Source: Rhodanobacteraceae bacterium
GTDB lineage: Bacteria; Pseudomonadota; Gammaproteobacteria; Xanthomonadales; Rhodanobacteraceae
DNA length: 64,000 bases
NCBI GenBank assembly: GCA_016790075.1
Contig: JAEUPP010000068.1
Coordinates: 124,001 to 188,000 of the forward strand
Direction: 5' to 3'
Shown: positions 1-64,000 of the stretch, piece after piece
How the letters are laid out: the number at the start of each line of letters is the position of its first letter
How positions within the stretch are numbered: the first letter of the stretch is position 1
Notes under the pieces: model-generated
What the model was told of the DNA's origin: nothing
What the model saw: only the letters and a program-made list of their open reading frames with translations
Database searches by the model: none
Translations under genes and position numbers: made by a program

Positions 1-1694
1 TTGCTGACGCGCAGAACATCGAGCAGATCGATCTGGTGCGTGGTGCGCAGTCGAGTTTGTACGGCTCCGACGCCATGGGCGGGGTCGTCCAGATCCTTAC
101 GCCGGAAGAACGTTTTGAAGGCGATAGCTGGAGCGGTAGAGGCCGCTTTCGCGCCCAATTCACCAGCGGCGATCTGTCGAGTCTGGGCCGGATCGCGGGT
201 GCTGCAGGCAAGGATGGCATCTCGATTTCTGGAGGTGTCACCGTGCAGGACGTGGGTACACGCAAGCTTGGCGATGACGGCGGCCGCTTGCCGTATACCA
301 ATTTCAGTTCCTGGGCGGCTGATACCAAGTTGCTCTGGAGTCCTGCGCCTGGGCATGAGTTCATGCTGTCGGCGGCCTACCTCAAGCAACCCAAGACCCC
401 GCGCGTCGACGAGCTGATGACGAGCTTCCACCAGACGCGGCCTAACTCGTCCGAGTTTTATTTTCAGCCGCAGGATCGATTGTTCGTCCAGGCGCGCTAC
501 GTCCTTGAGCAGGACGGCGGCTGGTTCGATCGCGCGGAGTTCCACGCGGGTTATCAGAAAATCAATGACGACCGCCGCACCCGGGATTTCGGTTCGCCCA
601 ACCGTGAGCTGGAGCAGAGTTCCAGCCGGCTGCGCGGATTCACTGCAACCTTCAACAAGGAAGTTGGCAACCATGCGCTGGTCTACGGTGCTGAGGCCTA
701 CTACGATCACATCGACAGTTTCCGTGAGCGTCTGAACCTCAATACCAACGCCGTAAGCGCACGTCCGCCGCGTTTCCCCAATGGCTCGACCATGGACAGC
801 TATGCGCTGTTTCTCAGCGACAGCATTGCGCTGGCGCCGCAGTGGCAGCTCGACCTTGGCGGTCGCTATTCGCGCTTTGACATTGAACTCACACCGAACG
901 CACAAGGCGTGGGCGTCAAGCTGAACCCGGATGACGTGACTGGCAATGCCGGGCTGACGTTCAAGGCGACAGATACCCTGCACGTGGTCAGCAATATCGG
1001 CCGTGGTTTTCGTGCGCCGAACATTTTCGATCTTGGCATCTTCGGCAGCCGGCCAAGCAATCGCTTCGCGGTTCCGAACACGAACCTGAAGCCGGAAACG
1101 GTTGTTACCTTCGACCTCGGCCTCAAATGGGGTAGTCCGCGCTTGCAGGCTGAAGCCTTCGTCTGGAAATCCGATTACAAGGACAAGATCACAACCATCG
1201 AAACCGGCGAACGTACCTCGACGGGCGCCATTGTGGTCACGAACGCGAATGTGACCCAGCTCGATCTCTGGGGCGTGGAAGCTGGTGGCCGCTGGTACTA
1301 CAGCGACAAGAGCCAGTTCTACGGTGTGCTCAACTACACACGTGGTGATGAAACCTATGCTGGTCGCAGCTACGACGCGGATCGCATACCGCCACTCAAT
1401 GGCCGCCTGGGCTGGCTGCACTACTTCACGCCGGACTTGAGTCTGGATGTGAATGCGCTCTATACGGCTCGCCAGGATCGTCTGAGTCCGCGCGATCTGA
1501 CTGATCCGCGCATCAATCCAGAAGGCACGGCGGGCTGGAACACCTGGAATACGCGCCTGGCCTGGGAGTTCACGCCTGAGACCCGGCTCACGCTGCTGCT
1601 CGACAATCTGGCTGATCGCCGTTATCGCGAACATGGCTCGGGGGCGGACGAGATGGGGCGCAGCGCTAGCGTTATTTTCGACTGGGCCTTCTGA
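1..1694 (+). CDS. TonB-dependent receptor, BtuB-like (5' end outside window)
   Basis: Outer-membrane beta-barrel receptor for active uptake through TonB/ExbBD; the substrate is not readable. The frame is open from base 3 and enters inside the plug domain: the stretch EQIDLVRGAQSSLYGSDAMG (from about base 24) is the conserved end of the plug, where the family reads IExIEVVRGPxSxLYG. About 560 residues are visible. They consist of alternating aromatic and polar barrel strands and end in ...DWAF with a terminal Phe, the usual BAM recognition residue. The N-terminus, signal peptide and TonB box lie before the window. BtuB/vitamin B12-type receptors are the closest likeness from the plug motif, but siderophore or other receptors cannot be excluded. 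Confidence 0.9.
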   Translation, partial: ADAQNIEQIDLVRGAQSSLYGSDAMGGVVQILTPEERFEGDSWSGRGRFRAQFTSGDLSSLGRIAGAAGKDGISISGGVTVQDVGTRKLGDDGGRLPYTNFSSWAADTKLLWSPAPGHEFMLSAAYLKQPKTPRVDELMTSFHQTRPNSSEFYFQPQDRLFVQARYVLEQDGGWFDRAEFHAGYQKINDDRRTRDFGSPNRELEQSSSRLRGFTATFNKEVGNHALVYGAEAYYDHIDSFRERLNLNTNAVSARPPRFPNGSTMDSYALFLSDSIALAPQWQLDLGGRYSRFDIELTPNAQGVGVKLNPDDVTGNAGLTFKATDTLHVVSNIGRGFRAPNIFDLGIFGSRPSNRFAVPNTNLKPETVVTFDLGLKWGSPRLQAEAFVWKSDYKDKITTIETGERTSTGAIVVTNANVTQLDLWGVEAGGRWYYSDKSQFYGVLNYTRGDETYAGRSYDADRIPPLNGRLGWLHYFTPDLSLDVNALYTARQDRLSPRDLTDPRINPEGTAGWNTWNTRLAWEFTPETRLTLLLDNLADRRYREHGSGADEMGRSASVIFDWAF

Positions 1695-1724
1695 TCCGCA
1701 TTTCTGACGCCCCTCCTACAGCGG

Positions 1725-1797
1725 CCGCCGGCGCTGCAATCGCGGCGCCGGCGGTCTATTGCCTGAGGGCAAGCGTGAGCATGCGGCTCACGCTTGC
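1725..1797. terminator. Two strong hairpins between convergent genes
   Basis: Two perfect inverted repeats lie between the converging receptor and esterase genes. One has a 10-bp GC stem (1725-1734 with 1745-1754, 10-nt loop). The other has a 12-bp stem (1769-1780 with 1786-1797, 5-nt loop). Neither is followed by a long T tract, so they may be weak bidirectional terminators or mRNA-end stabilisers rather than classic intrinsic terminators. Confidence 0.5.
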
Positions 1798-1805
1798 GGT
1801 GCAAC

Positions 1806-2972
1806 TTATTTGGCGCCTTTCTTCTTGGGGCCTTCCTTGATGCGGGCCGCCCTGTCCTTGAAATAGCTTTGCGCAGGCGCTGACAGCTGGTTTTCGGCCG
1901 CAAGTGCAACGGCGCGGTCTGCTTCGCGCGCTGCATCTTTCCATTTTCCATTCTTGGCAAGCGCATCGGCCATGCCAAGGTGTGCGTCGGCTGAGTTTGG
2001 ATTGGCTTCCAGATTGCGCTGGAACAGCTTTGCCGCATCCTTGGGCTTGCTTTCGAGCAGCGCGTATGCAACGCCGCTCAACGCTTCTTCAGTAATCGGC
2101 AACGGCGTGCCCATAAGACGTGAGGCCTTGGAGAAGTGTTCCTCGGCATAGGCCAGGCCCTTGGCGTAGTCCTCGCGCGTGAAGCGGTAGCCCTGGTACA
2201 GGTTACGCAGTGCATCGACCTGTGCCAGGAGCGGCGCGCTGGTGTGAGTCTCCTGCGGGAATGCCGCGGCTTGCCAGCGCAGGCCAGGGGGCGCCTTGTT
2301 CTTGAAGGTATCAGCCACGGCCTCGAAATCGGCCAGCGCAGCGGTGCCATCTTCGGAGCGCGCGACGTAAGCAAAACCTTTGACTGTACTGTCGGTTTCA
2401 AACGTTCTCTGCAGCGTTCGCTGCGCAATCTTGTTGTCCCAGTCCAGTGTCGGCGAGATGGCGACATAGGCCTGAAACAGGGATGGCTCGGCGCTGAGGC
2501 AATGCAGCACAAACAGCCCCCCCAAGGAATGGCCAGACAGAATGCGATAGCCGTTCGTGCGGTATTCCTGTTCCACTGCCGGAATCAGCTCGCTCGACAG
2601 GAACCGCTTGTATTTGTCGGCGCCACCGCCTGTGGCTGTGCTGCCGCCTGTCGGGGTGAAATCGCGTGAGCGCTGTTCCGTACTGTCGACGCCGACAACG
2701 ATCATTTCCGGAATATCTCCGGCGGCGGCGAGGGTTTCCGCCGTCGCGGCGGTGTGTGCGAAACGCGTTTGGCCGTCGAGCACGTAGAGGACCGGATAGC
2801 GCCGGTTCGTGGCCCAGCGATAGCTCGCAGGCAGATAGACTCGGTAGCTACGGTCCTCGGCGAGCGTCGGCGAGTTGATCGAGTAGTGCTGGCCTATTGT
2901 CACGGATTCGGCGGCACGGGTGCCGGCGCAACAAATCAAGGCCAGAAACAGGAAGGTCAGGGGGCGCAACAT
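1806..2972 (-). CDS. Secreted esterase (IroE/Fes-like alpha/beta hydrolase) with TPR tail
   Basis: Exported alpha/beta-hydrolase of the putative esterase family (PF00756; relatives cut siderophore esters or S-formylglutathione). The start is the ATG at 2972, preceded by AGGAGAG and opening a clean signal peptide (MLRPLTFLFLALICCAGTRA). Residues 25-270 carry the hydrolase fold with the nucleophile elbow GHSLGG (Ser149). Residues about 290-370 resemble tetratricopeptide helices (YALLESKPKDAAKLFQ..., NPNSADAHLGMADAL), and the tail is very basic (KEGPKKKGAK). A longer in-frame start at 3068 lacks a signal peptide and was not used. It lies convergent to the TonB receptor, so a siderophore-ester role is possible but unproven. 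Confidence 0.85.
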   Translation of the reverse strand: MLRPLTFLFLALICCAGTRAAESVTIGQHYSINSPTLAEDRSYRVYLPASYRWATNRRYPVLYVLDGQTRFAHTAATAETLAAAGDIPEMIVVGVDSTEQRSRDFTPTGGSTATGGGADKYKRFLSSELIPAVEQEYRTNGYRILSGHSLGGLFVLHCLSAEPSLFQAYVAISPTLDWDNKIAQRTLQRTFETDSTVKGFAYVARSEDGTAALADFEAVADTFKNKAPPGLRWQAAAFPQETHTSAPLLAQVDALRNLYQGYRFTREDYAKGLAYAEEHFSKASRLMGTPLPITEEALSGVAYALLESKPKDAAKLFQRNLEANPNSADAHLGMADALAKNGKWKDAAREADRAVALAAENQLSAPAQSYFKDRAARIKEGPKKKGAK

Positions 2973-3078
2973 CAAACTCTCTCCTAGTGCAAATGCAGCA
3001 GTAAGGCGCGCGATCTTGAAGCAATTGGCGATAGATTCAACTGCCGCGGCGTGCTGTCGCTGGTGCACGCCGGCGCCG

Positions 3079-3108
3079 TTGACAGCGACTGTTGCAGTGC
3101 ACTAAGTT
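3079..3108 (+). promoter_or_regulatory. Probable sigma-70 promoter of thrS leader
   Basis: A perfect -35 box TTGACA (3079-3084) is followed after 18 bp by TAAGTT (3103-3108), a weak -10. Transcription from about 3115 would produce a leader of roughly 190 nt containing the Thr-rich peptide and the terminator described next. The position fits, but the -10 is poor. Confidence 0.4.
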
Positions 3109-3183
3109 TTCACCCATCTGCATCGCCGTCGCGGCGCTGTAAATCAAGGTGGCCCGCGCCAACGCGCCGGTCGAGGGTGTGAC

Positions 3184-3213
3184 ATGAGCACGCGAACTTT
3201 CACCACTCATTAG
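3184..3213 (+). CDS. Threonine-rich leader peptide of thrS attenuator
   Basis: A nine-codon reading frame, MSTRTFTTH followed by TAG, holds four Thr codons in nine (ACG, ACT, ACC, ACT). GAGGG (3173-3177) sits 6 nt before its ATG, a normal ribosome binding site. It lies 28 nt before an intrinsic terminator and about 95 nt before thrS. This is the arrangement expected of a ribosome-mediated attenuator sensing charged tRNA-Thr: stalling at the Thr codons would free 3226-3248 to form the alternative hairpin. The function is inferred; the peptide and both hairpins are visible. Confidence 0.65.
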
Positions 3214-3225
3214 TATTCACGCGCA

Positions 3226-3261
3226 GAGCCACCCACTGAAGGGCGCTCGGCGCCCTTTTTT
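3226..3261 (+). terminator. Attenuator terminator/antiterminator upstream of thrS
   Basis: Terminator: GGGCGC (3241-3246), loop TCG, GCGCCC (3250-3255), then six T (3256-3261). Competing fold: GAGC (3226-3229) with GCTC (3245-3248) and CCC (3232-3234) with GGG (3241-3243), which uses up the left arm of the terminator and so excludes it. With the Thr-rich peptide immediately upstream this makes a complete attenuator. It is unlikely to terminate the upstream gene, which is divergent. Confidence 0.7.
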
Positions 3262-3307
3262 CTTGGCCGCGATTTGCCATCCTACGCGGCAACCCGAGGT
3301 AACTCCC

Positions 3308-5212
3308 ATGATTCGCATCACGCTACCCGACGGCAGCCAGCGCGAGTTCGAGCATTCTGTTTCGGTGCTGGACGTTGCGCTCTCGATTGGTCCGGGGCTC
3401 GCCAAGTCGGCACTGGCCGGCAAGGTCGACGGTAAGCTCGTGGACACCAGCTATTGCATAGCTGCCGACGCCAGGCTCGAAATCGTCACCGAAAAGCATC
3501 CGGATGCGCTTGAGGTCATAAGGCATTCCACGGCACATCTGCTGGCGCAGGCCACACAGCGCTTGTTTCCGGATACACAGGTCACGATCGGTCCGGTAAT
3601 CGAGAACGGCTTCTACTACGACTTCGCCCGCAAGACGCCGTTCACGCCCGAGGATCTCGAAAAGATCGAAGGCGAGATGAAGAAGATTGCGGCCGAAGGC
3701 GTGCCGGTCGCCCGTTCGCTCATGGAGCGCGATGCGGCCGTGGAGTTCTTTCGCGGCAAGGGCGAACAGTATAAGGCCGAGATCATTGCATCGATTCCGG
3801 CCAACGAGGAGCTGTCGCTTTACTCACAGGGCGAGTTCATCGACCTGTGCCGCGGTCCGCACGTGCCGAATACGAACAAGCTCAAGGCGTTCAAGCTCAT
3901 GAAGGTCGCAGGTGCCTACTGGCGCGGCGACGCAAAGAACGAAATGCTGCAGCGTGTCTACGGCACGGCCTGGCTCAGCGAAAAAGACCTCAAGGCCTAC
4001 CTGACGCAATTGGAGGAGGCCGAGAAGCGCGATCATCGCAAGATCGGCAAGGCGCTCGATTTGTTCCATTTGCAGGAGGAAGCGCCGGGTCTCGTGTTCT
4101 GGCATCCCAAGGGCTGGGCGATTTGGCAGGTCGTCGAGCAGTACATGCGTAAGGTCTATCGCGATAGCGGCTATCAGGAAGTGCGTTGTCCGCAAATCCT
4201 CGATCAATCGCTTTGGCAGAAGACGGGGCATTGGGAGAACTATCGCGAGAACATGTTCACGACCAGCTCGGAGCATCGCGACTATGCGCTGAAGCCGATG
4301 AACTGCCCGGGGCATGTACAGATTTACAACCATGGCCTGCACTCCTACAAGGAGTTGCCGATCCGCTACGGCGAATTCGGGGCTTGTCACCGCAACGAAC
4401 CCTCGGGCGCCCTGCACGGCATCATGCGCGTGCGCGGTTTTACCCAGGACGACGGCCACATCTTTTGCATGGAGTCGCAGATCGAGGCCGAGGTTACCGC
4501 CTTCCATAGGCAGGCCATGAAGGTCTATGCGGATTTCGGCTTTGCCGATATCGCGCTGAAGATCGCGCTGCGACCTGACAAGCGCATCGGTTCGGACGAA
4601 GTCTGGGACAAGGCAGAAGACACGCTGCGTGCTGCACTGCGTGCTAGCGGGGTGGAGTGGCAGGAGTTGCCTGGCGAAGGGGCGTTTTACGGCCCGAAAA
4701 TCGAGTACCACATGAAGGACTCGATAGGTCGCGCCTGGCAGGTTGGTACCATGCAGGTCGACTTCTCCATGCCCGGACGCCTCGGCGCTGAATTTGTTGG
4801 CGAAGACTCGGCACGACACACGCCGGTGATGCTGCATCGGGCCATCGTCGGCTCGCTAGAGCGCTTTATCGGCGTATTGATCGAACATCATGCGGGTCAC
4901 TTCCCTGCCTGGCTGGCGCCGGTGCAGGCGGTCGTCATGAATATCACGGACAATCAGGCCGATGCCGTTGCCGGAGCCGTGCAAACCCTTGTCGCACAAG
5001 GTTTCCGGGTCGAGGCGGATTTGCGCAACGAAAAAATCGGCTATAAAATCCGCGAGCACACGTTGCAGAAGGTTCCGTACCTCCTCGTGATCGGCGATCG
5101 CGAAAAGGAGAACGGGGCTGTTTCCGTGCGTATGCGTTCGGGAGAAGATCTGGGTTCCATGACCGTGGCTCAGTTCGCCGAGCGCCTCAAGGGTGAGCAG
5201 GTCGGCGCATAA
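3308..5212 (+). CDS. thrS: Threonyl-tRNA synthetase
   Basis: Class II aminoacyl-tRNA synthetase that charges tRNA-Thr. The start at 3308 ([17 protein letters not shown]) gives 634 aa, the usual length, with GAGG upstream; an in-frame ATG at 3263 overlaps the leader and was rejected. Domains in order: TGS (1-60), second N-terminal editing domain with HSTAHLLA (about 70-225), catalytic core (about 240-530) with the zinc-ligand segment MNCPGH and motif 2 region around [21 protein letters not shown], then the anticodon-binding domain (about 535-634). It heads the translation operon thrS-infC-rpmI-rplT. The leader suggests attenuation by threonine supply. Confidence 0.98.
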
Positions 5213-5256
5213 GTTGCTGATCACTCAAGATTATTTATTTTTGGGAGGACGCGCGT

Positions 5257-5784
5257 ATCGCCGCCACTGCTGAGAAAGCCAACCGCCGTAATCACGAGAT
5301 CCGCGTTCCGCGGGTGCGTGTGATCGGCGCAGACGGGGAACAGGTCGGAGTTCTGTCGCGCGACGAAGCGCTGCGCATGGCTCAGGATCTGGAGCTGGAT
5401 CTGGTTGAGATCCAGCCCAATGCGGATCCACCCGTCTGCCGCATCATGGACTTCGGCAAGTTCAAGTTCGAGATGCAGAAGAAGGCCCACGCGGCCAAGA
5501 AGAAGCAGAAGCAGGTCGAGATCAAGGAACTCAAGTTCCGCCCGACCACGGATGACGGCGACTACGAGGTCAAGATGCGCAATATGAAGCGCTTCCTGGC
5601 CGAGGGCGACAAGGTCAAGGTCGTGATCCGCTTCAAGGGCCGTGAAATGGCCCACGTGGAACTGGGCGAAGCGATGGTCAAACGTATCGCTGCCGAGATC
5701 ACCGAAGAGGCGGTCGTCGAGCAGTGGCCGCGTCTGGAAGGGCGACTCATGGTCATGATGGTCGCGCCGAAGAAGAAGCAATAA
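5257..5784 (+). CDS. infC: Translation initiation factor IF-3 (AUC start)
   Basis: IF-3 binds the 30S subunit and checks start codons. The protein from residue 20 on (VRVIGADGEQVGVLSRDEAL...) aligns with the family, but the nearest ATG/GTG would delete part of the N-terminal domain. Reading upstream gives ATC GCC GCC ACT GCT GAG AAA GCC AAC CGC at 5257, with GGGAGGA (5243-5249) 7-8 nt ahead and a family-like start (AATAEKANRRNHEIRVPRVR). An AUC start gives 175 aa. Rare AUU/AUC/AUA starts are characteristic of infC and let IF-3 repress its own translation. The C-terminal domain ends LEGRLMVMMVAPKKKQ. It lies 44 nt after thrS. Confidence 0.95.
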   Translation: MAATAEKANRRNHEIRVPRVRVIGADGEQVGVLSRDEALRMAQDLELDLVEIQPNADPPVCRIMDFGKFKFEMQKKAHAAKKKQKQVEIKELKFRPTTDDGDYEVKMRNMKRFLAEGDKVKVVIRFKGREMAHVELGEAMVKRIAAEITEEAVVEQWPRLEGRLMVMMVAPKKKQ

Positions 5785-5808
5785 GCGCGCAAGCGCCTGG
5801 TGTCGATT

Positions 5809-5830
5809 TCCCGGCACGGATGTGCCGGGA
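5809..5830 (+). other. Hairpin in infC-rpmI intergenic leader
   Basis: TCCCGGCAC (5809-5817) pairs perfectly with GTGCCGGGA (5822-5830) over a 4-nt loop. It is followed by TCTTTG rather than a T tract, so full termination is unlikely. In other proteobacteria the rpmI leader holds the binding site by which L20 represses rpmI-rplT; this hairpin and the 165-nt spacer are a candidate for that role, not shown here. Confidence 0.35.
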
Positions 5831-5949
5831 TCTTTGTGGAACCCGTCCGTGCCCAGGCATGGACTTAATTAGCCGATTCGAGCAGGACGGAAAGCGTGGT
5901 GATCAACCACCGCTCGGGTCAGTAACGAAAACCTAGACGGAGCAGTTTC

Positions 5950-6147
5950 ATGCCCAAGATGAAAACCAACCGGGCCGCAGCCAAGCGGTTCCGCAAGACC
6001 GCGTCTGGCAAGTTCAAGTGTGGCCATGCCTTCAAGAGCCACATCCTTACCAAGAAATCGACCAAGCGTAAGCGCAATCTGCGCGGCACGAACCATGTTC
6101 GGGCCGAGGACGCAGGCCGCGTAGCACGCATGCTGCCGTATCTCTGA
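5950..6147 (+). CDS. rpmI: 50S ribosomal protein L35
   Basis: 65-aa basic protein opening [20 protein letters not shown], the signature of bL35, with [10 protein letters not shown] at the C-terminus. GACGGAGCAG upstream supplies the ribosome binding site. It is 15 nt ahead of rplT and co-translated with it. Length is typical. Confidence 0.98.
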
Positions 6148-6162
6148 GTGGAGGATTGAACA

Positions 6163-6522
6163 ATGGCACGAGTTAAGAAAGGTGTTACGGCGCGTCGTCG
6201 CCACAAGAAGATCATTGCCAAGGCGAAGGGCTACTACAATGCCCGCCGCAAGGTATTCCGCGTCGCCAAACAGGCGGTTACCAAGGCGCATCAGTACGCT
6301 TACATCGGCCGTAAACAGCGCAAGCGCCAGTTCCGCGCGCTGTGGATAGTCCGCATCAATGCCGGCGCACGTCAGTTCGGTCTGTCCTATAGCCGCCTGA
6401 TGAACGGCTTGAAGAAGGCCAACATCAACGTTGATCGCAAGGTGCTGGCCGACATCGCGGTGCACGATATCGCGGCGTTCGGTGCGCTGGCTGAGAAGGC
6501 GAAGACCGCCCTGGCCGCGTAA
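6163..6522 (+). CDS. rplT: 50S ribosomal protein L20
   Basis: 119 aa, the usual length. It opens [20 protein letters not shown] and carries the family core [17 protein letters not shown] and [16 protein letters not shown]. bL20 is an early 50S assembly protein and, in relatives studied, the autogenous repressor of rpmI-rplT. GGAGG lies 8 nt upstream. A terminator-like hairpin follows 49 nt later, before pheS. Confidence 0.98.
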
Positions 6523-7707
<1,185 letters not shown>

Positions 7708-7746
7708 CGCCGCCGCGGTCCCCTCTCCCCACTTTGAAGCGCCATT

Positions 7747-10122
7747 ATGAAATTCAGCGAAAACTGGCTGCGCAGCCTTGTCAATCCCGCGGCTGACAGA
7801 GCCGAACTTTGCCACCGTCTCACCATGGCGGGGCTTGAGGTTGAAGGTGTCGAAGCGCTGGGCGAAGGCCTGGCCGGCGTGCTCGTCGGTGAGATTATTG
7901 CTTGTGACAAGCACCCGAATGCCGACAAGCTGCGTGTCTGCAGCGTTGCGATTGGTGCTGGGCAGTCACTGCAGATCGTCTGTGGCGCAGCCAACGCAAG
8001 GCTGGGTCTCAAAGCCCCAGTCGCCACGATAGGCGCACAACTGCCCAACGGCCTTGTGATCAAGCAGGCCGCACTACGCGGTGTGGATTCGTTCGGCATG
8101 CTCTGCTCGGCCAAGGAGCTTGATCTCGACGCCGATGCTTCCGGTCTTATGGAGCTGCCGCCGGACGCGCCGGTAGGCACTGCGCTTGCGGCGTACCTCG
8201 AACTGCCGGATGCGAGCATTGAACTCAAAATGACCCCCAACCGGCCCGATTGCCTGGGGCTGCGCGGGCTTGCCTATGACGTCGCCGCCTTGTTCGGTGC
8301 GCCGCTGAAAGCGATGGTGAGCGAGACCGCTGCGGTTACGAGTACGGCGGTCCGCAACGTCCGGCTGGATGCAGCCGCCGATTGCCCGCGTTATCTGGGA
8401 CGGGTTGTCGAAGGAGTTGATCCGGCTGTGCCGTCGCCACTGTGGCTCAAGGAGCGTCTACGCAGGGCAGGCCTGCGTCCGATCAGCGCAGTTGTTGATA
8501 TCACAGCTTACGTCATGCTGGAGCTGGGCCAACCCATGCATGCGTTCGACAGCGCGCGACTGTCCGGTGACATCGTTGTGCGCCGTGCGCAGCGTGGCGA
8601 GGAAATCGCGCTGCTCGACGGCAGCACGGTCAAGCTTGATGAGCAGTTCCTGGTGATAGCCGATCAGGCGCAGGCGATTGCACTCGCCGGCATCATGGGC
8701 GGGCTTGAGTCGCGCGTGGTCGATACAACGATCGATGTATTTCTCGAAAGCGCGCATTTCACACCGGCGTCTATCATGGGGCGGGCACGCAAGCTCGGCT
8801 TGCACACCGATGCCTCCCACCGCTTTGAGCGCGGTGTGGATCCGGAACTGCCGCGTGTTGCGCTTGAGCGCGCGACGGCCCTGTTGCTGGAGATAGCAGG
8901 CGGCAGGGCTGGCCCGGTCGTCGAGGCTGTGGCTGCGGCGCATGTGCCGCAGCGTCCTGCCGTTGCCTTGCGTCGCCAACGACTTGGGCGCGTGCTTGGT
9001 ATGGATGTCGCTGACGCCGAAGTCGAGCGCATCCTGACCGCGCTCGGTATGAGGGTGAGCGCCACGGACTCCGGATGGTCTGTCGTCCCGCCGTCGCGAC
9101 GCTTCGACATCGAGATTGAGGAAGATCTGATTGAAGAGGTCGTTCGTGTGCACGGCTATGAGCGTGTGCCCATCCGGGCGCCAGGTGGTCAGCTCAACCT
9201 TGCGTTGCCGCCGGAAGCGCAGGTGCCGGCTGATCGTCTGCGGGCGCAGCTTGTCGCCCGAGGCTATTGCGAAGCGGTGTGCTATAGCTTCGTTGCACGC
9301 GAATGGTTGCAGCGTTGGGGGGGCGAGGACGGGGCCGTCGCGCTGGCCAATCCGTTGAGCACGGATCTGGCGGTCATGCGTACGACATTGCTGCCGGGCC
9401 TGGTCGAGGCACTCAAACACAACGCCAATCGGCAGCAGGAACGTATCCGGTTGTTCGAGATTGCGCGCGTGTTTCATGCCGGCAATGAGGGCCCCAGGGA
9501 AACGTGTCGCGCTGCAGCGGTGGCTTGCGGTCGTGCTGTGCCTGAGCACTGGAGTGGTGACAAACGCGCCGTTGACTATTTCGATATCAAGGCGGACTTC
9601 GAGAGCCTGGTCGGCCTGGCTGGCGGCCGCCGCGTGGAATTTTTTCCATTGGATCGGCCTGATTTTCACCCGGGGCGTAGCGCAGAGATCCGGCTTGAGG
9701 GGCGTGTACTCGGCCAGATCGGGGCTTTGCACCCCCGTTTGCTGAAGGCGCTGGACCTCGACCAGGACGTTTATGCGTTCGAGATTGATATGGATGGGCT
9801 CACCGCTGGTCGGCTGCCTGCGGCCGTAGAGTTGTCCCGGTTCCCTCAGGTACGTCGTGATATCGCCGTGGTCGTGCCGGAGACCGTGTCCTGGAGCGAG
9901 ATTGAAAGCACCCTGCGCAATATCCCCGGGGTCGTTTTGCGCGACCTGGTACTATTTGACCGCTATAGTGGTACCGGCTTAGGTTCCGGTCTAAAGAGCC
10001 TCGCTATTGGCTTGATTTTGCAGGACAGTTACCGCACTCTTACGGATCAGGAAGCAGACCATTTCGTGGCTTTGGCTGTGGCTGCCCTGGAACGCGAATG
10101 CAGCGGTAGATTGCGGGGGTAG
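7747..10122 (+). CDS. pheT: Phenylalanyl-tRNA synthetase beta subunit
   Basis: 791 aa, the standard bacterial size. The start [14 protein letters not shown] is the family opening. Domains in order: B1/OB-fold tRNA-binding region (about 40-150, [10 protein letters not shown]), B3/B4 editing module (about 210-390, with [18 protein letters not shown]), B5 DNA-binding-like fold (about 400-475), catalytic-like B6/B7 core (about 480-690), and the ferredoxin-fold anticodon-binding domain (about 697-791, [16 protein letters not shown]). Partner of PheS in one heterotetramer. Its stop is separated from the ihfA start by a single base. Confidence 0.98.
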
Positions 10123-10123
10123 C

Positions 10124-10429
10124 ATGGCGCTGACCAAGGCGGAAATGGCGGAGCGGCTGTTTCTCGATGTAGGCCTCAACAAGCGTGAGGCCAAAGAATT
10201 CGTCGATGCATTTTTTGATGTAGTGCGCGAGGCTCTGGAAAAAGGGGAGCAGGTGAAATTGTCGGGTTTTGGCAATTTCGATCTGCGTAAGAAGAATCAG
10301 CGTCCCGGACGTAATCCGAAGACCGGCGAGGAGATTCCCATCTCAGCGCGGCGCGTGGTCACGTTCCGGCCGGGTCAGAAGCTGAAGGTCAGAGTCGAGG
10401 CCTATGCTGGATCAGGGCAGCAACAGTGA
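10124..10429 (+). CDS. ihfA: Integration host factor subunit alpha
   Basis: 101-aa DNA-bending protein of the HU/IHF family. It shows the family core [41 protein letters not shown], including the Pro-tipped beta arm ([10 protein letters not shown]). It starts one base after pheT, the conserved gammaproteobacterial position for ihfA, which distinguishes it from ihfB. The 3' end overlaps the next gene by 26 bp. IHF also serves phage-type integrases such as the one encoded 600 bp downstream. Confidence 0.97.
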
Positions 10430-10760
10430 GCTCCCGGTAATCCCGGCAAAACGCTACTTCACTATTGGTGAGGTCAGCGAGCTGTGTGGTGTCAAGCCAC
10501 ATGTGCTGCGTTACTGGGAGCAGGAGTTCACCAACCTCAAGCCGGTCAAGCGACGCGGCAATCGCCGGTATTATCAGCGCCATGACGTGCTGATGATCCG
10601 GCAGATCCGGTCGCTGCTGTATGACCAGGGCTTTACGATCACGGGCGCACGCCAGCGCCTGGACGGTCAGCAGCAGCGCAATGAAGTCAGCATGTCGAGC
10701 CAGATCGTGCGCCAGGTGCGTATGGAGCTCGAGGAGGTTTTGCAGATTCTGCGCCGCTGA
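10404..10760 (+). CDS. MerR-family transcriptional regulator
   Basis: 118 aa. An N-terminal winged helix (about 17-85: [25 protein letters not shown], then [20 protein letters not shown]) is followed by a short helix ending [14 protein letters not shown]. No metal- or drug-binding C-terminal domain is present. This small MerR protein after ihfA is conserved in gammaproteobacteria; its targets are not known to me. Translation is coupled to ihfA by a 26-bp overlap. Confidence 0.93.
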
Positions 10761-10824
10761 ACCTCTAGCTGTGCAGCCACCTGCTTGGCGGCCCGGCCCT
10801 GAGTTCTGCCGGCTCAAGATTGCA

Positions 10825-10854
10825 TTGCAGCAGTTGTACGCCGGCGGCTATACT
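10825..10854 (+). promoter_or_regulatory. Likely tRNA-Pro promoter
   Basis: TTGCAG (10825-10830), 18 bp, TATACT (10849-10854). The predicted start would be about 25 bases before the tRNA. It is a good match for a strong constitutive promoter. Confidence 0.5.
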
Positions 10855-10884
10855 CGCCGGCTCTCGTATCAGCGGTTTTCGTGT

Positions 10885-10961
10885 CGGGGCGTAGCGCAGC
10901 CTGGTAGCGCATTTGCCTGGGGGGCAAAGGGTCGTGGGTTCAAATCCCGCCGTCCCGACCA
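10885..10961 (+). tRNA. tRNA-Pro(GGG)
   Basis: A 77-nt cloverleaf. The acceptor stem is CGGGGCG with CGTCCCG, followed by discriminator A and an encoded CCA. The anticodon arm is TTTGC-CTGGGGG-GCAAA, giving anticodon GGG, and the T-arm holds GGGTTCAAATCCC. Its last 19 bases are duplicated at 23788-23806, so this gene is the attachment site of the element downstream. The integration left the tRNA intact. Confidence 0.98.
10943..10961 (+). repeat. attL, 19-bp direct repeat
   Basis: The 3' end of tRNA-Pro including CCA, identical over 19 bp to 23788-23806. The bases on either side differ between the two copies, so the repeat limits are exact. Confidence 0.93.
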
Positions 10962-11021
10962 ACTTTCGTTTTGCTAGTTAATTCAAGAGATTGACCGAGT
11001 ACAGCACTCTGATCGTCCTGA

Positions 11022-11042
11022 TTGGTACGTCCAGTTGGTACG
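11022..11042 (+). repeat. TTGGTACG pair near attL
   Basis: Two copies of TTGGTACG (11022-11029, 11035-11042) start 13 bp apart just inside attL and before the integrase. The same octamer occurs twice, 12 bp apart, near attR (23652-23659, 23664-23671). Paired short direct repeats at both ends in one orientation fit arm-type integrase binding sites. Confidence 0.55.
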
Positions 11043-11058
11043 GATTTAGAGGTTCCTC

Positions 11059-12870
11059 GTGGCATCAAGCTACCTTGTCCGAAGGCAGTCAGCCTTCCAC
11101 TTCCGCATCTGTGTTCCTCCCGACCTCGCCGTCATTGCGGGCCGCAAAGAGTTCCGTGTCTCACTCCGGGATACTCGGTCGCGCGAAGCTGTCCGTAAGG
11201 CGTCGCTCTACGCGTCGCACTGTCTGAATTTCTTTGCCTTCCTGAGAATGGCCAACAAACACCTTTCGCCCAGCGAAATCGCCGCGATGGTCGCCGACTG
11301 GCGTCGCCGTATGTTCTCCAAAGACGCCGAGGTCCGCAGGCGCATTGAACTGGGCGTTGATCCTTGGTCATTGGAGCAGTTCGCCACCAACTGCGACGCG
11401 ACCAGTGATCTCATGCGTGAGCAGTTTTGCCGCTTGTTCCACCCGCCAATCGAGTCCCATCCGGCGCAGGAGCGGGCGTGGGAGCCACCTAGCAAGCGTG
11501 TGCAGGCGGCTGCGTATGCAGAAGTAGCATCAATGATGACCACTGATGAGGTCGGCGACTTTGTGCCGCTACTGTCGGCCGATGAGCTCGCCGGGCTGGA
11601 CGAGATATCGCAGCGCGGCCTCGCCCATGAGTTCCTGACAGAAGGGGCGGCGGTATACGCCGAGAAGTGGGAGAAATGCCTCACGCTAACGACCTCGGAA
11701 ACGCGAACTGCCGTTTCAGCCCCGGCCGAGATAGCTACGCCGGCCGCACTGCTGTCCACGGCAACCTCCAGCACGCATGGAAAGCGGGTGTCCGAAGCCT
11801 GGGCGCAATTCGTTGCCGAGCAGGCCAAGACGGCCAGCGGCTGGCGTGATGGCGTTGTCCCCCAAAAGGCACGTCTGGCTATCGATGACTTCCTAGGGCT
11901 GCTTGGGGATCGGGAAGTTGGCTCCCTCACGCGGGAGGACGGCAAACGGTTCCGCGACTTCCAAGAACGGCGTCCGCTTGGCAACAAGTCCGCCTATCGC
12001 GGGATAGACGCTGCAACGTTGGAGCGGATGGACATTCCGGAGGCCGACCGGCAGCACAGCAACACAGCGCAAACCAAGTTGGCGCATATCAGCGCCTTCC
12101 TGGCTGACTGTGTGAAAGAGGAACTGCTGCCCCGCAACCCGTTGGATGGCTTGCAGGTGGAGCTACAGGAATCAATCAGGCGGGAACCGTGGACGCCGGA
12201 AGAGGTTCGGCTACTGCTGGACCCGGACAACATGAAGGCGCATAGCGGGCTACTGGAGCCACGTGCGAACGTCGGATATTTGCCCTGGCTGGTCGTCATG
12301 GGGGTCTACACTGGGGCACGCATGAGCGAAATTCTCGGCGCCCGCATCGAGGACTTTGACCGCGAAGATCCGCATACCACCAAGGCGCGGGTTCCTGTCC
12401 TGCGAATCGAGCCGCACCCCTTGCGTGGCATCAAAACTCAAGCGGCAATACGGAAGATCCCGCTTCATCCTGACCTGATAGAGCTTGGGCTGTTCGAGTA
12501 TCTGGACTGGATGCGCGGTCGTGGTCGCCATCTCTGGCTCGATTGCCCGTCGAAAGGAGGCAAGCTTCAGAACGCGGCGACTCGACATTTTCGGAAGTAC
12601 ACAGAGAACAGCGGGGTCTACGAGGAAAACGTGAAGGTCTTCCATTCGATGCGCCATGCCTTCAAGACGATGGCGGAGGGTGATCTTACAAAGCCGGATC
12701 TAGATATATTGGCGGGCCACAGTCGCAGTGACGCAGCAGGCGATGTCTACTCACATCCGCTGCGAATGCCGATGCATCGACACTATGCTGGCATTTGCAC
12801 AATGCAGGTAGGTGCGGACATACCTGCTTTGCGTGAACTGCTACTCATGCCGTTATCTGGGCGGGCATAG
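11059..12870 (+). CDS. Tyrosine recombinase (integrase) of the island
   Basis: 603 aa, start GTG at 11059 (SSYLVRRQSAFHFRICVPPDL, the N-terminal signature of large tRNA-targeting island integrases). A middle SAM-like core-binding domain lies at about 250-355. The catalytic domain is complete: Arg421 (YTGARMSEI), His529 and Arg532 (HSMRH), His554 (LAGHS), and nucleophile Tyr564 (DVYSHP). It should recombine attL and attR. The gene is oriented away from attL with about 100 bp of spacer holding the TTGGTACG repeats. No excisionase gene of the AlpA type was found. Confidence 0.93.
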   Translation: MASSYLVRRQSAFHFRICVPPDLAVIAGRKEFRVSLRDTRSREAVRKASLYASHCLNFFAFLRMANKHLSPSEIAAMVADWRRRMFSKDAEVRRRIELGVDPWSLEQFATNCDATSDLMREQFCRLFHPPIESHPAQERAWEPPSKRVQAAAYAEVASMMTTDEVGDFVPLLSADELAGLDEISQRGLAHEFLTEGAAVYAEKWEKCLTLTTSETRTAVSAPAEIATPAALLSTATSSTHGKRVSEAWAQFVAEQAKTASGWRDGVVPQKARLAIDDFLGLLGDREVGSLTREDGKRFRDFQERRPLGNKSAYRGIDAATLERMDIPEADRQHSNTAQTKLAHISAFLADCVKEELLPRNPLDGLQVELQESIRREPWTPEEVRLLLDPDNMKAHSGLLEPRANVGYLPWLVVMGVYTGARMSEILGARIEDFDREDPHTTKARVPVLRIEPHPLRGIKTQAAIRKIPLHPDLIELGLFEYLDWMRGRGRHLWLDCPSKGGKLQNAATRHFRKYTENSGVYEENVKVFHSMRHAFKTMAEGDLTKPDLDILAGHSRSDAAGDVYSHPLRMPMHRHYAGICTMQVGADIPALRELLLMPLSGRA

Positions 12871-12925
12871 GCGCGATGTGGTGAGAGCAGTTGTGCTTTG
12901 GTTTTCCAACTAGAGAAAGAAAGCT

Positions 12926-13453
12926 ATGAATGCACTCTCGATAAAGCTCCTGAGGTTTTTGCGCAACAACAATCTAAGAATCGGAGATGTAGTACCAGAG
13001 AAACCGTTCAGGTTTGGCTTCCTCATGGGCTTGAACCCGAAAGAACAAGCAGAGCTTGACGACGCGATGGCAGGCCTCGTGTCTATCGGATACTTGGAGG
13101 AACGTACCCCCACTCGGTATGGGAGCATCCCGCTATTCTTGACCAAGCCAGGCTTCGATCACATCTACAGCTCAGAGTTTGAAGAAGCCACCGACATCGG
13201 AGCAGCGACGATGACTGTCCAGAACTTCAATTTCCACGGTACATCTAACAATATACAAATTGGCAACAATAACACTCAGCAGATCGTTTCAGCGATTGAA
13301 CTGCTTGCGAAGGAAATCGACAAAGCGAATGTTCCTGAGGAGGCCAAGGCTGAGGCGAAAGGTCGACTAGCGGCTGTCTTCGACAATCCTGTGATTTCAG
13401 GACTGCTTTCTGGAGTTGGGGTGGAAGCGCTAAAGAAGCTGGTCGGCCTGTGA
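12926..13453 (+). CDS. Winged-helix protein with RHIM-like IQIG amyloid motif
   Basis: 175 aa of unknown function, first gene of a three-gene operon. Residues 1-80 look like a winged helix (LLRFLRNNNLRIGDVV, then MAGLVSIGYLEERTPTRYG). Residues 98-120 are a beta, Asn/Gln-rich patch holding IQIG at 110-113 (FHGTSNNIQIGNNNTQQI). The I/V-Q-I/V-G core is the RHIM amyloid tetrad of RIPK1/RIPK3, and RHIM-like motifs are known in bacterial amyloid-signalling (BASS) defence proteins. The C-terminal 50 residues are a helical bundle ending in a hydrophobic turn (ISGLLSGVGVEALKKLV). A homotypic-assembly adaptor role is inferred from the motif only. AGAGAAAG upstream is the likely ribosome binding site. 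Confidence 0.7.
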   Translation: MNALSIKLLRFLRNNNLRIGDVVPEKPFRFGFLMGLNPKEQAELDDAMAGLVSIGYLEERTPTRYGSIPLFLTKPGFDHIYSSEFEEATDIGAATMTVQNFNFHGTSNNIQIGNNNTQQIVSAIELLAKEIDKANVPEEAKAEAKGRLAAVFDNPVISGLLSGVGVEALKKLVGL

Positions 13454-13480
13454 CTGAATTGATGACTACCGGGGCATCCA

Positions 13481-14350
13481 ATGGACAGCAAGTTCATCGA
13501 ACAAATCACTCGGTACCAGCGCGAGTTTGAGCAGCAGTACAAGCCAATCGCAGACGCGATCCAGGCGTCGCTCAAGCACGTGTACACGCCCGACATCGTC
13601 GCTACAAAGGCGTACTTCAGTCAGATCGAAGATCAATTCAGCAAGCCCGTAGCGGAGATAGCGCGTGGGCTGGAAAAGCATTTCGAGTACGCGTCGAGGC
13701 TGGCTAAGGAGGCTCAATCAGTCTATGACGCAATGGCGGAGTTACCCAGCTCGATCCGTGCCGAGCTGGGCGTGCTTGCCGCGCGGGGTTGGTATCTTGA
13801 TCCCGAACTGCCGGCGTCCGCGCCAGCGAAGCTCAGAGAGGCAATCGAAGCCGGGGACCATGACGCCGCCGATACGGCACTTGTCCGGTACTTCGCTGAA
13901 GAACTACCGACGATCAGGAATCACCTGACAGCCAAATACCCAAAGCGTGCTCATATCTTCAATCGAGCATTTGATGCCCATGTACGAGGTGAGTATGAGC
14001 TTTCAGTCCCTGTGCTGTTGGCTCAGGTGGACGGCATATGCTGGGACGTGACCTCGTTCCTGCTATTCAAGGCTGACAACAAACGGCCTGAAATTGCAAA
14101 GTACGCTGATCATTTTGCAATGAACGCCTACAGGCACGCCCTGTTGGCTCCCTTGCTCGAAATGCATCCGATCTCTGCATCAGCGAAAGCACGTCCTGCC
14201 AATTTCGATGGCCTTAACCGTCATCAGGTGTTGCACGGAGAATCGGTAACGTACAATACCGAGATGAACAGCCTGAAGGTTGTCTCCCTGCTGAAATATC
14301 TGTCGTGGGTGCTGCACTTCACTGACGAGGACAGTTCAACGAACATCTAG
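13481..14350 (+). CDS. HEPN-like protein (RxxxxH), second gene of defence-like operon
   Basis: 289 aa, largely helical. Residues 1-85 are a charged coiled-coil-like segment (EQITRYQREFEQQYKP..., ARGLEKHFEYASRLAKEAQ). The C-terminal third ends in FDGLNRHQVLHGESVTYNTEMNSL, where Arg247-x4-His252 followed by Gly matches the catalytic RxxxxH of HEPN RNases. HEPN proteins are common toxins and abortive-infection effectors that cut RNA; that function is inferred here. It lies 27 nt after the IQIG protein and 17 nt before the SIR2 gene, so the three are almost surely one transcript. No family name can be given with confidence. Confidence 0.65.
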   Translation: MDSKFIEQITRYQREFEQQYKPIADAIQASLKHVYTPDIVATKAYFSQIEDQFSKPVAEIARGLEKHFEYASRLAKEAQSVYDAMAELPSSIRAELGVLAARGWYLDPELPASAPAKLREAIEAGDHDAADTALVRYFAEELPTIRNHLTAKYPKRAHIFNRAFDAHVRGEYELSVPVLLAQVDGICWDVTSFLLFKADNKRPEIAKYADHFAMNAYRHALLAPLLEMHPISASAKARPANFDGLNRHQVLHGESVTYNTEMNSLKVVSLLKYLSWVLHFTDEDSSTNI

Positions 14351-14367
14351 CCGAATAGGAGGTGTCC

Positions 14368-15363
14368 ATGATCGTCCCAGCTAAGCGACTAATCGAGGAG
14401 CCGCTGAATCTACCGCCGCATGTCGTGCTGCTTGGGGCTGGAGCAAGCCGCGCGGCATTTCCGAACGGTGACGCGGGCGGGCATAGACTGCCTGTAATGA
14501 ATGACTTCGTGACAGTGCTCGGACTGTCGGACCTTCTTAGGGATGTGCCACAAGGCGCAAACTTTGAAGACACCTATTCCCTTCTTCGCACCGACCCGCA
14601 ATACACATCAGTCGCTGACGAGTTGGAGCAGCGGATATACGAATACTTCACCGAACTCAGTCTGCCGGACACCGCGACTCTCTACGACCGCCTTGTTCTC
14701 TCCATGCGAGGCACGGATGCCATTTTCACGTTCAATTGGGATCCGTTTCTGTTTGACGCGTACTTGCGAAACCGAGACGTAGCAACGTTGCCAGAGATAT
14801 TCTTCCTCCACGGCAATGTACGGATTGGCAGCTGCTTGGATCACGGGCGCTGGGGGCACTATGCCGGCCTGTGCCCTGACTGTGGGAAACCCTACACCTC
14901 GGTTCCGCTACTGTATCCGATTGGCAAGAAGGACTATTCCTCTAGCGGGTACATTGCTGGGAGCTGGGACAATGCCAGAGCCTGGTTCAAAGGCGCGTTC
15001 ACCATGACTGTATTCGGCTATGGCGCTCCGCAATCAGATGCAGACGCAGTTGAACTGCTTCGTTCGTCATGGCTTGAAAAGAATGAGCGCGAAATGGAAC
15101 ATGTCCATATCATCGATCTAGCCGACGACGATGTTCTGCATGAGCGATGGGCGCCATTCACTCCAACGCTGCACCTACACACCTACCGCCACTTCAGTGA
15201 GTCACACCTCGCAAGGTGGCCGCGAAGGTCATGCGAATCGATCTTCTACCCGATGAGGGACGCAACACCTTGCCTCGACTTCCCATTGCCTGAAACTGAG
15301 AGCCTGGACGAGCTGCAAGACTTCGTGCGAAAAATTGCTACGCACGAACCTCCCGCTACTTGA
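14368..15363 (+). CDS. SIR2-like protein, third gene of defence-like operon
   Basis: 331 aa. Residues 19-27 (VVLLGAGAS) form the NAD-binding glycine loop of SIR2. TFNWD at 121-125 matches the conserved T-x-N-x-D segment, and LHG at 147-149 supplies the His that is catalytic in the family. A C156, C169-x2-C172 cluster recalls a partial zinc site. SIR2-like domains in defence systems (Thoeris ThsA, DSR, SIR2-HerA, SIR2-Argonaute) deplete NAD+; the same is inferred here. The start was chosen at ATG 14368 because AGGAGG occupies 14357-14362; a GTG at 14362 overlaps that site. It ends 3 bp from the end of the convergent next gene. Confidence 0.8.
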   Translation: MIVPAKRLIEEPLNLPPHVVLLGAGASRAAFPNGDAGGHRLPVMNDFVTVLGLSDLLRDVPQGANFEDTYSLLRTDPQYTSVADELEQRIYEYFTELSLPDTATLYDRLVLSMRGTDAIFTFNWDPFLFDAYLRNRDVATLPEIFFLHGNVRIGSCLDHGRWGHYAGLCPDCGKPYTSVPLLYPIGKKDYSSSGYIAGSWDNARAWFKGAFTMTVFGYGAPQSDADAVELLRSSWLEKNEREMEHVHIIDLADDDVLHERWAPFTPTLHLHTYRHFSESHLARWPRRSCESIFYPMRDATPCLDFPLPETESLDELQDFVRKIATHEPPAT

Positions 15364-15366
15364 CTG

Positions 15367-16545
15367 CTAGCGTCGCGAACAGGATTCGCCCCATTCAGTC
15401 CGATTCGGATCAAGGTGTGGGGTCGGCAGATTAAAGGTCGTAAATAGAGGCGTCAGTGTCGCCTCGATGATCTTCCCGAATTCCAAGGGCGAATCTGGGA
15501 GCATGTCTAGACGGGTCTCGGGACACAGAACGAAGCCCGTAGAGGTGTGGGTACTTTCAGCGGTTCTGTTCTTCAAGCCCAGGCGTGCGCCAACCAAATA
15601 CCAAGCTGATATCGAAACCAGCAGCGGGGTGATGCCTAGATGATCATCTAGAACACGCAAGTGTTCGTAACAGTTGACAAGAAGGCGAACAATTGTGCTT
15701 TCAGGTAGAACCTTCATTTCTGGCGGGCCTAGAAAAGCCTTTCCTCCCGCTACAGCCTCGTAACTTCCGTTGTGGAATACTTGGAAGCCACATCCCGCAT
15801 GACCCGGGTCGCCTTTTGTGTACCTGAGAAAGCCATCTGCGTTGAACGTGGTCTTGTCGACAGCTTCAATGTTGGCAAGCTTCTCAGGGCGAAGTGATGC
15901 AAAGTCCACTTGACGATGCGCGTGACGCGAAAGCGCATGGAGCGGAACGGCATGCAAGGCTATCAGTGGATACGCATGACCCCACACATTCATACCATTT
16001 AGATGATTCAGCCGCGCCGTTCGGAACCTGTCAAAGCGATCCAGAACGATTTCATGCTGTAGGAAAGAGGAGCGAAGCGCATCAATGTCCATGGGCGTCT
16101 TACCGCTGGGCGTTCTCTCGTAGAAGATGCGCGTTCCTGTGTCTCGGTGTGGTCCGGACGGACTGCGCGGAATCCGAATCACGACAAATGCTCGGTCCTC
16201 GGAGTTCAGTGTAGGGATGACCTTGCAGTCAACGCCCCTTAGCGGTGGCTCCAGGTTCGATGCCAAGATCTGCGCAATTGACGTACTCAGGTCAGTCGCC
16301 TCGCCAATGGTGATACCGGTTGCTGCGACTGCTACCTCTTCGGCCTCATCCACCCCTAGGACAATGTCTCCGCCGTTGCTGTTCGCGAACGCCATGATGT
16401 CCGCGACCATCTCGCGCTTCTTGTTGACGTCCTTCGTATTCCAAACCTCGCGCTTGAACTCAAGCGTGCGGCTTTCGCGAATGCCATCAGCGACAAGTGC
16501 GGTTATCGATTCAGCGGTCAAAGCAGCAAGAGTCTGGTGCAGCAT
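15367..16545 (-). CDS. Schlafen/AlbA_2-type putative nuclease or nucleic-acid-binding protein
   Basis: 392 aa. Residues 12-165 match the Schlafen AlbA_2 fold: RESRTLEFKREVWNTKD, then KREMVADIMAFANSNGGDIVLGVDE, and later RAFVVIRIPRSPSGPHRD and IFYERTPSGKTPMD. In Schlafen proteins the acidic residues in this fold cut tRNA or other RNA; bacterial members are often annotated as ATP-binding or HTH proteins and are frequent in defence islands. Residues 170-392 are not recognised. It is second in a minus-strand pair, 64 nt after the endonuclease-like gene, and converges on the SIR2 operon with 3 bp between stop codons. Confidence 0.75.
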   Translation of the reverse strand: MLHQTLAALTAESITALVADGIRESRTLEFKREVWNTKDVNKKREMVADIMAFANSNGGDIVLGVDEAEEVAVAATGITIGEATDLSTSIAQILASNLEPPLRGVDCKVIPTLNSEDRAFVVIRIPRSPSGPHRDTGTRIFYERTPSGKTPMDIDALRSSFLQHEIVLDRFDRFRTARLNHLNGMNVWGHAYPLIALHAVPLHALSRHAHRQVDFASLRPEKLANIEAVDKTTFNADGFLRYTKGDPGHAGCGFQVFHNGSYEAVAGGKAFLGPPEMKVLPESTIVRLLVNCYEHLRVLDDHLGITPLLVSISAWYLVGARLGLKNRTAESTHTSTGFVLCPETRLDMLPDSPLEFGKIIEATLTPLFTTFNLPTPHLDPNRTEWGESCSRR

Positions 16546-16609
16546 GACGGAATGCTCTCTGCGAATTCAAAAGTTGGGTCAATAAGTGCGTTCTGCGCGA
16601 CAGGGGTCA

Positions 16610-17527
16610 TCAGACATACCGCGCTTGCGGCCTCATTTCACCTGTCTCACTGTTCCGTACGATATCGATGATGATCAATCGTCCGTCAGGCAGAGTCTTT
16701 GGGCCAAATGACGCAATGTGCCCAATGGGCGCATCGGCATGCGGAACATACTCGCGAACTTCGCTGAGCGGAAGGTCATGCTTCGTGCGGCTAACGGTCG
16801 CGTCGAAGTCGATGCGGTGAACGGGAATATCACCAACGCACGTCGGTACGACGAACGGGCTGTCCGGATAGTCCACTCGTAACGGCACCATGTGTTGCGC
16901 ACCGTCTGGTTCGCAATGATCCGGCCGCAATAGCCCCTGCTGCTTGTACATCATCTCCGCAATCTGCAATAGCGAGAACGCTTGCCGAGTATGCGGACTG
17001 ACCAGCAATGGAGCATACATTTGGATCGAACTTGTCGTCTCGCGCATCACACGCTGGTGCTCGGGATCTTCGCCAACAACGAGGCTTGTACGGTCTAGAT
17101 TGAATGACCAATGATCGTAGGTCACGGTGCTGGCAGATGCCCACCAACTCGCCGGATCATCAAGGGCCAGGGATGACAGCGTTCGTAACTCGACACTTAG
17201 CTCACGGGCAGCATGTCGAGCCGCAGAAGTGAAGCCCGTAGACGAGACAGCAATCACTGTGCTGGCGCGGAACCGTTGCCGTCGTCCTGCAACTTGTTCA
17301 ACCCAACCGGCATCCTGCGGTCCTGACAGAGGGCGGTCGCGGCACTCGATCAGGCAGCAATAGTCCGCTGTGCCAATCCGGCCGGTAATACGCAAGTCGA
17401 ATTCGGCTAGCTGAATCCCATCGCGGTATTCGCGCACATTGGATTCAACCTTGAACCCGTCAGGCAAGTAGGCCTGTTCCAGGGCGCTAACCAGTGCTTC
17501 AAGTGCTCGACCATCATTGCGTGTCAT
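16610..17527 (-). CDS. Restriction-endonuclease-like protein (Mrr-type fold)
   Basis: 305 aa from ATG 17527 (MTRNDGRALEALVSALEQAY). The longer upstream frame to 17782 has no ribosome site or family likeness and was left out. The N-terminal 115 residues read as a PD-(D/E)xK core: Asp44 (AEFDLRI), then Glu61-Cys-Arg63 (LIECRD) where most members have ExK, and Gln78 in the next helix. The Lys to Arg change could lower or alter catalysis. The rest (120-305) is unrecognised. It heads the minus-strand pair with the AlbA_2-type gene, so it may be the DNA- or RNA-targeting partner. Confidence 0.6.
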   Translation of the reverse strand: MTRNDGRALEALVSALEQAYLPDGFKVESNVREYRDGIQLAEFDLRITGRIGTADYCCLIECRDRPLSGPQDAGWVEQVAGRRQRFRASTVIAVSSTGFTSAARHAARELSVELRTLSSLALDDPASWWASASTVTYDHWSFNLDRTSLVVGEDPEHQRVMRETTSSIQMYAPLLVSPHTRQAFSLLQIAEMMYKQQGLLRPDHCEPDGAQHMVPLRVDYPDSPFVVPTCVGDIPVHRIDFDATVSRTKHDLPLSEVREYVPHADAPIGHIASFGPKTLPDGRLIIIDIVRNSETGEMRPQARYV

Positions 17528-17951
17528 CGTCGCGTTTCTCTGGCTTATGTCAGTGGTCCGTGGCAGGTGTCGAATTCCCGAAGGGCTACTCACCATGGCT
17601 CGTGAGCGCTGCCGGACGATGCCAATAGACAGTCGCCTTCCGGGGCTTCGACTATAGATACCGAAACCTGAAAAAAATAAGCACCCCGAGAGCCACGAGG
17701 GTGTGACGAATGTGCGGGCGTCCGTTCGGTTGGCATGGTCGTGCGTTGGCGTCAACATGAAGTCGTGCCGCCAGATCGCCACAGATCACCACAGATCGCA
17801 TTTTGCGGGCAGCAGACACGCAACCGCCGTCGTTCTGCCTCGTGGCGCTGAATCGCGCTCCTGTGTCCGCGTATGCGGCGCCAGCCATGCGCCGGCTCGA
17901 CACGGTCGGACAGCCAGTCATTGCCCTTGCCATGAGCACACGGACTTCGGA

Positions 17952-17999
17952 AAAACCACCAACCTCCTAGAAAAGTCTCTCTAGGGGGTTGGTGGTTTT
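17952..17999 (-). terminator. 19-bp stem terminator
   Basis: AAAACCACCAACCTCCTAG (17952-17970) pairs with 17981-17999 with a single G-U type mismatch, over a 10-nt loop. Read on the minus strand it ends in TTTTT, so it terminates the transcript of the polymerase-like gene that stops at 18196; flanking A and T runs make it potentially bidirectional. Confidence 0.85.
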
Positions 18000-18079
18000 C
18001 GCCAGTACGGCAACGCGTCCATGCGCTCCCGCGTGGGCGGGCGGGAGGCTTACGGCCCCTTCTAATGGGGAGACTGTAG

Positions 18080-18185
18080 GATCTACCTATAAGGGATACC
18101 TACAGGAGATACCTAGGGTTAAGACATCATCAATGAATACCCTAATAAAGATATACCCTTAAAGAGTACATATCTTGGGATACCA
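18080..18185. repeat. Iteron-like repeats in AT-rich patch
   Basis: Direct copies of a GATACCTA-like unit occur at 18080 (GATCTACCTA), 18095 (GATACCTAC), 18108 (GATACCTAG) and partly at 18179 (GATACCAG). Inverted relatives (AATACCCTAA near 18137, ATATACCCTT near 18151) lie between them. Spacing of the first three is 15 and 13 bp. The patch is much more AT-rich than its surroundings and sits directly downstream of the polymerase-like gene. It could be a replication origin or an operator array. Confidence 0.4.
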
Positions 18186-18195
18186 GCAAACAGGA

Positions 18196-19464
18196 TCACC
18201 TGTTGGCGTGTTCCACCATGACCTCCGCATCAACACCGACCCTGGAACGGAAGCAGGTCATCATCACTTCACGTGCTATGTCTTCATCGTCATCAGCAAC
18301 GATCACGCTGTCGTGAACAGGAAGCGCAACGACCTCTCTGTCGATCAGCTGCAACAGGATATCGATCATCAATTCACTGTCAGCGAACTGTGCGCGGCGT
18401 CCGAAGCCGCTACCGAACAGTGGTGCTATCGGTTCGTGTCTACGCCGGATTGAATCGACGACATCGACGAACTTCGTCCCTTTGCGGAACAGTGATCGCG
18501 TTCCGCTGGGGAACCTCGTCAGCGGTGTATCCGCCGACAGCAGTGCGACCAAGATCTTCTTGATCCCGGCTCGTGGATATCCGGCAATCGCATACTGGTC
18601 ACCCGGCGGCAGCGCTGCGCCAATTTCGCCGTAGGCGAGCCGCACAGCTGTCTGTCCGAAGTCGAGGCTAGTGACGGGGCGCCCATCGATCCGGATCGCC
18701 TGTAGTCGCGCTGAGGCCGTCATGCTGGATTGCCAGAATCCACCGTAGAGCCGACCGCCCAAGTTGAAGCAAGCCTTGTTGAAGACTCGTTTCAGGAACC
18801 GGTTTCCCGTGTCGATGATCTTGTCATCAAGCGTCGCGTCAAGGCACGTAATGTCCGCCTTCGCGAGCCACGCATTGATCCGTTGCATGTCTTGCCGGTA
18901 ACGGCGTGTCTGATCGGTGTCGTCGTAGCTCAGTGTCTTCGCCTTCCCGGCGAACTTGGTTCCTCGCAAGACGATAGGATCACCCATCAATGACGGATCA
19001 CAGGTGAGGTCATCCAGCGACAGCGATTCAATGCGAGACCGTAGACGCGGACCAGCTCGGACAGTGGACAGCCTTCCGCCAAGTTGAGCTTTGTGACCTA
19101 GACGAAGCTCCAATAGACCCAGTTCCTCAGCAGCCAAGCGCTTCACGATGTCGGGGAAGACCTCGTTGAGGATGTGCGGGACATCGCTGTTTGATCCCAA
19201 CTTGGATTTGCTCAGCGGTACAGCAAGCCACATACCGGGGCCGGTCACTTCGCGATGGATTGCATCGCAGGTCAGGGCCGTTACGGTCGATACAAACCGG
19301 TCTTGATCACGGGCCTTGCGAACGCGTTTCCGCATGCCGTGATCGGCTTCGTAACGTTCAACTTCAAGGATGACTTCGGAAACCAGGTCTGATGCCTCGT
19401 CCGACACCGGGATACGCGCAGGGTTGAACAGACGGTCATTGCCGTCGAGTGGCTCGGTGATCAT
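18196..19464 (-). CDS. Protein with family-A DNA polymerase palm motifs
   Basis: 422 aa, not an ordinary annotated family to me. The C-terminal half carries a motif order like DNA polymerase I: SLDFGQTAVRLAYGEIG (266-282; compare motif A DYSQIELRxLA), PRAGIKKILVALLSA (297-311; an R-x3-K O-helix-like segment) and LPVHDSVIVA (381-390; compare motif C QVHDE). The motif C acid after His is Asp385. The N-terminal 180 residues are unrecognised and no 3'-5' or 5'-3' exonuclease domain is visible. A primer-extension role in element replication or repair is inferred. It is transcribed alone toward the repeats and terminator downstream. Confidence 0.5.
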   Translation of the reverse strand: MITEPLDGNDRLFNPARIPVSDEASDLVSEVILEVERYEADHGMRKRVRKARDQDRFVSTVTALTCDAIHREVTGPGMWLAVPLSKSKLGSNSDVPHILNEVFPDIVKRLAAEELGLLELRLGHKAQLGGRLSTVRAGPRLRSRIESLSLDDLTCDPSLMGDPIVLRGTKFAGKAKTLSYDDTDQTRRYRQDMQRINAWLAKADITCLDATLDDKIIDTGNRFLKRVFNKACFNLGGRLYGGFWQSSMTASARLQAIRIDGRPVTSLDFGQTAVRLAYGEIGAALPPGDQYAIAGYPRAGIKKILVALLSADTPLTRFPSGTRSLFRKGTKFVDVVDSIRRRHEPIAPLFGSGFGRRAQFADSELMIDILLQLIDREVVALPVHDSVIVADDDEDIAREVMMTCFRSRVGVDAEVMVEHANR

Positions 19465-19686
19465 TGGGCACGCCTTAGCGAAGGCTTGTCGTGAGACACG
19501 CCGGTTCGGGGTCGAGGGAATGGAGGGTTAGAAGATTCCGCCTTGAGAGGGCGGTATCCGGAATCACAAGGTCCGGAAGCCTCTTCCTATTAATCCGCCC
19601 CAATGAGCTACGGCGTTACGGCCACTCTAGGATAGGTGCCACTAATTGCAGTGTCGGCTAAGGTGCTGATCTACATGCAAATCTGG

Positions 19687-20040
19687 TCAGCGCCGAGGCA
19701 CTATCGGCTTCTTTGCCGGTTTCTTCTTCTTCGGCTTATGCACCGCTAGCTTGCCCAGCTTTGGCGTCGGAATCTCCGCCAAGACGGGTACCAGTTGCTT
19801 GATGAACTTGACTACGTCAATGCCGGATGCGTTGCAATATTCAATCAAATCAACCACATCCAGGCGACGATCACCACGCTCGATCTTGCTGACGAATACT
19901 TGCCGGTTCCCCAATCGCTCCGCCAGTTCAACTTGAGTCACCCCGGTCGCCTTGCGCGACTCCCGCAGCAGTTCAAGGAACGCCAGATAGTGCGGATAAT
20001 GGGTGGATCGCGTCATCGTTGTGCCCAGGCGGTAGGGCAA
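19687..20040 (-). CDS. XRE-family helix-turn-helix regulator
   Basis: 117 aa from 20040, or 109 aa from the ATG at 20016; neither has a strong ribosome site. Residues 20-75 are a Cro/CI-type HTH: LLRESRKATGVTQVELAERLGNRQVFVSKIERGDRRLDVVDLIEYC. The tail is a Lys/Pro-rich extension (KPKKKKPAKKPIVPRR). It is probably the element's own regulator. The IS inserted 26 bp upstream of its longer start may have displaced its native promoter. Confidence 0.85.
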   Translation of the reverse strand: MPYRLGTTMTRSTHYPHYLAFLELLRESRKATGVTQVELAERLGNRQVFVSKIERGDRRLDVVDLIEYCNASGIDVVKFIKQLVPVLAEIPTPKLGKLAVHKPKKKKPAKKPIVPRR

Positions 20041-20094
20041 TGACGCTATTGCTCAATCTAGAGTATGAATCGCCCAGGCTTCTGTAGACAGCCG

Positions 20095-20967
20095 TCAGCC
20101 GTTTAGTGCGTACCGCCTCTCGAACTCTATCGGCGACAGATCACCATTGGAACTGTGCCGGCGCTTCGGGTTGTAGAACATCTCGATGTAGTTGAACACA
20201 TCGCTGCGCGCTTCGTCCTGTGTGTTGTATATCTTTCTCTTAATACGCTCTCGCTTGAGCAACTGGAAGAAGCTCTCCATCGCCGCGTTGTCGTGGCAGT
20301 TACCACGTCGACTCATGCTGCACACGATCCCGTGAGCCTTGAGGAAGCTCTGCCACTCTTCGCTGGTGAACTGACAGCCTTGATCAGAGTGCAGCAGCAA
20401 GCCCGGCTTGGGTTTGCGACGCCACACGGCAGCCAGCAGTGCTTGTAGGACCAGATCGGTGTGCTGTGTCGGCCGTGTCGCCCAACCGACCACCTGCCGC
20501 GAGAACAGGTCAAGCACGACAGCCAGGAAGAGAAACCCTTGGTGAGTGCGGATGTACGTGATGTCCGTCACCCAGACTTGATTGGGCGCCTCGGTGGTGA
20601 ACTCTCGTGCCAGCACGTTATCGGCCACCGCGCCGACAGGGCCGCTCCAGGGGCGTGGACGCTTGCCGTAGCCCACCATCGCACGAAGGCCTTCCTGCTT
20701 CATGAGCCGCTGCACGCGGTGCCGGCTGCATGTCTCACCCAGCTCGCGCAGATCCTTGGTGATCTTGCGATGCCCGTAGACCGAACCGCTCTCCAGCCAG
20801 GCGTGCTTGATCAAGCCCAGCAATCGCTCGTCCTCACGTGATCGAGCGCACGCAGGCTCACGCTGCCATGCGTAGTAGCCGCTGCGCTGTACATCCAGCA
20901 CGCGGCACATCGCCGCCAAACCGAATACCGAGGCGTGCTCCTTCATGAACGCGTACTTCGCCTTCAC
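20095..20967 (-). CDS. IS3-family transposase OrfB (DDE domain)
   Basis: 290 aa from a GTG start (KAKYAFMKEHASVFGLAAMCRVL). It has an HTH_21 segment (about 40-95) and an rve integrase core: WVTDITYI (first Asp), HSDQGCQFTS (second Asp), and the final Glu in AMESFFQLLK, followed by the IS3 signature NPKRRHSSNGDLSPIEFE. In an intact element it is made as an OrfAB fusion by -1 frameshifting; here its frame lies +1, not -1, of OrfA. Confidence 0.93.
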   Translation of the reverse strand: MKAKYAFMKEHASVFGLAAMCRVLDVQRSGYYAWQREPACARSREDERLLGLIKHAWLESGSVYGHRKITKDLRELGETCSRHRVQRLMKQEGLRAMVGYGKRPRPWSGPVGAVADNVLAREFTTEAPNQVWVTDITYIRTHQGFLFLAVVLDLFSRQVVGWATRPTQHTDLVLQALLAAVWRRKPKPGLLLHSDQGCQFTSEEWQSFLKAHGIVCSMSRRGNCHDNAAMESFFQLLKRERIKRKIYNTQDEARSDVFNYIEMFYNPKRRHSSNGDLSPIEFERRYALNG

Positions 20968-21235
20968 CCCTTGGCAAAGTACGCGGCGGCTTTTTTAGGA
21001 TGTCTCGCTCTTCCGTCACGCGACGAAGCTCAGCCTTGAGTCGGCGTACCTCTGCGTTTTGATCCTGTTCAACCCGACGAACCACATCCGTCTTGCCCAA
21101 CTGCCGCTTCCACAAGTACAGACTGTGCTTTGCTATCCCTAATCGCTCGGCCACTTCGACCACCGGCCGGCCGTACTCGACCACCTGACGAACCGCCTCG
21201 GTCTTGAACTCATCGGTGTAACGCTTCGTGCTCAC
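20858..21235 (-). CDS. IS3-family OrfA (HTH), 3' end out of register
   Basis: HTH_Tnp_1 protein. GTG at 21235 (STKRYTDEFKTEAVRQVVEYG) has GGAGG 5 nt upstream. After a leucine-zipper-like segment (VRRLKAELRRVTEERDILKK) the frame passes an A6 slippery run and reads PPRTLPRGEGE... instead of the usual AAAYFAKG-stop. Adding one G after the A run would restore the family reading, so a one-base loss is likely, and the normal -1 shift would no longer reach OrfB. Confidence 0.8.
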   Translation of the reverse strand: MSTKRYTDEFKTEAVRQVVEYGRPVVEVAERLGIAKHSLYLWKRQLGKTDVVRRVEQDQNAEVRRLKAELRRVTEERDILKKPPRTLPRGEGEVRVHEGARLGIRFGGDVPRAGCTAQRLLRMAA

Positions 21236-21387
21236 AAACACCTCCGTCATTGCCATAGTTTATGGCTAACGGGTGTCTACGAAACCCTGGGCGATTCACA
21301 CGCCAAGTAAACCGTCCTAAAGAGGCACACTGAACTGACCCCGCCAGACATGCAGTTTGTGTCTGGCGGGATCGGTGCACCGACGCA

Positions 21388-21993
21388 TCAGGAAGCCACG
21401 GAAATAGCGCTTGCGCTGCCCACGACCCGCTGCACGGTGGACACCCCGCAACCGACTTCCTTCGCAATCTTGAGCTTCCCATAGCCCTTCGCGTGAAGCT
21501 CGGCAATGCGCCGCTCCATGCCACCGTCCACACGCGGTCTACCGAACGTCTTCCCCTTGGCTTTCGCGGTCGCCAGCCCCGCCATGACACGCTCCCGAAT
21601 CATCGAGCGTTCGAACTCTGCGAACACGCCCATCATCTGGAACAGAGCACGACCGGCCGGCGTCGTGGTGTCCACGGCCTGCTGATGCAAGTAGAGGTCG
21701 CAACCGACCGACTTCAGCTCGTCTAGGAAGGCCAAGAGGTCTTGCAGGCTGCGCCCCAGTCGATCCACGGACCACGCCGCGATCATGTCGAACTTCTTCC
21801 GGGTCGCATCCTTCTGCAAGGCGTCGAAGGCTGGACGCTTGTCACGACCTTTGGCGCCACTGACGCCAGCGTCCTCGTAGACCTGCACGACCTCCCAGCC
21901 GCGATGCTTTGCGACTTCCTCAAGCTGGCGGCGCTGGTGTTCGGTCTGTTGGCCGTCCGTGGATACGCGCAGGTACAAGGCGACACGCTTCAT
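21388..21993 (-). CDS. Serine recombinase (resolvase/invertase)
   Basis: 201 aa. The catalytic domain at 1-140 has YLRVSTDGQ (nucleophile Ser11), SVDRLGRSLQDLLAFLDEL and FAEFERSMIRERVMAGLATAKAKGKTFGRP; a short HTH follows (GYGKLKIAKEVGCGVSTVQRVV). This is the Tn3 resolvase/Hin/Gin architecture. An inverted repeat 30-130 bp upstream (22024-22124) is a plausible site of action. No Tn3-type transposase is nearby, so it may serve dimer resolution or inversion within the island. Confidence 0.92.
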   Translation of the reverse strand: MKRVALYLRVSTDGQQTEHQRRQLEEVAKHRGWEVVQVYEDAGVSGAKGRDKRPAFDALQKDATRKKFDMIAAWSVDRLGRSLQDLLAFLDELKSVGCDLYLHQQAVDTTTPAGRALFQMMGVFAEFERSMIRERVMAGLATAKAKGKTFGRPRVDGGMERRIAELHAKGYGKLKIAKEVGCGVSTVQRVVGSASAISVAS

Positions 21994-22023
21994 GGGGCAC
22001 TCCGTGTGATTGGGCGCCGATCA

Positions 22024-22124
22024 TATACCGAAAACGAATGTTATTGGTATAGCCAATTGCCCGCCTTACCGACCACAAAGAATCAGACACTTAGGCAATC
22101 GGATTCGCAGGGGTTTTCGGTATA
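22024..22124. repeat. 12-bp inverted repeat upstream of resolvase
   Basis: TATACCGAAAAC (22024-22035) and GTTTTCGGTATA (22113-22124) are perfect inverted copies about 77 bp apart. The palindrome ATTGG-TATAG-CCAAT (22043-22057) lies between them. The size and position next to a resolvase gene fit a res or crossover region. Confidence 0.5.
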
Positions 22125-22226
22125 GGCGGGCGTGACCTGCTCATGCCTTGAAAAGCACGCTGACAGATCAAGCTGAAATGAGCCGCGACGCTCTGCGGCG
22201 CACACCCACCCCCAAGGAGTTCGCTG

Positions 22227-22469
22227 ATGAGTAACGGAATGTCCTTTGAGAAAGCCACACGAGTAGCGGAAGACGCATTCGCATCAGTTCGCTTGTTCCA
22301 GTCCAACCACTCATCAGGTGACCAGTTCCAGGATCACTTGGCGAAGGTAATAGAGATGCTTCGCGCGGAAGGAGCAAGCGGCGGCTGGGCGTCGATGCTG
22401 CTGGCTGTTGCCGATGGCATGGAGCAGGCGAACACAGGCGGGTATGTATCGCAGGCCAAGGCTGCGTAG
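22227..22469 (+). CDS. Small hypothetical protein
   Basis: 80 aa, unrecognised. AAGGAG lies 7 nt before the ATG, the best ribosome site in this part of the island, which supports translation. The sequence is amphipathic and helical (FEKATRVAEDAFASVRLFQ..., FQDHLAKVIEMLRAEG) with a small-residue centre (ASGGWASMLLAVADGMEQA). No signal peptide or motif. It lies alone between the resolvase (divergent) and the Ntn hydrolase (convergent). Confidence 0.6.
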   Translation: MSNGMSFEKATRVAEDAFASVRLFQSNHSSGDQFQDHLAKVIEMLRAEGASGGWASMLLAVADGMEQANTGGYVSQAKAA

Positions 22470-22698
22470 TTGTAGGCGAGCCTTCCTCCCGTACCCTCCC
22501 TATGCCAAGAGGCGATCGATGGGGGTACGGGGGAAACGGCGCGTGCCTCTATAGTTGAAAGGGCTGTCAGATTTTTGCAACAAAATTTGAATGCCCAGTA
22601 CTTACTGGTCCAAGCTCCTGGCAGGCTCGAACATCGTTTGTCCTATCTCAGATGCTTCGCCACCAAACTGGCTCTGCGTCCGATTCAACAATCCCGTA
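22470..22698. other. Intergenic spacer, nothing recognised
   Basis: 229 bp between the small unknown gene and the end of the Ntn-hydrolase gene; no supported gene, RNA or clear terminator with T tract. Confidence 0.4.
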
Positions 22699-23589
22699 CT
22701 AGACGTTGCCGTCAGCAGCGGGTGGTGGTTCCCCGTCAGGAGGCGTTTCGTTTTGGGCAGGAAGCTGCTGAGCAGGTCTTGGTGCGATGATGTCTTGTAT
22801 GGCTCCATCTACTCTCCCCTCTACTTGTTGGGCAATATTGGCCGTCTGAACCAGTTCTTCTTCATATGCTTCATGGACTGTGGTGATCAAGTCAGCGCGT
22901 ATGTCCGATCCACGCCCCAGGCCCCATATAAAGAAGGTGTCAGTATCGCTGCCGACACCGGGAGCAACCTCTGCGCGTTTCTTTGCAATGTAGGCACGAT
23001 ACAGCGCCTTGTGTAGAGGTGCTGTGGCAGTGTGTCCAGAAAACATGAGATGGGAATTCGCATGGTACGCGCCACTCCCCGTCGCAGCGAAGCCGATTGC
23101 ATCCTGACAGAGTATTTCGGCTCCCTTGGCCACGTAAATGTGGGGGCCGGCGCTGTCAACTCCAGCAAAGATGACCTCTATCACTGGGAGTCTGTATTGG
23201 AGAAGCTCTGCGGCCAACCTGTTAGCGAGTGACGACGAAAGCTGTTTCTGCCTGCTAAGAAATGTCTCGCTTGTCAGCCCTAGCGGCGTGAGTACCGTCC
23301 TCTCAGCCTCTCGGCGGAGTCGATCTAGGTATATCGCCCGCCAACAACCAGCGATGTCTGCGACTCTCCACCAATTCTCTGGTTCGGCGGTGATCCTGGC
23401 TCGAACGACGACCTCAACCTCATCTAGCAATTCACTGGCAAGGGCGATGTGGCCTGCAATCATCGCCACGACGGATGACGTCAGCCAGATGATCTTCGAT
23501 CGCTGGGGGGAAAACTGAACGTCCCCTGCGGTCACCATTCGGTCCGACATGCCCAGTACTGCACCTTGAAGTAGCACTGCCACACACAC
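22699..23589 (-). CDS. Proteasome-like Ntn hydrolase, start disturbed by TG repeat
   Basis: About 296 aa resembling the proteasome-beta/HslV-like Ntn-hydrolase fold: GAVLGMSDRMVTAGDVQFSP, SSVVAMIAGH, IEVIFAGVDSAGPHIYVAKGAEI, DAIGFAATGSGAYHA and KKRAEVAPGVG. Relatives I know open MTVCxA, with Thr2 as expected for an N-terminal nucleophile after Met removal. Here the ATG at 23597 (GGAGAGAG just upstream) reads ATG ACC G then (TG)5 GCA, which leaves frame; (TG)4 would give MTVCVAVLLQ in frame. As it stands only a GTG inside the repeat (23589) is in frame, and the product would lack the Thr. Either a pseudogene, a contingency switch, or a sequence error. The C-terminus is Pro-rich. Confidence 0.7.
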   Translation of the reverse strand: MCVAVLLQGAVLGMSDRMVTAGDVQFSPQRSKIIWLTSSVVAMIAGHIALASELLDEVEVVVRARITAEPENWWRVADIAGCWRAIYLDRLRREAERTVLTPLGLTSETFLSRQKQLSSSLANRLAAELLQYRLPVIEVIFAGVDSAGPHIYVAKGAEILCQDAIGFAATGSGAYHANSHLMFSGHTATAPLHKALYRAYIAKKRAEVAPGVGSDTDTFFIWGLGRGSDIRADLITTVHEAYEEELVQTANIAQQVEGRVDGAIQDIIAPRPAQQLPAQNETPPDGEPPPAADGNV

Positions 23590-23651
23590 ACGGTCATGGT
23601 GCTCTCTCCGTTTCGCTGTCTACGGTTGAGGTTATCTTGGCGGTACGTTAC

Positions 23652-23671
23652 TTGGTACGAAATTTGGTACG
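23652..23671 (+). repeat. TTGGTACG pair near attR
   Basis: TTGGTACG at 23652-23659 and 23664-23671, preceded by a diverged copy (GGCGGTACG, 23638-23646). Same octamer and nearly the same spacing as the pair beside attL. Confidence 0.55.
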
Positions 23672-23787
23672 ATTCGCGCCGGTGTCAGGCGTCCGACGTG
23701 TTGGCCGGTCGGCCGAGCACTTGAGTCGATACTAGCTGGATCAATTGGTTAGCCGCACCGGCCTACACGGCTGGCAGCATGGACCCG

Positions 23788-23806
23788 AATCCCGCCGTCC
23801 CGACCA
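23788..23806 (+). repeat. attR, 19-bp direct repeat
   Basis: Exact copy of the last 19 bases of tRNA-Pro(GGG), CCA included. The bases before it do not continue the tRNA, so this is the displaced bacterial half-site. Confidence 0.93.
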
Positions 23807-24272
23807 CTTAACCGCATTCAACGTTATGCCACTCGGGCAAAGTGCCGCAACGGCACGCAAGGCGCCTTCCTCCCGAAATCCTCCGTACTGCTGCAGCGTC
23901 AGGCGTCCGCGCACTAGCGCCCAGGGCAATTGGTCGGCAAGGCGATAGACATTGCGCCATGCGCGCGCTGTCGCGCCGCAATCTCGCCACGCATCGGCCC
24001 GCCTGCTGCACCCGTAGTTGTCGGTTTCACCTGTTGCGAAAAAACGCAGGTTGTTGCCCGCATCCGCGTGCACGCTATTCCCGGTTGTTTGTACTTGACC
24101 GGACAGCTCTTGAGTTTCCAAGCTAACTCATTGATTTTTATTGGCCTCGCCGAGATTTCGCCGAAACCTCGTCGGTTGATGTTGCGGAATTCGTCACGAA
24201 CTCGCCGCGTACTCGGGACTCGCCGACTAGCGCTACCTAGTGTCGGCCCATCCTAACGAGGGGGGGTGTGAC

Positions 24273-25214
24273 ATGAACTGCGTGCATTGGCGGCATGAAG
24301 GCAATGCGGTGTTCCCGTCCTGGCGTGACCGCGAGGACTATCTGGAACGTTTTGGTCCGCGCGCATTGCTCTGGGTTGGGGAGTTACGCGAAGCCCAGGC
24401 CTGGGGCTGGACACCGCCAGCCCTCTGTACTGCGTTGCGTGGCCGTATTCAGGTCGACAACCGCGGCTGCTGCGTCGAGCTCGGGGCCTCTGATGTGCTG
24501 CTGACCGAAGGTGGTAACGGGCTGCGTGTCGATACGGTAGGCGGCGAAGCGCGGGTCGCCGTACTCTGGCTCGCGCCAGCGGGCTTGCGCGGCCGCGCGA
24601 GCGTGGATCCGCTGCCGGCCTTCTTTGCCCAGGACAGCGAGCTTGCCATCGCCCTGAATCGGCTTGCGCAGTCGGCCAGCGATCTGTCGGTCGACACGCA
24701 TGCGGTGCTCGATCAGTTGCTGAGTCTGCTGTCGCGGCGTCAGCAGGATCTCGCGCAGGCGCTTGCGAATTGTCCCGGCCGCAGTGACCGCCATCGGCGC
24801 CAGCTCTATGCACGCCTGTTGCGTGCCAAGCACGTGATTGATCACGGCCAGGCGGTACCTCTGGATTTGGCCGCGCTCGCCCAAGTCGCGAGCCTGTCAC
24901 CTTCCCATTTTCTGCGCTTGTTCCATCGCGTTTTTGGTGCATCGCCGCATCGCTATCTGGTGCAGCAGCGCATGCTGCGGGCGCGGCGCATGGTGGTAGA
25001 AACCAGTGTGCCAATTGGTACGATCGCCCAGCGTATGGGCTTTATCAACCGTTGTGCGTTTGCGCGCCTGTTCAAGCAGCAGTTCGGCACGCCGGCGACG
25101 CGCCTGCGCCGTATGGCATTGATGCAGGCGCGGGCCAGCGTGACCCGTGCGTTCGGCGTCGTCGGCAACGGTGGCGCTCGAGTCACCTATAGCCATCAGC
25201 CGGAGGCGGCATGA
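24273..25214 (+). CDS. AraC-family transcriptional regulator
   Basis: 313 aa from ATG 24273 with a G-rich site (GAGGGGGG) upstream; a GTG at 24240 would add 11 residues. The N-terminal 160 residues form a cupin-like sensor region (LCTALRGRIQVDNRGCCVELGASDVLLTEGGNG). The C-terminal 200-295 holds the double HTH: LDLAALAQVASLSPSHFLRLFHRVFGASPHRYLVQQRMLRARRMV, then VPIGTIAQRMGFINRCAFARLFKQQFGTPATRLR. It overlaps the next gene by 4 bp, so it probably shares a transcript with the exported protein. The inducer is unknown. Confidence 0.93.
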   Translation: MNCVHWRHEGNAVFPSWRDREDYLERFGPRALLWVGELREAQAWGWTPPALCTALRGRIQVDNRGCCVELGASDVLLTEGGNGLRVDTVGGEARVAVLWLAPAGLRGRASVDPLPAFFAQDSELAIALNRLAQSASDLSVDTHAVLDQLLSLLSRRQQDLAQALANCPGRSDRHRRQLYARLLRAKHVIDHGQAVPLDLAALAQVASLSPSHFLRLFHRVFGASPHRYLVQQRMLRARRMVVETSVPIGTIAQRMGFINRCAFARLFKQQFGTPATRLRRMALMQARASVTRAFGVVGNGGARVTYSHQPEAA

Positions 25215-25852
25215 GTCAACGTGTGGGTACAGTGAAAATTCTGCCGGCGCGCACTCCGGTGCGGCCGAGTAGCTTGCGCGTTGTTCTTGTGAGTTTGTTG
25301 CTGCTAAGTGCCGCTGCGGGTGCTGTCGATCCGCGTGTCGCACAGGACTCGCGTCAGGCGTTCAAGTCCTTCGCGCAACCATTGGTAGGCAATTGGGACT
25401 GTAATTTGCGTACCTGGGACGATCGCTTTCATGAGCGCATGGTCGAGACTGTGCAGAAGCGGCGCTTCGAATGGGTGCTCAAGGGCAATTTTCTGCAGGA
25501 GTCGGTACACGCCGTATTGCGTGGTGGTGACACCATCCACGTGGGCATCAACTTGCTAAGCGTCGATCCGGAAACCATGCACGTGCTTGGCAGCGGTTTC
25601 GATGCGACCACGCCGGATCGGCGCGCGACCTTCGATGCGGAACTCGCGCCGGACCTGCGCCATATGAGTGGGAAGATCGAGATCCGTCCGACCGATGAGA
25701 ACGCGCGCGCCGAGCGGTTCGACTGGCAATGGCTGGACGATCGTCGTACGCGTTCACGGGTTTACTCACGTGCGTCCAACGGGCGCGAATTTCTCAACCA
25801 CGAACTGATCTGCAAGCGCGCGGCTGATACCGCTGCGGGCGCGGGTGAATGA
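25211..25852 (+). CDS. Exported protein of unknown function
   Basis: 213 aa. A long n-region and hydrophobic stretch (LRVVLVSLLLLSAAAGAVDPR, about residues 22-41) form a signal peptide. The mature part (about 45-205) is beta-rich with GNWDCNLRTWDDRFHERMVE, VGINLLSVDPETMHVLGSGFDATT and NGREFLNHELICKRA. This resembles small lipocalin-like domain proteins that follow the pattern of a G-x-W near the N-terminus, but I cannot name the family. It starts within the stop of the AraC gene (ATGA overlap). Confidence 0.7.
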   Translation: MSQRVGTVKILPARTPVRPSSLRVVLVSLLLLSAAAGAVDPRVAQDSRQAFKSFAQPLVGNWDCNLRTWDDRFHERMVETVQKRRFEWVLKGNFLQESVHAVLRGGDTIHVGINLLSVDPETMHVLGSGFDATTPDRRATFDAELAPDLRHMSGKIEIRPTDENARAERFDWQWLDDRRTRSRVYSRASNGREFLNHELICKRAADTAAGAGE

Positions 25853-25881
25853 GCCGCGCATGACACTTCCGGGCGGGCTAA

Positions 25882-26874
<993 letters not shown>

Positions 26875-27057
26875 GTTCGGTGTTGCAGAATTTGCGCAAG
26901 AACGGCGGCGGATCTGTGCCAGCCCGGCATTTGCGCCGCGGGCGGCCGTCGCTAGTTGACCGGAGGTCCGTCAATGCCGACAGTGATCGGGCGTTGACGC
27001 AGTCGCCGCCGACGGCGCTAGCGAAACGTCGATCGGCAATCGTTTCCGGGGGGCTAG

Positions 27058-29271
27058 GTGAGTTCCAACGTTCGCGTGCTGCGACCACAGGACCAGACAC
27101 GATTTGCGCGCCTCGGCGAATGGTTCGTCGACCTGGCTAGCAATCGCTTGTTGCGTGGCGATCATGAGTTGCGGCCGACACCCAAGGCGATGGCTGTGCT
27201 GCGTCAGCTCATGCTCGCGAACGGCGCGCCGCAGACTCGTGCCGAACTGCTCGATACCGTCTGGCGCGATGCGTTTCCCACCGACGACGTACTCACGCAT
27301 GCGATTACCGAACTGCGGCGTGCGATAGAAGAGGATCCAAAGCTACCGCGGCATATCGAGACGATTCCCAAAGTGGGTTATCGGCTGGTGACGGTGGTCG
27401 AATGGCTGGAGCAGCTTCCCGGAACCAGCAATGCCAGTACGGCGCAGGAAACCAGCGTGCCGCAGGTGCTGGTGGATGCTGAGCCGCCGCGGCATCCCCT
27501 GGGGCTTTGGATCACAGCCGGTGTGATCGTGTTGCTATGTGCGCTTCTTGCCGTATTCGGCCGTGCCCCTCCGCCCTCGCGCGTCGACCTGCGCAACCCG
27601 CTATTTGCCCAGAGCGGGTTTCCGATACGGCCAGTTACTGCAGAATCCGACAGCGAAACCTTTCCCAGTATTTCGCCGGACGGTACCTCGGTTGCCTATA
27701 CCGCGCGTTATCCCGGAGATGAAGCTCAGCATATCTACCTGCGCGGACTGTCTGGTTCTCCGCCCATCCGGCTCAGCCGCAGCGAAGCAGGTGAGGAAAC
27801 CTATCCGGTATGGTCGCCCGATGGTACCCAGATCGCTTTTGTCCGCATTAGCGGCGATGAATGCCGCATCGTCGTTGTTGCGGCGCTGGGAGGGCGTGAG
27901 CGCGAGGCGGCAAGTTGCGAGCCACATTTCATCGATTACTTCGACTGGACCCGCGACGGACGTTCGTTGCTGATCTCTCGTCACCGGCAACTGACCGAAC
28001 GTGACGGCAACATGCGCACTGAGCCGGCGAAGAGCCTGCACGTGCTTGCGCTTGAAGATGGACAGGTGGTACCGATCGACTATCAGCACGATGCCGACCA
28101 GCCTGACATACAGCCACGTGTATCGCCAGATGGTCAGCGCATTGCGTTCCGCCGCGGCGCCGTGCCCTATAGCGATATCTTCGTCGTCGCCGCCGGCGGT
28201 GGCGCAGTACGCCAGCTCACGCGCCTGCGTGCGCGCATTCGCGGCTATGACTGGTTGCCGGACAATCGCCACATCCTGCTTTCGTCGGATCACAGTGGCG
28301 CGCAAAGTCTTTTCTTGCTGGACACCGAATCGGGCGATCTGGCCAATCTTGGTGTTGCAGGCGGCAGCTATCCCGCTGTGAGTCGCGGTCGTGGTCTCGC
28401 CGTATTCCAGCAGGACAACGCCGACGTGAACCTGCAGAGTTTCCGCTTTGATGCCGCAGTCGATGCGGCAGGTGAGGGCATTGCCTCGTCGACGCGCAGC
28501 GAATCCTGGCCGGCTTTCGCGCCGAACGACGACCGCCTTGCGTTCGTATCCAACCGCGGTGGTGATTCGCAGCTATGGCTGTTCGAGCCAGGCGCGCGTA
28601 CCTCGTACCAGATCACGCACCACCGCAACCTTGAACTCAGTGCCCCGAACTGGTCTCCCGATGGGCGCCGCGTGCTCTATGTCGCGCGTGGCAATGGCCA
28701 GAGTCGGCTGTATTCGGTCGAAGTCGATTCGGGCCAGACACGGCTTGAGAGCGACGACGGTGACAACGTGCGCTATGCCAGCTACTCCTGGGATGGCCGC
28801 AGCATTTTTTTCATATCCGATCGCGATGGCGCCTGGCGAATCTGGCAGCGCGATATTGCCAAACGTACGAGCCGGCGCTTGTCGGACTCTTCCGCGTACA
28901 GCCTCAGCGACGGTGCTGGGAATGGAAAATTATACTTCGCAAGTATTTCTAGCGGTGGCTTGCATTCGATCGACCTGGCCACTGGTGCCGAGGAACGCAT
29001 CAACAGCAAGGTGCAGTACTGGAATATGAACGCCTGGCGCGCCGATCCAACGGGACTTTACTATCTGTACAGCGGCGACGACATGAAGCCGCAGTTGTTT
29101 GTGCAGCCCTGGGACGACAGCCCGCCACGCCTGTTGCGCAAGATCGAATGGGCGTTGCCCGAAGGCGGCCTGGCGCTCGATCGTACGGCGACACGTGCGG
29201 TGCTGCCCATCGTTGCTCGTGATGATACCGACGTGATGCTGCTTGACCTTGGGGCGATTATCGCGCCTTAG
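27058..29271 (+). CDS. Membrane regulator: winged helix, one TM, TolB-like propeller
   Basis: 737 aa, start GTG at 27058 (GGGGGGCTAGG upstream). Residues 15-105 are an OmpR/PhoB-type winged helix as in CadC/ToxR (LRPTPKAMAVLRQLMLANG, DAITELRRAIEEDP-like, IETIPKVGYRL). A single transmembrane helix lies at about 152-172 (LWITAGVIVLLCALLAVFG). Residues 200-735 are repeated TolB/PD40 blades (FPSISPDGTSVAYTARYPG, YPVWSPDGTQIAFVRI, APNWSPDGRRVLYVA). The layout suggests a periplasmic propeller sensing a ligand or protein and a cytoplasmic DNA-binding domain. Targets are unknown. It converges on the response regulator gene. Confidence 0.9.
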   Translation: MSSNVRVLRPQDQTRFARLGEWFVDLASNRLLRGDHELRPTPKAMAVLRQLMLANGAPQTRAELLDTVWRDAFPTDDVLTHAITELRRAIEEDPKLPRHIETIPKVGYRLVTVVEWLEQLPGTSNASTAQETSVPQVLVDAEPPRHPLGLWITAGVIVLLCALLAVFGRAPPPSRVDLRNPLFAQSGFPIRPVTAESDSETFPSISPDGTSVAYTARYPGDEAQHIYLRGLSGSPPIRLSRSEAGEETYPVWSPDGTQIAFVRISGDECRIVVVAALGGREREAASCEPHFIDYFDWTRDGRSLLISRHRQLTERDGNMRTEPAKSLHVLALEDGQVVPIDYQHDADQPDIQPRVSPDGQRIAFRRGAVPYSDIFVVAAGGGAVRQLTRLRARIRGYDWLPDNRHILLSSDHSGAQSLFLLDTESGDLANLGVAGGSYPAVSRGRGLAVFQQDNADVNLQSFRFDAAVDAAGEGIASSTRSESWPAFAPNDDRLAFVSNRGGDSQLWLFEPGARTSYQITHHRNLELSAPNWSPDGRRVLYVARGNGQSRLYSVEVDSGQTRLESDDGDNVRYASYSWDGRSIFFISDRDGAWRIWQRDIAKRTSRRLSDSSAYSLSDGAGNGKLYFASISSGGLHSIDLATGAEERINSKVQYWNMNAWRADPTGLYYLYSGDDMKPQLFVQPWDDSPPRLLRKIEWALPEGGLALDRTATRAVLPIVARDDTDVMLLDLGAIIAP

Positions 29272-29298
29272 GCCGACCGATTCGCGCAGTCGCCGTAT

Positions 29299-30021
29299 TC
29301 ACGTCTTGCGTTGCGTGCTGATTTCCAGTTTGTACCCAACCCCATAGACCGACGACAGCGGGTCGTCGCCACCGCTGGATTCGGCGATTTTCTTGCGCAG
29401 ATTCTTGATGTGGCTATCGACGGTGCGGTCGCTGACAACGCGGTCGTCGACGTAGATGGCGTCGAGCAGTTGGGCACGGGAAAAGACCCTGCCGGGGCGC
29501 TGGCCGAGGGTCTGGAGCAGGCGGAATTCGACCGGCGTCAAATCAAGTGCGATCCCCTTCCAGTAAGCCTCGAAACGCGTTTCGTCGAGGCTCAATACAC
29601 TGTCGGAGCGGCTTTCACGCCAGTCGACCGCGCGGCGCAGAAGTGCGCGGACGCGGGCCAGTACTTCACGCGGCCGGAATGGTTTGCAGATGTAGTCGTC
29701 AGCGCCAATCTCCAGTCCGCGCAATCGGTCCATTTCCTCGACACGAGCGGTGATCATGATCAGCGGCACACTGGAAAAGCTGCGGATGTCGCGGCAAATG
29801 GCGAAGCCGTCCTGATCGGGCAGATTCAGATCAAGCAAGACAACGGCCGGCGCATTGCGGCGTACCCAGTCGACCACGCTGCCGCCTTCGGCCAGCACGC
29901 TGACGTCGTAACCCTCTGCAGCGACGGTCTCGGCGAGCAGGGTCGCCAGACTGACTTCGTCCTCGACGATCAATACCCGGCGCGATGCTTCGCGGTCTCC
30001 AGCGTCTGCCGCGTTCTTCAC
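29299..30021 (-). CDS. OmpR-family response regulator
   Basis: 240 aa from GTG 30021 (KNAADAGDREASRRVLIVEDE), with AAGGAGGG 8 nt upstream; an upstream in-frame ATG (30063) lacks a site. Receiver domain at 14-130 with the acidic pair EDE and phospho-acceptor Asp64 (VLLDLNLPDQDG), Thr in MITARVEE and Lys in CKPFRPRE. The winged-helix effector at about 145-235 ends SSVYGVGYKLEIS. It is divergent from the YfiR-like/histidine kinase operon with about 90 bp between, so the hybrid kinase there is a candidate partner. Confidence 0.95.
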   Translation of the reverse strand: MKNAADAGDREASRRVLIVEDEVSLATLLAETVAAEGYDVSVLAEGGSVVDWVRRNAPAVVLLDLNLPDQDGFAICRDIRSFSSVPLIMITARVEEMDRLRGLEIGADDYICKPFRPREVLARVRALLRRAVDWRESRSDSVLSLDETRFEAYWKGIALDLTPVEFRLLQTLGQRPGRVFSRAQLLDAIYVDDRVVSDRTVDSHIKNLRKKIAESSGGDDPLSSVYGVGYKLEISTQRKT

Positions 30022-30113
30022 CGTACTGCCCTCCTTAGTTTCTTCATGATTGTCACTCACCATTCGGGATGACACGATGCCATGTCGTCACCCGCCGCCG
30101 CCAGACTGGATCC

Positions 30114-30761
30114 ATGCCTCATCAACCGCTGCCAGGCATGCTTGCGCCCCACACTTGCTGCGAGCCAGAAAGGCGCGGCCGGCGCAGTTGGGTGCGTACC
30201 CTGGCGGTGCAATTGGCGTTGTGGCTGGTCGTAGTAGGGCTGGCCTGCGCAACGATACCGGTCAATGCCGACAGCACCGACGAACGCCGCGTACGTACCG
30301 GAGCGCGCTTGTTCCGTTCCCTGCTCGTGGCGGATGTGGCCCTAGAGAACAAGGCGCACGACGGGCATTTGCGTGTTCTGATCTATTCGACCGATCCCCG
30401 CAGCGCTGCCGAAGTGAAGGAACTGGTCGCACCGGCCAGCTCCACCGAGGCGGCAAAAATCCGCGGCCTCCCGGTCGAGATGGTGATCAGTGCAACTCTG
30501 CCGACCGACAGGGCACCCCTGCCGGCGGCAGTGTTTCTGGCCACGCGTCCGTCGTCGGCTGAGGTTGATGCACTGGTTCGCTGGAGCATCCTGCATCACG
30601 TAATTGTCTATTCCCCGTTTGAAGGCGATGTCGAGCGTGGCATTCCGGCGGGGCTTGCGGTCGAGGCCAAGGTGCAGCCGTTTGTCAATCTCACGACGCT
30701 TGAAGCCGCCGGCATCGAGCTCAAGCCGTTCTTTCTTCAGGTCGCCAAGGTGCATCGGTGA
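30114..30761 (+). CDS. YfiR-like periplasmic protein
   Basis: About 215 aa; the start is uncertain (ATGs at 30069, 30114 and 30138, and GTG at 30192, all without a clear ribosome site). A basic n-region and hydrophobic core (VRTLAVQLALWLVVVGLACATIPVNA) form the signal sequence. The mature part matches the DUF4154/YfiR group: RVRTGARLFRSLLVADVAL, LRVLIYSTDPRSAAEVKELV, IVYSPFEGDVERGIPAGLAV and the ending [13 protein letters not shown]. YfiR of Pseudomonas holds back a membrane diguanylate cyclase; here it precedes a hybrid kinase (4-bp overlap), a GGDEF protein and a TonB receptor. Confidence 0.82.
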   Translation: MPHQPLPGMLAPHTCCEPERRGRRSWVRTLAVQLALWLVVVGLACATIPVNADSTDERRVRTGARLFRSLLVADVALENKAHDGHLRVLIYSTDPRSAAEVKELVAPASSTEAAKIRGLPVEMVISATLPTDRAPLPAAVFLATRPSSAEVDALVRWSILHHVIVYSPFEGDVERGIPAGLAVEAKVQPFVNLTTLEAAGIELKPFFLQVAKVHR

Positions 30762-33700
30762 GTGCGGCATCAGCCCAGCTTGCGATACGCCGGATTCCCG
30801 TGGCGATCGCGCTTGCCTTCGTCATGCTGGCGCTGATCCTGGAAAGTGCGCTTGTCATTTACTGGAATATGCTGCTAAAGCCCCGTCTGCAGCAGGCTGC
30901 CGCCGAGCAGGCTCAGGTACTGGCGCAATCACAGGCGGTGCTGCTGTCGGATGCCTTGTCGCGTGGTGATGCGGCGGATCGCTCGCGGCGTCTGGGCGAG
31001 GCGCTGGATCAACTGCTGCTGTTACGCGATGGACGCAGCAACGAACCGTTCTTTGTTGGCATAGGACTGGAGCTCGACTATGACGTAACAGGCGCACCGC
31101 CAGGCAGCCTGGACCGGCAAATCGATGGTGTTGGTGCCGACGCGTTCCGCGCTGATGTGGCGCTGTACCACTCGGATACGGCGGAACTGCTGGGAGTGGC
31201 GCATTTTGCGGTCGGCCCTGCATTGTTCCAGGCGTTTACTGCGGACGTGCGCCAGCAACTGTATGCGCAGGGTGCATTCATTGCATTGCTGCTGGCTGGG
31301 TTAGGGACTGCGCTGGTCTGGGTCGCTAGCATGCTGGAGCGCCAGCGCGAACGCAGCCGACGCGTGGAACTGGCGCTGGCCGAGCATGAGCTGAAGTTCG
31401 GCCGTCTCGTTGACCAGCTCGACAGCTATTTCGTCTATGGCCGTGATGCAAACGGCCGGCTCACCTCGGTCAGCGATTCGGTGCGGCGCGTGCTGGGCTT
31501 TGCGCCGCAGGACTATCGTGAACGCGAGGAGGAATTGTTGACCGCAGCCCCGCTCAATCGTACGGCCTGGGACTTGTTCGAAGCCGGGGCCGAGCGCGCC
31601 GCGCGCAACTATGAGATAGAAGTACACGATGCCGCAGGCGCCGTTCATCGCATCGAACTTTCGGAAGTTCCGCTGCATGGCGAGCGGGGCGAATATCTTG
31701 GCTGCGACGGCATAGCGCGCGATGTCACGGCGCAACGGCAGTTCGAGCGTGAGTTGGGTGATGCCAGGGACCAGGCGGAATCCGCCAACCGCGCCAAGAG
31801 CCAGTTTCTCGCCAATATGAGCCACGAGATTCGCACGCCGATGAACGCCGTCATCGGCATGGCGACCCTGCTGGGCAAGACCGTGCTCGATCCAAGGCAG
31901 CGCGGTCTGCTCGGCCAACTGCAATCATCTGCGCGCCTGCTGCTGGGCATTATCGATGACGTGCTGGACCTGTCGCGCATTGAGGCGGGCCGCCTTGACC
32001 TGACGCGTGACTTGTTCGATCTGGATCAGGTCGTGACAGATCTGTCTGCGCTGGTCGGCGAGCGTGCCCGGGAAAAGCATCTTGAGGTGCTGTTCGCAAT
32101 CGAACCGGATGTGCCACGCGCACTGGTTGGTGACTCCTTGCGCTTGCAGCAGATCCTGATCAACCTGGCGACCAACGCGGTCAAGTTCACGCCGCGTGGT
32201 GAGGTGCTGGTCGAAATAAGCTGCCAGCCGGCCGGTGCAATGAACCAGACCCTGCTGCGTTGCGCCGTACAGGACAGCGGGCCTGGGATATCCCGCGAAG
32301 ATCTGGCGCGTTTGTTCCAGCCGTTTACCCAAGTGGATACTTCCGATACACGCCGTCATGGCGGTGCGGGCCTGGGGCTGGCGATCTGCAAGCGCCTGGT
32401 CGAGCTGATGGATGGTCGCATCGGATGTGATAGCGAGCCTGGTCAAGGCAGCACTTTCTGGTTTGAAGTGCCGTTGGGCATCGGTGATGCACCGGCTCTG
32501 GCGCAGCGCCCTGCGGCCGGGTTACGCGCGCTGGTTGTGGACGACAATGCAACGACGCGCGAAGTCTTCGGCACCATGCTCGAATCCCTGCGTTTCGAAG
32601 TCTCGCTGGCGGAATCCGCGGAAACCGCGCTGGCGCGCATGAGTACGGCGCAGCCGCCGTTCGACCTGCTGCTGCTGGACTGGAAGTTGCCGGGTATGGA
32701 CGGCCTGGCCGCATTGGCGGAACTTGATCGGCGTGGGCTGAAACGGCCCGGCATCGTCATGGCGACAGCGTATGGTGATACCGCGCTCATGCAGGCGGCA
32801 GAACGTGGTGGGGTGGACGTTTTTCTGCATAAGCCGATCAGCCCGTCGACGCTGCATGACGCTGCCCTGCAGGCGCTGGGAGCTACACGTGGCTCTCGCA
32901 TGGAGGCTGGTGGGGCGGCGCCGGATACTAGTTATTATTTTCCACAAGGTGGCAAGGTCCTGCTGGTCGAAGACAATGCGATCAACCGCCAGGTGGCACA
33001 GGAACTGCTGCGCGACGCGGGATTGTCTGTCGACAGCGCCGGCACCGGGCTGGAGGCTCTGCAGCGCCTGGAGCTGACGCCCTACGACGTCGTGCTGATG
33101 GACGTGCAGATGCCCGAAATGGACGGCATGGAGGCGACGCGGCGGCTCAAGAAGGATCCTCGTCTCGCCAGGATTCCAGTGATCGCCCTGACGGCGCATG
33201 CGCTGGCCAGCGACCGCAAGCGATTCCTGGATGCGGGCATGGACGACTACTTGTCCAAGCCTATCGAGGAGTCGCGCTTGCTGCGTACGCTGGCACGCTG
33301 GCTGCCGCATGAAGTCCGCGCCTATGCGTCACCCCGCCCCGCCACGCCCACGGTGGCAGCGACCGAGGCAGTGGCCGGCATCGATCTGGCGGCGGCGCTG
33401 GATCGGGTAAACGGCAAACGTGACCTGCTCTGGCGCCTACTGTCGGATTTCCGCAGCCGCTATGTCGACGCTGCCGAGCGTATCGCCCGCCTGCTGGCCC
33501 AGGCCGATGGTGTTGCCGCGCAGGATCTGATCCATACCGTAAAGGGCGCGGCGGCAACCTTGTGTGCGCAGCGCATCGCCGCGGCAGCGGCGCGGCTGGA
33601 AACTGCCTTGCGCGAGTCCGCCCCGGTTGAGAACTTGCTGCTTGAACTGGCCCAGGCCCTGCAGGAACTGGCCGCGGCCGAGTTGCCGCAGGCGGCCGTT

Positions 33701-33937
33701 GCGACGGAGCTGGCTGCCTCGCCACCTGAAAATTGGGATGCGCTGTGGCGCCAGCTGGTCGAGGAACTTGAAGGGGGTAGTCTGGATGCAGCGACGACGC
33801 TGGCGCAGTTGCAGCAGGGCCTGAATCAGCAGGGCCGCGGACAGCTGGCGGCCCTGCAGGCAGCCGTCGATCAGCTTGACTACGCGGCGGCATTGGACTG
33901 GTGCCGAATGCGGGTTCCAGCAAGAGATCTGTCATGA
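30758..33937 (+). CDS. Hybrid sensor histidine kinase (PAS, HisKA, HATPase, two REC, Hpt)
   Basis: 1059 aa. TM1 (about 14-36) and TM2 (about 172-192) bracket a periplasmic sensor of about 135 residues. A PAS domain follows (about 215-335, [20 protein letters not shown]). HisKA has the H-box His356 ([15 protein letters not shown]), and HATPase_c spans about 460-580 ([25 protein letters not shown]). REC1 (about 590-705) has Asp641, REC2 (about 732-850) has Asp782, and Hpt (about 890-990) has His926 ([12 protein letters not shown]). All phosphorelay residues are present. Overlaps 4 bp with genes on both sides, so it is one translationally coupled operon. Confidence 0.95.
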
Positions 33938-34878
33938 CCTCGCGGCCCAGTGTGCTCATCGTTGATGACGAACCAGCCAATGTACGGGTTCTCGCCGAAG
34001 CCTTGCAGGGAGCTTACGAACTGCGCTTTGCCACCGGCGGCGAACGTGCGCTGGCGCTGGTCGCGCAGCATGCAATCGATCTGATCCTGCTCGACGTTGT
34101 GATGCCGGGGCTGGATGGTTTCGCGCTGTTGCGTCGACTCAAGGCGGAGCTGGTCACGCGCGAAATCCCGGTCATCTTTGTCACCGCTCGCGACGAGGTC
34201 GGTGAGGAGGAGCGCGGTTTTGATGCGGGAGCGGTCGACTACATCACCAAGCCTATCAGCCCGCCGATAGTGCGTGCGCGTGTGCGTACGCATCTGGAGC
34301 TCAAGCGCCAGCGCGACTTGCTTGAGCAGCGCGCTCTGATCGACGGTCTGACCGGAATCGCCAATCGCCGCCGTTTCGACGAGGAATGGGCGCGCCGCGC
34401 GGCGCGTGCTTTCGAGCAAGGTCGCGCGCTGCGTCTGTTGCTGATCGATATCGATCACTTCAAGGACTACAACGACTACTACGGCCATGGCCCCGGCGAT
34501 GAATGCCTGCGGCGCGTTGCTGCTGCACTGCAGGAGGCCGGTCAGGCGGCCGGTGATCTGACGGCGCGTTATGGAGGCGAGGAATTTGCGGTGATCCTCG
34601 ACGACGCGCCGCGCGGCGACCTCGCCGCGTATGCGCAGAAGTTGCTCGCTGCCGTACGCAATCTGGCGCTGCCGCAAGTGCGCGCTGATGCCACGACATG
34701 GCTAAGCATCAGTATCGGTGCGGTCGAGCGTGTGCCAGGCAGCCGCGACGGTCGCGATATTCTGGAAAGTGCAGATCGCTTGCTGTATGAAGCCAAGCGC
34801 GGCGGGCGCAACCGATGCGTCCTGGCAGACACCGATACAACGGCAGTCCGTGTATTGCTCGGGGAGGAATTCATATGA
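33934..34878 (+). CDS. Response regulator diguanylate cyclase (REC-GGDEF)
   Basis: 314 aa from ATG 33934, overlapping the kinase stop. Receiver at 5-120 with phospho-acceptor Asp54 (LILLDVVMPGLDGF) and Lys in ITKPISPPIV. GGDEF domain at 135-310: IDGLTGIANRRRFDEEW, IDIDHFKDYND, and the active half-site RYGGEEFAVI (GGEEF 214-218). No RxxD inhibitory site stands before GGEEF, so product feedback may be absent. It makes cyclic di-GMP on phosphorylation, probably by the upstream hybrid kinase. Its stop overlaps the TonB receptor start. Confidence 0.95.
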   Translation: MTSRPSVLIVDDEPANVRVLAEALQGAYELRFATGGERALALVAQHAIDLILLDVVMPGLDGFALLRRLKAELVTREIPVIFVTARDEVGEEERGFDAGAVDYITKPISPPIVRARVRTHLELKRQRDLLEQRALIDGLTGIANRRRFDEEWARRAARAFEQGRALRLLLIDIDHFKDYNDYYGHGPGDECLRRVAAALQEAGQAAGDLTARYGGEEFAVILDDAPRGDLAAYAQKLLAAVRNLALPQVRADATTWLSISIGAVERVPGSRDGRDILESADRLLYEAKRGGRNRCVLADTDTTAVRVLLGEEFI

Positions 34879-36782
34879 TCCGGCTCAGGGTGTTCGGGCT
34901 TGCATTGGCCGTGGCCGGTTCGGCCTTGGCCGAAAAGGGCGCAACCAGCAGCGATGAGGCAGAGCAGCAGGCCTTGCTGCAGCTGCTGGCCGAGGAAACC
35001 GAAGTCGCCACGCGCACACGTGAGAACGCGGATTTTGTGCCCGGCATCGTCAGCGTGCTGTCGGCCGAAGAAGCACGTGCCCTCGGCGCACGTTCCGTGC
35101 TCGACGCCATCGCCTTGCTGCCGGGAATCGAGGTCAATCGCGATCCCAACGGCGCGGCAACGCTGCGGGTGCGCGGAATAGATGCTTTTTTTAATTCTGG
35201 AAACGTAAAGATATTGGTTAATGGTCTGGATACTTCCTATCCCGTTGCTGCGCAGAACTCCGCTACGCTGCTGATGCCGTTGAATATAGTGGACAGGATA
35301 GAGGTGATTCGCGGTCCCGGTTCCGTCGTGTTTGGTGACTTTGCTTTGAACGGACTGGTGAACATCGTTACCCATGCCGGTCGCGACACTGCTTTCGCCG
35401 GCGTCGGCGCCGGCGGCGAGCGTCTTGTCGGTGGGTCCTTGTCGGGCGAGGGTGGCGACTGGAAATGGCAGTTCGATCTCACGCGCGAGACCAGCCAGCG
35501 TTACGATGCGCCCGGCCGGGGCGAGGCGGACGAAACGCGCAACTACGGTGCGCTGCGAGTCGCGCGAGGCGGTTTCGCGCTCAAGGCTGCAGGGCTAGTG
35601 CGAGACCAGCGCAGACTGGTAGTTGCTGCCGGTTCGCCAATACCGACGCTGCGCACGCCCAAGGAGCACACCAAAGCGCTGGAAGCCCGTTATGACTGGC
35701 GTTTCGCTGATGACGACCGTATCGGCCTTTGGACCCGCTACTCGGACGCGGATTACGCAGGTGGCCAGTTCTTTGTTGCGGACCGCCGCGAGATGGGTAG
35801 CGATGCGAATTGGCGCTTCGACCGCCATCACCTGCTCGCGGAAATTGCATTCGGCGTGCTGGATGTCGACTACGCAACCTTGCCCGTTGTAGCGCTGCCG
35901 CCAAATCTGCCGCCACCAGCCGGGCGGCGGCCAGCCAGCGTCGGCACGAAGTTGTCGTCCCACTCCCTGTTGTTGCAGGACCAGTTTGACTGGAGCGAAC
36001 AGCTCAGTCTTACCGCAGGCCTGCGCTACGATCGTTTTGCTGATGTGACGACACGCATTACGCCGCGCATCGGTGGGGTATGGCGCGCGAGTGATGCCAA
36101 TACGATCAAAGCGCAGTACGGCGAAGGATTCCGCACGCCGATCATGACCGAGCTGTACGACAGCGGTACGCGTAATACCCAGCTCGACTTCGAGAGCGTC
36201 AGCACCAGCGAACTGACCTGGATCCATCGCCGCCAGGACAGCCTGTGGCGCGCGACGGTGTATCACGCGCTGGTAAATGACTATCTCGGGCCGGCCGGTC
36301 CACCGGGTGCGGGCTTCCGCAATCGGGGCTATCTCAGTTCCCGCGGCATAGAACTCGAAGCGAGCATGCGCTTGGGCGATGCCTGGCGCGTGACTGCCAA
36401 CCTGACCCGTATCAAGACCAGTCTGCAGACGCCGACGCCAATCAGTGCAACACCGCCGAAACAGACCATATTTGGAACACCGGATGTTCTGGCCAATCTC
36501 GGTGTCATTTACCAGCCCAGCGAACAATGGACCCTGGGCACAAACTGGAACCGGGTCGGTGCGCGCGCTGTACCGCCGCAGAAAGTCAGGGGCTATAGCA
36601 CGCTAAACCTGTCGGCGGAGCGTCATTTCGTCGCCGTCCCTGGGCTGAGCCTGAGGCTGGCCTTGCGCAATGCAAACAGTGCACAAGTCACTTATGTTCT
36701 GAATCGTCCGATACCGAACCCGCCGTTGATCCTGGACTACGGTGCGCGTGCCTGGTCAATTGAGTTGGGTTGGCAGCGCTAG
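34875..36782 (+). CDS. TonB-dependent receptor
   Basis: 635 aa from ATG 34875; GGAGGA at 34863-34868 lies inside the cyclase gene. Signal peptide MIRLRVFGLALAVAGSALA. Plug domain at about 45-170 (VSVLSAEEARALGARSVLDAIALLPGIE, then NIVDRIEVIRGPGSVVFGDFALNGLVNIVT) and then a 22-strand-type barrel ending YGARAWSIELGWQR. Receptors are usual at the end of YfiR/kinase/cyclase operons in this group; whether it imports a substrate or serves as the signal input is open. Confidence 0.93.
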   Translation: MIRLRVFGLALAVAGSALAEKGATSSDEAEQQALLQLLAEETEVATRTRENADFVPGIVSVLSAEEARALGARSVLDAIALLPGIEVNRDPNGAATLRVRGIDAFFNSGNVKILVNGLDTSYPVAAQNSATLLMPLNIVDRIEVIRGPGSVVFGDFALNGLVNIVTHAGRDTAFAGVGAGGERLVGGSLSGEGGDWKWQFDLTRETSQRYDAPGRGEADETRNYGALRVARGGFALKAAGLVRDQRRLVVAAGSPIPTLRTPKEHTKALEARYDWRFADDDRIGLWTRYSDADYAGGQFFVADRREMGSDANWRFDRHHLLAEIAFGVLDVDYATLPVVALPPNLPPPAGRRPASVGTKLSSHSLLLQDQFDWSEQLSLTAGLRYDRFADVTTRITPRIGGVWRASDANTIKAQYGEGFRTPIMTELYDSGTRNTQLDFESVSTSELTWIHRRQDSLWRATVYHALVNDYLGPAGPPGAGFRNRGYLSSRGIELEASMRLGDAWRVTANLTRIKTSLQTPTPISATPPKQTIFGTPDVLANLGVIYQPSEQWTLGTNWNRVGARAVPPQKVRGYSTLNLSAERHFVAVPGLSLRLALRNANSAQVTYVLNRPIPNPPLILDYGARAWSIELGWQR

Positions 36783-36956
36783 CGTGATTCCACCGGGCGG
36801 TGAGCGTCGTAACAGACCGTGCGCCTCCCAGCGGCACCGGTGCCGCGGCTGCATCTGGCGATTGTTCTCGAAATCACCGCTGCAGCCATATCGCGGCTGG
36901 TCAGCCGGAGCAAGACAGCACAACAGCCTTGGGACTGCTCAGTGCCTCTTCCTTGA

Positions 36957-37043
36957 TGGTGCCGGTGGAGGGAATCGAACCCCCACTCTGTTGCCAGAAA
37001 CAGATTTTGAGTCTGCCGCGTCTACCAATTCCGCCACACCGGC
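36957..37043 (-). tRNA. tRNA-Leu(CAA)
   Basis: Class II tRNA of 87 nt on the minus strand. The acceptor is GCCGGTG with CACCGGC, followed by A and an encoded CCA (36957-36959). The anticodon loop CTCAAAA gives anticodon CAA. A long variable arm and a T-arm with GGGTTCGATTCCC are present. Nothing integrated here. Confidence 0.97.
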
Positions 37044-37213
37044 ACAGGTGCTACGCCAGATAAGAGCTGGCGCGGGTAGGGGCAGCGAGTATAGCGATTG
37101 GTGAACTGGGCGCAACCGATAGCTGCGAGTCGGGAGTAGTTTCGCGTAGAGGAGGCTATGCCTGTAGCGCCTTGGATGGAACAATGCCCGGCTAACCGCT
37201 GCCGGGAAACCCC

Positions 37214-39079
37214 ATGGTTGATACTCACGCGCTGGGCGTAGTACGAGTCTGTCTGGCTGGTATCGCGCCGCATCGCGTGTGGCTGGTGACCTGGCTGTGT
37301 TTTCTGGTTCCGCTGCTGCTCTATCTGCCGACCTTGAGTTACGGCTTCGTTTACGACGATCTGCCGTTGGTCGCGCGCAACGAGGCGATTCGTTCGTTGT
37401 CCGCGGCACTGGGCTACTTCCAGCACGATTTCGACGCCTATACGCGTGACTGGCAGGGCGTGCAGAGCAATTACTACCGCCCCATGACCTTTCTGGTCAT
37501 GGCGTTGGTGCAGCCCTGGGCGGGCGGCGATCCGGCGCGCTGGCACGCTTTGGTTATCGTGCTCAACGCCCTGGTGGGTGCACTCGCGTTTCGCGTATTG
37601 CTGGCGCATCGGCTGTCGTTGATGCGGGCGGCGTTTGGCGCGCTGTTGTTTTCATTGCATCCCCTGCATGTGCACAGTGCGGCCTGGATTACCGGGCTGC
37701 ACGACGTGCTGGCTGGCGGGTTTGTGCTCTTGGGGTATTGGGCGCTTGCCCGCTGGCTGGATCTCGGCGGGGAGTCGAATGCGCCCGCGCTTCGGCGTTC
37801 CACGCCGGTAGTGTTCGCAGTCTGTCTGGTACTCGGGCTGCTGAGCAAGGAAAGCAGTCTCGCCCTGGCTTTGCTGGCCTTGCTGCTGGCGGGCTTGAGC
37901 GCATGGCAGCGAGCGGACTTGCGCCGGCGCGCGGTAGCGGTCGCAACGACCAGCGTCGTGCTTTCGGTCGGGTACCTGCTGCTGCGTAGCCAGGTGCTTG
38001 GAGGATTTGCACGGCCGTTTCCTACCGCGCCGGATTGGCCACAGGCGTTGGCCAGCATTGCGCCGCTATGCGTGGCCTATCTGAAGGTCTGGGTTGCACC
38101 TGTCGATCTCTCCCTGTTCAGCAGTTTTCGTCCGGTTTCGCAGTGGGCCGACTGGCAGTCGCTGTTGGCCTGGTTCTGCCTGTTGCTCCTGGCCGGCGCG
38201 GCGCTGGTTCTGGGCTGGCGGCGGCGGAACTGGGCTTACCCCCTGTTGTTCGGCGCCTGCCTTCTGGCCCCGCATCTCAATCTGCGCGTGCTCAATCCCG
38301 AATGGGCGTTGATGCATCGCTACTTTTATTTGCCGGGCCTGGCGCTGGCCTGGATGGCGGCGCTGTTGCCGGTGCCGTCACGTCTGCGGCGTGCAGCGCC
38401 GCTGATAGCTGCGGCTGTGCTGGTTGCACTCGCGATCGGCACCTTGCATGACATGCGTGCCTATAGAGATGAATCGGCGTTCTGGGCCAAGGCAGTGGAC
38501 AAGGATGCGGCGAGTTCCGTCGCCTGGGCCGAGCAGGGGCGCTTGCTGCTGGAGCGGGGCGATGTGGATTCAGCACGCGCTGCCCTGCAGCGCGCGGTCC
38601 AGCTCGATCCCGGCTATCTGCTGCCGCGGCTGCGTCTGGGCAATCTGGCGTTTTCCCAGCGCGACTACGCGCTTGCCGCAGAACACTATCGCACCGCGAC
38701 CGTACATAGCCCCGGTTATCCGCCGGCCTGGCGTAACTTGCCCACGGCCTTGCTCGCCGCAGGTCAGCGACAAGCAGCCTTCGAGGCGGCTGAGGAGGCG
38801 ATGCGGCGTTTTCCGGCCGATGCCGAAGTACTGGCTGCCGTCGGAACAGTGCGCAAATTGGGCGGGGATCTGCCCGGCGCGCTGCGCGCCTTTCAGGTGC
38901 TGGTAACCGTGCGGCCTGGAGATGCGGCTGTCTGGCTGCGGCTGGCAAGTCTGCAGGCTGAGGCAGGTGCTGCTGACGACGCCCTGCAGAGCCTGTCCCG
39001 CGCCACGGCGCTGACACGTGATCCGGCTGTGTTAAACGCGGCTGAGCAGCTGCGGCGCTCGCTTGAGGCGGGGCGCTGA
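37214..39079 (+). CDS. Polytopic membrane protein with TPR tail (TMTC-like)
   Basis: 621 aa. About ten transmembrane helices fill residues 20-420 (VWLVTWLCFLVPLLLYLP, ALVIVLNALVGALAFRVLLA, and others). The loop after TM1 holds SYGFVYDDLPLVARNEAIR and YYRPMTFLVMAL, the pattern of GT-C-type glycosyltransferase-like proteins such as TMTC. Residues 430-615 are tetratricopeptide repeats (AWAEQGRLLLERGDVDSARAALQRAVQLDP, and more). A role in sugar transfer or cell-envelope assembly is inferred from fold only; there is no operon partner. Confidence 0.8.
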   Translation: MVDTHALGVVRVCLAGIAPHRVWLVTWLCFLVPLLLYLPTLSYGFVYDDLPLVARNEAIRSLSAALGYFQHDFDAYTRDWQGVQSNYYRPMTFLVMALVQPWAGGDPARWHALVIVLNALVGALAFRVLLAHRLSLMRAAFGALLFSLHPLHVHSAAWITGLHDVLAGGFVLLGYWALARWLDLGGESNAPALRRSTPVVFAVCLVLGLLSKESSLALALLALLLAGLSAWQRADLRRRAVAVATTSVVLSVGYLLLRSQVLGGFARPFPTAPDWPQALASIAPLCVAYLKVWVAPVDLSLFSSFRPVSQWADWQSLLAWFCLLLLAGAALVLGWRRRNWAYPLLFGACLLAPHLNLRVLNPEWALMHRYFYLPGLALAWMAALLPVPSRLRRAAPLIAAAVLVALAIGTLHDMRAYRDESAFWAKAVDKDAASSVAWAEQGRLLLERGDVDSARAALQRAVQLDPGYLLPRLRLGNLAFSQRDYALAAEHYRTATVHSPGYPPAWRNLPTALLAAGQRQAAFEAAEEAMRRFPADAEVLAAVGTVRKLGGDLPGALRAFQVLVTVRPGDAAVWLRLASLQAEAGAADDALQSLSRATALTRDPAVLNAAEQLRRSLEAGR

Positions 39080-39114
39080 GTCGTTGCCGCAGCACTGCCG
39101 TTAAGGCAAAAAAG

Positions 39115-39138
39115 AAGAGGCCCCGATCAGGGCCTCTT
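39115..39138. terminator. Bidirectional intrinsic terminator
   Basis: AAGAGGCCC (39115-39123) pairs with GGGCCTCTT (39130-39138) over a 6-nt loop, with A runs before and TTTG after. It serves the convergent TMTC-like and P-domain genes. Confidence 0.85.
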
Positions 39139-39165
39139 TGTGTATCACCGTTGTAATCTAGCTGC

Positions 39166-39735
39166 TCAGTCAATCGAGAACTTGGTCAGCTCCGCGGGCA
39201 GCGGCTCATCAGCGGTCACCGTTACCGACCAGGAGTTCAGCGTGCCGGTGCATATGGCATCGTCATCGGCGACGTTGAGTGTCCAACTCAGCGCGCCAGC
39301 TGTGGCGCTGCCGTTGAAGGCCGCCATGACCGTGGCGCCCAACGGGGAGGGTCCATTGCCAGCGATGTTGGTGGCGGTTGCGCAAGTGACCGGCGTGGCG
39401 CCCTGGTCATCGAAGGTCACGTTCGTTCCGGTCCAGTCGCCGTTGGTGCCGCAGTCCTGGATGATCGGCGTTGCGGCCACGACCGGATTCGACGAGGCCA
39501 GGGTGATATCGACGTCTTCCGCCCAGGTATGGGTGATGGTCACGTTGAGATTGACGTCGGTGATGTTTGTCGGGCTACCAGGGCCCGCCGCGGACGCAGT
39601 CGTATTGACATTGCCAGCGTCCGGAATCGCCACCGGCGTACCCGCGCCGTTAAAGGTCTGAGTTATTGCAAGAGCGCTGGCAGAGGCAAACAGCGTGCCG
39701 CAAAACAGGGACAAGGCAAGCATGTGCTTATTCAT
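39166..39735 (-). CDS. Secreted P-domain (proprotein convertase) protein
   Basis: 189 aa from ATG 39735 (GGAGG 4-8 nt upstream); an ATG 60 bp earlier has no signal. Signal peptide MNKHMLALSLFCGTLFASASA. The rest is a single P/Homo B domain: NITDVNLNVTITHTWAEDVDITLAS, then NGDWTGTNVTFDDQ, MAAFNGSATAGALSWTLNVADDD and GTLNSWSVTV. In proteases this domain follows a subtilisin or metalloprotease domain; here no protease is attached. The end EPLPAELTKFSID lacks a sorting signal known to me. It could be an extracellular adhesin-like or accessory module. Confidence 0.88.
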   Translation of the reverse strand: MNKHMLALSLFCGTLFASASALAITQTFNGAGTPVAIPDAGNVNTTASAAGPGSPTNITDVNLNVTITHTWAEDVDITLASSNPVVAATPIIQDCGTNGDWTGTNVTFDDQGATPVTCATATNIAGNGPSPLGATVMAAFNGSATAGALSWTLNVADDDAICTGTLNSWSVTVTADEPLPAELTKFSID

Positions 39736-40092
39736 TGGACCTCCAGGTTGTAGCGGTTTGCGTGGCAGGCAATGGGAAGTAGCCACCGCGGTCATGGCGA
39801 AGATACGTTGGCGTACGCGAGGATTAGGATCGCAACAGGCAGCCCCCCACCGGATGCTAACCGCTAATTAACGATGGTTTCGCAAAATTTGCAAGACAGA
39901 ACCATCGCTATCTGTCGCCCATAGGATGCGCTACAGTATGCGGCTACGTTTCGGCTGGCTTGCACGGGCTTCCTGCAAGGGCTCGAACATTCTGCTGCAG
40001 CCTTTGTATCTACTTGGTTCACAGGGAAAATTGCCCGACTGCTCGCGACAGCCAGAAGGCCGCAGCATCGGCGCTTCGCGGAGACCGCTGCG
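39736..40092. other. Intergenic region between divergent genes
   Basis: 357 bp between the divergent P-domain and parvulin genes, presumably holding both promoters. It includes an AT-rich patch near 39860-39900. I see no gene, RNA or long repeat in it. Confidence 0.4.
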
Positions 40093-41814
40093 GTGTTGAA
40101 GGGGCGTTGGATCGTAAGCACCAGCCTGCTGCTCATGCTTGGTTTTGCGCTGGTTAGCTGCCAAGCGCCCGATAATCCGGCTCCGACGGCGATTGCGACG
40201 GGTGAAGACCCGGTAATCGCCAGGTTCAATGGTGGCGAAGTGCGGCGCAGTGAAATCGCCCGTAGCCTGGAGCGCCGTGTCGCGCGCGCGGGTGACGGCT
40301 TGGAGGTACGGCGCGCGCAGGTCCTGGCTCTGGCCCAGCGCCAGGCGCGCACCGCCCTGCTTTACCAGCGGGCACTGGCGTCCGGTATGGTGCGCCGTGG
40401 CGATGTCGCGCAGCGGCTGGCGGCACGTCGGGACTTGGTGCTGGCGCGTGACTGGCTCGATCGCGAGGTGCTGTCGCAGGTCAGCGTTTCCCCTGCCGAG
40501 CTTGACGTAGAGCTTGCCCGCCGCGAGCCCCAGGCGACGCGGCCGGAGACACGGTCCTTCAGTCATATTTTTCTGCGCGCGACCGATCCGGCTTCGGTGC
40601 AGCGCGCCGCTCGCCTCGCCGAGGAAATTCGCGAGCGTGCGGAATCAGGTGAGTCTTTCGCCGCACTGGCGCAGCAGCATTCCGATTCCATTACATCCCG
40701 TGCCGGTGGCGCGGTGCGCCTGGTGCGCCGGGATGCGCTGAGCGCTGATCTGGGCAAGCTGATTTTTGAACTCGCCGAAGGTGCGGTCAGCGAAGTCATC
40801 ACCAATCGGGACGGGGTACACCTGTTTCACATCGATGCGGTTGTGCCTGCCGCTCCGGTCGATGTGGCGGCCTTGCGCTCCGTGGTCGTCGATCAGTTGC
40901 GCCGTCAGGCCCGTGAGGCTGCAGTCAGCAAGGTGCGCAGCGCCGCGCTGGCTGAAGCGGGCATCGATATTTCTGCGCTGGCCGCCGGCCTGGATACTGG
41001 CTGCGGCGCTCCGGACCGCATCGTATTCAAACTGCATGATCAAGCGCTGACCTGCGAAGGTTGGGCAATACTGCGCCGGCGCTGGCCGGACTTGCAGTCG
41101 ACGGATGCGGTTACCGCACTGACTTTCCTGGTGTTCAACCGCGTGCTCGCCCAGCGTGAGTTGCAGCGCCCCGGATCCGGCGAGGGGAGGGTGCGCAAAC
41201 TGCAAATGGCAGACCGCAACGAGCTGATCGCGGCCTACCGTGATGATCTGACCGATGCGGTCGATGTTTCGGTCAGTACCGCCGAACTGGAGACGGCTTA
41301 CCGCGAGCTGCAACATTCGGCGCCGGAACTGCGGGAATTTGTCGCCGACCTGCTGTTCTTCGAGCAGTCGGGCGACGATGTCGCCGAGGTCTACGCGCGC
41401 GGCGAGAAGTTTGCGGCCCAATTGCGTGCCGGGGTTGATTTCGCTGCCTTGCAGGCACGCCTGAAGCAGGAGCCTGGAGTAAGAACCTGGTCGGCGCAGG
41501 GAGGGATGACCATGGCGGAACTGGGGCGCGACCAGCCGCCGTTGCGCGACGAATTACTGCGCCTGGCTCCGGGCGAGGTTTCGGTGCCCGTGTTGATCGG
41601 CGGAAACCCGGTGCGTGCCGGCGCTGAAACCCTGATCAGTCAGAAGGGCCTGCTGTTCGTGCGCAAGACCGAGGAGCGTCGGCTCAGTCTGGAGGCGGCA
41701 CGCGACTATTTGACCCGCACGCTGGTAGATGCGAAACGGGTCGCAGCGCAGAAACGTACCTATGAAGACCTCGACAAGCAGGCTGATCTGGCTGTGCTGC
41801 TGCCTGACGGTTGA
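40093..41814 (+). CDS. Peptidyl-prolyl isomerase lipoprotein (parvulin/SurA-like)
   Basis: 573 aa from GTG 40093. Lipoprotein signal with lipobox LVSC (Cys about residue 23). A SurA_N/PrsA-like chaperone helix region spans about 40-150 (VIARFNGGEVRRSEIARSLE). A parvulin PpiC domain spans about 150-255: TRPETRSFSHIFLR, SGESFAALAQQHSDSIT, GGAVRLVRRDAL and VITNRDGVHLFHIDAV. A second, diverged PpiC-like half is at about 395-545 (LREFVADLLFF, GEVSVPVLIGGNPVRAG). It likely acts on folding of exported proteins at a membrane. A single-gene unit. Confidence 0.87.
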   Translation: MLKGRWIVSTSLLLMLGFALVSCQAPDNPAPTAIATGEDPVIARFNGGEVRRSEIARSLERRVARAGDGLEVRRAQVLALAQRQARTALLYQRALASGMVRRGDVAQRLAARRDLVLARDWLDREVLSQVSVSPAELDVELARREPQATRPETRSFSHIFLRATDPASVQRAARLAEEIRERAESGESFAALAQQHSDSITSRAGGAVRLVRRDALSADLGKLIFELAEGAVSEVITNRDGVHLFHIDAVVPAAPVDVAALRSVVVDQLRRQAREAAVSKVRSAALAEAGIDISALAAGLDTGCGAPDRIVFKLHDQALTCEGWAILRRRWPDLQSTDAVTALTFLVFNRVLAQRELQRPGSGEGRVRKLQMADRNELIAAYRDDLTDAVDVSVSTAELETAYRELQHSAPELREFVADLLFFEQSGDDVAEVYARGEKFAAQLRAGVDFAALQARLKQEPGVRTWSAQGGMTMAELGRDQPPLRDELLRLAPGEVSVPVLIGGNPVRAGAETLISQKGLLFVRKTEERRLSLEAARDYLTRTLVDAKRVAAQKRTYEDLDKQADLAVLLPDG

Positions 41815-41847
41815 CGGGCTGGCCTGCGGCGCGGCAGCTGCAGAGCG

Positions 41848-42432
41848 TCAGTGTGTCTGGTCCAGTGCGAGCTGTCTCTGATCGCGTTCGTACCAGAAGT
41901 TTTCGAGCGGACGGAATACGCTGCAGCTGGTCATGGGGCCACGGTAGATATGCAGTGAGACCGCGACCTCCTGTTCACTGGGATTGCAAATCGTGTGGTA
42001 TTCGTGCGGCGGGATCAGGCTGCCGGCCGAGCCGGCGCCGGCGATCATGGTGCCGCGCGACTCGAAACGGTACCGGTTTTCTTCATTGCCGGTCATCTCG
42101 TACGGGGTGATTTCCAGCAGGCCGTACCAGACACCTTCGACGCACCACATGCCGGCGTGATCATGAATAGGCGTGCCCTGTCCGGGGCCCCAGGTCATGG
42201 CAATCACGCTATAGCCATGTTCTTCGCTGCGGTAGAGTTCGCGCCGGGCGTAGTGGTCGCCCACTGCCTCGAACACGCAATCCGGCAGACGGACTTCGGG
42301 ATCGCGGATCAGGCGGCACAGTGTGTGGCGGAGCTGGTCAGTGATTTCGGTCGGACAATCGCGGCAGATCGCGTTGTCGAGCGCATCGATAAGGCGCTGT
42401 GCGCCAGGGAATGGCAGGGTCAGCATGGTCAT
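41848..42432 (-). CDS. Cysteine dioxygenase (type I)
   Basis: 194-aa cupin that oxidises cysteine to cysteine sulfinate with Fe(II). Iron ligands are visible as His90 and His92 (TPIHDH) and His143 (PPHEYH). Cys97 (MWCVEG) corresponds to the Cys of the Cys-Tyr crosslink in characterised enzymes. It is 23 nt downstream of the MetX gene on the same strand, placing sulfur-amino-acid synthesis and breakdown in one transcript. The thiol substrate could also be a related one such as 3-mercaptopropionate. Confidence 0.88.
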   Translation of the reverse strand: MTMLTLPFPGAQRLIDALDNAICRDCPTEITDQLRHTLCRLIRDPEVRLPDCVFEAVGDHYARRELYRSEEHGYSVIAMTWGPGQGTPIHDHAGMWCVEGVWYGLLEITPYEMTGNEENRYRFESRGTMIAGAGSAGSLIPPHEYHTICNPSEQEVAVSLHIYRGPMTSCSVFRPLENFWYERDQRQLALDQTH

Positions 42433-42455
42433 GCCCGCAAACGGAAGCGGCGATT

Positions 42456-43556
42456 CTACAGCCGCGCCAGGAACTGTGCGATGGCGGCGCCGAATCGCGC
42501 GATGTCGACGAGGAACGCGTCGTGGCCCTGTGGGCTGTCCAGGGCGACGAAATCGACATGTGCACCGCCGGTGCGCAGGCCTTCCGCAATTTCCTGCTGC
42601 TGGCTCAGCGGAAACAGGATGTCAGTCTCGACTCCAATCACGAGTGCGCGCTGCAGGTGAATGCGCGCGAGCGCGTTGGCGACGTTGCCTTCGCCATATT
42701 CACCGATGTCGAACCAGTCGCTGGCGCGGGACAGGTACAAGTAGCTGTTCGGATCGAACTGGCGCACGAAGCGGCGGGCATGGCCGATCAGGTAGGACTC
42801 GATCTGGAACTCCGCCGCAAAGGGCTCCTCGTCACGCTGGTCCGATTCGAGGCGGATGCGGGCGAAACGGCCGACCCATTCCATTGCCGAGCGGTAGGTG
42901 ATCACGCCGAGCTTGCGTGCAATCGACATACCCGCTTCCGGGTAATGTTCGTCGCTGTAGTGGCCCTGATTCCACTGTGGATCCAGGCGTATCGCCTCGC
43001 GCTGCAGCGAGCGGATCGCAATGGCGAATGGTTGTGCCTGCGGTGCCGTGGAGATGCTGACATGGCTGCGTGCGCTATCCGGATGCAGCGCGAGATAGGC
43101 GAGCGCCGTCATGCCACCCATGGAGTTGCCAAGCAGGCAGGCAAGCTGTGTTATGCCAAGCCCATGCACCAGGGCGTTGGCCGCATTCGCCGCATCCTCC
43201 AGCGTGAGTTCGGGGAAGCTGAGCCGGTAGGGCTCGCCGGTGGCTGGATCGATCGATGCGGCGCCGGTCGAGCCTTTGCAGCTACCCAGTGTGTTCACGC
43301 AGATCACGAACCAGCGCGTGGTATCGATGTATTTGCCTGGGCCCAGCATGTCTTCCCACCAGCCCGGTGCTGGGTCCTCGGCGTTGGAAGCGGCATGTGC
43401 ACTCGGCGACAGGCCGGTGAAAATCAGGATCGCGTTGTCGCGCGCCGGGCTGAGTTCGCCCCAGGTTTCGTAGGCCAGGCGTGCGGCATGCAGGTGGCCG
43501 CCGCGCTTCATCGCAAACGGCGTAGGCAGATCGAAATAGCGGCGGGCGTCGCCCAT
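42456..43556 (-). CDS. metX: MetX-family O-acyltransferase (homoserine/serine O-succinyltransferase)
   Basis: 366 aa from ATG 43556 (MGDARRYFDLPTPFAMKRGG), chosen because xanthomonad relatives open at this point; the frame continues upstream to 43718. Alpha/beta-hydrolase with nucleophile Ser145 (GNSMGG), CVNTLGSCKGSTG (87-99), and the C-terminal Asp and His (VETDILFP, ESPQGHDAF-like SPQGHDAFL). From memory it is strikingly like the Xanthomonas MetX-type proteins, some of which are serine O-succinyltransferases serving cysteine synthesis rather than homoserine acylation. The sequence alone does not settle the substrate. Confidence 0.9.
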   Translation of the reverse strand: MGDARRYFDLPTPFAMKRGGHLHAARLAYETWGELSPARDNAILIFTGLSPSAHAASNAEDPAPGWWEDMLGPGKYIDTTRWFVICVNTLGSCKGSTGAASIDPATGEPYRLSFPELTLEDAANAANALVHGLGITQLACLLGNSMGGMTALAYLALHPDSARSHVSISTAPQAQPFAIAIRSLQREAIRLDPQWNQGHYSDEHYPEAGMSIARKLGVITYRSAMEWVGRFARIRLESDQRDEEPFAAEFQIESYLIGHARRFVRQFDPNSYLYLSRASDWFDIGEYGEGNVANALARIHLQRALVIGVETDILFPLSQQQEIAEGLRTGGAHVDFVALDSPQGHDAFLVDIARFGAAIAQFLARL

Positions 43557-43653
43557 GGCGTCGTCGTCAGGCTGCGGCAGTGCGCGGAGGCGGCGACTGT
43601 AAACTTCTGGCCCAGCCAATCCAAGGCTTGCCATACGCCGGTCTTCACCAACC

Positions 43654-44346
43654 ATGTTCGCGAACTCCCGTCCCGTCGACAGCAGCCAGAGCGGTGTACA
43701 TCCGCGCCTTATGGCCACCGTACAGCGCCACCTCGATCATCCGTTCCGGCGGCCGGTCGCTGAACACTCGCGCCGCGCGTTTGATGAGCTGGCGAGTGTG
43801 CTTGCCGCTGATTCGCGGCCACGCGTGCTCGATTCGGGCTGCGGCACCGGAGCAAGTACTTTGCGGCTGGCGCCCTTGCATGCGGACGCTGTCGTGATCG
43901 GGGTCGACAAGTCCGCGCAGCGGCTGGGGATCGGCCAGCGTCAGGCCAAGGCAGCGGATGCGCCGCGCAACATGCTGTTGTTGCGCTGCGATCTGGTGGA
44001 TTTCTGGCTTCTGGCCGCGGCGGCGCGCTGGCGTTTCACCCAGCAGTACCTGCTGTATCCGAACCCCTGGCCCAAGCCCGAGCACCTGCAGCGGCGCTGG
44101 GCTGCACATCCGGTGCTTCCCTCGCTGCTTGCCTGTGGTGGGCAATTGGAACTGCGCACGAACTGGAAAATCTATGCGCAGGAATGGTCAGCCGCACTCG
44201 GGCTTGCGGGCATCAGCGCAGCGCTGGACTGCTGCGACGAGGTAACCCAGCCGGACTTGACACCGTTTGAGGCCAAGTACCGCGCATCGGGGCATGTGTT
44301 GTGGCGGGTCAGGGCGGATGCGGCGAAGGCAGCCGCTGCGGCATGA
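43654..44346 (+). CDS. TrmB-like tRNA (guanine-N7) methyltransferase
   Basis: 230 aa. Rossmann methyltransferase with SAM motif VLDSGCGTGASTLRLA, acidic motif II VIGVDKSAQRL, and the TrmB hallmark LLYPNPWPKPEHLQRRW in place of the usual FPDPWxKxRHxKRR. It ends LTPFEAKYRASGHVLWRVR, comparable to TxFExR in TrmB. The departures from the canonical motif suggest a paralogue whose tRNA target may differ. Divergent from metX and convergent with ccmI. Confidence 0.8.
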   Translation: MFANSRPVDSSQSGVHPRLMATVQRHLDHPFRRPVAEHSRRAFDELASVLAADSRPRVLDSGCGTGASTLRLAPLHADAVVIGVDKSAQRLGIGQRQAKAADAPRNMLLLRCDLVDFWLLAAAARWRFTQQYLLYPNPWPKPEHLQRRWAAHPVLPSLLACGGQLELRTNWKIYAQEWSAALGLAGISAALDCCDEVTQPDLTPFEAKYRASGHVLWRVRADAAKAAAAA

Positions 44347-44367
44347 GCGGCGGCAGGCAAGTACTCG

Positions 44368-45603
44368 CTATGGCACGACCTCGTCGATCACAAGCGTTAC
44401 CGGCGTTTTGCTGTCTACAGCGACAGGGGCAGACAATTTCTGCAGGTCGCCGCTTTGCGCCTTGGCATTGCCGCTGGCCGAGATGCGTGCGCCGACAACA
44501 ACTTGTGGAAATTGAGATAATTTCATGTTTGGCAGCATGCCCATGGCCTCAGTCAGTACGACCTTGGCCGGCAGGTCCGCCAGGGTCAGGCGCTGCACGG
44601 CCAGCGGCATCGGCGGGCCGGCGGCAGCGCGCGCGAACACGAACACGCTGGCGCCGGCGGGCGCCCTGTCGCGCAGTGCTGGGGCCAGCGAAACTTCCAC
44701 GTTCAGGGCAATGGTCGAGTCGTTCTTTGCGGGCACCTCGGCAGTGGCAGGGGGCGCAGCGGGTGTGTTCTCCACAGCGGCCACCGGTGCTGCTGTTGTC
44801 TCATCCAGTCCAGCCCGCTGGCGCGCATCGGCGATCTGGCGATCGAGCGAGCCGCGTGCATCGGATTCCGGCGGCAACAGCGTGCGCAGACGTTCCCAGT
44901 GTGCCGTGGCCTGCGCATAGCGCTGCTGCTGGTAGTCGGCGATGCCGAGCAGCCAGAGGCCGCGCTGGTGATCCGGCTCGGCCTTCAGCACGGCCTCCAG
45001 CAGTTCGCGGGCCTGGCCTTCGATGCGGCGCCCCGTGCTGGCCAGGGCGAGCGCCTCAGCGTAGTCGACCTGGACATCCCGATTTTCCCGGGCGCGGTCG
45101 TAGGCGTTCTTCAGCGCATCCCGCGCTTCGGTGAAACGCTCCATCGACTTGTAGGCGCGGCCCAGCAGCATCCAGCCTTCGACATCGTCAGGGTTCAGGG
45201 CGAGCTTGTCGGCGAGTCCCTTGACGGCGGCATCCATGTCCGGCCCCGGCGCGCCGTTCATTGCCGCCGCCGCGGCCATGGTTGCCGGGTCCATCGCCTT
45301 GACATTGCCAAGCTGCGTGTAGAGGCCGATGGCGGCTGCGGGCAGGAGCAGGAGTATCGCCAGAGCGCTGTTGAATGCGGCGTGTGTACGTGGCGGCATC
45401 GCTGCGGTGGCTTGCTGCTCCAGTGCCGAAAGCTTGACCAGGTGTTCCTCGGCCGTGATGACACCGGCGGCAAGTGCGTCGTCGAGGGCGCGGCGCTTTG
45501 CGGCGGATGGCGCAGCCGCACGGCCACGAAGCAACGGCAGCAGCAGAATTGCCAGTGCGGCCAGCAGCATCAATGCGGCCGTCAGTACGAATGCGGTAGT
45601 CAC
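44368..45603 (-). CDS. ccmI: Cytochrome c maturation protein CcmI
   Basis: 411 aa, last gene of the ccm operon. Two transmembrane helices (about 5-26 and 89-110) with a cytoplasmic loop between (KRRALDDALAAGVITAEEHLVKL). TPR repeats follow (about 140-290, EGWMLLGRAYKSMERFTEARDALKNAYD), then a C-terminal periplasmic domain (DSTIALNVEVSLAPALRDRAPAGASVFVFARAAAGPPMPLAVQRL). CcmI holds apocytochrome c for haem attachment. Overlaps ccmH by 4 bp. Confidence 0.93.
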   Translation of the reverse strand: MTTAFVLTAALMLLAALAILLLPLLRGRAAAPSAAKRRALDDALAAGVITAEEHLVKLSALEQQATAAMPPRTHAAFNSALAILLLLPAAAIGLYTQLGNVKAMDPATMAAAAAMNGAPGPDMDAAVKGLADKLALNPDDVEGWMLLGRAYKSMERFTEARDALKNAYDRARENRDVQVDYAEALALASTGRRIEGQARELLEAVLKAEPDHQRGLWLLGIADYQQQRYAQATAHWERLRTLLPPESDARGSLDRQIADARQRAGLDETTAAPVAAVENTPAAPPATAEVPAKNDSTIALNVEVSLAPALRDRAPAGASVFVFARAAAGPPMPLAVQRLTLADLPAKVVLTEAMGMLPNMKLSQFPQVVVGARISASGNAKAQSGDLQKLSAPVAVDSKTPVTLVIDEVVP

Positions 45604-46058
45604 CAGTCTTCCTCCTGCGACGCGACAGCGACCGCGGCCGGTGGCTGGTTCAATGACGCCTGGCGGCGCCGGACGATAACAACGACGATCCCGGCGCCGA
45701 CGGCGAGTGCGAGCAGCGGCCCGAACCAGAGCAGCCAGGTCGAGGTACTGAGCGGCGGGTCATAAAGCACGAACTGCGAATAACGCGCGACAAGATAGTC
45801 CTTGATCTCGGTATTGCTCTTGCCCGAGCGCATCTGCTCGAATACTTCGCGGCGCAGGTCGCCTGCAAGCCCCGCGTCGGAGTCGGCGAGGTTCTGGTTC
45901 TGGCAGACCAGGCAGCGCAATTCGCGGGTCAGCGCCTGGAAACGTTTTTCTTCCGCCGTGTCCTTGAAATCGAGCGGCTGTACCGCATGGGCGGCAAGGG
46001 TGAACAGCAGCGCAAATGCGGCAGCCAGCGTTCTGCGGAAAATTCTCATGGTTGTCAT
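45600..46058 (-). CDS. ccmH: Cytochrome c maturation protein CcmH
   Basis: 152 aa. Signal peptide MTTMRIFRRTLAAAFALLFTLAAHA, then the thiol motif LRCLVCQNQNLADSDA, with a single C-terminal transmembrane helix (STWLLWFGPLLALAVGAGIVVVIV). It reduces the apocytochrome CxxCH cysteines with CcmG. It is the short CcmH form, with CcmI encoded separately. Both ends overlap neighbours by 4 bp. Confidence 0.95.
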   Translation of the reverse strand: MTTMRIFRRTLAAAFALLFTLAAHAVQPLDFKDTAEEKRFQALTRELRCLVCQNQNLADSDAGLAGDLRREVFEQMRSGKSNTEIKDYLVARYSQFVLYDPPLSTSTWLLWFGPLLALAVGAGIVVVIVRRRQASLNQPPAAVAVASQEEDW

Positions 46059-46609
46059 TTCCCGCTTTGCGCTGCAGCAAGACGAGCAGCGGCGATCGCC
46101 GGTTTGAGTTCTTTCTCCACGTAGCCGGGCGTCAGTGCGCCGATGCGCTTGAGCCGGATCATGCCTTCGCCGTCGACAAGAAAGGTCTCGGGCGCGCCGT
46201 AGACGCCGAAGTCGATCGCAGTGCGACCGGCCTGGTCAGTGACGATGACATCATAAGGATTGCCAAAACGCGCGAGCCAGGCGTTGGCGTCGGCCGGATC
46301 ATCCTTCCAGTTGTAGCCGATCAGCGGCACGCCCAGCTCCTTCGCATAGCGCACGAGTACCGGGTGCTCGTCGACGCAGCTTGGGCACCAACTGCCGAAT
46401 ACATTGAGCAAATACGGCTTGCCTTTGAGATCGGCGCTGCCGAACTGGCGTGTCGTGTCGTTGAGTACCGGGAGACTGAATGCGGGTGCAGTCTTGCCGA
46501 TCAGTGGCGAGGGAACTTCACGCTGATCGTGCTGCATGTTCCAGCGCAGTCCGAAACCCAGCAGCGCGACCAGCAGTGCGAAAGCGAACAGCGGCAGCAG
46601 GCGTGCCAT
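46055..46609 (-). CDS. ccmG: Thiol:disulfide interchange protein CcmG/DsbE
   Basis: 184 aa. N-terminal anchor (LLPLFAFALLVALLGFGL) and a thioredoxin fold with active site GSWCPSC and the CcmG-typical GVYGAPETFLVDGEG (cis-Pro loop). Supplies electrons to CcmH/apocytochrome in the periplasm. Stop and start overlap with ccmH by 4 bp and with ccmF by 1 bp. Confidence 0.96.
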   Translation of the reverse strand: MARLLPLFAFALLVALLGFGLRWNMQHDQREVPSPLIGKTAPAFSLPVLNDTTRQFGSADLKGKPYLLNVFGSWCPSCVDEHPVLVRYAKELGVPLIGYNWKDDPADANAWLARFGNPYDVIVTDQAGRTAIDFGVYGAPETFLVDGEGMIRLKRIGALTPGYVEKELKPAIAAARLAAAQSGK

Positions 46610-48597
46610 CAGCTTGCCTCCGCCGCGAGTGGTGCCGCATTGGCGGGAACCGGTGCGGGCACCGGCTCGGCGTCGCGGGTGAGTGCAAGGCTGCGGAAGC
46701 GGCGGTCGGCCGCTGCGATGAAGCCGCCGAGCATCATCAGCAGCGCACCCAGCCAGATCCAGCGAATGAACGGTTTGACATAGACGCGTAGCGACCAGGC
46801 GCCCTCGTTGCCGACGGGTTCGCCCAGGGCGACATAGATGTCGCGCGTAAAGCCGGGATCAATCGCCGACTCGGTCTGCACCTGGCCACGCAGATAGCGC
46901 CGTTTCTGTGGCGACAACGTGGCGATTGTCGCGCCGTCGCGACTGATCACGACCGTGCCCGCATCGGCCTCGTAGTTGGGACCCTGGCTATGGCGTGCGC
47001 CGTCAAAACGCACATCATAGGCGCCGATACGCGTGCTCTCCCCGGGAGCAAAGCGCAGGTCGCGTTCTATGCTGGTCGCCTCGGTCACCAGCACGCCGGT
47101 GACGAATACGCCGACACCAAGATGCGCGCAGATCATGCCCAGCATTTCCGGCGTGAAACGGCGTCCCAGTGGCGCGTGACGCCAGCGCGACAGGGCGTAG
47201 AGCGTGATGCCGAGTCCGACCCAGAGCCCAAGGCCCACTCCCGCGACCGCCTTGAACGGCAGGTCAGCTGCGAGCAGCCAGGCCAGCACCGCTGCGGCTG
47301 CGGCCAGGGCGAGGGCCGGCAGCAAGGCGCGGAATGCAGCTGGCAGTTGGGCCTGCCGCCATTTGAGGAAAGGTCCGAAGGGCAGCAACAAGATGACAGG
47401 CGCCATCAGCAGCACGAACATGAAACCGAAGTACGGCGGCCCTACCGAGATGCGGCCCGCATCGAGGGCCTCGCCCAGCAGTGGAAACAAGGTGCCGAGC
47501 AGCACCATCAGTGCCGCGATCGAGAACAGCAGGTTGTTGATGAGTAGCAAGGTATCGCGGCTGACCGCCGCGAACGGCTCGCCACCGGCCACCTTGGGTG
47601 CGCGCAGCGCATAAAGCAGCAGCGAGCCGCCGACGACGACGACGAGGAAAGCGAGCACGAACAGGCCACGCTCGGGGTCGCTGGCGAACGCATGTACCGA
47701 GGTCAGCACGCCAGAGCGCACGAGGAAGGTGCCTAGCAACGAAAGTGAGAACGCGGCGATAGCCAGCAGCAAGGTCCAGGCGCGGAACGAGCCGCGTTTT
47801 TCAGTAACGGCCTGGGAGTGGATCAGCGCGGTACCCACCAGCCAGGGCATGAAGGAAGCGTTCTCGACCGGATCCCAGAACCACCAGCCGCCCCAGCCGA
47901 GCTCGTAGTACGCCCACCAGGAACCCAATGCAATGCCGAGGGTGAGAAAGGCCCAGGCAACATTGGTCCAGGGACGTGCCCAGCGCACCCAGGCCACGTC
48001 CAGCCGGCCGCCGAGCAGGGCAGCCAGTGCAAACGCGAACGCGACCGAAAAACCGACATAACCCATGTAAAGCATGGGCGGATGAACGATGAGACCGAAA
48101 TCCTGCAGCAGCGGGTTGAGATCGTTGCCGTCCGGCAGCGCGGGCACATGGCGCAGGAACGGATTGGAAGTGAACAGCGTGAACAGCAGAAAGCCCAGAC
48201 TGACGAAGCCGAGCACACCGAGCACGCGCGCCATGAACACCTCGGGCAGCCGGCGGCTGAAAGCGGCGACCGCGACGGTCCACAGGTTGAGTATCAGTAT
48301 CCAGAGCAACAGCGAGCCTTCGTGCGCGCCCCAGACCGCGGAGAAGCGGTAGTACCAGGGCAGTGCCGCGTTCGAGTTCTGGGCCACATAGGCCACCGAG
48401 AAATCCTGCTGCATAAAGGCTGCAGTCAGGATCGCGAAGGCAATGGCGACAAATGCGGCCTGGCCGGCGGATGCAGGCCGCGCCGTGGCAATCAGTGCGG
48501 TGTTGTTACGCCAGGCGCCGAGCAGCGGCAGTACGGTTTGTGCCAGCGCCAGCAGCAGGGCGAGGATCAGGGCGAATTGGCCGAGTTCGGGCAACAT
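46609..48597 (-). CDS. ccmF: Haem lyase subunit CcmF
   Basis: 662 aa, about 15 transmembrane helices. The tryptophan-rich haem-handling segment reads GWGGWWFWDPVENASFMPWL, with conserved periplasmic histidines in IVHPPMLYMGYVG and ALIHSQAVTEKRG. A C-terminal periplasmic domain precedes the last helix. With CcmH/I it ligates haem to apocytochrome c. A 145-bp gap separates it from ccmE, the longest break in the operon. Confidence 0.97.
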   Translation of the reverse strand: MLPELGQFALILALLLALAQTVLPLLGAWRNNTALIATARPASAGQAAFVAIAFAILTAAFMQQDFSVAYVAQNSNAALPWYYRFSAVWGAHEGSLLLWILILNLWTVAVAAFSRRLPEVFMARVLGVLGFVSLGFLLFTLFTSNPFLRHVPALPDGNDLNPLLQDFGLIVHPPMLYMGYVGFSVAFAFALAALLGGRLDVAWVRWARPWTNVAWAFLTLGIALGSWWAYYELGWGGWWFWDPVENASFMPWLVGTALIHSQAVTEKRGSFRAWTLLLAIAAFSLSLLGTFLVRSGVLTSVHAFASDPERGLFVLAFLVVVVGGSLLLYALRAPKVAGGEPFAAVSRDTLLLINNLLFSIAALMVLLGTLFPLLGEALDAGRISVGPPYFGFMFVLLMAPVILLLPFGPFLKWRQAQLPAAFRALLPALALAAAAAVLAWLLAADLPFKAVAGVGLGLWVGLGITLYALSRWRHAPLGRRFTPEMLGMICAHLGVGVFVTGVLVTEATSIERDLRFAPGESTRIGAYDVRFDGARHSQGPNYEADAGTVVISRDGATIATLSPQKRRYLRGQVQTESAIDPGFTRDIYVALGEPVGNEGAWSLRVYVKPFIRWIWLGALLMMLGGFIAAADRRFRSLALTRDAEPVPAPVPANAAPLAAEAS

Positions 48598-48742
48598 GAT
48601 GGTCGCAGCGGCTCCGTAAATGCCGCCGCGGCGGGCCGCGGCGGTGTCAGGTTCGATGGGATCTGGCGCAGTTCAGGTACAGCGCACCGGCTGAGGTTAC
48701 AGCGATTGCCGTGTCGCGGGATCCGCGCTGGTAGTGCTGCAC

Positions 48743-49204
48743 CTATTGCGACGCAGCGTTCGGCGCGTTGACTTCGTGTTTCTTATGGGCCTTGGACATG
48801 GCTTCGGCGACGTCGCGCGGCACATAGTTCTCGTCATGTTTGGCCAGCACTTCACTCGCGACGAAACGCCCGCCTTGCATGCGCCCCGTTGCGATGACCG
48901 ACTGCTTCTCGCGGAACAGGTCCGGCAATATGCCGGTGTATTCCACGGCCATGTCCGCATCGCCGTCGGTCACGGTGAAGCCGGTCTTCAGCGAATCGCT
49001 GGCGCGCTGGATCGAGCCGGCCTTGACCATGCCGCCAAGGCGGAAGCGCGCGTCGGCAGGCACCTTGCCGGCGATGACCTCGACCGGTGTGTACAGATAG
49101 GTAATGTTCTGCTGCAGCGCGAGTACGGTCAGCGTGGCTGCAACGCCGACAGCGCCCAGGACCAGCGACAGCACGATGAGGCGCCGCTTGCGCGTAGGAT
49201 TCAT
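48743..49204 (-). CDS. ccmE: Haem chaperone CcmE
   Basis: 153 aa from ATG 49204 ([20 protein letters not shown]) with GAGGA 7 nt upstream; a longer frame to 49336 overlaps ccmD and was rejected. N-terminal membrane anchor and an OB-fold with [12 protein letters not shown]. The covalent haem-binding His lies in [11 protein letters not shown]. Start overlaps the ccmD stop by 4 bp. Confidence 0.96.
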
Positions 49205-49377
49205 GTGTTTTCCTCGTTGCTCTTGCGCGCACGGCGCAGGCGGCCGCGCAGTTCCCGCAGCACACGCCGACGCTTGAGCAGCGGTGCGGCGGCTTCCAGC
49301 GCAAGTGTGACCAGAAAAATGGCTATGGCGCTCCACACATAGCCGCCGTAACCGCCCATGGACACGAATTCACTCAT
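49201..49377 (-). CDS. ccmD: Haem exporter protein CcmD
   Basis: 58 codons: [20 protein letters not shown] starts the protein, then a hydrophobic helix ([14 protein letters not shown]) and a strongly basic cytoplasmic tail ([18 protein letters not shown]). The MGGYGxYVW start and size are diagnostic of CcmD, which helps release haem-loaded CcmE from CcmABC. It overlaps ccmC and ccmE by 4 bp each, so it is easily missed by length cut-offs. Confidence 0.95.
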
Positions 49378-50129
49378 GCGCGTTCCTCGGCCAGCGCGAT
49401 CTGGCGCGCCCAGTCCTTGCCGGATTCGAGCTCAAGCAGGTCAACCCGTGCCCGGGACAACAGGCTTGCGGCAAACAGGAACTTGGTCGCGACGGCCATG
49501 ACCAGCAGCGGCCAGAGCATGCGTGAATCAATCAGGGACGGCCCGAACAGCTTCACCGTATCGCCCTGGTGCAGCGTGTTCCACCAGTTCACCGAGAAAT
49601 GCACGATAGGCAGGTTGACGATGCCGATCAGGGCGAGAAAAGCCGCCGCACGCGCTGCCTGGCGCCGGTCCTCGATAGCCTGATGCAGGCCGAGCACACC
49701 GAGGTAGAGGAACAGCAATACGAGTTCAGAGGTAAGCCGCGCGTCCCAGGTCCACCAGGTGCCCCACATGGGCTTGCCCCAGATCGAGCCGGTCGCAAGG
49801 CAGATAAATGTGAATGCAGCGCCGATCGGAGCCGCCGCCATGGCCAGCGTTTCGGACAGCTTGATGCGCCAAACCAGGGCGATAAAACCATTGACAGCCA
49901 TGAACGCGTAGATGAACAGGCTCATCCAGGCACTAGGCACGTGTACATAGATGATGCGAAAGGCATCGCTCTGCTGATAGTCAGCGGGGGCCAGCACCAG
50001 GCCGCCATAAAGACCGATCGCGAGGCCCGCCAGCGCCGCGCCCCAGAACCAGGGCAGCAGCCGCCCTGCGAAACGGTAAAAGTACGGTGGTGAACCCAGC
50101 TTGTGGAACCAGAGTACGAGTGGATTCAT
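49374..50129 (-). CDS. ccmC: Haem exporter protein CcmC
   Basis: 251 aa, six transmembrane helices. The tryptophan-rich motif WGTWWTWDARLTSELVLLFLY and conserved histidines in IIYVHVPSAWMSLF and LPIVHFSVNWWNTLHQG bind haem for transfer to CcmE. Start MNPLVLWFHKLGSPPYFYR. It lies 40 bp after ccmB. Confidence 0.97.
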   Translation of the reverse strand: MNPLVLWFHKLGSPPYFYRFAGRLLPWFWGAALAGLAIGLYGGLVLAPADYQQSDAFRIIYVHVPSAWMSLFIYAFMAVNGFIALVWRIKLSETLAMAAAPIGAAFTFICLATGSIWGKPMWGTWWTWDARLTSELVLLFLYLGVLGLHQAIEDRRQAARAAAFLALIGIVNLPIVHFSVNWWNTLHQGDTVKLFGPSLIDSRMLWPLLVMAVATKFLFAASLLSRARVDLLELESGKDWARQIALAEERA

Positions 50130-50169
50130 GGATTCGTATCAAGTCAGGAGATGGGACAGGGCATCGGCG

Positions 50170-50853
50170 TCAGCTCAGCGAGATCCGCAGCGCGGCGGCA
50201 CAAGCCAATGGCGCCAGCACCAGTGCCAGCGCGAGCCCGGCGCCGAGCCAGAGCAGCGGTGCCAGCACTGGCAGCCCCTGCTGTGCTGCGTTGCAGGCAC
50301 CGGCGGCGAAGATCAGCACCGGCACATACAGCGGCAGGACGAGCAGCGCCAGGAGCATACCAGAGCGGCGCATGCCAACCGTCAGCGCGACGCAGACCGC
50401 ACCAATCAGGCTAAGTAACGGCGTGGACAGCACCAGTGCAACCATAAGCACGGGCAGCACCGGTTGTGGTAGATACAGCAGCTCGCCCAGCAACGGCGCG
50501 ACCAGCAGCAGCGGCAGCGCCGTGGTCAGCCAGTGCACGGCGATCTTGCAGGCCAGCAACAGGGCCAGCGGGTGGGGTGAGAGTACGAGCTGCTCCAGTG
50601 AGCCATCTTCCAGATCCGAACGGAACAGGGCATCCAGCGAAAGCAGGCCGGCAAGCAGCAAGGCGACCAGCACCGTGCCGGCGGCGATGCGCGCCAGCAT
50701 CGTCGGTTCAGGGCCGAGGGCGAACGGAAACAGCGCAACCACCATGACGGCAAACAGAACCGGATTCAGCGCGTCGCCGCGCTGGCGCCAGACCAGACTG
50801 AGATCCCGCTGCAGCAGGGCGCGGCAGGCGGAAGTGGTACTGCCGTAGCTCAT
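50170..50853 (-). CDS. ccmB: Haem exporter protein CcmB
   Basis: 227 aa from ATG 50853 (MSYGSTTSACRALLQRDLSL), overlapping the ccmA stop by 4 bp; a longer frame to 51030 runs inside ccmA and was rejected. Six transmembrane helices, with the family stretch LFRSDLEDGSLEQLVLSPHPLALLLACK. Membrane partner of the CcmA ATPase. Confidence 0.96.
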   Translation of the reverse strand: MSYGSTTSACRALLQRDLSLVWRQRGDALNPVLFAVMVVALFPFALGPEPTMLARIAAGTVLVALLLAGLLSLDALFRSDLEDGSLEQLVLSPHPLALLLACKIAVHWLTTALPLLLVAPLLGELLYLPQPVLPVLMVALVLSTPLLSLIGAVCVALTVGMRRSGMLLALLVLPLYVPVLIFAAGACNAAQQGLPVLAPLLWLGAGLALALVLAPLACAAALRISLS

Positions 50854-51506
50854 GCGGCGGCTTCCTGTCCGCGCAACTGCAGGCGCCGCGGCGTGCCCGA
50901 GGTGTAGGCATAGGCGCCATGCGAGGTTATCAGTGCAGCGCCGCCGCGCATTGCGTGCAGCTCCAGCAATCGGTTGACCAGGGTGATGCCTTCCCGATCG
51001 AGGTTGGCATACGGCTCGTCGAGCAGCCAAAGCGCCGCAGGTACCAGCAGCAACCGGGCGAGTGCGACGCGTTTTTTCTGGCCCGCGGACAGCTGGCGCA
51101 GGGCGACGTCTTCGTAACCCTCCAGCCCTACGCTCTTGAGCGCCTGATGCGGCGTGATACCGCTGCGCAAGCCGCCCAGTCCGATGGCGAAGCGCAGATT
51201 TTGCAAAGGCGACAATTCGCCTTTGATGCCGAGCAGATGGCCGAGCAACGCGACCTGGTGCGACAGCCGTGCCAGCGTCAGCGGCTCGCCGTTGAGCAGC
51301 ACGGTGCCGGTACTGGCTTGCAGCAGTCCGGACAGCACCTTGAGCAGGGTGGTCTTGCCGCTGCCGTTGTCGCCTTCCATCAATACGACCTCACCCGCCC
51401 CGAGCCGGAAGCTCAGTGGTCCAAAGATAGGCTCGTCATTGCGCAGGTAGGCCAGGCCGCGCGCTTCCAGCAGCGGCGGCGCCTCCAGGGGGATAGGGGA
51501 ATTCAT
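50850..51506 (-). CDS. ccmA: Haem exporter ATPase CcmA
   Basis: 218 aa, first gene of the ccm operon. Walker A GDNGSGKTTLLKVLSG, signature LSAGQKKRVALARLL, Walker B LWLLDEPYANLD, and the H-loop His in ALITSHGAY. The ABC ATPase of CcmABCD; ATP hydrolysis releases holo-CcmE. It starts 117 bp upstream of the end of the kinase gene, where the operon promoter should lie. Confidence 0.97.
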   Translation of the reverse strand: MNSPIPLEAPPLLEARGLAYLRNDEPIFGPLSFRLGAGEVVLMEGDNGSGKTTLLKVLSGLLQASTGTVLLNGEPLTLARLSHQVALLGHLLGIKGELSPLQNLRFAIGLGGLRSGITPHQALKSVGLEGYEDVALRQLSAGQKKRVALARLLLVPAALWLLDEPYANLDREGITLVNRLLELHAMRGGAALITSHGAYAYTSGTPRRLQLRGQEAAA

Positions 51507-51623
51507 GCGGGCGCAATCCTAACCGCGCACGTGCGCGGTTGTCATGGATCGCGGCGATGCGCCGCAGGCCGGTGCGTTGAACTGAAGGTCCAGGCTCGGC
51601 AACGCCCCATTGCCTGCGGCTGT

Positions 51624-54527
51624 TCAGCGCGTGCTGCCGTCCAGGTAAGCGTGGTACTGGCGCAGGATTTCGGGATCGGGATTGGCCCATTGCGGCAGCA
51701 ACGCGCTGGCCTCGGCCAGGGCGGTTTTCCGGTCGCCCGCATGTCCTTGCGCACCTGCCGCGCGGGCAAGCAGAGCCCAGGCCAGGGCGCGTGTTCCGGC
51801 GCTGCCGGCGCCGGCGTCGACGGTACCGTCGATGACACGCCGGGCAAGTTTTTCTGCTTCCGCCGGCCGGGCCAGCACGAGTTCGGCGCGGGCTTGCCCC
51901 AGCAACGCGGTTGCATAGCGCGGATCCTTGCGTGCGTCCAGCCGTTCCAGTTGCGCGGCACTTTCGGCATAACTGGCACGCGCCGCATCGGCATGTCCGT
52001 TAAGCAGTTGCGCCGCGGCCAGGGTCTGCCGTATCGCGGCGTTGTCACGGCTCTCGGCCAGGAGCTTGTCGGCGATGGCGACACCTTCGGCCGCGAGTGC
52101 CTCGGCCGCGGCGCCGTTGCCGCGGCGCCGTTGCAACTGGCTCAGGCCGTTCAGGCTTGCCATCACCAGCGGATGTACCTCGCCGACGCTGGCCCGGTGG
52201 CGGGCCAGCGCCGAGCGCAGCAGGGGCTCGGCCTCGTCGAAACGCTCCAGCCGGGTGAGGGCGCTGCCCAGATTGCCCTGTACCGTCAGCCCCTGCGGTG
52301 AATCGAGCAGTTGGTTCTTCTCGAATACGGCACGGGCCTCGGTCAGCAGTTCTACCGTCTGGCCAAAGTCCTGTCGTGCAATGGCGACGGTCGCCAGCGA
52401 ATTCAGGGTCGATCCCACATGCGGATGCTCGGGTCCCAGTGCTTCGCGCTGGATCAGCAACGCTTCGTTCAGTGCCGCGGCGCATTCGTCGATGCGGCCC
52501 TGCTGGCGCAGCACGGTACCAAGGATCTGCAGGGTTTCTCCGACTGCGGCGTGACGTGGGCCAAAGCGTTTGCGCCGGATATCGAGCGCAAGGCGCAGTT
52601 GACGTTCGGCGTCGGCGCTGCGCTGGCGGGTGGCGAGCAGGGTCGCGTAGTCGTTGTGGACTTCCGCGGTCTGCGAATGCTCCTGGCCGAATGCGGCCTG
52701 GCTCTGGGCGATTGCGTCCAGGAACGCTGCGTCGGCTTCGTCGTAGCGTGCCAGGCGGCTCAACAGCAATGCCTCGACCTGGCGATTGCGTGCCCGTGCC
52801 CGGGCTGCTGATGCGTCGTTGCTGTCAATCAGTGTCGCGGCGGTGCGGATCGCGACCAGCCCTTCGGCGAACTCCCCCTGGCGGTCGTTGACCAGGGCGC
52901 GTTCGGTCAGCGCGGCGATGCGCTGCGGGGTGTCGCCGTCGCGCTCGGCCTCGGCCAGCAGTGCGAGGGCTGCGCTGAAATCCGCGCGTTCGCTGTGTGT
53001 GCGCGCCAGTTCAATTTCGTTGTTTACTATGTCTTTTTTATCACTTTGCAGCAAAAAGCCATCGCGTGCCTGGCGCAGCAAGGCTGCCGACTGCTCGAAC
53101 TGACCCAACTGGCGGTACAAGGTGCCCAGCGTCTGGCGCATTTGCGCCTGCAGCGCCGGCTGGCCGGCGAGTTCCTGCTCGATGCGCGCGACACCCTGGT
53201 CAATCAGTTCGCGCGCAGTCACGCGCGCGCCGGCGGCGGCATCAGGTGCTGCAGCATCAAACACGCCGGTCAGGAAATTCTGTGCGGCGCGGGCAAGTTC
53301 AGCCTCGCGCGCGGCGCGTCTGGCCTGCGACAGCGCCAGCACGCTGCCACTCACAAGAGCCACCAGCGCCAGCAGCAGCGCGGCGGATGCGGCGCGGTGG
53401 CGGGCCACATAGCGGTGCAGGCGATACCAGCCGCTGTCGCGCCGCGCGAGTATGGGCGCACCGCGCAGAAAGCGGCGCACGTCATCGGCGAGCGCCTGCA
53501 CCGTCGCGTAGCGGCGCGCCGGTTCCGGGTCGGTGGCGCGCGCAACGACAATGCCAAGGTCGCCGCGCAGTTGCCGAGGTGCGATGCCGCCCTGGGCAGC
53601 CGCTGCGGCATTGCTAAGGCGTTCACTGGCCGAACCGCGGTGTGCGGCGGGATTGTCGTGAAAGCGCGCACCGCTGAGCAGCTCAAACAGCAGCACACCC
53701 AGCGCATAGACGTCGACGGCTGTGCCTACCGGTTCGCCGCGCAGTTGTTCCGGCGCAGCGTAGGCACGGCTCAGAAAGCGCGCCCCTGTCTGGGTGCGGC
53801 TGTCGGCTTCGTCTTCCTCCAGCACCTTGGCGACGCCGAAATCAAGCAGGTGCGGCCGGTTGTCGGCATCGACGAGTACGTTGCCTGGCTTGATGTCGCG
53901 ATGCACGACGAGCTGGGCATGGGCATAGGCGACGGCCTCGGCGAGTTCCACAAACAGGTCAAGCCGTTGGCTCAGCGTTGCCTGTGTCGCAGCAGCCCAT
54001 TCGTTCAGCGGCAGGCCGGCGACATATTCCATGACGAACCAGGGCTGGCCCAATTCGCTCACCCCCCCGTCGAGCAGCCGCGCGATCTGTGGATGCTGCA
54101 ACTGCGCGAGAATGCGCCGCTCGCGGCGAAAGCGCGTCAGGATCTCGCCGGAGTCCATGCCGCGCTTGATCCATTTGAGCGCGCCCTGCTGCACATAGTC
54201 ATCGCCATCGCGTGTGGCCAGAAACACCGCGCCCATGCCGCCGCGGCCTATGCGCTGCTGTACCGTCCAGCCACCAACTACCGTGCCAACGGGCAGTTCG
54301 TCGTCCGCGTCGCCCGCCAGCTGTTCGGCGACGCGGCTGGCACCGGCATCGAGCAGATGCGGCGTGGCCTGCGCCGCGAGCAGCTGCAGCAGCAGCTCGG
54401 CCAGCGCTGGATCACCGGCGGTGCGCTGAGCGACAAAGGCGGCATGCTGTCCAGCTTCAAGTTCCAGCGCTTCGCGCAGCAGCGCGAGGGCTTGGCGCTT
54501 GCGTGCCAGTGTCTGGTCGTCGCTCAC
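51624..54527 (-). CDS. Serine/threonine protein kinase with TPR domain
   Basis: 967 aa. Kinase domain about 87-360: glycine loop GRGGMGAVFLA, catalytic Lys118 (GALKWIKRG), HRDIKPGN (209-216) and DFG at 229-231, APEQ in the activation segment. A transmembrane helix follows (about 375-397, SAALLLALVALVSGSVLAL). The rest is about ten tetratricopeptide repeats, predicted outside the membrane. It is translated from a 4-bp overlap with the sigma-factor gene, a pairing common in Xanthomonadales. Substrates are unknown. Confidence 0.93.
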   Translation of the reverse strand: MSDDQTLARKRQALALLREALELEAGQHAAFVAQRTAGDPALAELLLQLLAAQATPHLLDAGASRVAEQLAGDADDELPVGTVVGGWTVQQRIGRGGMGAVFLATRDGDDYVQQGALKWIKRGMDSGEILTRFRRERRILAQLQHPQIARLLDGGVSELGQPWFVMEYVAGLPLNEWAAATQATLSQRLDLFVELAEAVAYAHAQLVVHRDIKPGNVLVDADNRPHLLDFGVAKVLEEDEADSRTQTGARFLSRAYAAPEQLRGEPVGTAVDVYALGVLLFELLSGARFHDNPAAHRGSASERLSNAAAAAQGGIAPRQLRGDLGIVVARATDPEPARRYATVQALADDVRRFLRGAPILARRDSGWYRLHRYVARHRAASAALLLALVALVSGSVLALSQARRAAREAELARAAQNFLTGVFDAAAPDAAAGARVTARELIDQGVARIEQELAGQPALQAQMRQTLGTLYRQLGQFEQSAALLRQARDGFLLQSDKKDIVNNEIELARTHSERADFSAALALLAEAERDGDTPQRIAALTERALVNDRQGEFAEGLVAIRTAATLIDSNDASAARARARNRQVEALLLSRLARYDEADAAFLDAIAQSQAAFGQEHSQTAEVHNDYATLLATRQRSADAERQLRLALDIRRKRFGPRHAAVGETLQILGTVLRQQGRIDECAAALNEALLIQREALGPEHPHVGSTLNSLATVAIARQDFGQTVELLTEARAVFEKNQLLDSPQGLTVQGNLGSALTRLERFDEAEPLLRSALARHRASVGEVHPLVMASLNGLSQLQRRRGNGAAAEALAAEGVAIADKLLAESRDNAAIRQTLAAAQLLNGHADAARASYAESAAQLERLDARKDPRYATALLGQARAELVLARPAEAEKLARRVIDGTVDAGAGSAGTRALAWALLARAAGAQGHAGDRKTALAEASALLPQWANPDPEILRQYHAYLDGSTR

Positions 54528-55090
54528 GCGCGTAAAGCTGCAGCATTCATTTCTGTGGCGAGCAGTGCCCGCGCCACTTGCCAGTCACGCATGACCGTGC
54601 GCACGGTCAGGTCTTCAAGTTCGGCGATCTCGGGGAAGGCGAGTCCACCGAAGAAATGCAGCTGCACAACACGCGCGGCACGTTCGTCGATCTGCTCCAG
54701 CGTGCTGAGAGCCTGGTCAAGCGCGAGTACTTCGACCGCGTCCACCGGATCTTCCGGCAGACGGTCGTCGAGCGTCACCAGGACGGCGCCGCCGCCGCGT
54801 TTGTCCGCCTGCAGGCGCCGCGCATGATCGACCATGACCTGACGCATCGCACGAGCGGCGAGCGCCATGAAGTGCTGCCGGCTGCTCGTGCTGAGCTGGC
54901 TGGCCGCAGCGAGCTTCAAGTAGGTTTCATTGACCAACGCCGTCGTCGACAAGGTCAGCCCCGCATTGCCGCGCAGCTGATGGCGCGCGCAGTGGCGCAG
55001 CTCATCGTAAAGCAAGGTAAACAGGCGGTTCTGCGCGTCGCTTTCGCCGCGGCTGGCAGCCGCGAGCAGGGTGGTCACGTCATCATGCAT
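54524..55090 (-). CDS. ECF-type RNA polymerase sigma factor
   Basis: 188 aa from ATG 55090 (MHDDVTTLLAAASRGESDAQ). Region 2 (about 14-75: LFTLLYDELRHCARHQLRGN, TLSTTALVNETYLKLA) and region 4 (about 125-180: LSTLEQIDERAARVVQLHFFGGLAFPEIAELEDLTVRTVMRDWQVARALL). This is the TIGR02999 type, usually paired with Ser/Thr kinases, as here with a 4-bp overlap. The kinase may act in place of an anti-sigma factor by phosphorylation; that is inference from the pairing. Confidence 0.93.
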   Translation of the reverse strand: MHDDVTTLLAAASRGESDAQNRLFTLLYDELRHCARHQLRGNAGLTLSTTALVNETYLKLAAASQLSTSSRQHFMALAARAMRQVMVDHARRLQADKRGGGAVLVTLDDRLPEDPVDAVEVLALDQALSTLEQIDERAARVVQLHFFGGLAFPEIAELEDLTVRTVMRDWQVARALLATEMNAAALRA

Positions 55091-55178
55091 GGGGGCAGTC
55101 CGGGGAACTTGGCGCAACTGTGCGAGTGTGATGGCGTACGCGTCAATCGGGCTGTGCTCGGCGCTTTGTCGCTGTGGC

Positions 55179-55601
55179 TCAACAGCCCGCATAACAGCGC
55201 AGCTCGGCGATTCCATGGGCTTGCACCAGCACAATGGCGTTCTGGCCATGATGCTCGGCCAGCGCGTCGACTTCGCTCAAGCTCAATCCGGCGACGAACA
55301 GCGAGGGTTCGCGCCAGCGCTGCCCCGGAATGCGGCCGACTCCGGGCAGAACCCGCGCGCCGCAGGCCCGAACCGTATCCAGCAATTGCTTTTGTGTGCG
55401 CCGGTTGGCACCAGCGGGCTGGGCAACCGAGTGCGGGTTGTAGGCGGTGATGAAGAAGCCGAATGTCTCCCCGGCGAGCCATTCAGCCAGTGGCTGCGGT
55501 ATCGGTTCGCCGATGCGCAAGGTCGCCCGGCCGCGGCCTCCGGGCAGGCGCACCAGATAGTGGCTGGCGTGATAAAGCGCGAGCAGCTCGGTCGCGTCCA
55601 C
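55179..55601 (-). CDS. DUF3293-like protein
   Basis: 140 aa from GTG 55601, immediately after the kmo stop with no gap. The sequence (RATLRIGEPIPQPLAEWLAG, FGFFITAYNPHSVAQP, EPSLFVAGLSLSEVDALAEHHGQNAIV) matches my memory of DUF3293. Soluble, no signal peptide. The co-transcribed position at the end of the kynurenine cluster gives no clear hint of role. Confidence 0.75.
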   Translation of the reverse strand: MDATELLALYHASHYLVRLPGGRGRATLRIGEPIPQPLAEWLAGETFGFFITAYNPHSVAQPAGANRRTQKQLLDTVRACGARVLPGVGRIPGQRWREPSLFVAGLSLSEVDALAEHHGQNAIVLVQAHGIAELRCYAGC

Positions 55602-57023
55602 TTATGCCGTCGTCGGCAACTCGGCCAGACGCGCCTGTACGGCCGCATCGGCGGCAGCGAGATCGACCGCGGCCAGCGTGCCCTTGCCACGGACGAATTC
55701 GCGCAGCAGCTGCGCCTGCTGCTCGCCGCGGGCGCGTGCAACCGCGTAGGGCAGGCGTGTAAACGTCACCATCGAATAACGCGGCAGATAGCGTTGCGGA
55801 TGGCGCGCGGCAAGCACACGCTCGAGCTCGCGCATGAGCAGGTAGTCCGGGTCGTCGACGCGGTCGCGCATCTCGACATAGTTGTCCAGCGCCATCGCCG
55901 CGATCGCATCGCTGTTGGGCTTGCGCCGGCGCTGGAATTCCGCGAATACCGCCGCGGCATCCCGCTCGGTCGACAGCAGGTCGGCCAGTTCCACCGCATC
56001 CTCGAAGCCGCAGTTCATGCCCTGGCCATGGAACGGAACGATGGCGTGCGCCGCGTCGCCGAGCAGCAGGGCGCGGCCTTCCACATGCCAGCGCTCCAGA
56101 TACAAGGTGGCCAGCAGGCCGGTCGGGTTGCGTGCGAAGTCCTCAAGATATCCCGGCATCAGCGGTACGGCATCAGCGAAGTCGCGGCGGAAAAAGGCGT
56201 CGACGGCGGCGCTTGTGGTCAAGGTCGAGAATGCCGGTCCATCACCGATCGGGGTGCTTGGCAGGAACAGGGTCACAGTAAAGCTGCCTTCGGCATTCGG
56301 CAGGGCGATACACATATAACTGCCGCGGGGCCAGATATGCAGGGCGTGCGCTTCCATTGCATAACGCTCACCACGTGCCCGGGCTTCGCGCAGCGCCGGC
56401 GACAGTATCGTGTCAGGCAACTGCGGCAAGGGCGGAATTTCCAGCTCCTTGTAGCCGTGGCCCAGCGCCTCCAGGCGTTCGCCGAGGTCGGTGAGCTGCT
56501 GCATGGCCTGGCGCAGCGCCGAGCCCGCGCCGTCGGCGCCGAGCAGCAGACCAGCCTCCATTTCGCGGACGCTGCCGTCGGTATCGTTGCGCAGCCGCAG
56601 TCTTGAAGCGTCCCAGTCGACGGACTCCAGGCGCTGCCCAAAGTGGATAATTGCACCGGCGCGCTCGGCGGCGTCCAGCAGTGCGCAGTTGAGCTGGCCG
56701 CGGCTTACCGACCAGATCACTTCGGAATCATCCCGGCCGTAGCGTTGCAGGTTGGTGTTGCCGGCGGCATCGTGAATCATGCGGCCGCGCATCATTACGG
56801 CAATGGGCGCAATCACGTCGTTGAGCCCGGCGACCCGCAGCCCGTGCCAACCGCGCTCGGCCAGGGCGAGATTGATCGAGCGTCCGCCGATGAAACCGTG
56901 GATGCGTGGATCGGGCCGGCGCTCGAACACGGTTACGCGAAACCCGCGTTGTGCGAGCAAGGTAGCCAGCAAGGCGCCGACCAGGCCGGCGCCGATTAGG
57001 GTGATGTCGTGGTTAGCGGCCAA
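55602..57023 (-). CDS. kmo: Kynurenine 3-monooxygenase
   Basis: 473-aa flavoprotein hydroxylase turning L-kynurenine into 3-hydroxykynurenine with NADPH and O2. FAD-binding GAGLVGALLATLLAQRGFRV (12-31), then RRPDPRIHGFIGGRSINLAL with the KMO-specific GRSINLALAERGW, GADGAGSALRQ, and the second FAD motif LLGDAAHAIVPFHGQGMNCGFEDA. The C-terminal helices (about 380-470) correspond to the membrane-interacting part in characterised enzymes. Upstream of DUF3293 and 77 bp downstream of kynU. Confidence 0.96.
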   Translation of the reverse strand: MAANHDITLIGAGLVGALLATLLAQRGFRVTVFERRPDPRIHGFIGGRSINLALAERGWHGLRVAGLNDVIAPIAVMMRGRMIHDAAGNTNLQRYGRDDSEVIWSVSRGQLNCALLDAAERAGAIIHFGQRLESVDWDASRLRLRNDTDGSVREMEAGLLLGADGAGSALRQAMQQLTDLGERLEALGHGYKELEIPPLPQLPDTILSPALREARARGERYAMEAHALHIWPRGSYMCIALPNAEGSFTVTLFLPSTPIGDGPAFSTLTTSAAVDAFFRRDFADAVPLMPGYLEDFARNPTGLLATLYLERWHVEGRALLLGDAAHAIVPFHGQGMNCGFEDAVELADLLSTERDAAAVFAEFQRRRKPNSDAIAAMALDNYVEMRDRVDDPDYLLMRELERVLAARHPQRYLPRYSMVTFTRLPYAVARARGEQQAQLLREFVRGKGTLAAVDLAAADAAVQARLAELPTTA

Positions 57024-57100
57024 GGCTGTCTGCTCTTTCGAATCCCGAGCAAGCGAGTGCTCGTGTGGTTGCTGACGACAATGTCAGCCCGTCGGTGGTA

Positions 57101-58387
57101 TCAGCGCTGGGTGAAACCGCGCATCGCCTCTACCAGGCGCCAGGCGTCCTCGTAGCGGTTGTACAGCGCGGTTGGTGCCACGCGAATCACATCCGGTTCG
57201 CGCCAGTCGCCGACCAGGCCCTGTGCGGACAGGTGCTCGAACAGCTCGCGGCCCGCTTCGCGCGGTCCCTTGACGCGCAGGCTGAGCTGGCTGCCGCGGC
57301 GCTGCGGTTCAGCCGGAGTCAGCACATCGACGAGCTGCGCTACCTCGCGTTCCATCAGTCCGGCGAGATAGGCCGTAAGCCGCAGCGACTTCTCGCGCAG
57401 CCGTGTGATGCCGGCGCGGTGAAAGATCTCCAGCGATACGCGTAAGGGCGCCAGCGCCAGAATTGGCGGATTCGACAACTGCCAGCCATCAGCGCCCGGT
57501 GTGGGGCGGAATTCCGGCCCCATCTGAAAACGCGTGGTCTGATCGTGGCCCCACCAGCCGGCGAAACGCGGCCGCTGTTCGCTATGCGCGTGACGTTCGT
57601 GTACGAAGCAGCCCGCGACGGCGCCAGGGCCTGAGTTCACGTATTTGTAGTGGCACCAGACTGCAAAATCGCAGCCGCTGTCATGCAGGTTTACCGGCAC
57701 ATTGCCGACTGCATGGGCGAGATCGAAGCCGACCAGGCAGCCCTTGGCCTGAGCCAGCCGTGTGATGGCCGCAAGATCGAACACCTGGCCCGTGAGGTAT
57801 TGCACGCCGGGCAGCAGCACGAGGGCGATGCGTTCGCCCTGCTCGTGCAGTACGCGTTCGATCGCGGCCAGTGAGATCGTGTCGTTGGGCTCATCGCCTT
57901 CGAGCTCGATCAGCGCCTGGTCCGGATCGAAACCGTGAAAACGAACCTGCGATTCGAGGGCGTAGCGGTCGGACGGAAAGGCGCGCTTTTCCAGCAGGAT
58001 CGCGCTGCGCTGTGACGTGGGCCGGTAGAAGCTGACCAGCATCAGATGCAGGTTGGCACTCAGCGAATTCATGGCGACCACTTCGCTGGGGCTTGCGCCG
58101 ACGAGTTCGGCCAGATGCTCGCGCACGAAACTGTGATACGGCATCCAGGGATGCCGGCCGCGGAAATGGGCTTCGACCGCGAGCGTGCTCCAGTCGTCGA
58201 GCTCGTCGGCGAGGGCCTGCCGCGTGGCAAGTGGCATCAGCCCCAGCGAATTGCCGCAGAAGTAGATCTGCTCGCCGCCCTGATGCGGCGGGATGCAGAA
58301 CTCACTGCGAAACGAAGCCAGCGCATCGGCGCTGTCCTGCGCCCGAGCCCATTCCAGGTCAGTGCGGAAATCTGTGGCTGCACTCAT
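57101..58387 (-). CDS. kynU: Kynureninase
   Basis: 428-aa PLP enzyme splitting 3-hydroxykynurenine to 3-hydroxyanthranilate and alanine. Start ATG 58387 (MSAATDFRTDLEWARAQDSADALASF); the frame runs 60 bp further up without support. It has IYFCGNSLGLMP, MNSLSANLHLMLVSFYRP, the PLP aspartate in GFDLAHAVGN, and the Schiff-base Lys in WCHYKYVNSGPGAVAG, then RFAGWWGHDQTTRFQM. Length is typical. It works between Kmo and the 3-hydroxyanthranilate dioxygenase encoded here. Confidence 0.96.
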   Translation of the reverse strand: MSAATDFRTDLEWARAQDSADALASFRSEFCIPPHQGGEQIYFCGNSLGLMPLATRQALADELDDWSTLAVEAHFRGRHPWMPYHSFVREHLAELVGASPSEVVAMNSLSANLHLMLVSFYRPTSQRSAILLEKRAFPSDRYALESQVRFHGFDPDQALIELEGDEPNDTISLAAIERVLHEQGERIALVLLPGVQYLTGQVFDLAAITRLAQAKGCLVGFDLAHAVGNVPVNLHDSGCDFAVWCHYKYVNSGPGAVAGCFVHERHAHSEQRPRFAGWWGHDQTTRFQMGPEFRPTPGADGWQLSNPPILALAPLRVSLEIFHRAGITRLREKSLRLTAYLAGLMEREVAQLVDVLTPAEPQRRGSQLSLRVKGPREAGRELFEHLSAQGLVGDWREPDVIRVAPTALYNRYEDAWRLVEAMRGFTQR

Positions 58388-58394
58388 TGGCGGT

Positions 58395-58913
58395 TCACTT
58401 CTGCAGCGAGGCGGCGATCTGGTCGCAGCCCTGGCCAAATGCCGCAATCCAGGACTGAGTGGTGCCTTTCAGTACCGGGTGTGCACAGCGCAGCTGTACG
58501 GCAAGGCCATTCTTGTAAAAATAGCTTTCGCGATATTTGTAACGAGTCTTCTGGTTCAGCCCGCTGTAACGCAAGCTGCTGCCGTCGCCGTTGGTCTCGC
58601 TCTCGTAGCCCGGCGTCTGCCGCGCCTTTTCCAGCGACTGGCTGACGAAATTCTGAAACGCCTGCGCATCGTCGAGCTTGCGTGTTGTTACGGTTACGCG
58701 TGTAGCCTCGCCAGTGCCGGAGTCGGCCGGGTCCTTGACCTGGAATGCGACGACCTGCGGATTGCCCTCGCTCATCTGCATGATGACGGGCCAGTCCGAC
58801 GGGGCGCTGAAAGCAATGGCGCCGTCGTTGAGCGTGTAGTCGGCCGCACCCGCGGTCGCCGAAAGGCTGGTCAACAGTGCGGCAAGCAGGGCGGAAAATG
58901 GGCGAGTAGTCAT
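58395..58913 (-). CDS. Exported protein of unknown function in kynurenine cluster
   Basis: 172 aa from ATG 58913 with GGAGG 4-8 nt upstream. Signal peptide MTTRPFSALLAALLTSLSATAGA. The mature part looks like a small PsbP/MOG-type alpha-beta domain (NDGAIAFSAPSDWPVIMQMSEGNPQVVAFQVKDP, then AFQNFVSQSLEKARQTPGYE and YRESYFYKNGLAVQLRCAHP). I do not recognise the family. It overlaps the ACMSD gene by 4 bp and precedes kynU by 7 bp, so it is firmly inside the operon though its periplasmic location does not fit the pathway enzymes. Confidence 0.75.
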   Translation of the reverse strand: MTTRPFSALLAALLTSLSATAGAADYTLNDGAIAFSAPSDWPVIMQMSEGNPQVVAFQVKDPADSGTGEATRVTVTTRKLDDAQAFQNFVSQSLEKARQTPGYESETNGDGSSLRYSGLNQKTRYKYRESYFYKNGLAVQLRCAHPVLKGTTQSWIAAFGQGCDQIAASLQK

Positions 58914-59938
58914 TGCGCCTCCGGTACAGGGGTCGAGAAACGCGTTGCAGGCAGATCCAGCCACTGCAGCGCGGTGCCGTGATAAAGCCTTGCCGCCGCT
59001 GTGTCATCGAGCTTCAGCGCGGCGATGCCGCTGCCGGGCTCCTGCTCCCCCAGCGGGAACGGGTAGTCCGTGCCGAGCATGACGCGGTCTATGCCGGCCA
59101 CTTCGACGAGATAGCGCAGCGCCTGCGGGTCGTGCACACAGGAGTCGAAAAACAGGCGGTCGAAATAGTCGCGCGGACTGCGTGCATTGTCGGTAGCGAC
59201 CAGGTCGGGGCGCATGCGAAAGCCATGCTCGATGCGGCCTATCGTGTACGGGAAGGAGCCGCCGCCGTGGGCGAGGCAGACCCGCAGCTCCGGCAGGCGT
59301 TCGAGTACACCGCCAAGAATGAGGCAGCAGGCGGCGCGCGACTGTTCGGCTGGCATGCCGACCAGCCAGGGCAGCCAGTACTTGGGCATGCTCTCGCGGC
59401 CCATCATGTCCCAGGGGTGTACGAGGATCGCGGCACCGAGATCGGCGGCGGCCTCGAAAAACGGGAACAGCTCGGGCGCGTCGAGATTCCAGTTTTCCAC
59501 ATGCGAGCCGATCTGCACGCCGCTGAGGCCTAACTGCTCGACGCAACGCTGCAATTCCTGGATCGCGAGCGTCGGCGACTGCAATGGCACGGTGCCTATG
59601 CCGGCATAGTGCTGCGGATGGTCGCGGCAGATGGCTGCCGTATGGTCGTTCAGATGGCGATGCAGCTCCAGCGCCTGGCTGGCCTTGGCCCAGTAAGAGA
59701 ACAGCACCGGTACTGTGGAGATGACTTGCACCTGCACGCCGAACTTGGCGTAGTCGGCGATACGCAGTTCCGGATCCCAGGTATTGGGCCAGATCTCGCG
59801 GAAGAACTTGCCATCTTTGTAGATACGATGGTGGCCATCGGTATGCACGATGACCGGGAAGCGGTCATCGCCGTACTTTTCGGCGAGATTGGGCCAGTCG
59901 CGCGGCAGGATATGGGCGTGGGTATCGATCTTGAGCAT
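58910..59938 (-). CDS. 2-amino-3-carboxymuconate-6-semialdehyde decarboxylase (ACMSD)
   Basis: 342-aa amidohydrolase-fold decarboxylase. Start ATG 59938 (MLKIDTHAHILPRDWPNL). Zn ligands HAH (residues 7-9 region, DTHAHI), His in LVHPWDMMG, and Asp in LGTDYPFPLGE; also AHGGGSFPYTIGRIEHGF. It takes the product of 3-hydroxyanthranilate dioxygenase toward 2-aminomuconate and away from quinolinate/NAD. Its presence suggests the cluster serves tryptophan breakdown at least as much as NAD synthesis. Confidence 0.95.
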   Translation of the reverse strand: MLKIDTHAHILPRDWPNLAEKYGDDRFPVIVHTDGHHRIYKDGKFFREIWPNTWDPELRIADYAKFGVQVQVISTVPVLFSYWAKASQALELHRHLNDHTAAICRDHPQHYAGIGTVPLQSPTLAIQELQRCVEQLGLSGVQIGSHVENWNLDAPELFPFFEAAADLGAAILVHPWDMMGRESMPKYWLPWLVGMPAEQSRAACCLILGGVLERLPELRVCLAHGGGSFPYTIGRIEHGFRMRPDLVATDNARSPRDYFDRLFFDSCVHDPQALRYLVEVAGIDRVMLGTDYPFPLGEQEPGSGIAALKLDDTAAARLYHGTALQWLDLPATRFSTPVPEAQ

Positions 59939-59973
59939 GGGCGGCGAGTGTAAGTCAGGGCGCAGGCGCAGCG

Positions 59974-60495
59974 TCAGCCGTAGCGTGCGGGTGCGGGATT
60001 CAGGTGTCCGCAAGCCGAGCAGGTGCGGGCCGCGATCGATCCGTAGTAGCGGTCAAACACGGGCGGGAAATCGGACTCGACGTTCTGCAGGCTGAAGAAC
60101 TCTTCGTAGAGCTTGTTGTTGCAGCGTTCGCAGTACCAGAGCAGGCCGTCCTGTTCGTGTGGCAAACGCTTGCGTTCTACCACGAGGCCTATCGAGTCGG
60201 CCATGCGCTGTGGTGAGTGCGGAATGCGCGGCGGCAGGTAGAACACTTCGCCCGCGCGGATCGGTATGTCGCGCGGCCGGCCGTCTTCCTGGATGCGCAA
60301 CACCATTTCACCTTCCAGCTGATAGAAAAACTCGGGGCCTTCGTCGACGTGATAGTCGGTGCGCTGGTTTGGCCCGCCGACGACCATGACGATGAAGTCG
60401 CCGTCGTAGATGCACTTGTTCGCGACGGGCGGTTTTAGCAGATGGCGGTTCTCTGCGATCCAGCGCGCAAAGTCCAGGGGCGGGGCTAGCGACAT
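59974..60495 (-). CDS. 3-hydroxyanthranilate 3,4-dioxygenase
   Basis: 173-aa cupin opening 3-hydroxyanthranilate to 2-amino-3-carboxymuconate semialdehyde. Start ATG 60495 ([20 protein letters not shown]) chosen by length in relatives; no strong ribosome site. It shows [43 protein letters not shown] with the active-site His and Glu, [10 protein letters not shown], and the bacterial C-terminal rubredoxin-like Cys pairs CERC and CSAC. First gene of the minus-strand kynurenine cluster; the promoter should be in 60496-60610. Confidence 0.95.
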
Positions 60496-60610
60496 AGGCG
60501 GCATCCGGCGGGTTGACGCACAAGTGTAGCCGTTGTGATCGAGCCGCAGTGCTGGACGCCAGCGTATGGCCTCGCGATCATGTACCGAACCGCTAATGCC
60601 AGGATCCTCT

Positions 60611-61222
60611 GTGACCAGAGTCACGTTGTTGCGCCGTATCGTTGCAGTGTTCGTCGCTGTCTGCTGTGCCGCGAGCATCAATGCCGTCGCCAAGGACTAT
60701 CCCGCCGACAGCGGCTGGTCGACGTTCTGGGGGGCGTTCGTGGACGAAATCGCTGGGCCGCCGGGTGCCGAGGCGCTAAAGCCGCGGGAACATTTCAGCG
60801 AGGCCGGCATTGCGTTCGATTATCCGGCCGTGCTGCGCGTCCACTACGACGCGGAGGACAGGCAGTGGCGCCTCTGGCGGGGTGACTTCGAGTTTGAAGT
60901 CCATGTAGGCAGCTACCGCGAGGGGCATGCGCAGCGCCTGCTTGAAATGATGGGTGGCATGCTGCACGACGGCGAAACTGCTGCACCGCCTCCGGAAAGC
61001 ATTCCAGCTCTGTCACTCTGCGGCCGCGACGTGCCCGGCTGGCGCTTGCGCCTGACCTTTCTCGACGAGCCGCACGAGTACCTTGCCTACACGCTGTCAT
61101 TGGGTGACAACGATGCGCGCCTTTTCCTCTTCGACGACTTGCTCGTGGACGGCAAGACCTCGCTGCTGCACGAGGCGACGCTCGAAGCGCTGCGTACTAG
61201 CTTGCGCTGCACAGCGGGTTGA
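60611..61222 (+). CDS. Exported protein of unknown function
   Basis: About 203 aa if it starts at GTG 60611 (AGGAT 5 nt upstream); an ATG at 60566 would put 15 more residues before the signal. Signal peptide [24 protein letters not shown]. The mature part has [52 protein letters not shown] and [20 protein letters not shown]-like segments, resembling small periplasmic alpha-beta domains. Family not recognised. Divergent from the kynurenine cluster. Confidence 0.65.
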
Positions 61223-61393
61223 GCGCTGCCGCCGAGGTTTGCAGTACCGGACACCGAGCCGGCTTGCCGGGCGGCCTCGGCTGACGGTGAACGCCGGGGC
61301 GTGGCCTGCTGACCGGCAGCGCCGCTGTAGCGTTCCGGTGCTGGCTGTTTGCCCGCGAAAATACCGTGGTTTTCTTTGCCCGAAGGACTGGCG

Positions 61394-63799
61394 GTGACTT
61401 CCTCCGAGCCTGCGGCTGGCAACATGCAACGGCTGGCGGAAGATTGGGTGGCCCGCGAACGCGAGGCGCTGGCTGCTTTCCGTGAGCTCATGGATGCGAC
61501 GGCTGGCGAACAGGAAAACGCGCTTGCGGAGCTGCGTGAGCTCAGACCGGCTGTCTACGAACGTGTTCAGGCCATGCTCGCCCGGCATCGCGAGGCGACG
61601 GATGGAGACTTCCGGCAGGCGGCTGCCGCGCTGTTCCGCCCCCTTCCGGCTCAACTCGGGCCGTTTCGCATCGTCGGGTTCATCGGCGAAGGCGGTATGG
61701 CGCAGGTCGTGCGCGGGGTCCGCACGATCGATCGTGGCGAACAGCATGTTGCCATCAAGCTCGTGTTCGCTCCGCCCAGCCAGCACATGCTTCGCGAACG
61801 CTTTCTGCGTGAGCGCAAGTTGCTGGCGCGCCTTCGCCATCCGGCCATCGCGCAGCTGATCGATTTTGCCGAGACGCCGGACGGCCTGCTGTGGTACGCG
61901 ATGGCTCTGATCGACGGCGTTTCCATCGAACAGTACGTGAGACAGAACCATTTCGGCATGGCACATACGGCCGGCTTGATCATCGAGCTGTGTGATGTGC
62001 TGCGATACGCCCACGCGCTGGGCGTTATTCACCGGGACATCAAGCCGCAGAACGTGCTGGTGAATGCGGACGGCAAGCTTCACCTGATTGATTTCGGCAT
62101 AGCCAAGGAGCTCGGCGACGATGCCGAACTGACGCTGCACGGCGGAGCGCCGATGACGCCGCACTACGCCTCGCCAGAGCAGCGCGAGCGAGCAGTGATT
62201 ACCACGGCTGCCGATCAGTGGCAGGTCGCCGCAATGGCCTACGAGCTGCTGACCGGTTCGCGCGTTGACACGCTCGCCTCCGACTCGCCGCGGCGGCACC
62301 GGCGTTATGGGGCGCTGTCACCGGATCTCGGCGCGGTGTTGGCCAAGGCGCTGCGTACGGAACCCGAAGATCGGTATGAATCGATCGCACTCCTGGGCAG
62401 CGATCTGCGCGCCGCGATCGAGGGCCGCCCGGTACAGGCGCGCATGGGCGAGCGCTGGTACGAATTCCGCAAATTCGTTTCCCGCCATCGCTGGGTGATC
62501 AGCGCAGCCGCCGTTATTGTGACCTCGCTGCTGCTGGCCGCCTGGATTTCCCTCGCTGCCGCCGGGCAGGCCAGAGAACAGGCGCGTATTGCTGAGCGCT
62601 CCAATGCGGTGCTCTCGGAGATATTCCTTTCGGACAAGCAAGGGCTCAATCTTCCACAGGCAACCCTGGCCAGCTTCATCGCCAACGGTGTGGAGCGCAT
62701 GCTGGCGGAGCGCGAGCTGCCTGATTCCGCGCGCCTGAAACTGCTCGACACGCTGGCAGAACGTGCGATGGAGGCAGGTGAGTATGCCGCTGCCGAACGT
62801 GGCGCGCGGGAGGCGCTGCGGCTTGCGCGAGCCCAGGTGCCCGCGGACCGGCTCAGCACAGGAAATGCCTGCTCGTTGCTGGCCTTTGTACTTCTGTATT
62901 CGTCCGATCGGGCAAAGCTCGATGCCGAGATTCAATCGTTGCTGCACGAAGCCCGCATGCATGTCTATGCCAACGATGTGCCATCGGTCCGGGAAGCGGA
63001 GCTACGCATACTGGTAGAGCGAACTCACGCGTTTCACTCGGCATTCCAGCAGGACTTCGACGCAGCGCAGCGATATGCCGGCAAGTCAGCGGAGATCGCC
63101 GATCAATGGCTGGCGCATGACCCCTGGGCCGTTATCGGCGCCCGCCGCACGGCGGCGGTCATGTACGAGGGAGCGCAGCGCCATACCGATGCGGCGCGCG
63201 TTTATCGTGAAATTCTGGGTTACGCCGACTCACAGCTCGCGCAGCACCCGACGCTTGCGGAGTTCGTGCAATGGGATCGCACGGAGCACTGTTCGCAATT
63301 GTCGGTTCATGATCCGGCCGCCGCCGTGGTTGTGTGTACCGAAAACATCGCGTTGCTGGAGAAGAGTGGGCAGGCCGGGTCCAAGCTGGCCGTCGAGGCC
63401 GTGTCTTCGCTTGGCCGTAGCCTGGCGCGGCTTGGACGTTCAGAAGAAGCGTTGCAACAGTATCAGCGCGCAGAGCGGATGCTCGCCGCGCTGGAGGGTG
63501 ATGCGACAATGTCGATGCAGATGGCGTCGGTTCGCCGGCGCATTGGCCAGCGCCTGCTGCAGCTCGATCGTGCCGCGGAAGCGGTTCTCCCGCTGGAGTT
63601 CGTACTTGCGGTGATTCGTCTACGCGCTGCGGCTGGGGCGCCGGAGCAAGATGAGGTGCGCACAGAGTTGGCGCAGGCGCTTGCACGATCCGGCGCGCCG
63701 AGCCGGGCGAAGGCGCTGCTGGCGGAAGTGAGGAATCCGGAACGTATGGCTACCATCGCGCGTTCGCGCTATGAGGAGTTGCGGAAGCTGGGCAAGTAG
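61394..63799 (+). CDS. Serine/threonine protein kinase with TPR-like domain
   Basis: 801 aa from GTG 61394 (AAGGA 6 nt upstream); an ATG at 61349 lacks a site. Kinase domain about 88-350: EGGMAQVVRG, Lys122 (VAIKLVF), HRDIKPQN (213-220), DFG 233-235, YASPEQ. A transmembrane helix at about 378-400 (WVISAAAVIVTSLLLAAWISL), then about 400 residues of helical TPR-like repeats. Same architecture as the kinase at 51624-54527 but with no sigma factor attached. Confidence 0.92.
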   Translation: MTSSEPAAGNMQRLAEDWVAREREALAAFRELMDATAGEQENALAELRELRPAVYERVQAMLARHREATDGDFRQAAAALFRPLPAQLGPFRIVGFIGEGGMAQVVRGVRTIDRGEQHVAIKLVFAPPSQHMLRERFLRERKLLARLRHPAIAQLIDFAETPDGLLWYAMALIDGVSIEQYVRQNHFGMAHTAGLIIELCDVLRYAHALGVIHRDIKPQNVLVNADGKLHLIDFGIAKELGDDAELTLHGGAPMTPHYASPEQRERAVITTAADQWQVAAMAYELLTGSRVDTLASDSPRRHRRYGALSPDLGAVLAKALRTEPEDRYESIALLGSDLRAAIEGRPVQARMGERWYEFRKFVSRHRWVISAAAVIVTSLLLAAWISLAAAGQAREQARIAERSNAVLSEIFLSDKQGLNLPQATLASFIANGVERMLAERELPDSARLKLLDTLAERAMEAGEYAAAERGAREALRLARAQVPADRLSTGNACSLLAFVLLYSSDRAKLDAEIQSLLHEARMHVYANDVPSVREAELRILVERTHAFHSAFQQDFDAAQRYAGKSAEIADQWLAHDPWAVIGARRTAAVMYEGAQRHTDAARVYREILGYADSQLAQHPTLAEFVQWDRTEHCSQLSVHDPAAAVVVCTENIALLEKSGQAGSKLAVEAVSSLGRSLARLGRSEEALQQYQRAERMLAALEGDATMSMQMASVRRRIGQRLLQLDRAAEAVLPLEFVLAVIRLRAAAGAPEQDEVRTELAQALARSGAPSRAKALLAEVRNPERMATIARSRYEELRKLGK

Positions 63800-63879
63800 G
63801 TTTGGCCTGCAGAACAGCCCCGTCGGTGCTGCGAACCTCGCGCGAGGCCGTACGTCCCACGTGGTCCATCCAAGCTGTC

Positions 63880-63912
63880 CCGCCAGGCGCCTGCAGTGCG
63901 GGCGCCTGGCGG
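63880..63912. repeat. 12-bp perfect inverted repeat after kinase gene
   Basis: CCGCCAGGCGCC (63880-63891) and GGCGCCTGGCGG (63901-63912) with a 9-nt loop, 80 bp past the kinase stop. No T tract follows; it could be a transcript-end hairpin or a dispersed palindromic repeat. No supported gene lies in 63800-64000. Confidence 0.5.
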
Positions 63913-64000
63913 TCTGGCCCGCTGGCCATTCAAGGTGACCAGAACCCGCGGCTCCGGTTGATCTCCTTTCCGTTCCCTCGTCGACAACGCTTCGTGCAGT

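What the first reader, a model, noticed from the sequence alone, without database searches (positions are those of the whole stretch)
12926..15363. Candidate new defence system: RHIM-like IQIG protein, HEPN-like protein and SIR2
Three tightly spaced genes on a mobile island encode (1) a winged-helix protein with an amyloid-type IQIG segment flanked by Asn/Gln, the core tetrad of RHIM motifs in necroptosis proteins, (2) a helical protein with an RxxxxH motif typical of HEPN RNases, and (3) a SIR2-like protein with NAD loop, TxNxD and His. I know SIR2 in Thoeris, DSR, SIR2-HerA and SIR2-Argonaute, and HEPN in many abortive systems, but not this trio. A model is that the IQIG protein senses or assembles and activates one or both effectors (NAD depletion, RNA cleavage).
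Basis: partly seen in the sequence, partly recalled or inferred. Interest (0 to 1): 0.85.

Follow-up and report, generated by a model that had tools for sequence, protein, structure and literature searches.

The report
RHIM-like protein in mobile gene island
A small piece of inserted DNA in a bacterium carries three neighbouring genes, one with a short motif resembling the one that builds death-signalling fibres in animals, one with an RNA-cutting signature and one with an NAD-enzyme fold; they look like phage-defence cargo, but the three were not found together elsewhere, so they are probably not one fixed system.

Summary
The three genes are real, same-strand and tightly spaced (27 and 17 nt apart), on a 12.85-kb island bounded by an exact 19-bp repeat of the tRNA-Pro 3' end. 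Gene 3 is well supported as a SIR2 fold with canonical motifs plus a zinc ribbon. Gene 2 keeps R-x4-H in 8 of 8 aligned sequences, but no HEPN family matched and its model failed (pLDDT 39): HEPN is a motif-level call. Gene 1's IQIG segment belongs to a rare mobile family: a constant C-terminal module (Q-[IV]-G-[ND]-x-N and what follows) behind either a winged-helix-like or a second kind of N-terminus. One phage member passes Pfam's RHIM cut-off; the window protein does not match it. The trio was not found elsewhere: in 121 fetched loci, relatives of the three genes occur together only in copies of this locus. The module does recur beside other conflict genes: third gene after a SIR2-APAZ/short-Argonaute pair, after a kinase-containing gene set (broken copy), and in prophages. 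Best reading: an assembly/adaptor module used outside NLR systems, here next to two effector-like genes. Defence, amyloid formation and coupling are untested.

The parts
10885..10961 (+). tRNA-Pro (ggg), integration target; 10943-10961 is the left 19-bp direct repeat
   Evidence: ARAGORN; exact repeat
11059..12870 (+). island integrase (DUF6538 over cut-off; Phage_integrase 0.00035, below cut-off)
12926..13453 (+). protein 1 (P0001, 175 aa): winged-helix-like N-terminus, IQIG segment, conserved C-terminal module
   Evidence: residues 94-157 match phrog_16834 at 3.3e-5; aligns over residues 8-164 with an Enterobacter plasmid protein; phmmer to phage and other family members 3e-11 to 3e-5
13202..13450 (+). 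RHIM-like module of protein 1 (residues 93-175); tetrad IQIG is residues 110-113 (13253-13264), IQIGNNN ends at 13273
   Evidence: Q-[IV]-G-[ND]-x-N in 12 of 12 aligned members
13481..14350 (+). protein 2 (P0002, 289 aa): helical-looking protein of family phrog_28904 with HEPN-type R-x4-H
   Evidence: 1.7e-22; R247 and H252 invariant in 8 of 8
14219..14236 (+). R247-HQVL-H252 motif of protein 2
14368..15363 (+). protein 3 (P0003, 331 aa): SIR2-fold protein with zinc ribbon; ATG at 14368 after AGGAGG
14434..14448 (+). GAGAS NAD-loop of protein 3 (residues 23-27)
   Evidence: at least 90% conserved in 18 sequences
14725..14811 (+). FTFNWD (residues 120-125) to catalytic-type His148 of protein 3
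   Evidence: both motifs invariant
14833..14883 (+). zinc-ribbon cysteines C156, C169, C172 of protein 3
   Evidence: invariant
15367..16545 (-). convergent Schlafen/AlbA_2 protein (neighbouring cargo)
   Evidence: 1.6e-14
16610..17782 (-). Mrr-like restriction endonuclease domain protein (neighbouring cargo, below cut-off)
   Evidence: 0.0031
23788..23806 (+). right 19-bp direct repeat, end of the island

Best explanation
An integrase-driven island at tRNA-Pro has picked up a short run of conflict genes. Protein 1 is a member of a rare, mobile family of assembly (adaptor) proteins: a variable N-terminal domain (winged-helix-like here) that would sense or bind something, and a constant C-terminal module whose Q-[IV]-G-[ND]-x-N segment resembles a RHIM and would drive homotypic self-assembly. 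In this locus it most likely clusters and so activates, or holds in check, the neighbouring R-x4-H protein 2 (a probable HEPN RNase); protein 3 is most likely a self-sufficient SIR2-fold enzyme acting on NAD+, because its relatives stand without a common partner. Shown: gene order, island ends, SIR2 motifs and predicted fold, conservation of the QxGxxN segment and of R-x4-H, recurrence of the module beside other conflict genes. Inferred: self-assembly, RNase and NAD+ activity, any coupling among the three, and defence against phage.
For: Module constant while the N-terminus changes: Q-[IV]-G-[ND]-x-N in 12 of 12 aligned members, several of them close relatives (the divergent Phaeobacter member L074 was left out there; with it, in 14 rows, Q and G stay at 90% or more and N is invariant). 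Protein 1 finds the phage, Enterobacter and G107 members by phmmer at 3e-11 to 3e-5. Winged-helix-like type: window, Enterobacter plasmid L075, viral contigs L086-L088. Second type: third gene of a SIR2-APAZ/short-pAgo operon, 37 nt after the pAgo gene, and 10 phage loci, of which L076 is phage ENT39118 itself and L082, L084, L085 carry the same protein over the stretch printed. A broken winged-helix-type copy follows vWA-like, phosphatase-like and kinase-like genes. RHIM (PF12721) matches 8 of 14 members, one over the cut-off at 26.4 bits, E 4.7e-6; the family profile's best PDB matches are RIPK1 RHIM peptides, E 0.054 and 0.062. SIR2. R-x4-H in 8 of 8. Defence-type neighbours on the island.
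Against: Protein 1 itself has no RHIM match in a scan up to E 10 (the program's filters drop most matches above 0.1), and its genome has none at E 0.5 in a search where chance RHIM matches of 12-22 bits were common: 53 of 299 genomes. So the seven 14-16 bit matches carry little weight alone, and the RIPK1 match is not significant by itself. No member of the module family was found beside a relative of protein 2 or 3 outside this locus. Proteins 2 and 3 carry no Q-[IVLC]-G. Protein 2's model failed and no HEPN family matched any of 8 sequences. No significant PADLOC match for any of the three. No promoter-like site was found, so co-transcription rests on spacing. One structural paper states that the SIR2-APAZ/Ago complex it studied does not form higher-order oligomers (PMC10474274, passage read), so an assembly partner is not a known need there. 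TM-scores of the SIR2 matches stay below 0.5 by query length.
Confidence: 0.35

Rival explanations
1. Three unrelated cargo genes that happen to lie in a row; each works alone, like the Schlafen/AlbA, Mrr-like and other genes next to them, and there is no joint system.
For: In 121 fetched loci relatives of the three genes coincide only in copies of this locus. 262 neighbouring ORFs of 22 SIR2 loci and 7 protein-2 loci gave only two clusters, each of two loci. The protein-2 profile matched in 1 of 22 genomes or records that hold a protein-3 relative, weakly (E 1.9e-4) and about 249 kb away. Rest of the island is mixed cargo.
Against: Same strand and gaps of 27 and 17 nt; family members sit in tight clusters elsewhere too (37 nt, 13 nt). 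Several loci are cut short by contig ends (L003, L006, L008, L009, L010) and many are metagenome bins, so partners may be missed.
Confidence: 0.3
2. Genes 1 and 2 are a toxin-antitoxin pair: a winged-helix DNA-binding antitoxin with a self-assembly tail upstream of a HEPN-type RNase toxin; the SIR2 gene is separate. The QxGxxN segment is an ordinary oligomerisation element, not an amyloid.
For: Gene order and spacing; winged-helix-like N-terminus and R-x4-H protein; no RHIM match for the window protein.
Against: The module occurs without an R-x4-H gene recognised next to it in the prophage loci and in L086-L088, and with a SIR2-APAZ/pAgo pair; protein-2 relatives lack a protein-1 relative nearby.
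Confidence: 0.2
3. The RHIM-like family is a mobile-element immune modulator: phages and islands carry it to block or bait host assembly-based immunity, as animal viruses carry RHIM decoys.
For: 10 phage loci; in 7 of them (L076, L077-L081, L083) the gene runs against the direction of its neighbours, an accessory-gene position, in ENT39118 between annotated lysis genes and the Q-like gene. A viral RHIM decoy is known in an animal virus (PMC7375649, search listing with start of abstract).
Against: Presence as third gene of a SIR2-APAZ/pAgo operon and after a kinase set argues for use within immune loci; no host target with a matching motif was sought.
Confidence: 0.1

Closest known systems
Bacterial amyloid signalling sequences, BASS3 (RHIM-like), in NLR/effector gene pairs
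   Same: RHIM-related short motif in bacterial proteins, thought to assemble (PMC7889193, PMC8086366, PMC7885112; passages read)
   Different: No NLR match among the proteins scanned and no shared motif on a second protein here; the motif sits mid-protein, before a conserved C-terminal stretch. The BASS3 letters themselves were not compared
Animal RHIM (PF12721; RIPK1, RIPK3, ZBP1, TRIF)
   Same: I/V-Q-I/V-G tetrad; one phage member passes Pfam's cut-off
   Different: Window protein gives no Pfam match; bacterial; fibre formation untested
SPARSA (SIR2-APAZ with short prokaryotic Argonaute)
   Same: A relative of protein 1 is the third gene after such a pair in genome G107; SIR2 fold in gene 3 here
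   Different: No significant Argonaute or APAZ match among the window proteins scanned; SPARSA is described as an operon of pAgo and SIR2-APAZ, while a three-gene short pAgo system is known in Sulfolobus (PMC10781750, passages read)
SIR2 defence proteins and effectors (ThsA, DSR2, KomC, SIR2 of SIR2-HerA)
   Same: SIR2 fold with GAGAS, TFNWD and His
   Different: A 331-aa protein with a zinc ribbon as in deacetylase sirtuins and no long extra domain; no significant SIR2-type Pfam or PADLOC match in 18 members (AbiH 0.017 in two and SIR2_2 0.16 in one are the nearest in kind)
HEPN ribonucleases
   Same: R-x4-H with a polar residue after Arg, invariant in 8 of 8
   Different: No family match and no usable model

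Membership tests
RHIM (PF12721) | profile match over the gathering score | tested here: not met
   window protein 1: no match up to E 10; among 14 family members 1 passes (L082, 26.4 bits)
RHIM (PF12721) | (I/V)-Q-(I/V/L/C)-G tetrad flanked by polar residues (recalled definition) | tested here: met
   IQIG in NNIQIGNNN, conserved as QxGxxN in the family
RHIM (PF12721) | forms cross-beta fibres | not testable with these tools
   needs purified protein or peptide
BASS amyloid signalosome | motif shared by an NLR and an effector encoded next to each other (PMC7889193) | tested here: not met
   motif occurs once in the window, neighbours 2 and 3 lack it, no NLR match in the 7 proteins scanned; NLRs elsewhere in the window were not sought
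HEPN RNase | R-x4-6-H motif (recalled definition) | tested here: met
   R247 and H252 invariant in 8 of 8
HEPN RNase | HEPN helical-bundle fold | tested here: inconclusive
   model pLDDT 39 with 2 sequences; no HEPN among Pfam matches; best PDB sequence match 0.49, unrelated
SIR2 | SIR2 fold | tested here: met
   model pLDDT 87.7, pTM 0.89; the 26 Foldseek matches at E up to 0.001 are all Sir2 enzymes or SIR2 effectors, probability 0.99-1.00, though TM-scores by query are 0.31-0.48
SIR2 | NAD loop, N and D of TxNxD, catalytic His | tested here: met
SIR2 defence effector | NAD+ depletion on infection | not testable with these tools
   needs assay
Thoeris, DSR, SIR2-HerA, SPARSA | component models of each system in PADLOC | tested here: not met
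   no significant PADLOC match for the 6 window proteins scanned (best 0.036)
A new three-gene system | the three genes recur together | tested here: not met

The most novel reading that the evidence does not exclude
A mobile family of RHIM-like adaptor proteins works outside NLR systems in bacteria: one constant self-assembling module is joined to different sensing domains and plugged into different immune effectors (SIR2-APAZ/Argonaute, a kinase set, HEPN-type and SIR2 genes), and temperate phages carry it too.
Probability: 0.22. Interest if true: 0.8.

Novelty: new variant of a known kind. Interest (0 to 1): 0.5.

Why it matters
[quoted passage not shown] The family described here, if its segment assembles, would give a small, directly testable case: a module of about 80 residues, found in phages, beside a SIR2-APAZ/Argonaute pair and on this island. 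It would also point to a possible accessory protein in short-Argonaute immunity (one operon seen). The SIR2 family of gene 3, found in genomes labelled with several phyla with its motifs intact and matched significantly by no SIR2-type Pfam or PADLOC model, is a separate candidate worth an NADase assay.

Tried and rejected
Trio as a conserved system: looked for in the loci of proteins 2 and 3 and rejected. In the scan three other frames fitted a loose motif (L002, L012, L016; 52, 97 and 58 aa) and were dismissed as chance; one search found no protein-1 relative there. Protein 1 was not searched genome-wide in the 22 genomes or records; only the fetched loci were checked for it.

Relatives of protein 1: plasmids, phages and viral contigs gave none by direct search; its C-terminal piece in plasmids gave one chance match, E 9. 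A DNA pattern for NIQIGNNN in viral contigs gave 4 loci, none taken as a relative. phrog_16834 in 229 genomes matched G000 and G152, the latter in an enzyme-like frame. In the order search 54 of 250 genomes had a match at E 1; of the 20 loci fetched only those of G000 and G107 carry the motif, and the weaker places were not fetched. In the phylum search 6 of 398 had a match at E 0.01: G000, G107 and G538 accepted; G569 and G373 rejected; G384 has a similar C-terminal stretch but no Q-[IV]-G and is left open. A profile of two module sequences found nothing in viral contigs.

RHIM as a genome-wide marker: rejected, because chance matches are frequent; of its 30 loci I looked at ten, which seem chance, three being response-regulator-like receivers. 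The one over the cut-off is a short frame opposite a long one.

HEPN next to the Enterobacter copy: L075 has a protein with RNFFAH about 0.8 kb downstream, at first taken as support, but the 3 copies in viral contigs (92-100% identical over the protein) lack it nearby, so it is not counted.

Stenotrophomonas L028, whose upstream gene is annotated DeoR-type: DeoR and NosL matches beside copper genes, not a protein-1 relative.

No E. coli match was found for the phage gene (near mode) or the Enterobacter gene (distant mode). Searching the G107 pAgo in 31 genomes of its genus gave only itself and one weak match of E 1.6e-4, so the three-gene operon is seen once.

Print: no paper describing RHIM-like proteins in phages, in short-Argonaute operons or with HEPN/SIR2 genes was seen in the listings of searches; listings were capped at 15-20 papers, the library holds open-licence papers only, and Dyrka et al. 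2020 (BASS) was not read.
Full report
What is there. The window holds pheT- and ihfA-like host genes (recalled from the sequences), tRNA-Pro at 10885-10961, an integrase (11059-12870), then three same-strand genes: 12926-13453, 13481-14350 and 14368-15363. The gaps are 27 and 17 nt; the third gene has AGGAGG just before its ATG. The last 19 bases of the tRNA recur exactly at 23788-23806, with a mean of 0.00 matches in shuffles, so the island is about 12.85 kb. GC is 0.53-0.58 in the 1-kb steps from 12 to 20 kb, against 0.60-0.66 from 24 to 40 kb; the steps at 9 and 10 kb read 0.62 and 0.58. Other cargo: a Schlafen/AlbA_2 protein (1.6e-14), a weak Mrr-like domain (0.0031, below cut-off), a phrog_4756 protein, a proteasome-family protein, and IS3-type transposase and resolvase-like frames (recalled from the sequences). 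No promoter-like site was found in 12700-15500.

Protein 3 is SIR2-like. No Pfam, NCBIfam or PADLOC family fits it significantly. Relatives: 18 loci in genome contigs under titles of several phyla, 35-57% identity in the best segment, 6 plasmid records, 4 of them with at least 80% covered, 2 of 147 related genomes including its own, none in phages. Alignment A2 holds 18 sequences, the window's and 17 of those 18 loci; L006, where the gene lies in two frames, and the plasmid and G118 relatives were left out, and L009, L011 and L013 are partial. GAGAS is at least 90% conserved; FTFNWDP, LHG with His148, and C156, C169 and C172 are invariant. The AlphaFold2 model has pLDDT 87.7 and pTM 0.89. Foldseek against the PDB gave 26 matches at E up to 0.001, all Sir2 enzymes or SIR2 effectors: Sir2 deacetylases first, then the E. 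coli SIR2 dodecamer, ThsA and KomC; DSR2 and AVAST5 follow at 0.0016 and 0.0054. TM-scores by query are 0.31-0.49 and rmsd is high, so the match is of the core, not of the whole. That it consumes NAD+ is inference.

Protein 2 belongs to phrog_28904 (1.7e-22). Relatives: 11 plasmid records, 1 with at least 80% covered, none in phages, one viral contig, 2 of 229 genomes with the phrog model including the window's own, and only the window's own among 398 with alignment A1. In 8 aligned sequences R247, H248, V250, H252 and G253 are invariant, as [NS]RHxVxHG. That fits the HEPN motif as I recall it. Against it: no HEPN model among the Pfam matches of any of the 8, best PDB sequence match 0.49 and unrelated, no PADLOC match, and an unusable two-sequence model (pLDDT 39). 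HEPN is therefore a motif-level call.

Protein 1 and its family. The protein has no Pfam match; residues 94-157 match phrog_16834 (3.3e-5). The one accepted relative among 250 genomes of the order is in G107 (1.2e-9, 42% over residues 100-165). There it is a 161-aa protein encoded 37 nt after a short pAgo gene, itself overlapping the end of a SIR2-APAZ gene (best PADLOC matches 6.8e-214 for SIR2-APAZ and 1.7e-205 for pAgo). That protein as a query gave a near full-length relative in Cronobacter phage ENT39118 (4e-31; two records of one phage) and partial ones on a Phaeobacter (two records) and an Enterobacter plasmid. Further scans gave 10 phage loci (L076 is ENT39118, and L082, L084 and L085 show the same protein) and 3 loci of 92-100% identity to the Enterobacter protein. 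Protein 1 finds all these except the Phaeobacter one by phmmer at 3e-11 to 3e-5. The Enterobacter protein aligns with protein 1 over residues 8-164 at 26% (3e-11 for the single comparison), so the winged-helix-like N-terminus is shared. A broken copy lies at the end of a contig of G538, after vWA-like, phosphatase-like and kinase-like genes (the kinase-like gene has PDB kinase matches at 0.002, the phosphatase-like gene none; the vWA and phosphatase names are recalled). The family thus has two kinds of N-terminus and one C-terminal module.

Is the module a RHIM? For: 12 of 12 aligned members, several closely related, keep Q-[IV]-G-[ND]-x-N (Phaeobacter L074, where the segment is degenerate, was not in that set; in the 14-row alignment with it Q and G stay at 90% or more and N is invariant). 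RHIM matches 8 of 14 members: of 10 scanned again, L082 has 26.4 bits against a cut-off of 20, and L073, L077-L079, L081 and L083 have 14-16 bits; the G107 protein has 14.1. The family profile's best PDB matches are RIPK1 RHIM peptides, E 0.054 and 0.062. Against: the window protein itself gives nothing up to E 10. As a control, RHIM searched in 299 genomes matched in 53 at E 0.5 (one of them G107, where one of two matches is the module itself) and passed the cut-off in 1, at 21.9 bits in a 72-codon frame; the ten of 30 loci I looked at seem to be chance. So only L082 stands above that background, and the case rests on conservation within the family. The motif count (29 hits in 4325 ORFs from 121 overlapping sequences, 0.15 expected in shuffles; hits outside the family are L035, L036 and L089) is biased, since many loci were fetched because of this family or this pattern.

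Do the three belong together? Among the 121 loci held at the end, phmmer relatives of proteins 1, 2 and 3 coincide only in copies of the window's own locus (earlier on 28 loci). In 22 genomes or records with a protein-3 relative, the protein-2 profile matched once, weakly (1.9e-4), about 249 kb from the SIR2 gene of that plasmid. Clustering of 262 neighbouring ORFs within 4 kb in 22 SIR2 loci and 7 protein-2 loci gave only two clusters, each of two SIR2 loci. Caveats: L003, L006, L008, L009 and L010 end within 1 kb of the gene, many loci are metagenome bins, ORFs were picked mechanically, and partners may diverge beyond reach. Proteins 2 and 3 have no Q-[IVLC]-G, unlike the BASS and fungal pairs, where sensor and effector share the motif (PMC7889193, passages read).

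Mechanism. A constant module with changing partners suggests an assembly or adaptor protein. I think that it most likely brings together or controls the R-x4-H protein, and that the SIR2 gene acts alone; I give this 0.35. Close rivals are plain cargo without coupling (0.3), a winged-helix antitoxin with a HEPN toxin (0.2), and a mobile-element immune modulator like viral RHIM decoys (0.1).

Known context. RHIM-like signalling motifs in bacteria are in print for NLR/effector gene pairs (PMC7889193, PMC7885112, PMC8086366 and PMC12881547, passages read), and whether such motifs work without NLRs is posed as an open question in PMC7889193. SPARSA is described as an operon of pAgo and SIR2-APAZ, with a three-gene short pAgo system in Sulfolobus mentioned beside it (PMC10781750, passages read). 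[quoted passage not shown] I saw no paper on this family or trio in the listings of searches. I therefore call it a new variant of a known kind, with moderate interest: the proposed trio is weaker than claimed, while the family behind gene 1 is more interesting than the single locus showed.

Noticed in passing
   Followed up: partly
L082:5974-6459, also L084 and L085 (viral contigs): Phage protein whose segment passes Pfam's RHIM cut-off (26.4 bits, scanned in L082).
   Followed up: partly
   Followed up: partly
   Followed up: no
window 18196-19464 (-): phrog_4756 protein with an LDFGQ...VHDSV pattern that recalls family A DNA polymerases (recalled, no named family match).
   Followed up: no
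window 22699-23589 (-): Lone proteasome-family protein (PF00227, 27.8 bits, above cut-off) at the right end of the island.
   Followed up: no
window 15367-17782 (-): Schlafen/AlbA_2 and Mrr-like proteins on the opposite strand, convergent with the trio, further defence-type cargo.
   Followed up: no
L027:5986-8261 (Pseudoalteromonas piscicida plasmid): A protein-3 relative directly followed by a second frame that begins with another SIR2-like NAD-loop pattern (by eye).
   Followed up: no
L026 (Vibrio coralliilyticus plasmid pOCN014): Protein-3 relative in a stretch with an annotated SIR2 protein, a SLATT protein and a McrBC-type protein, a defence-island setting.
   Followed up: no
   Followed up: partly
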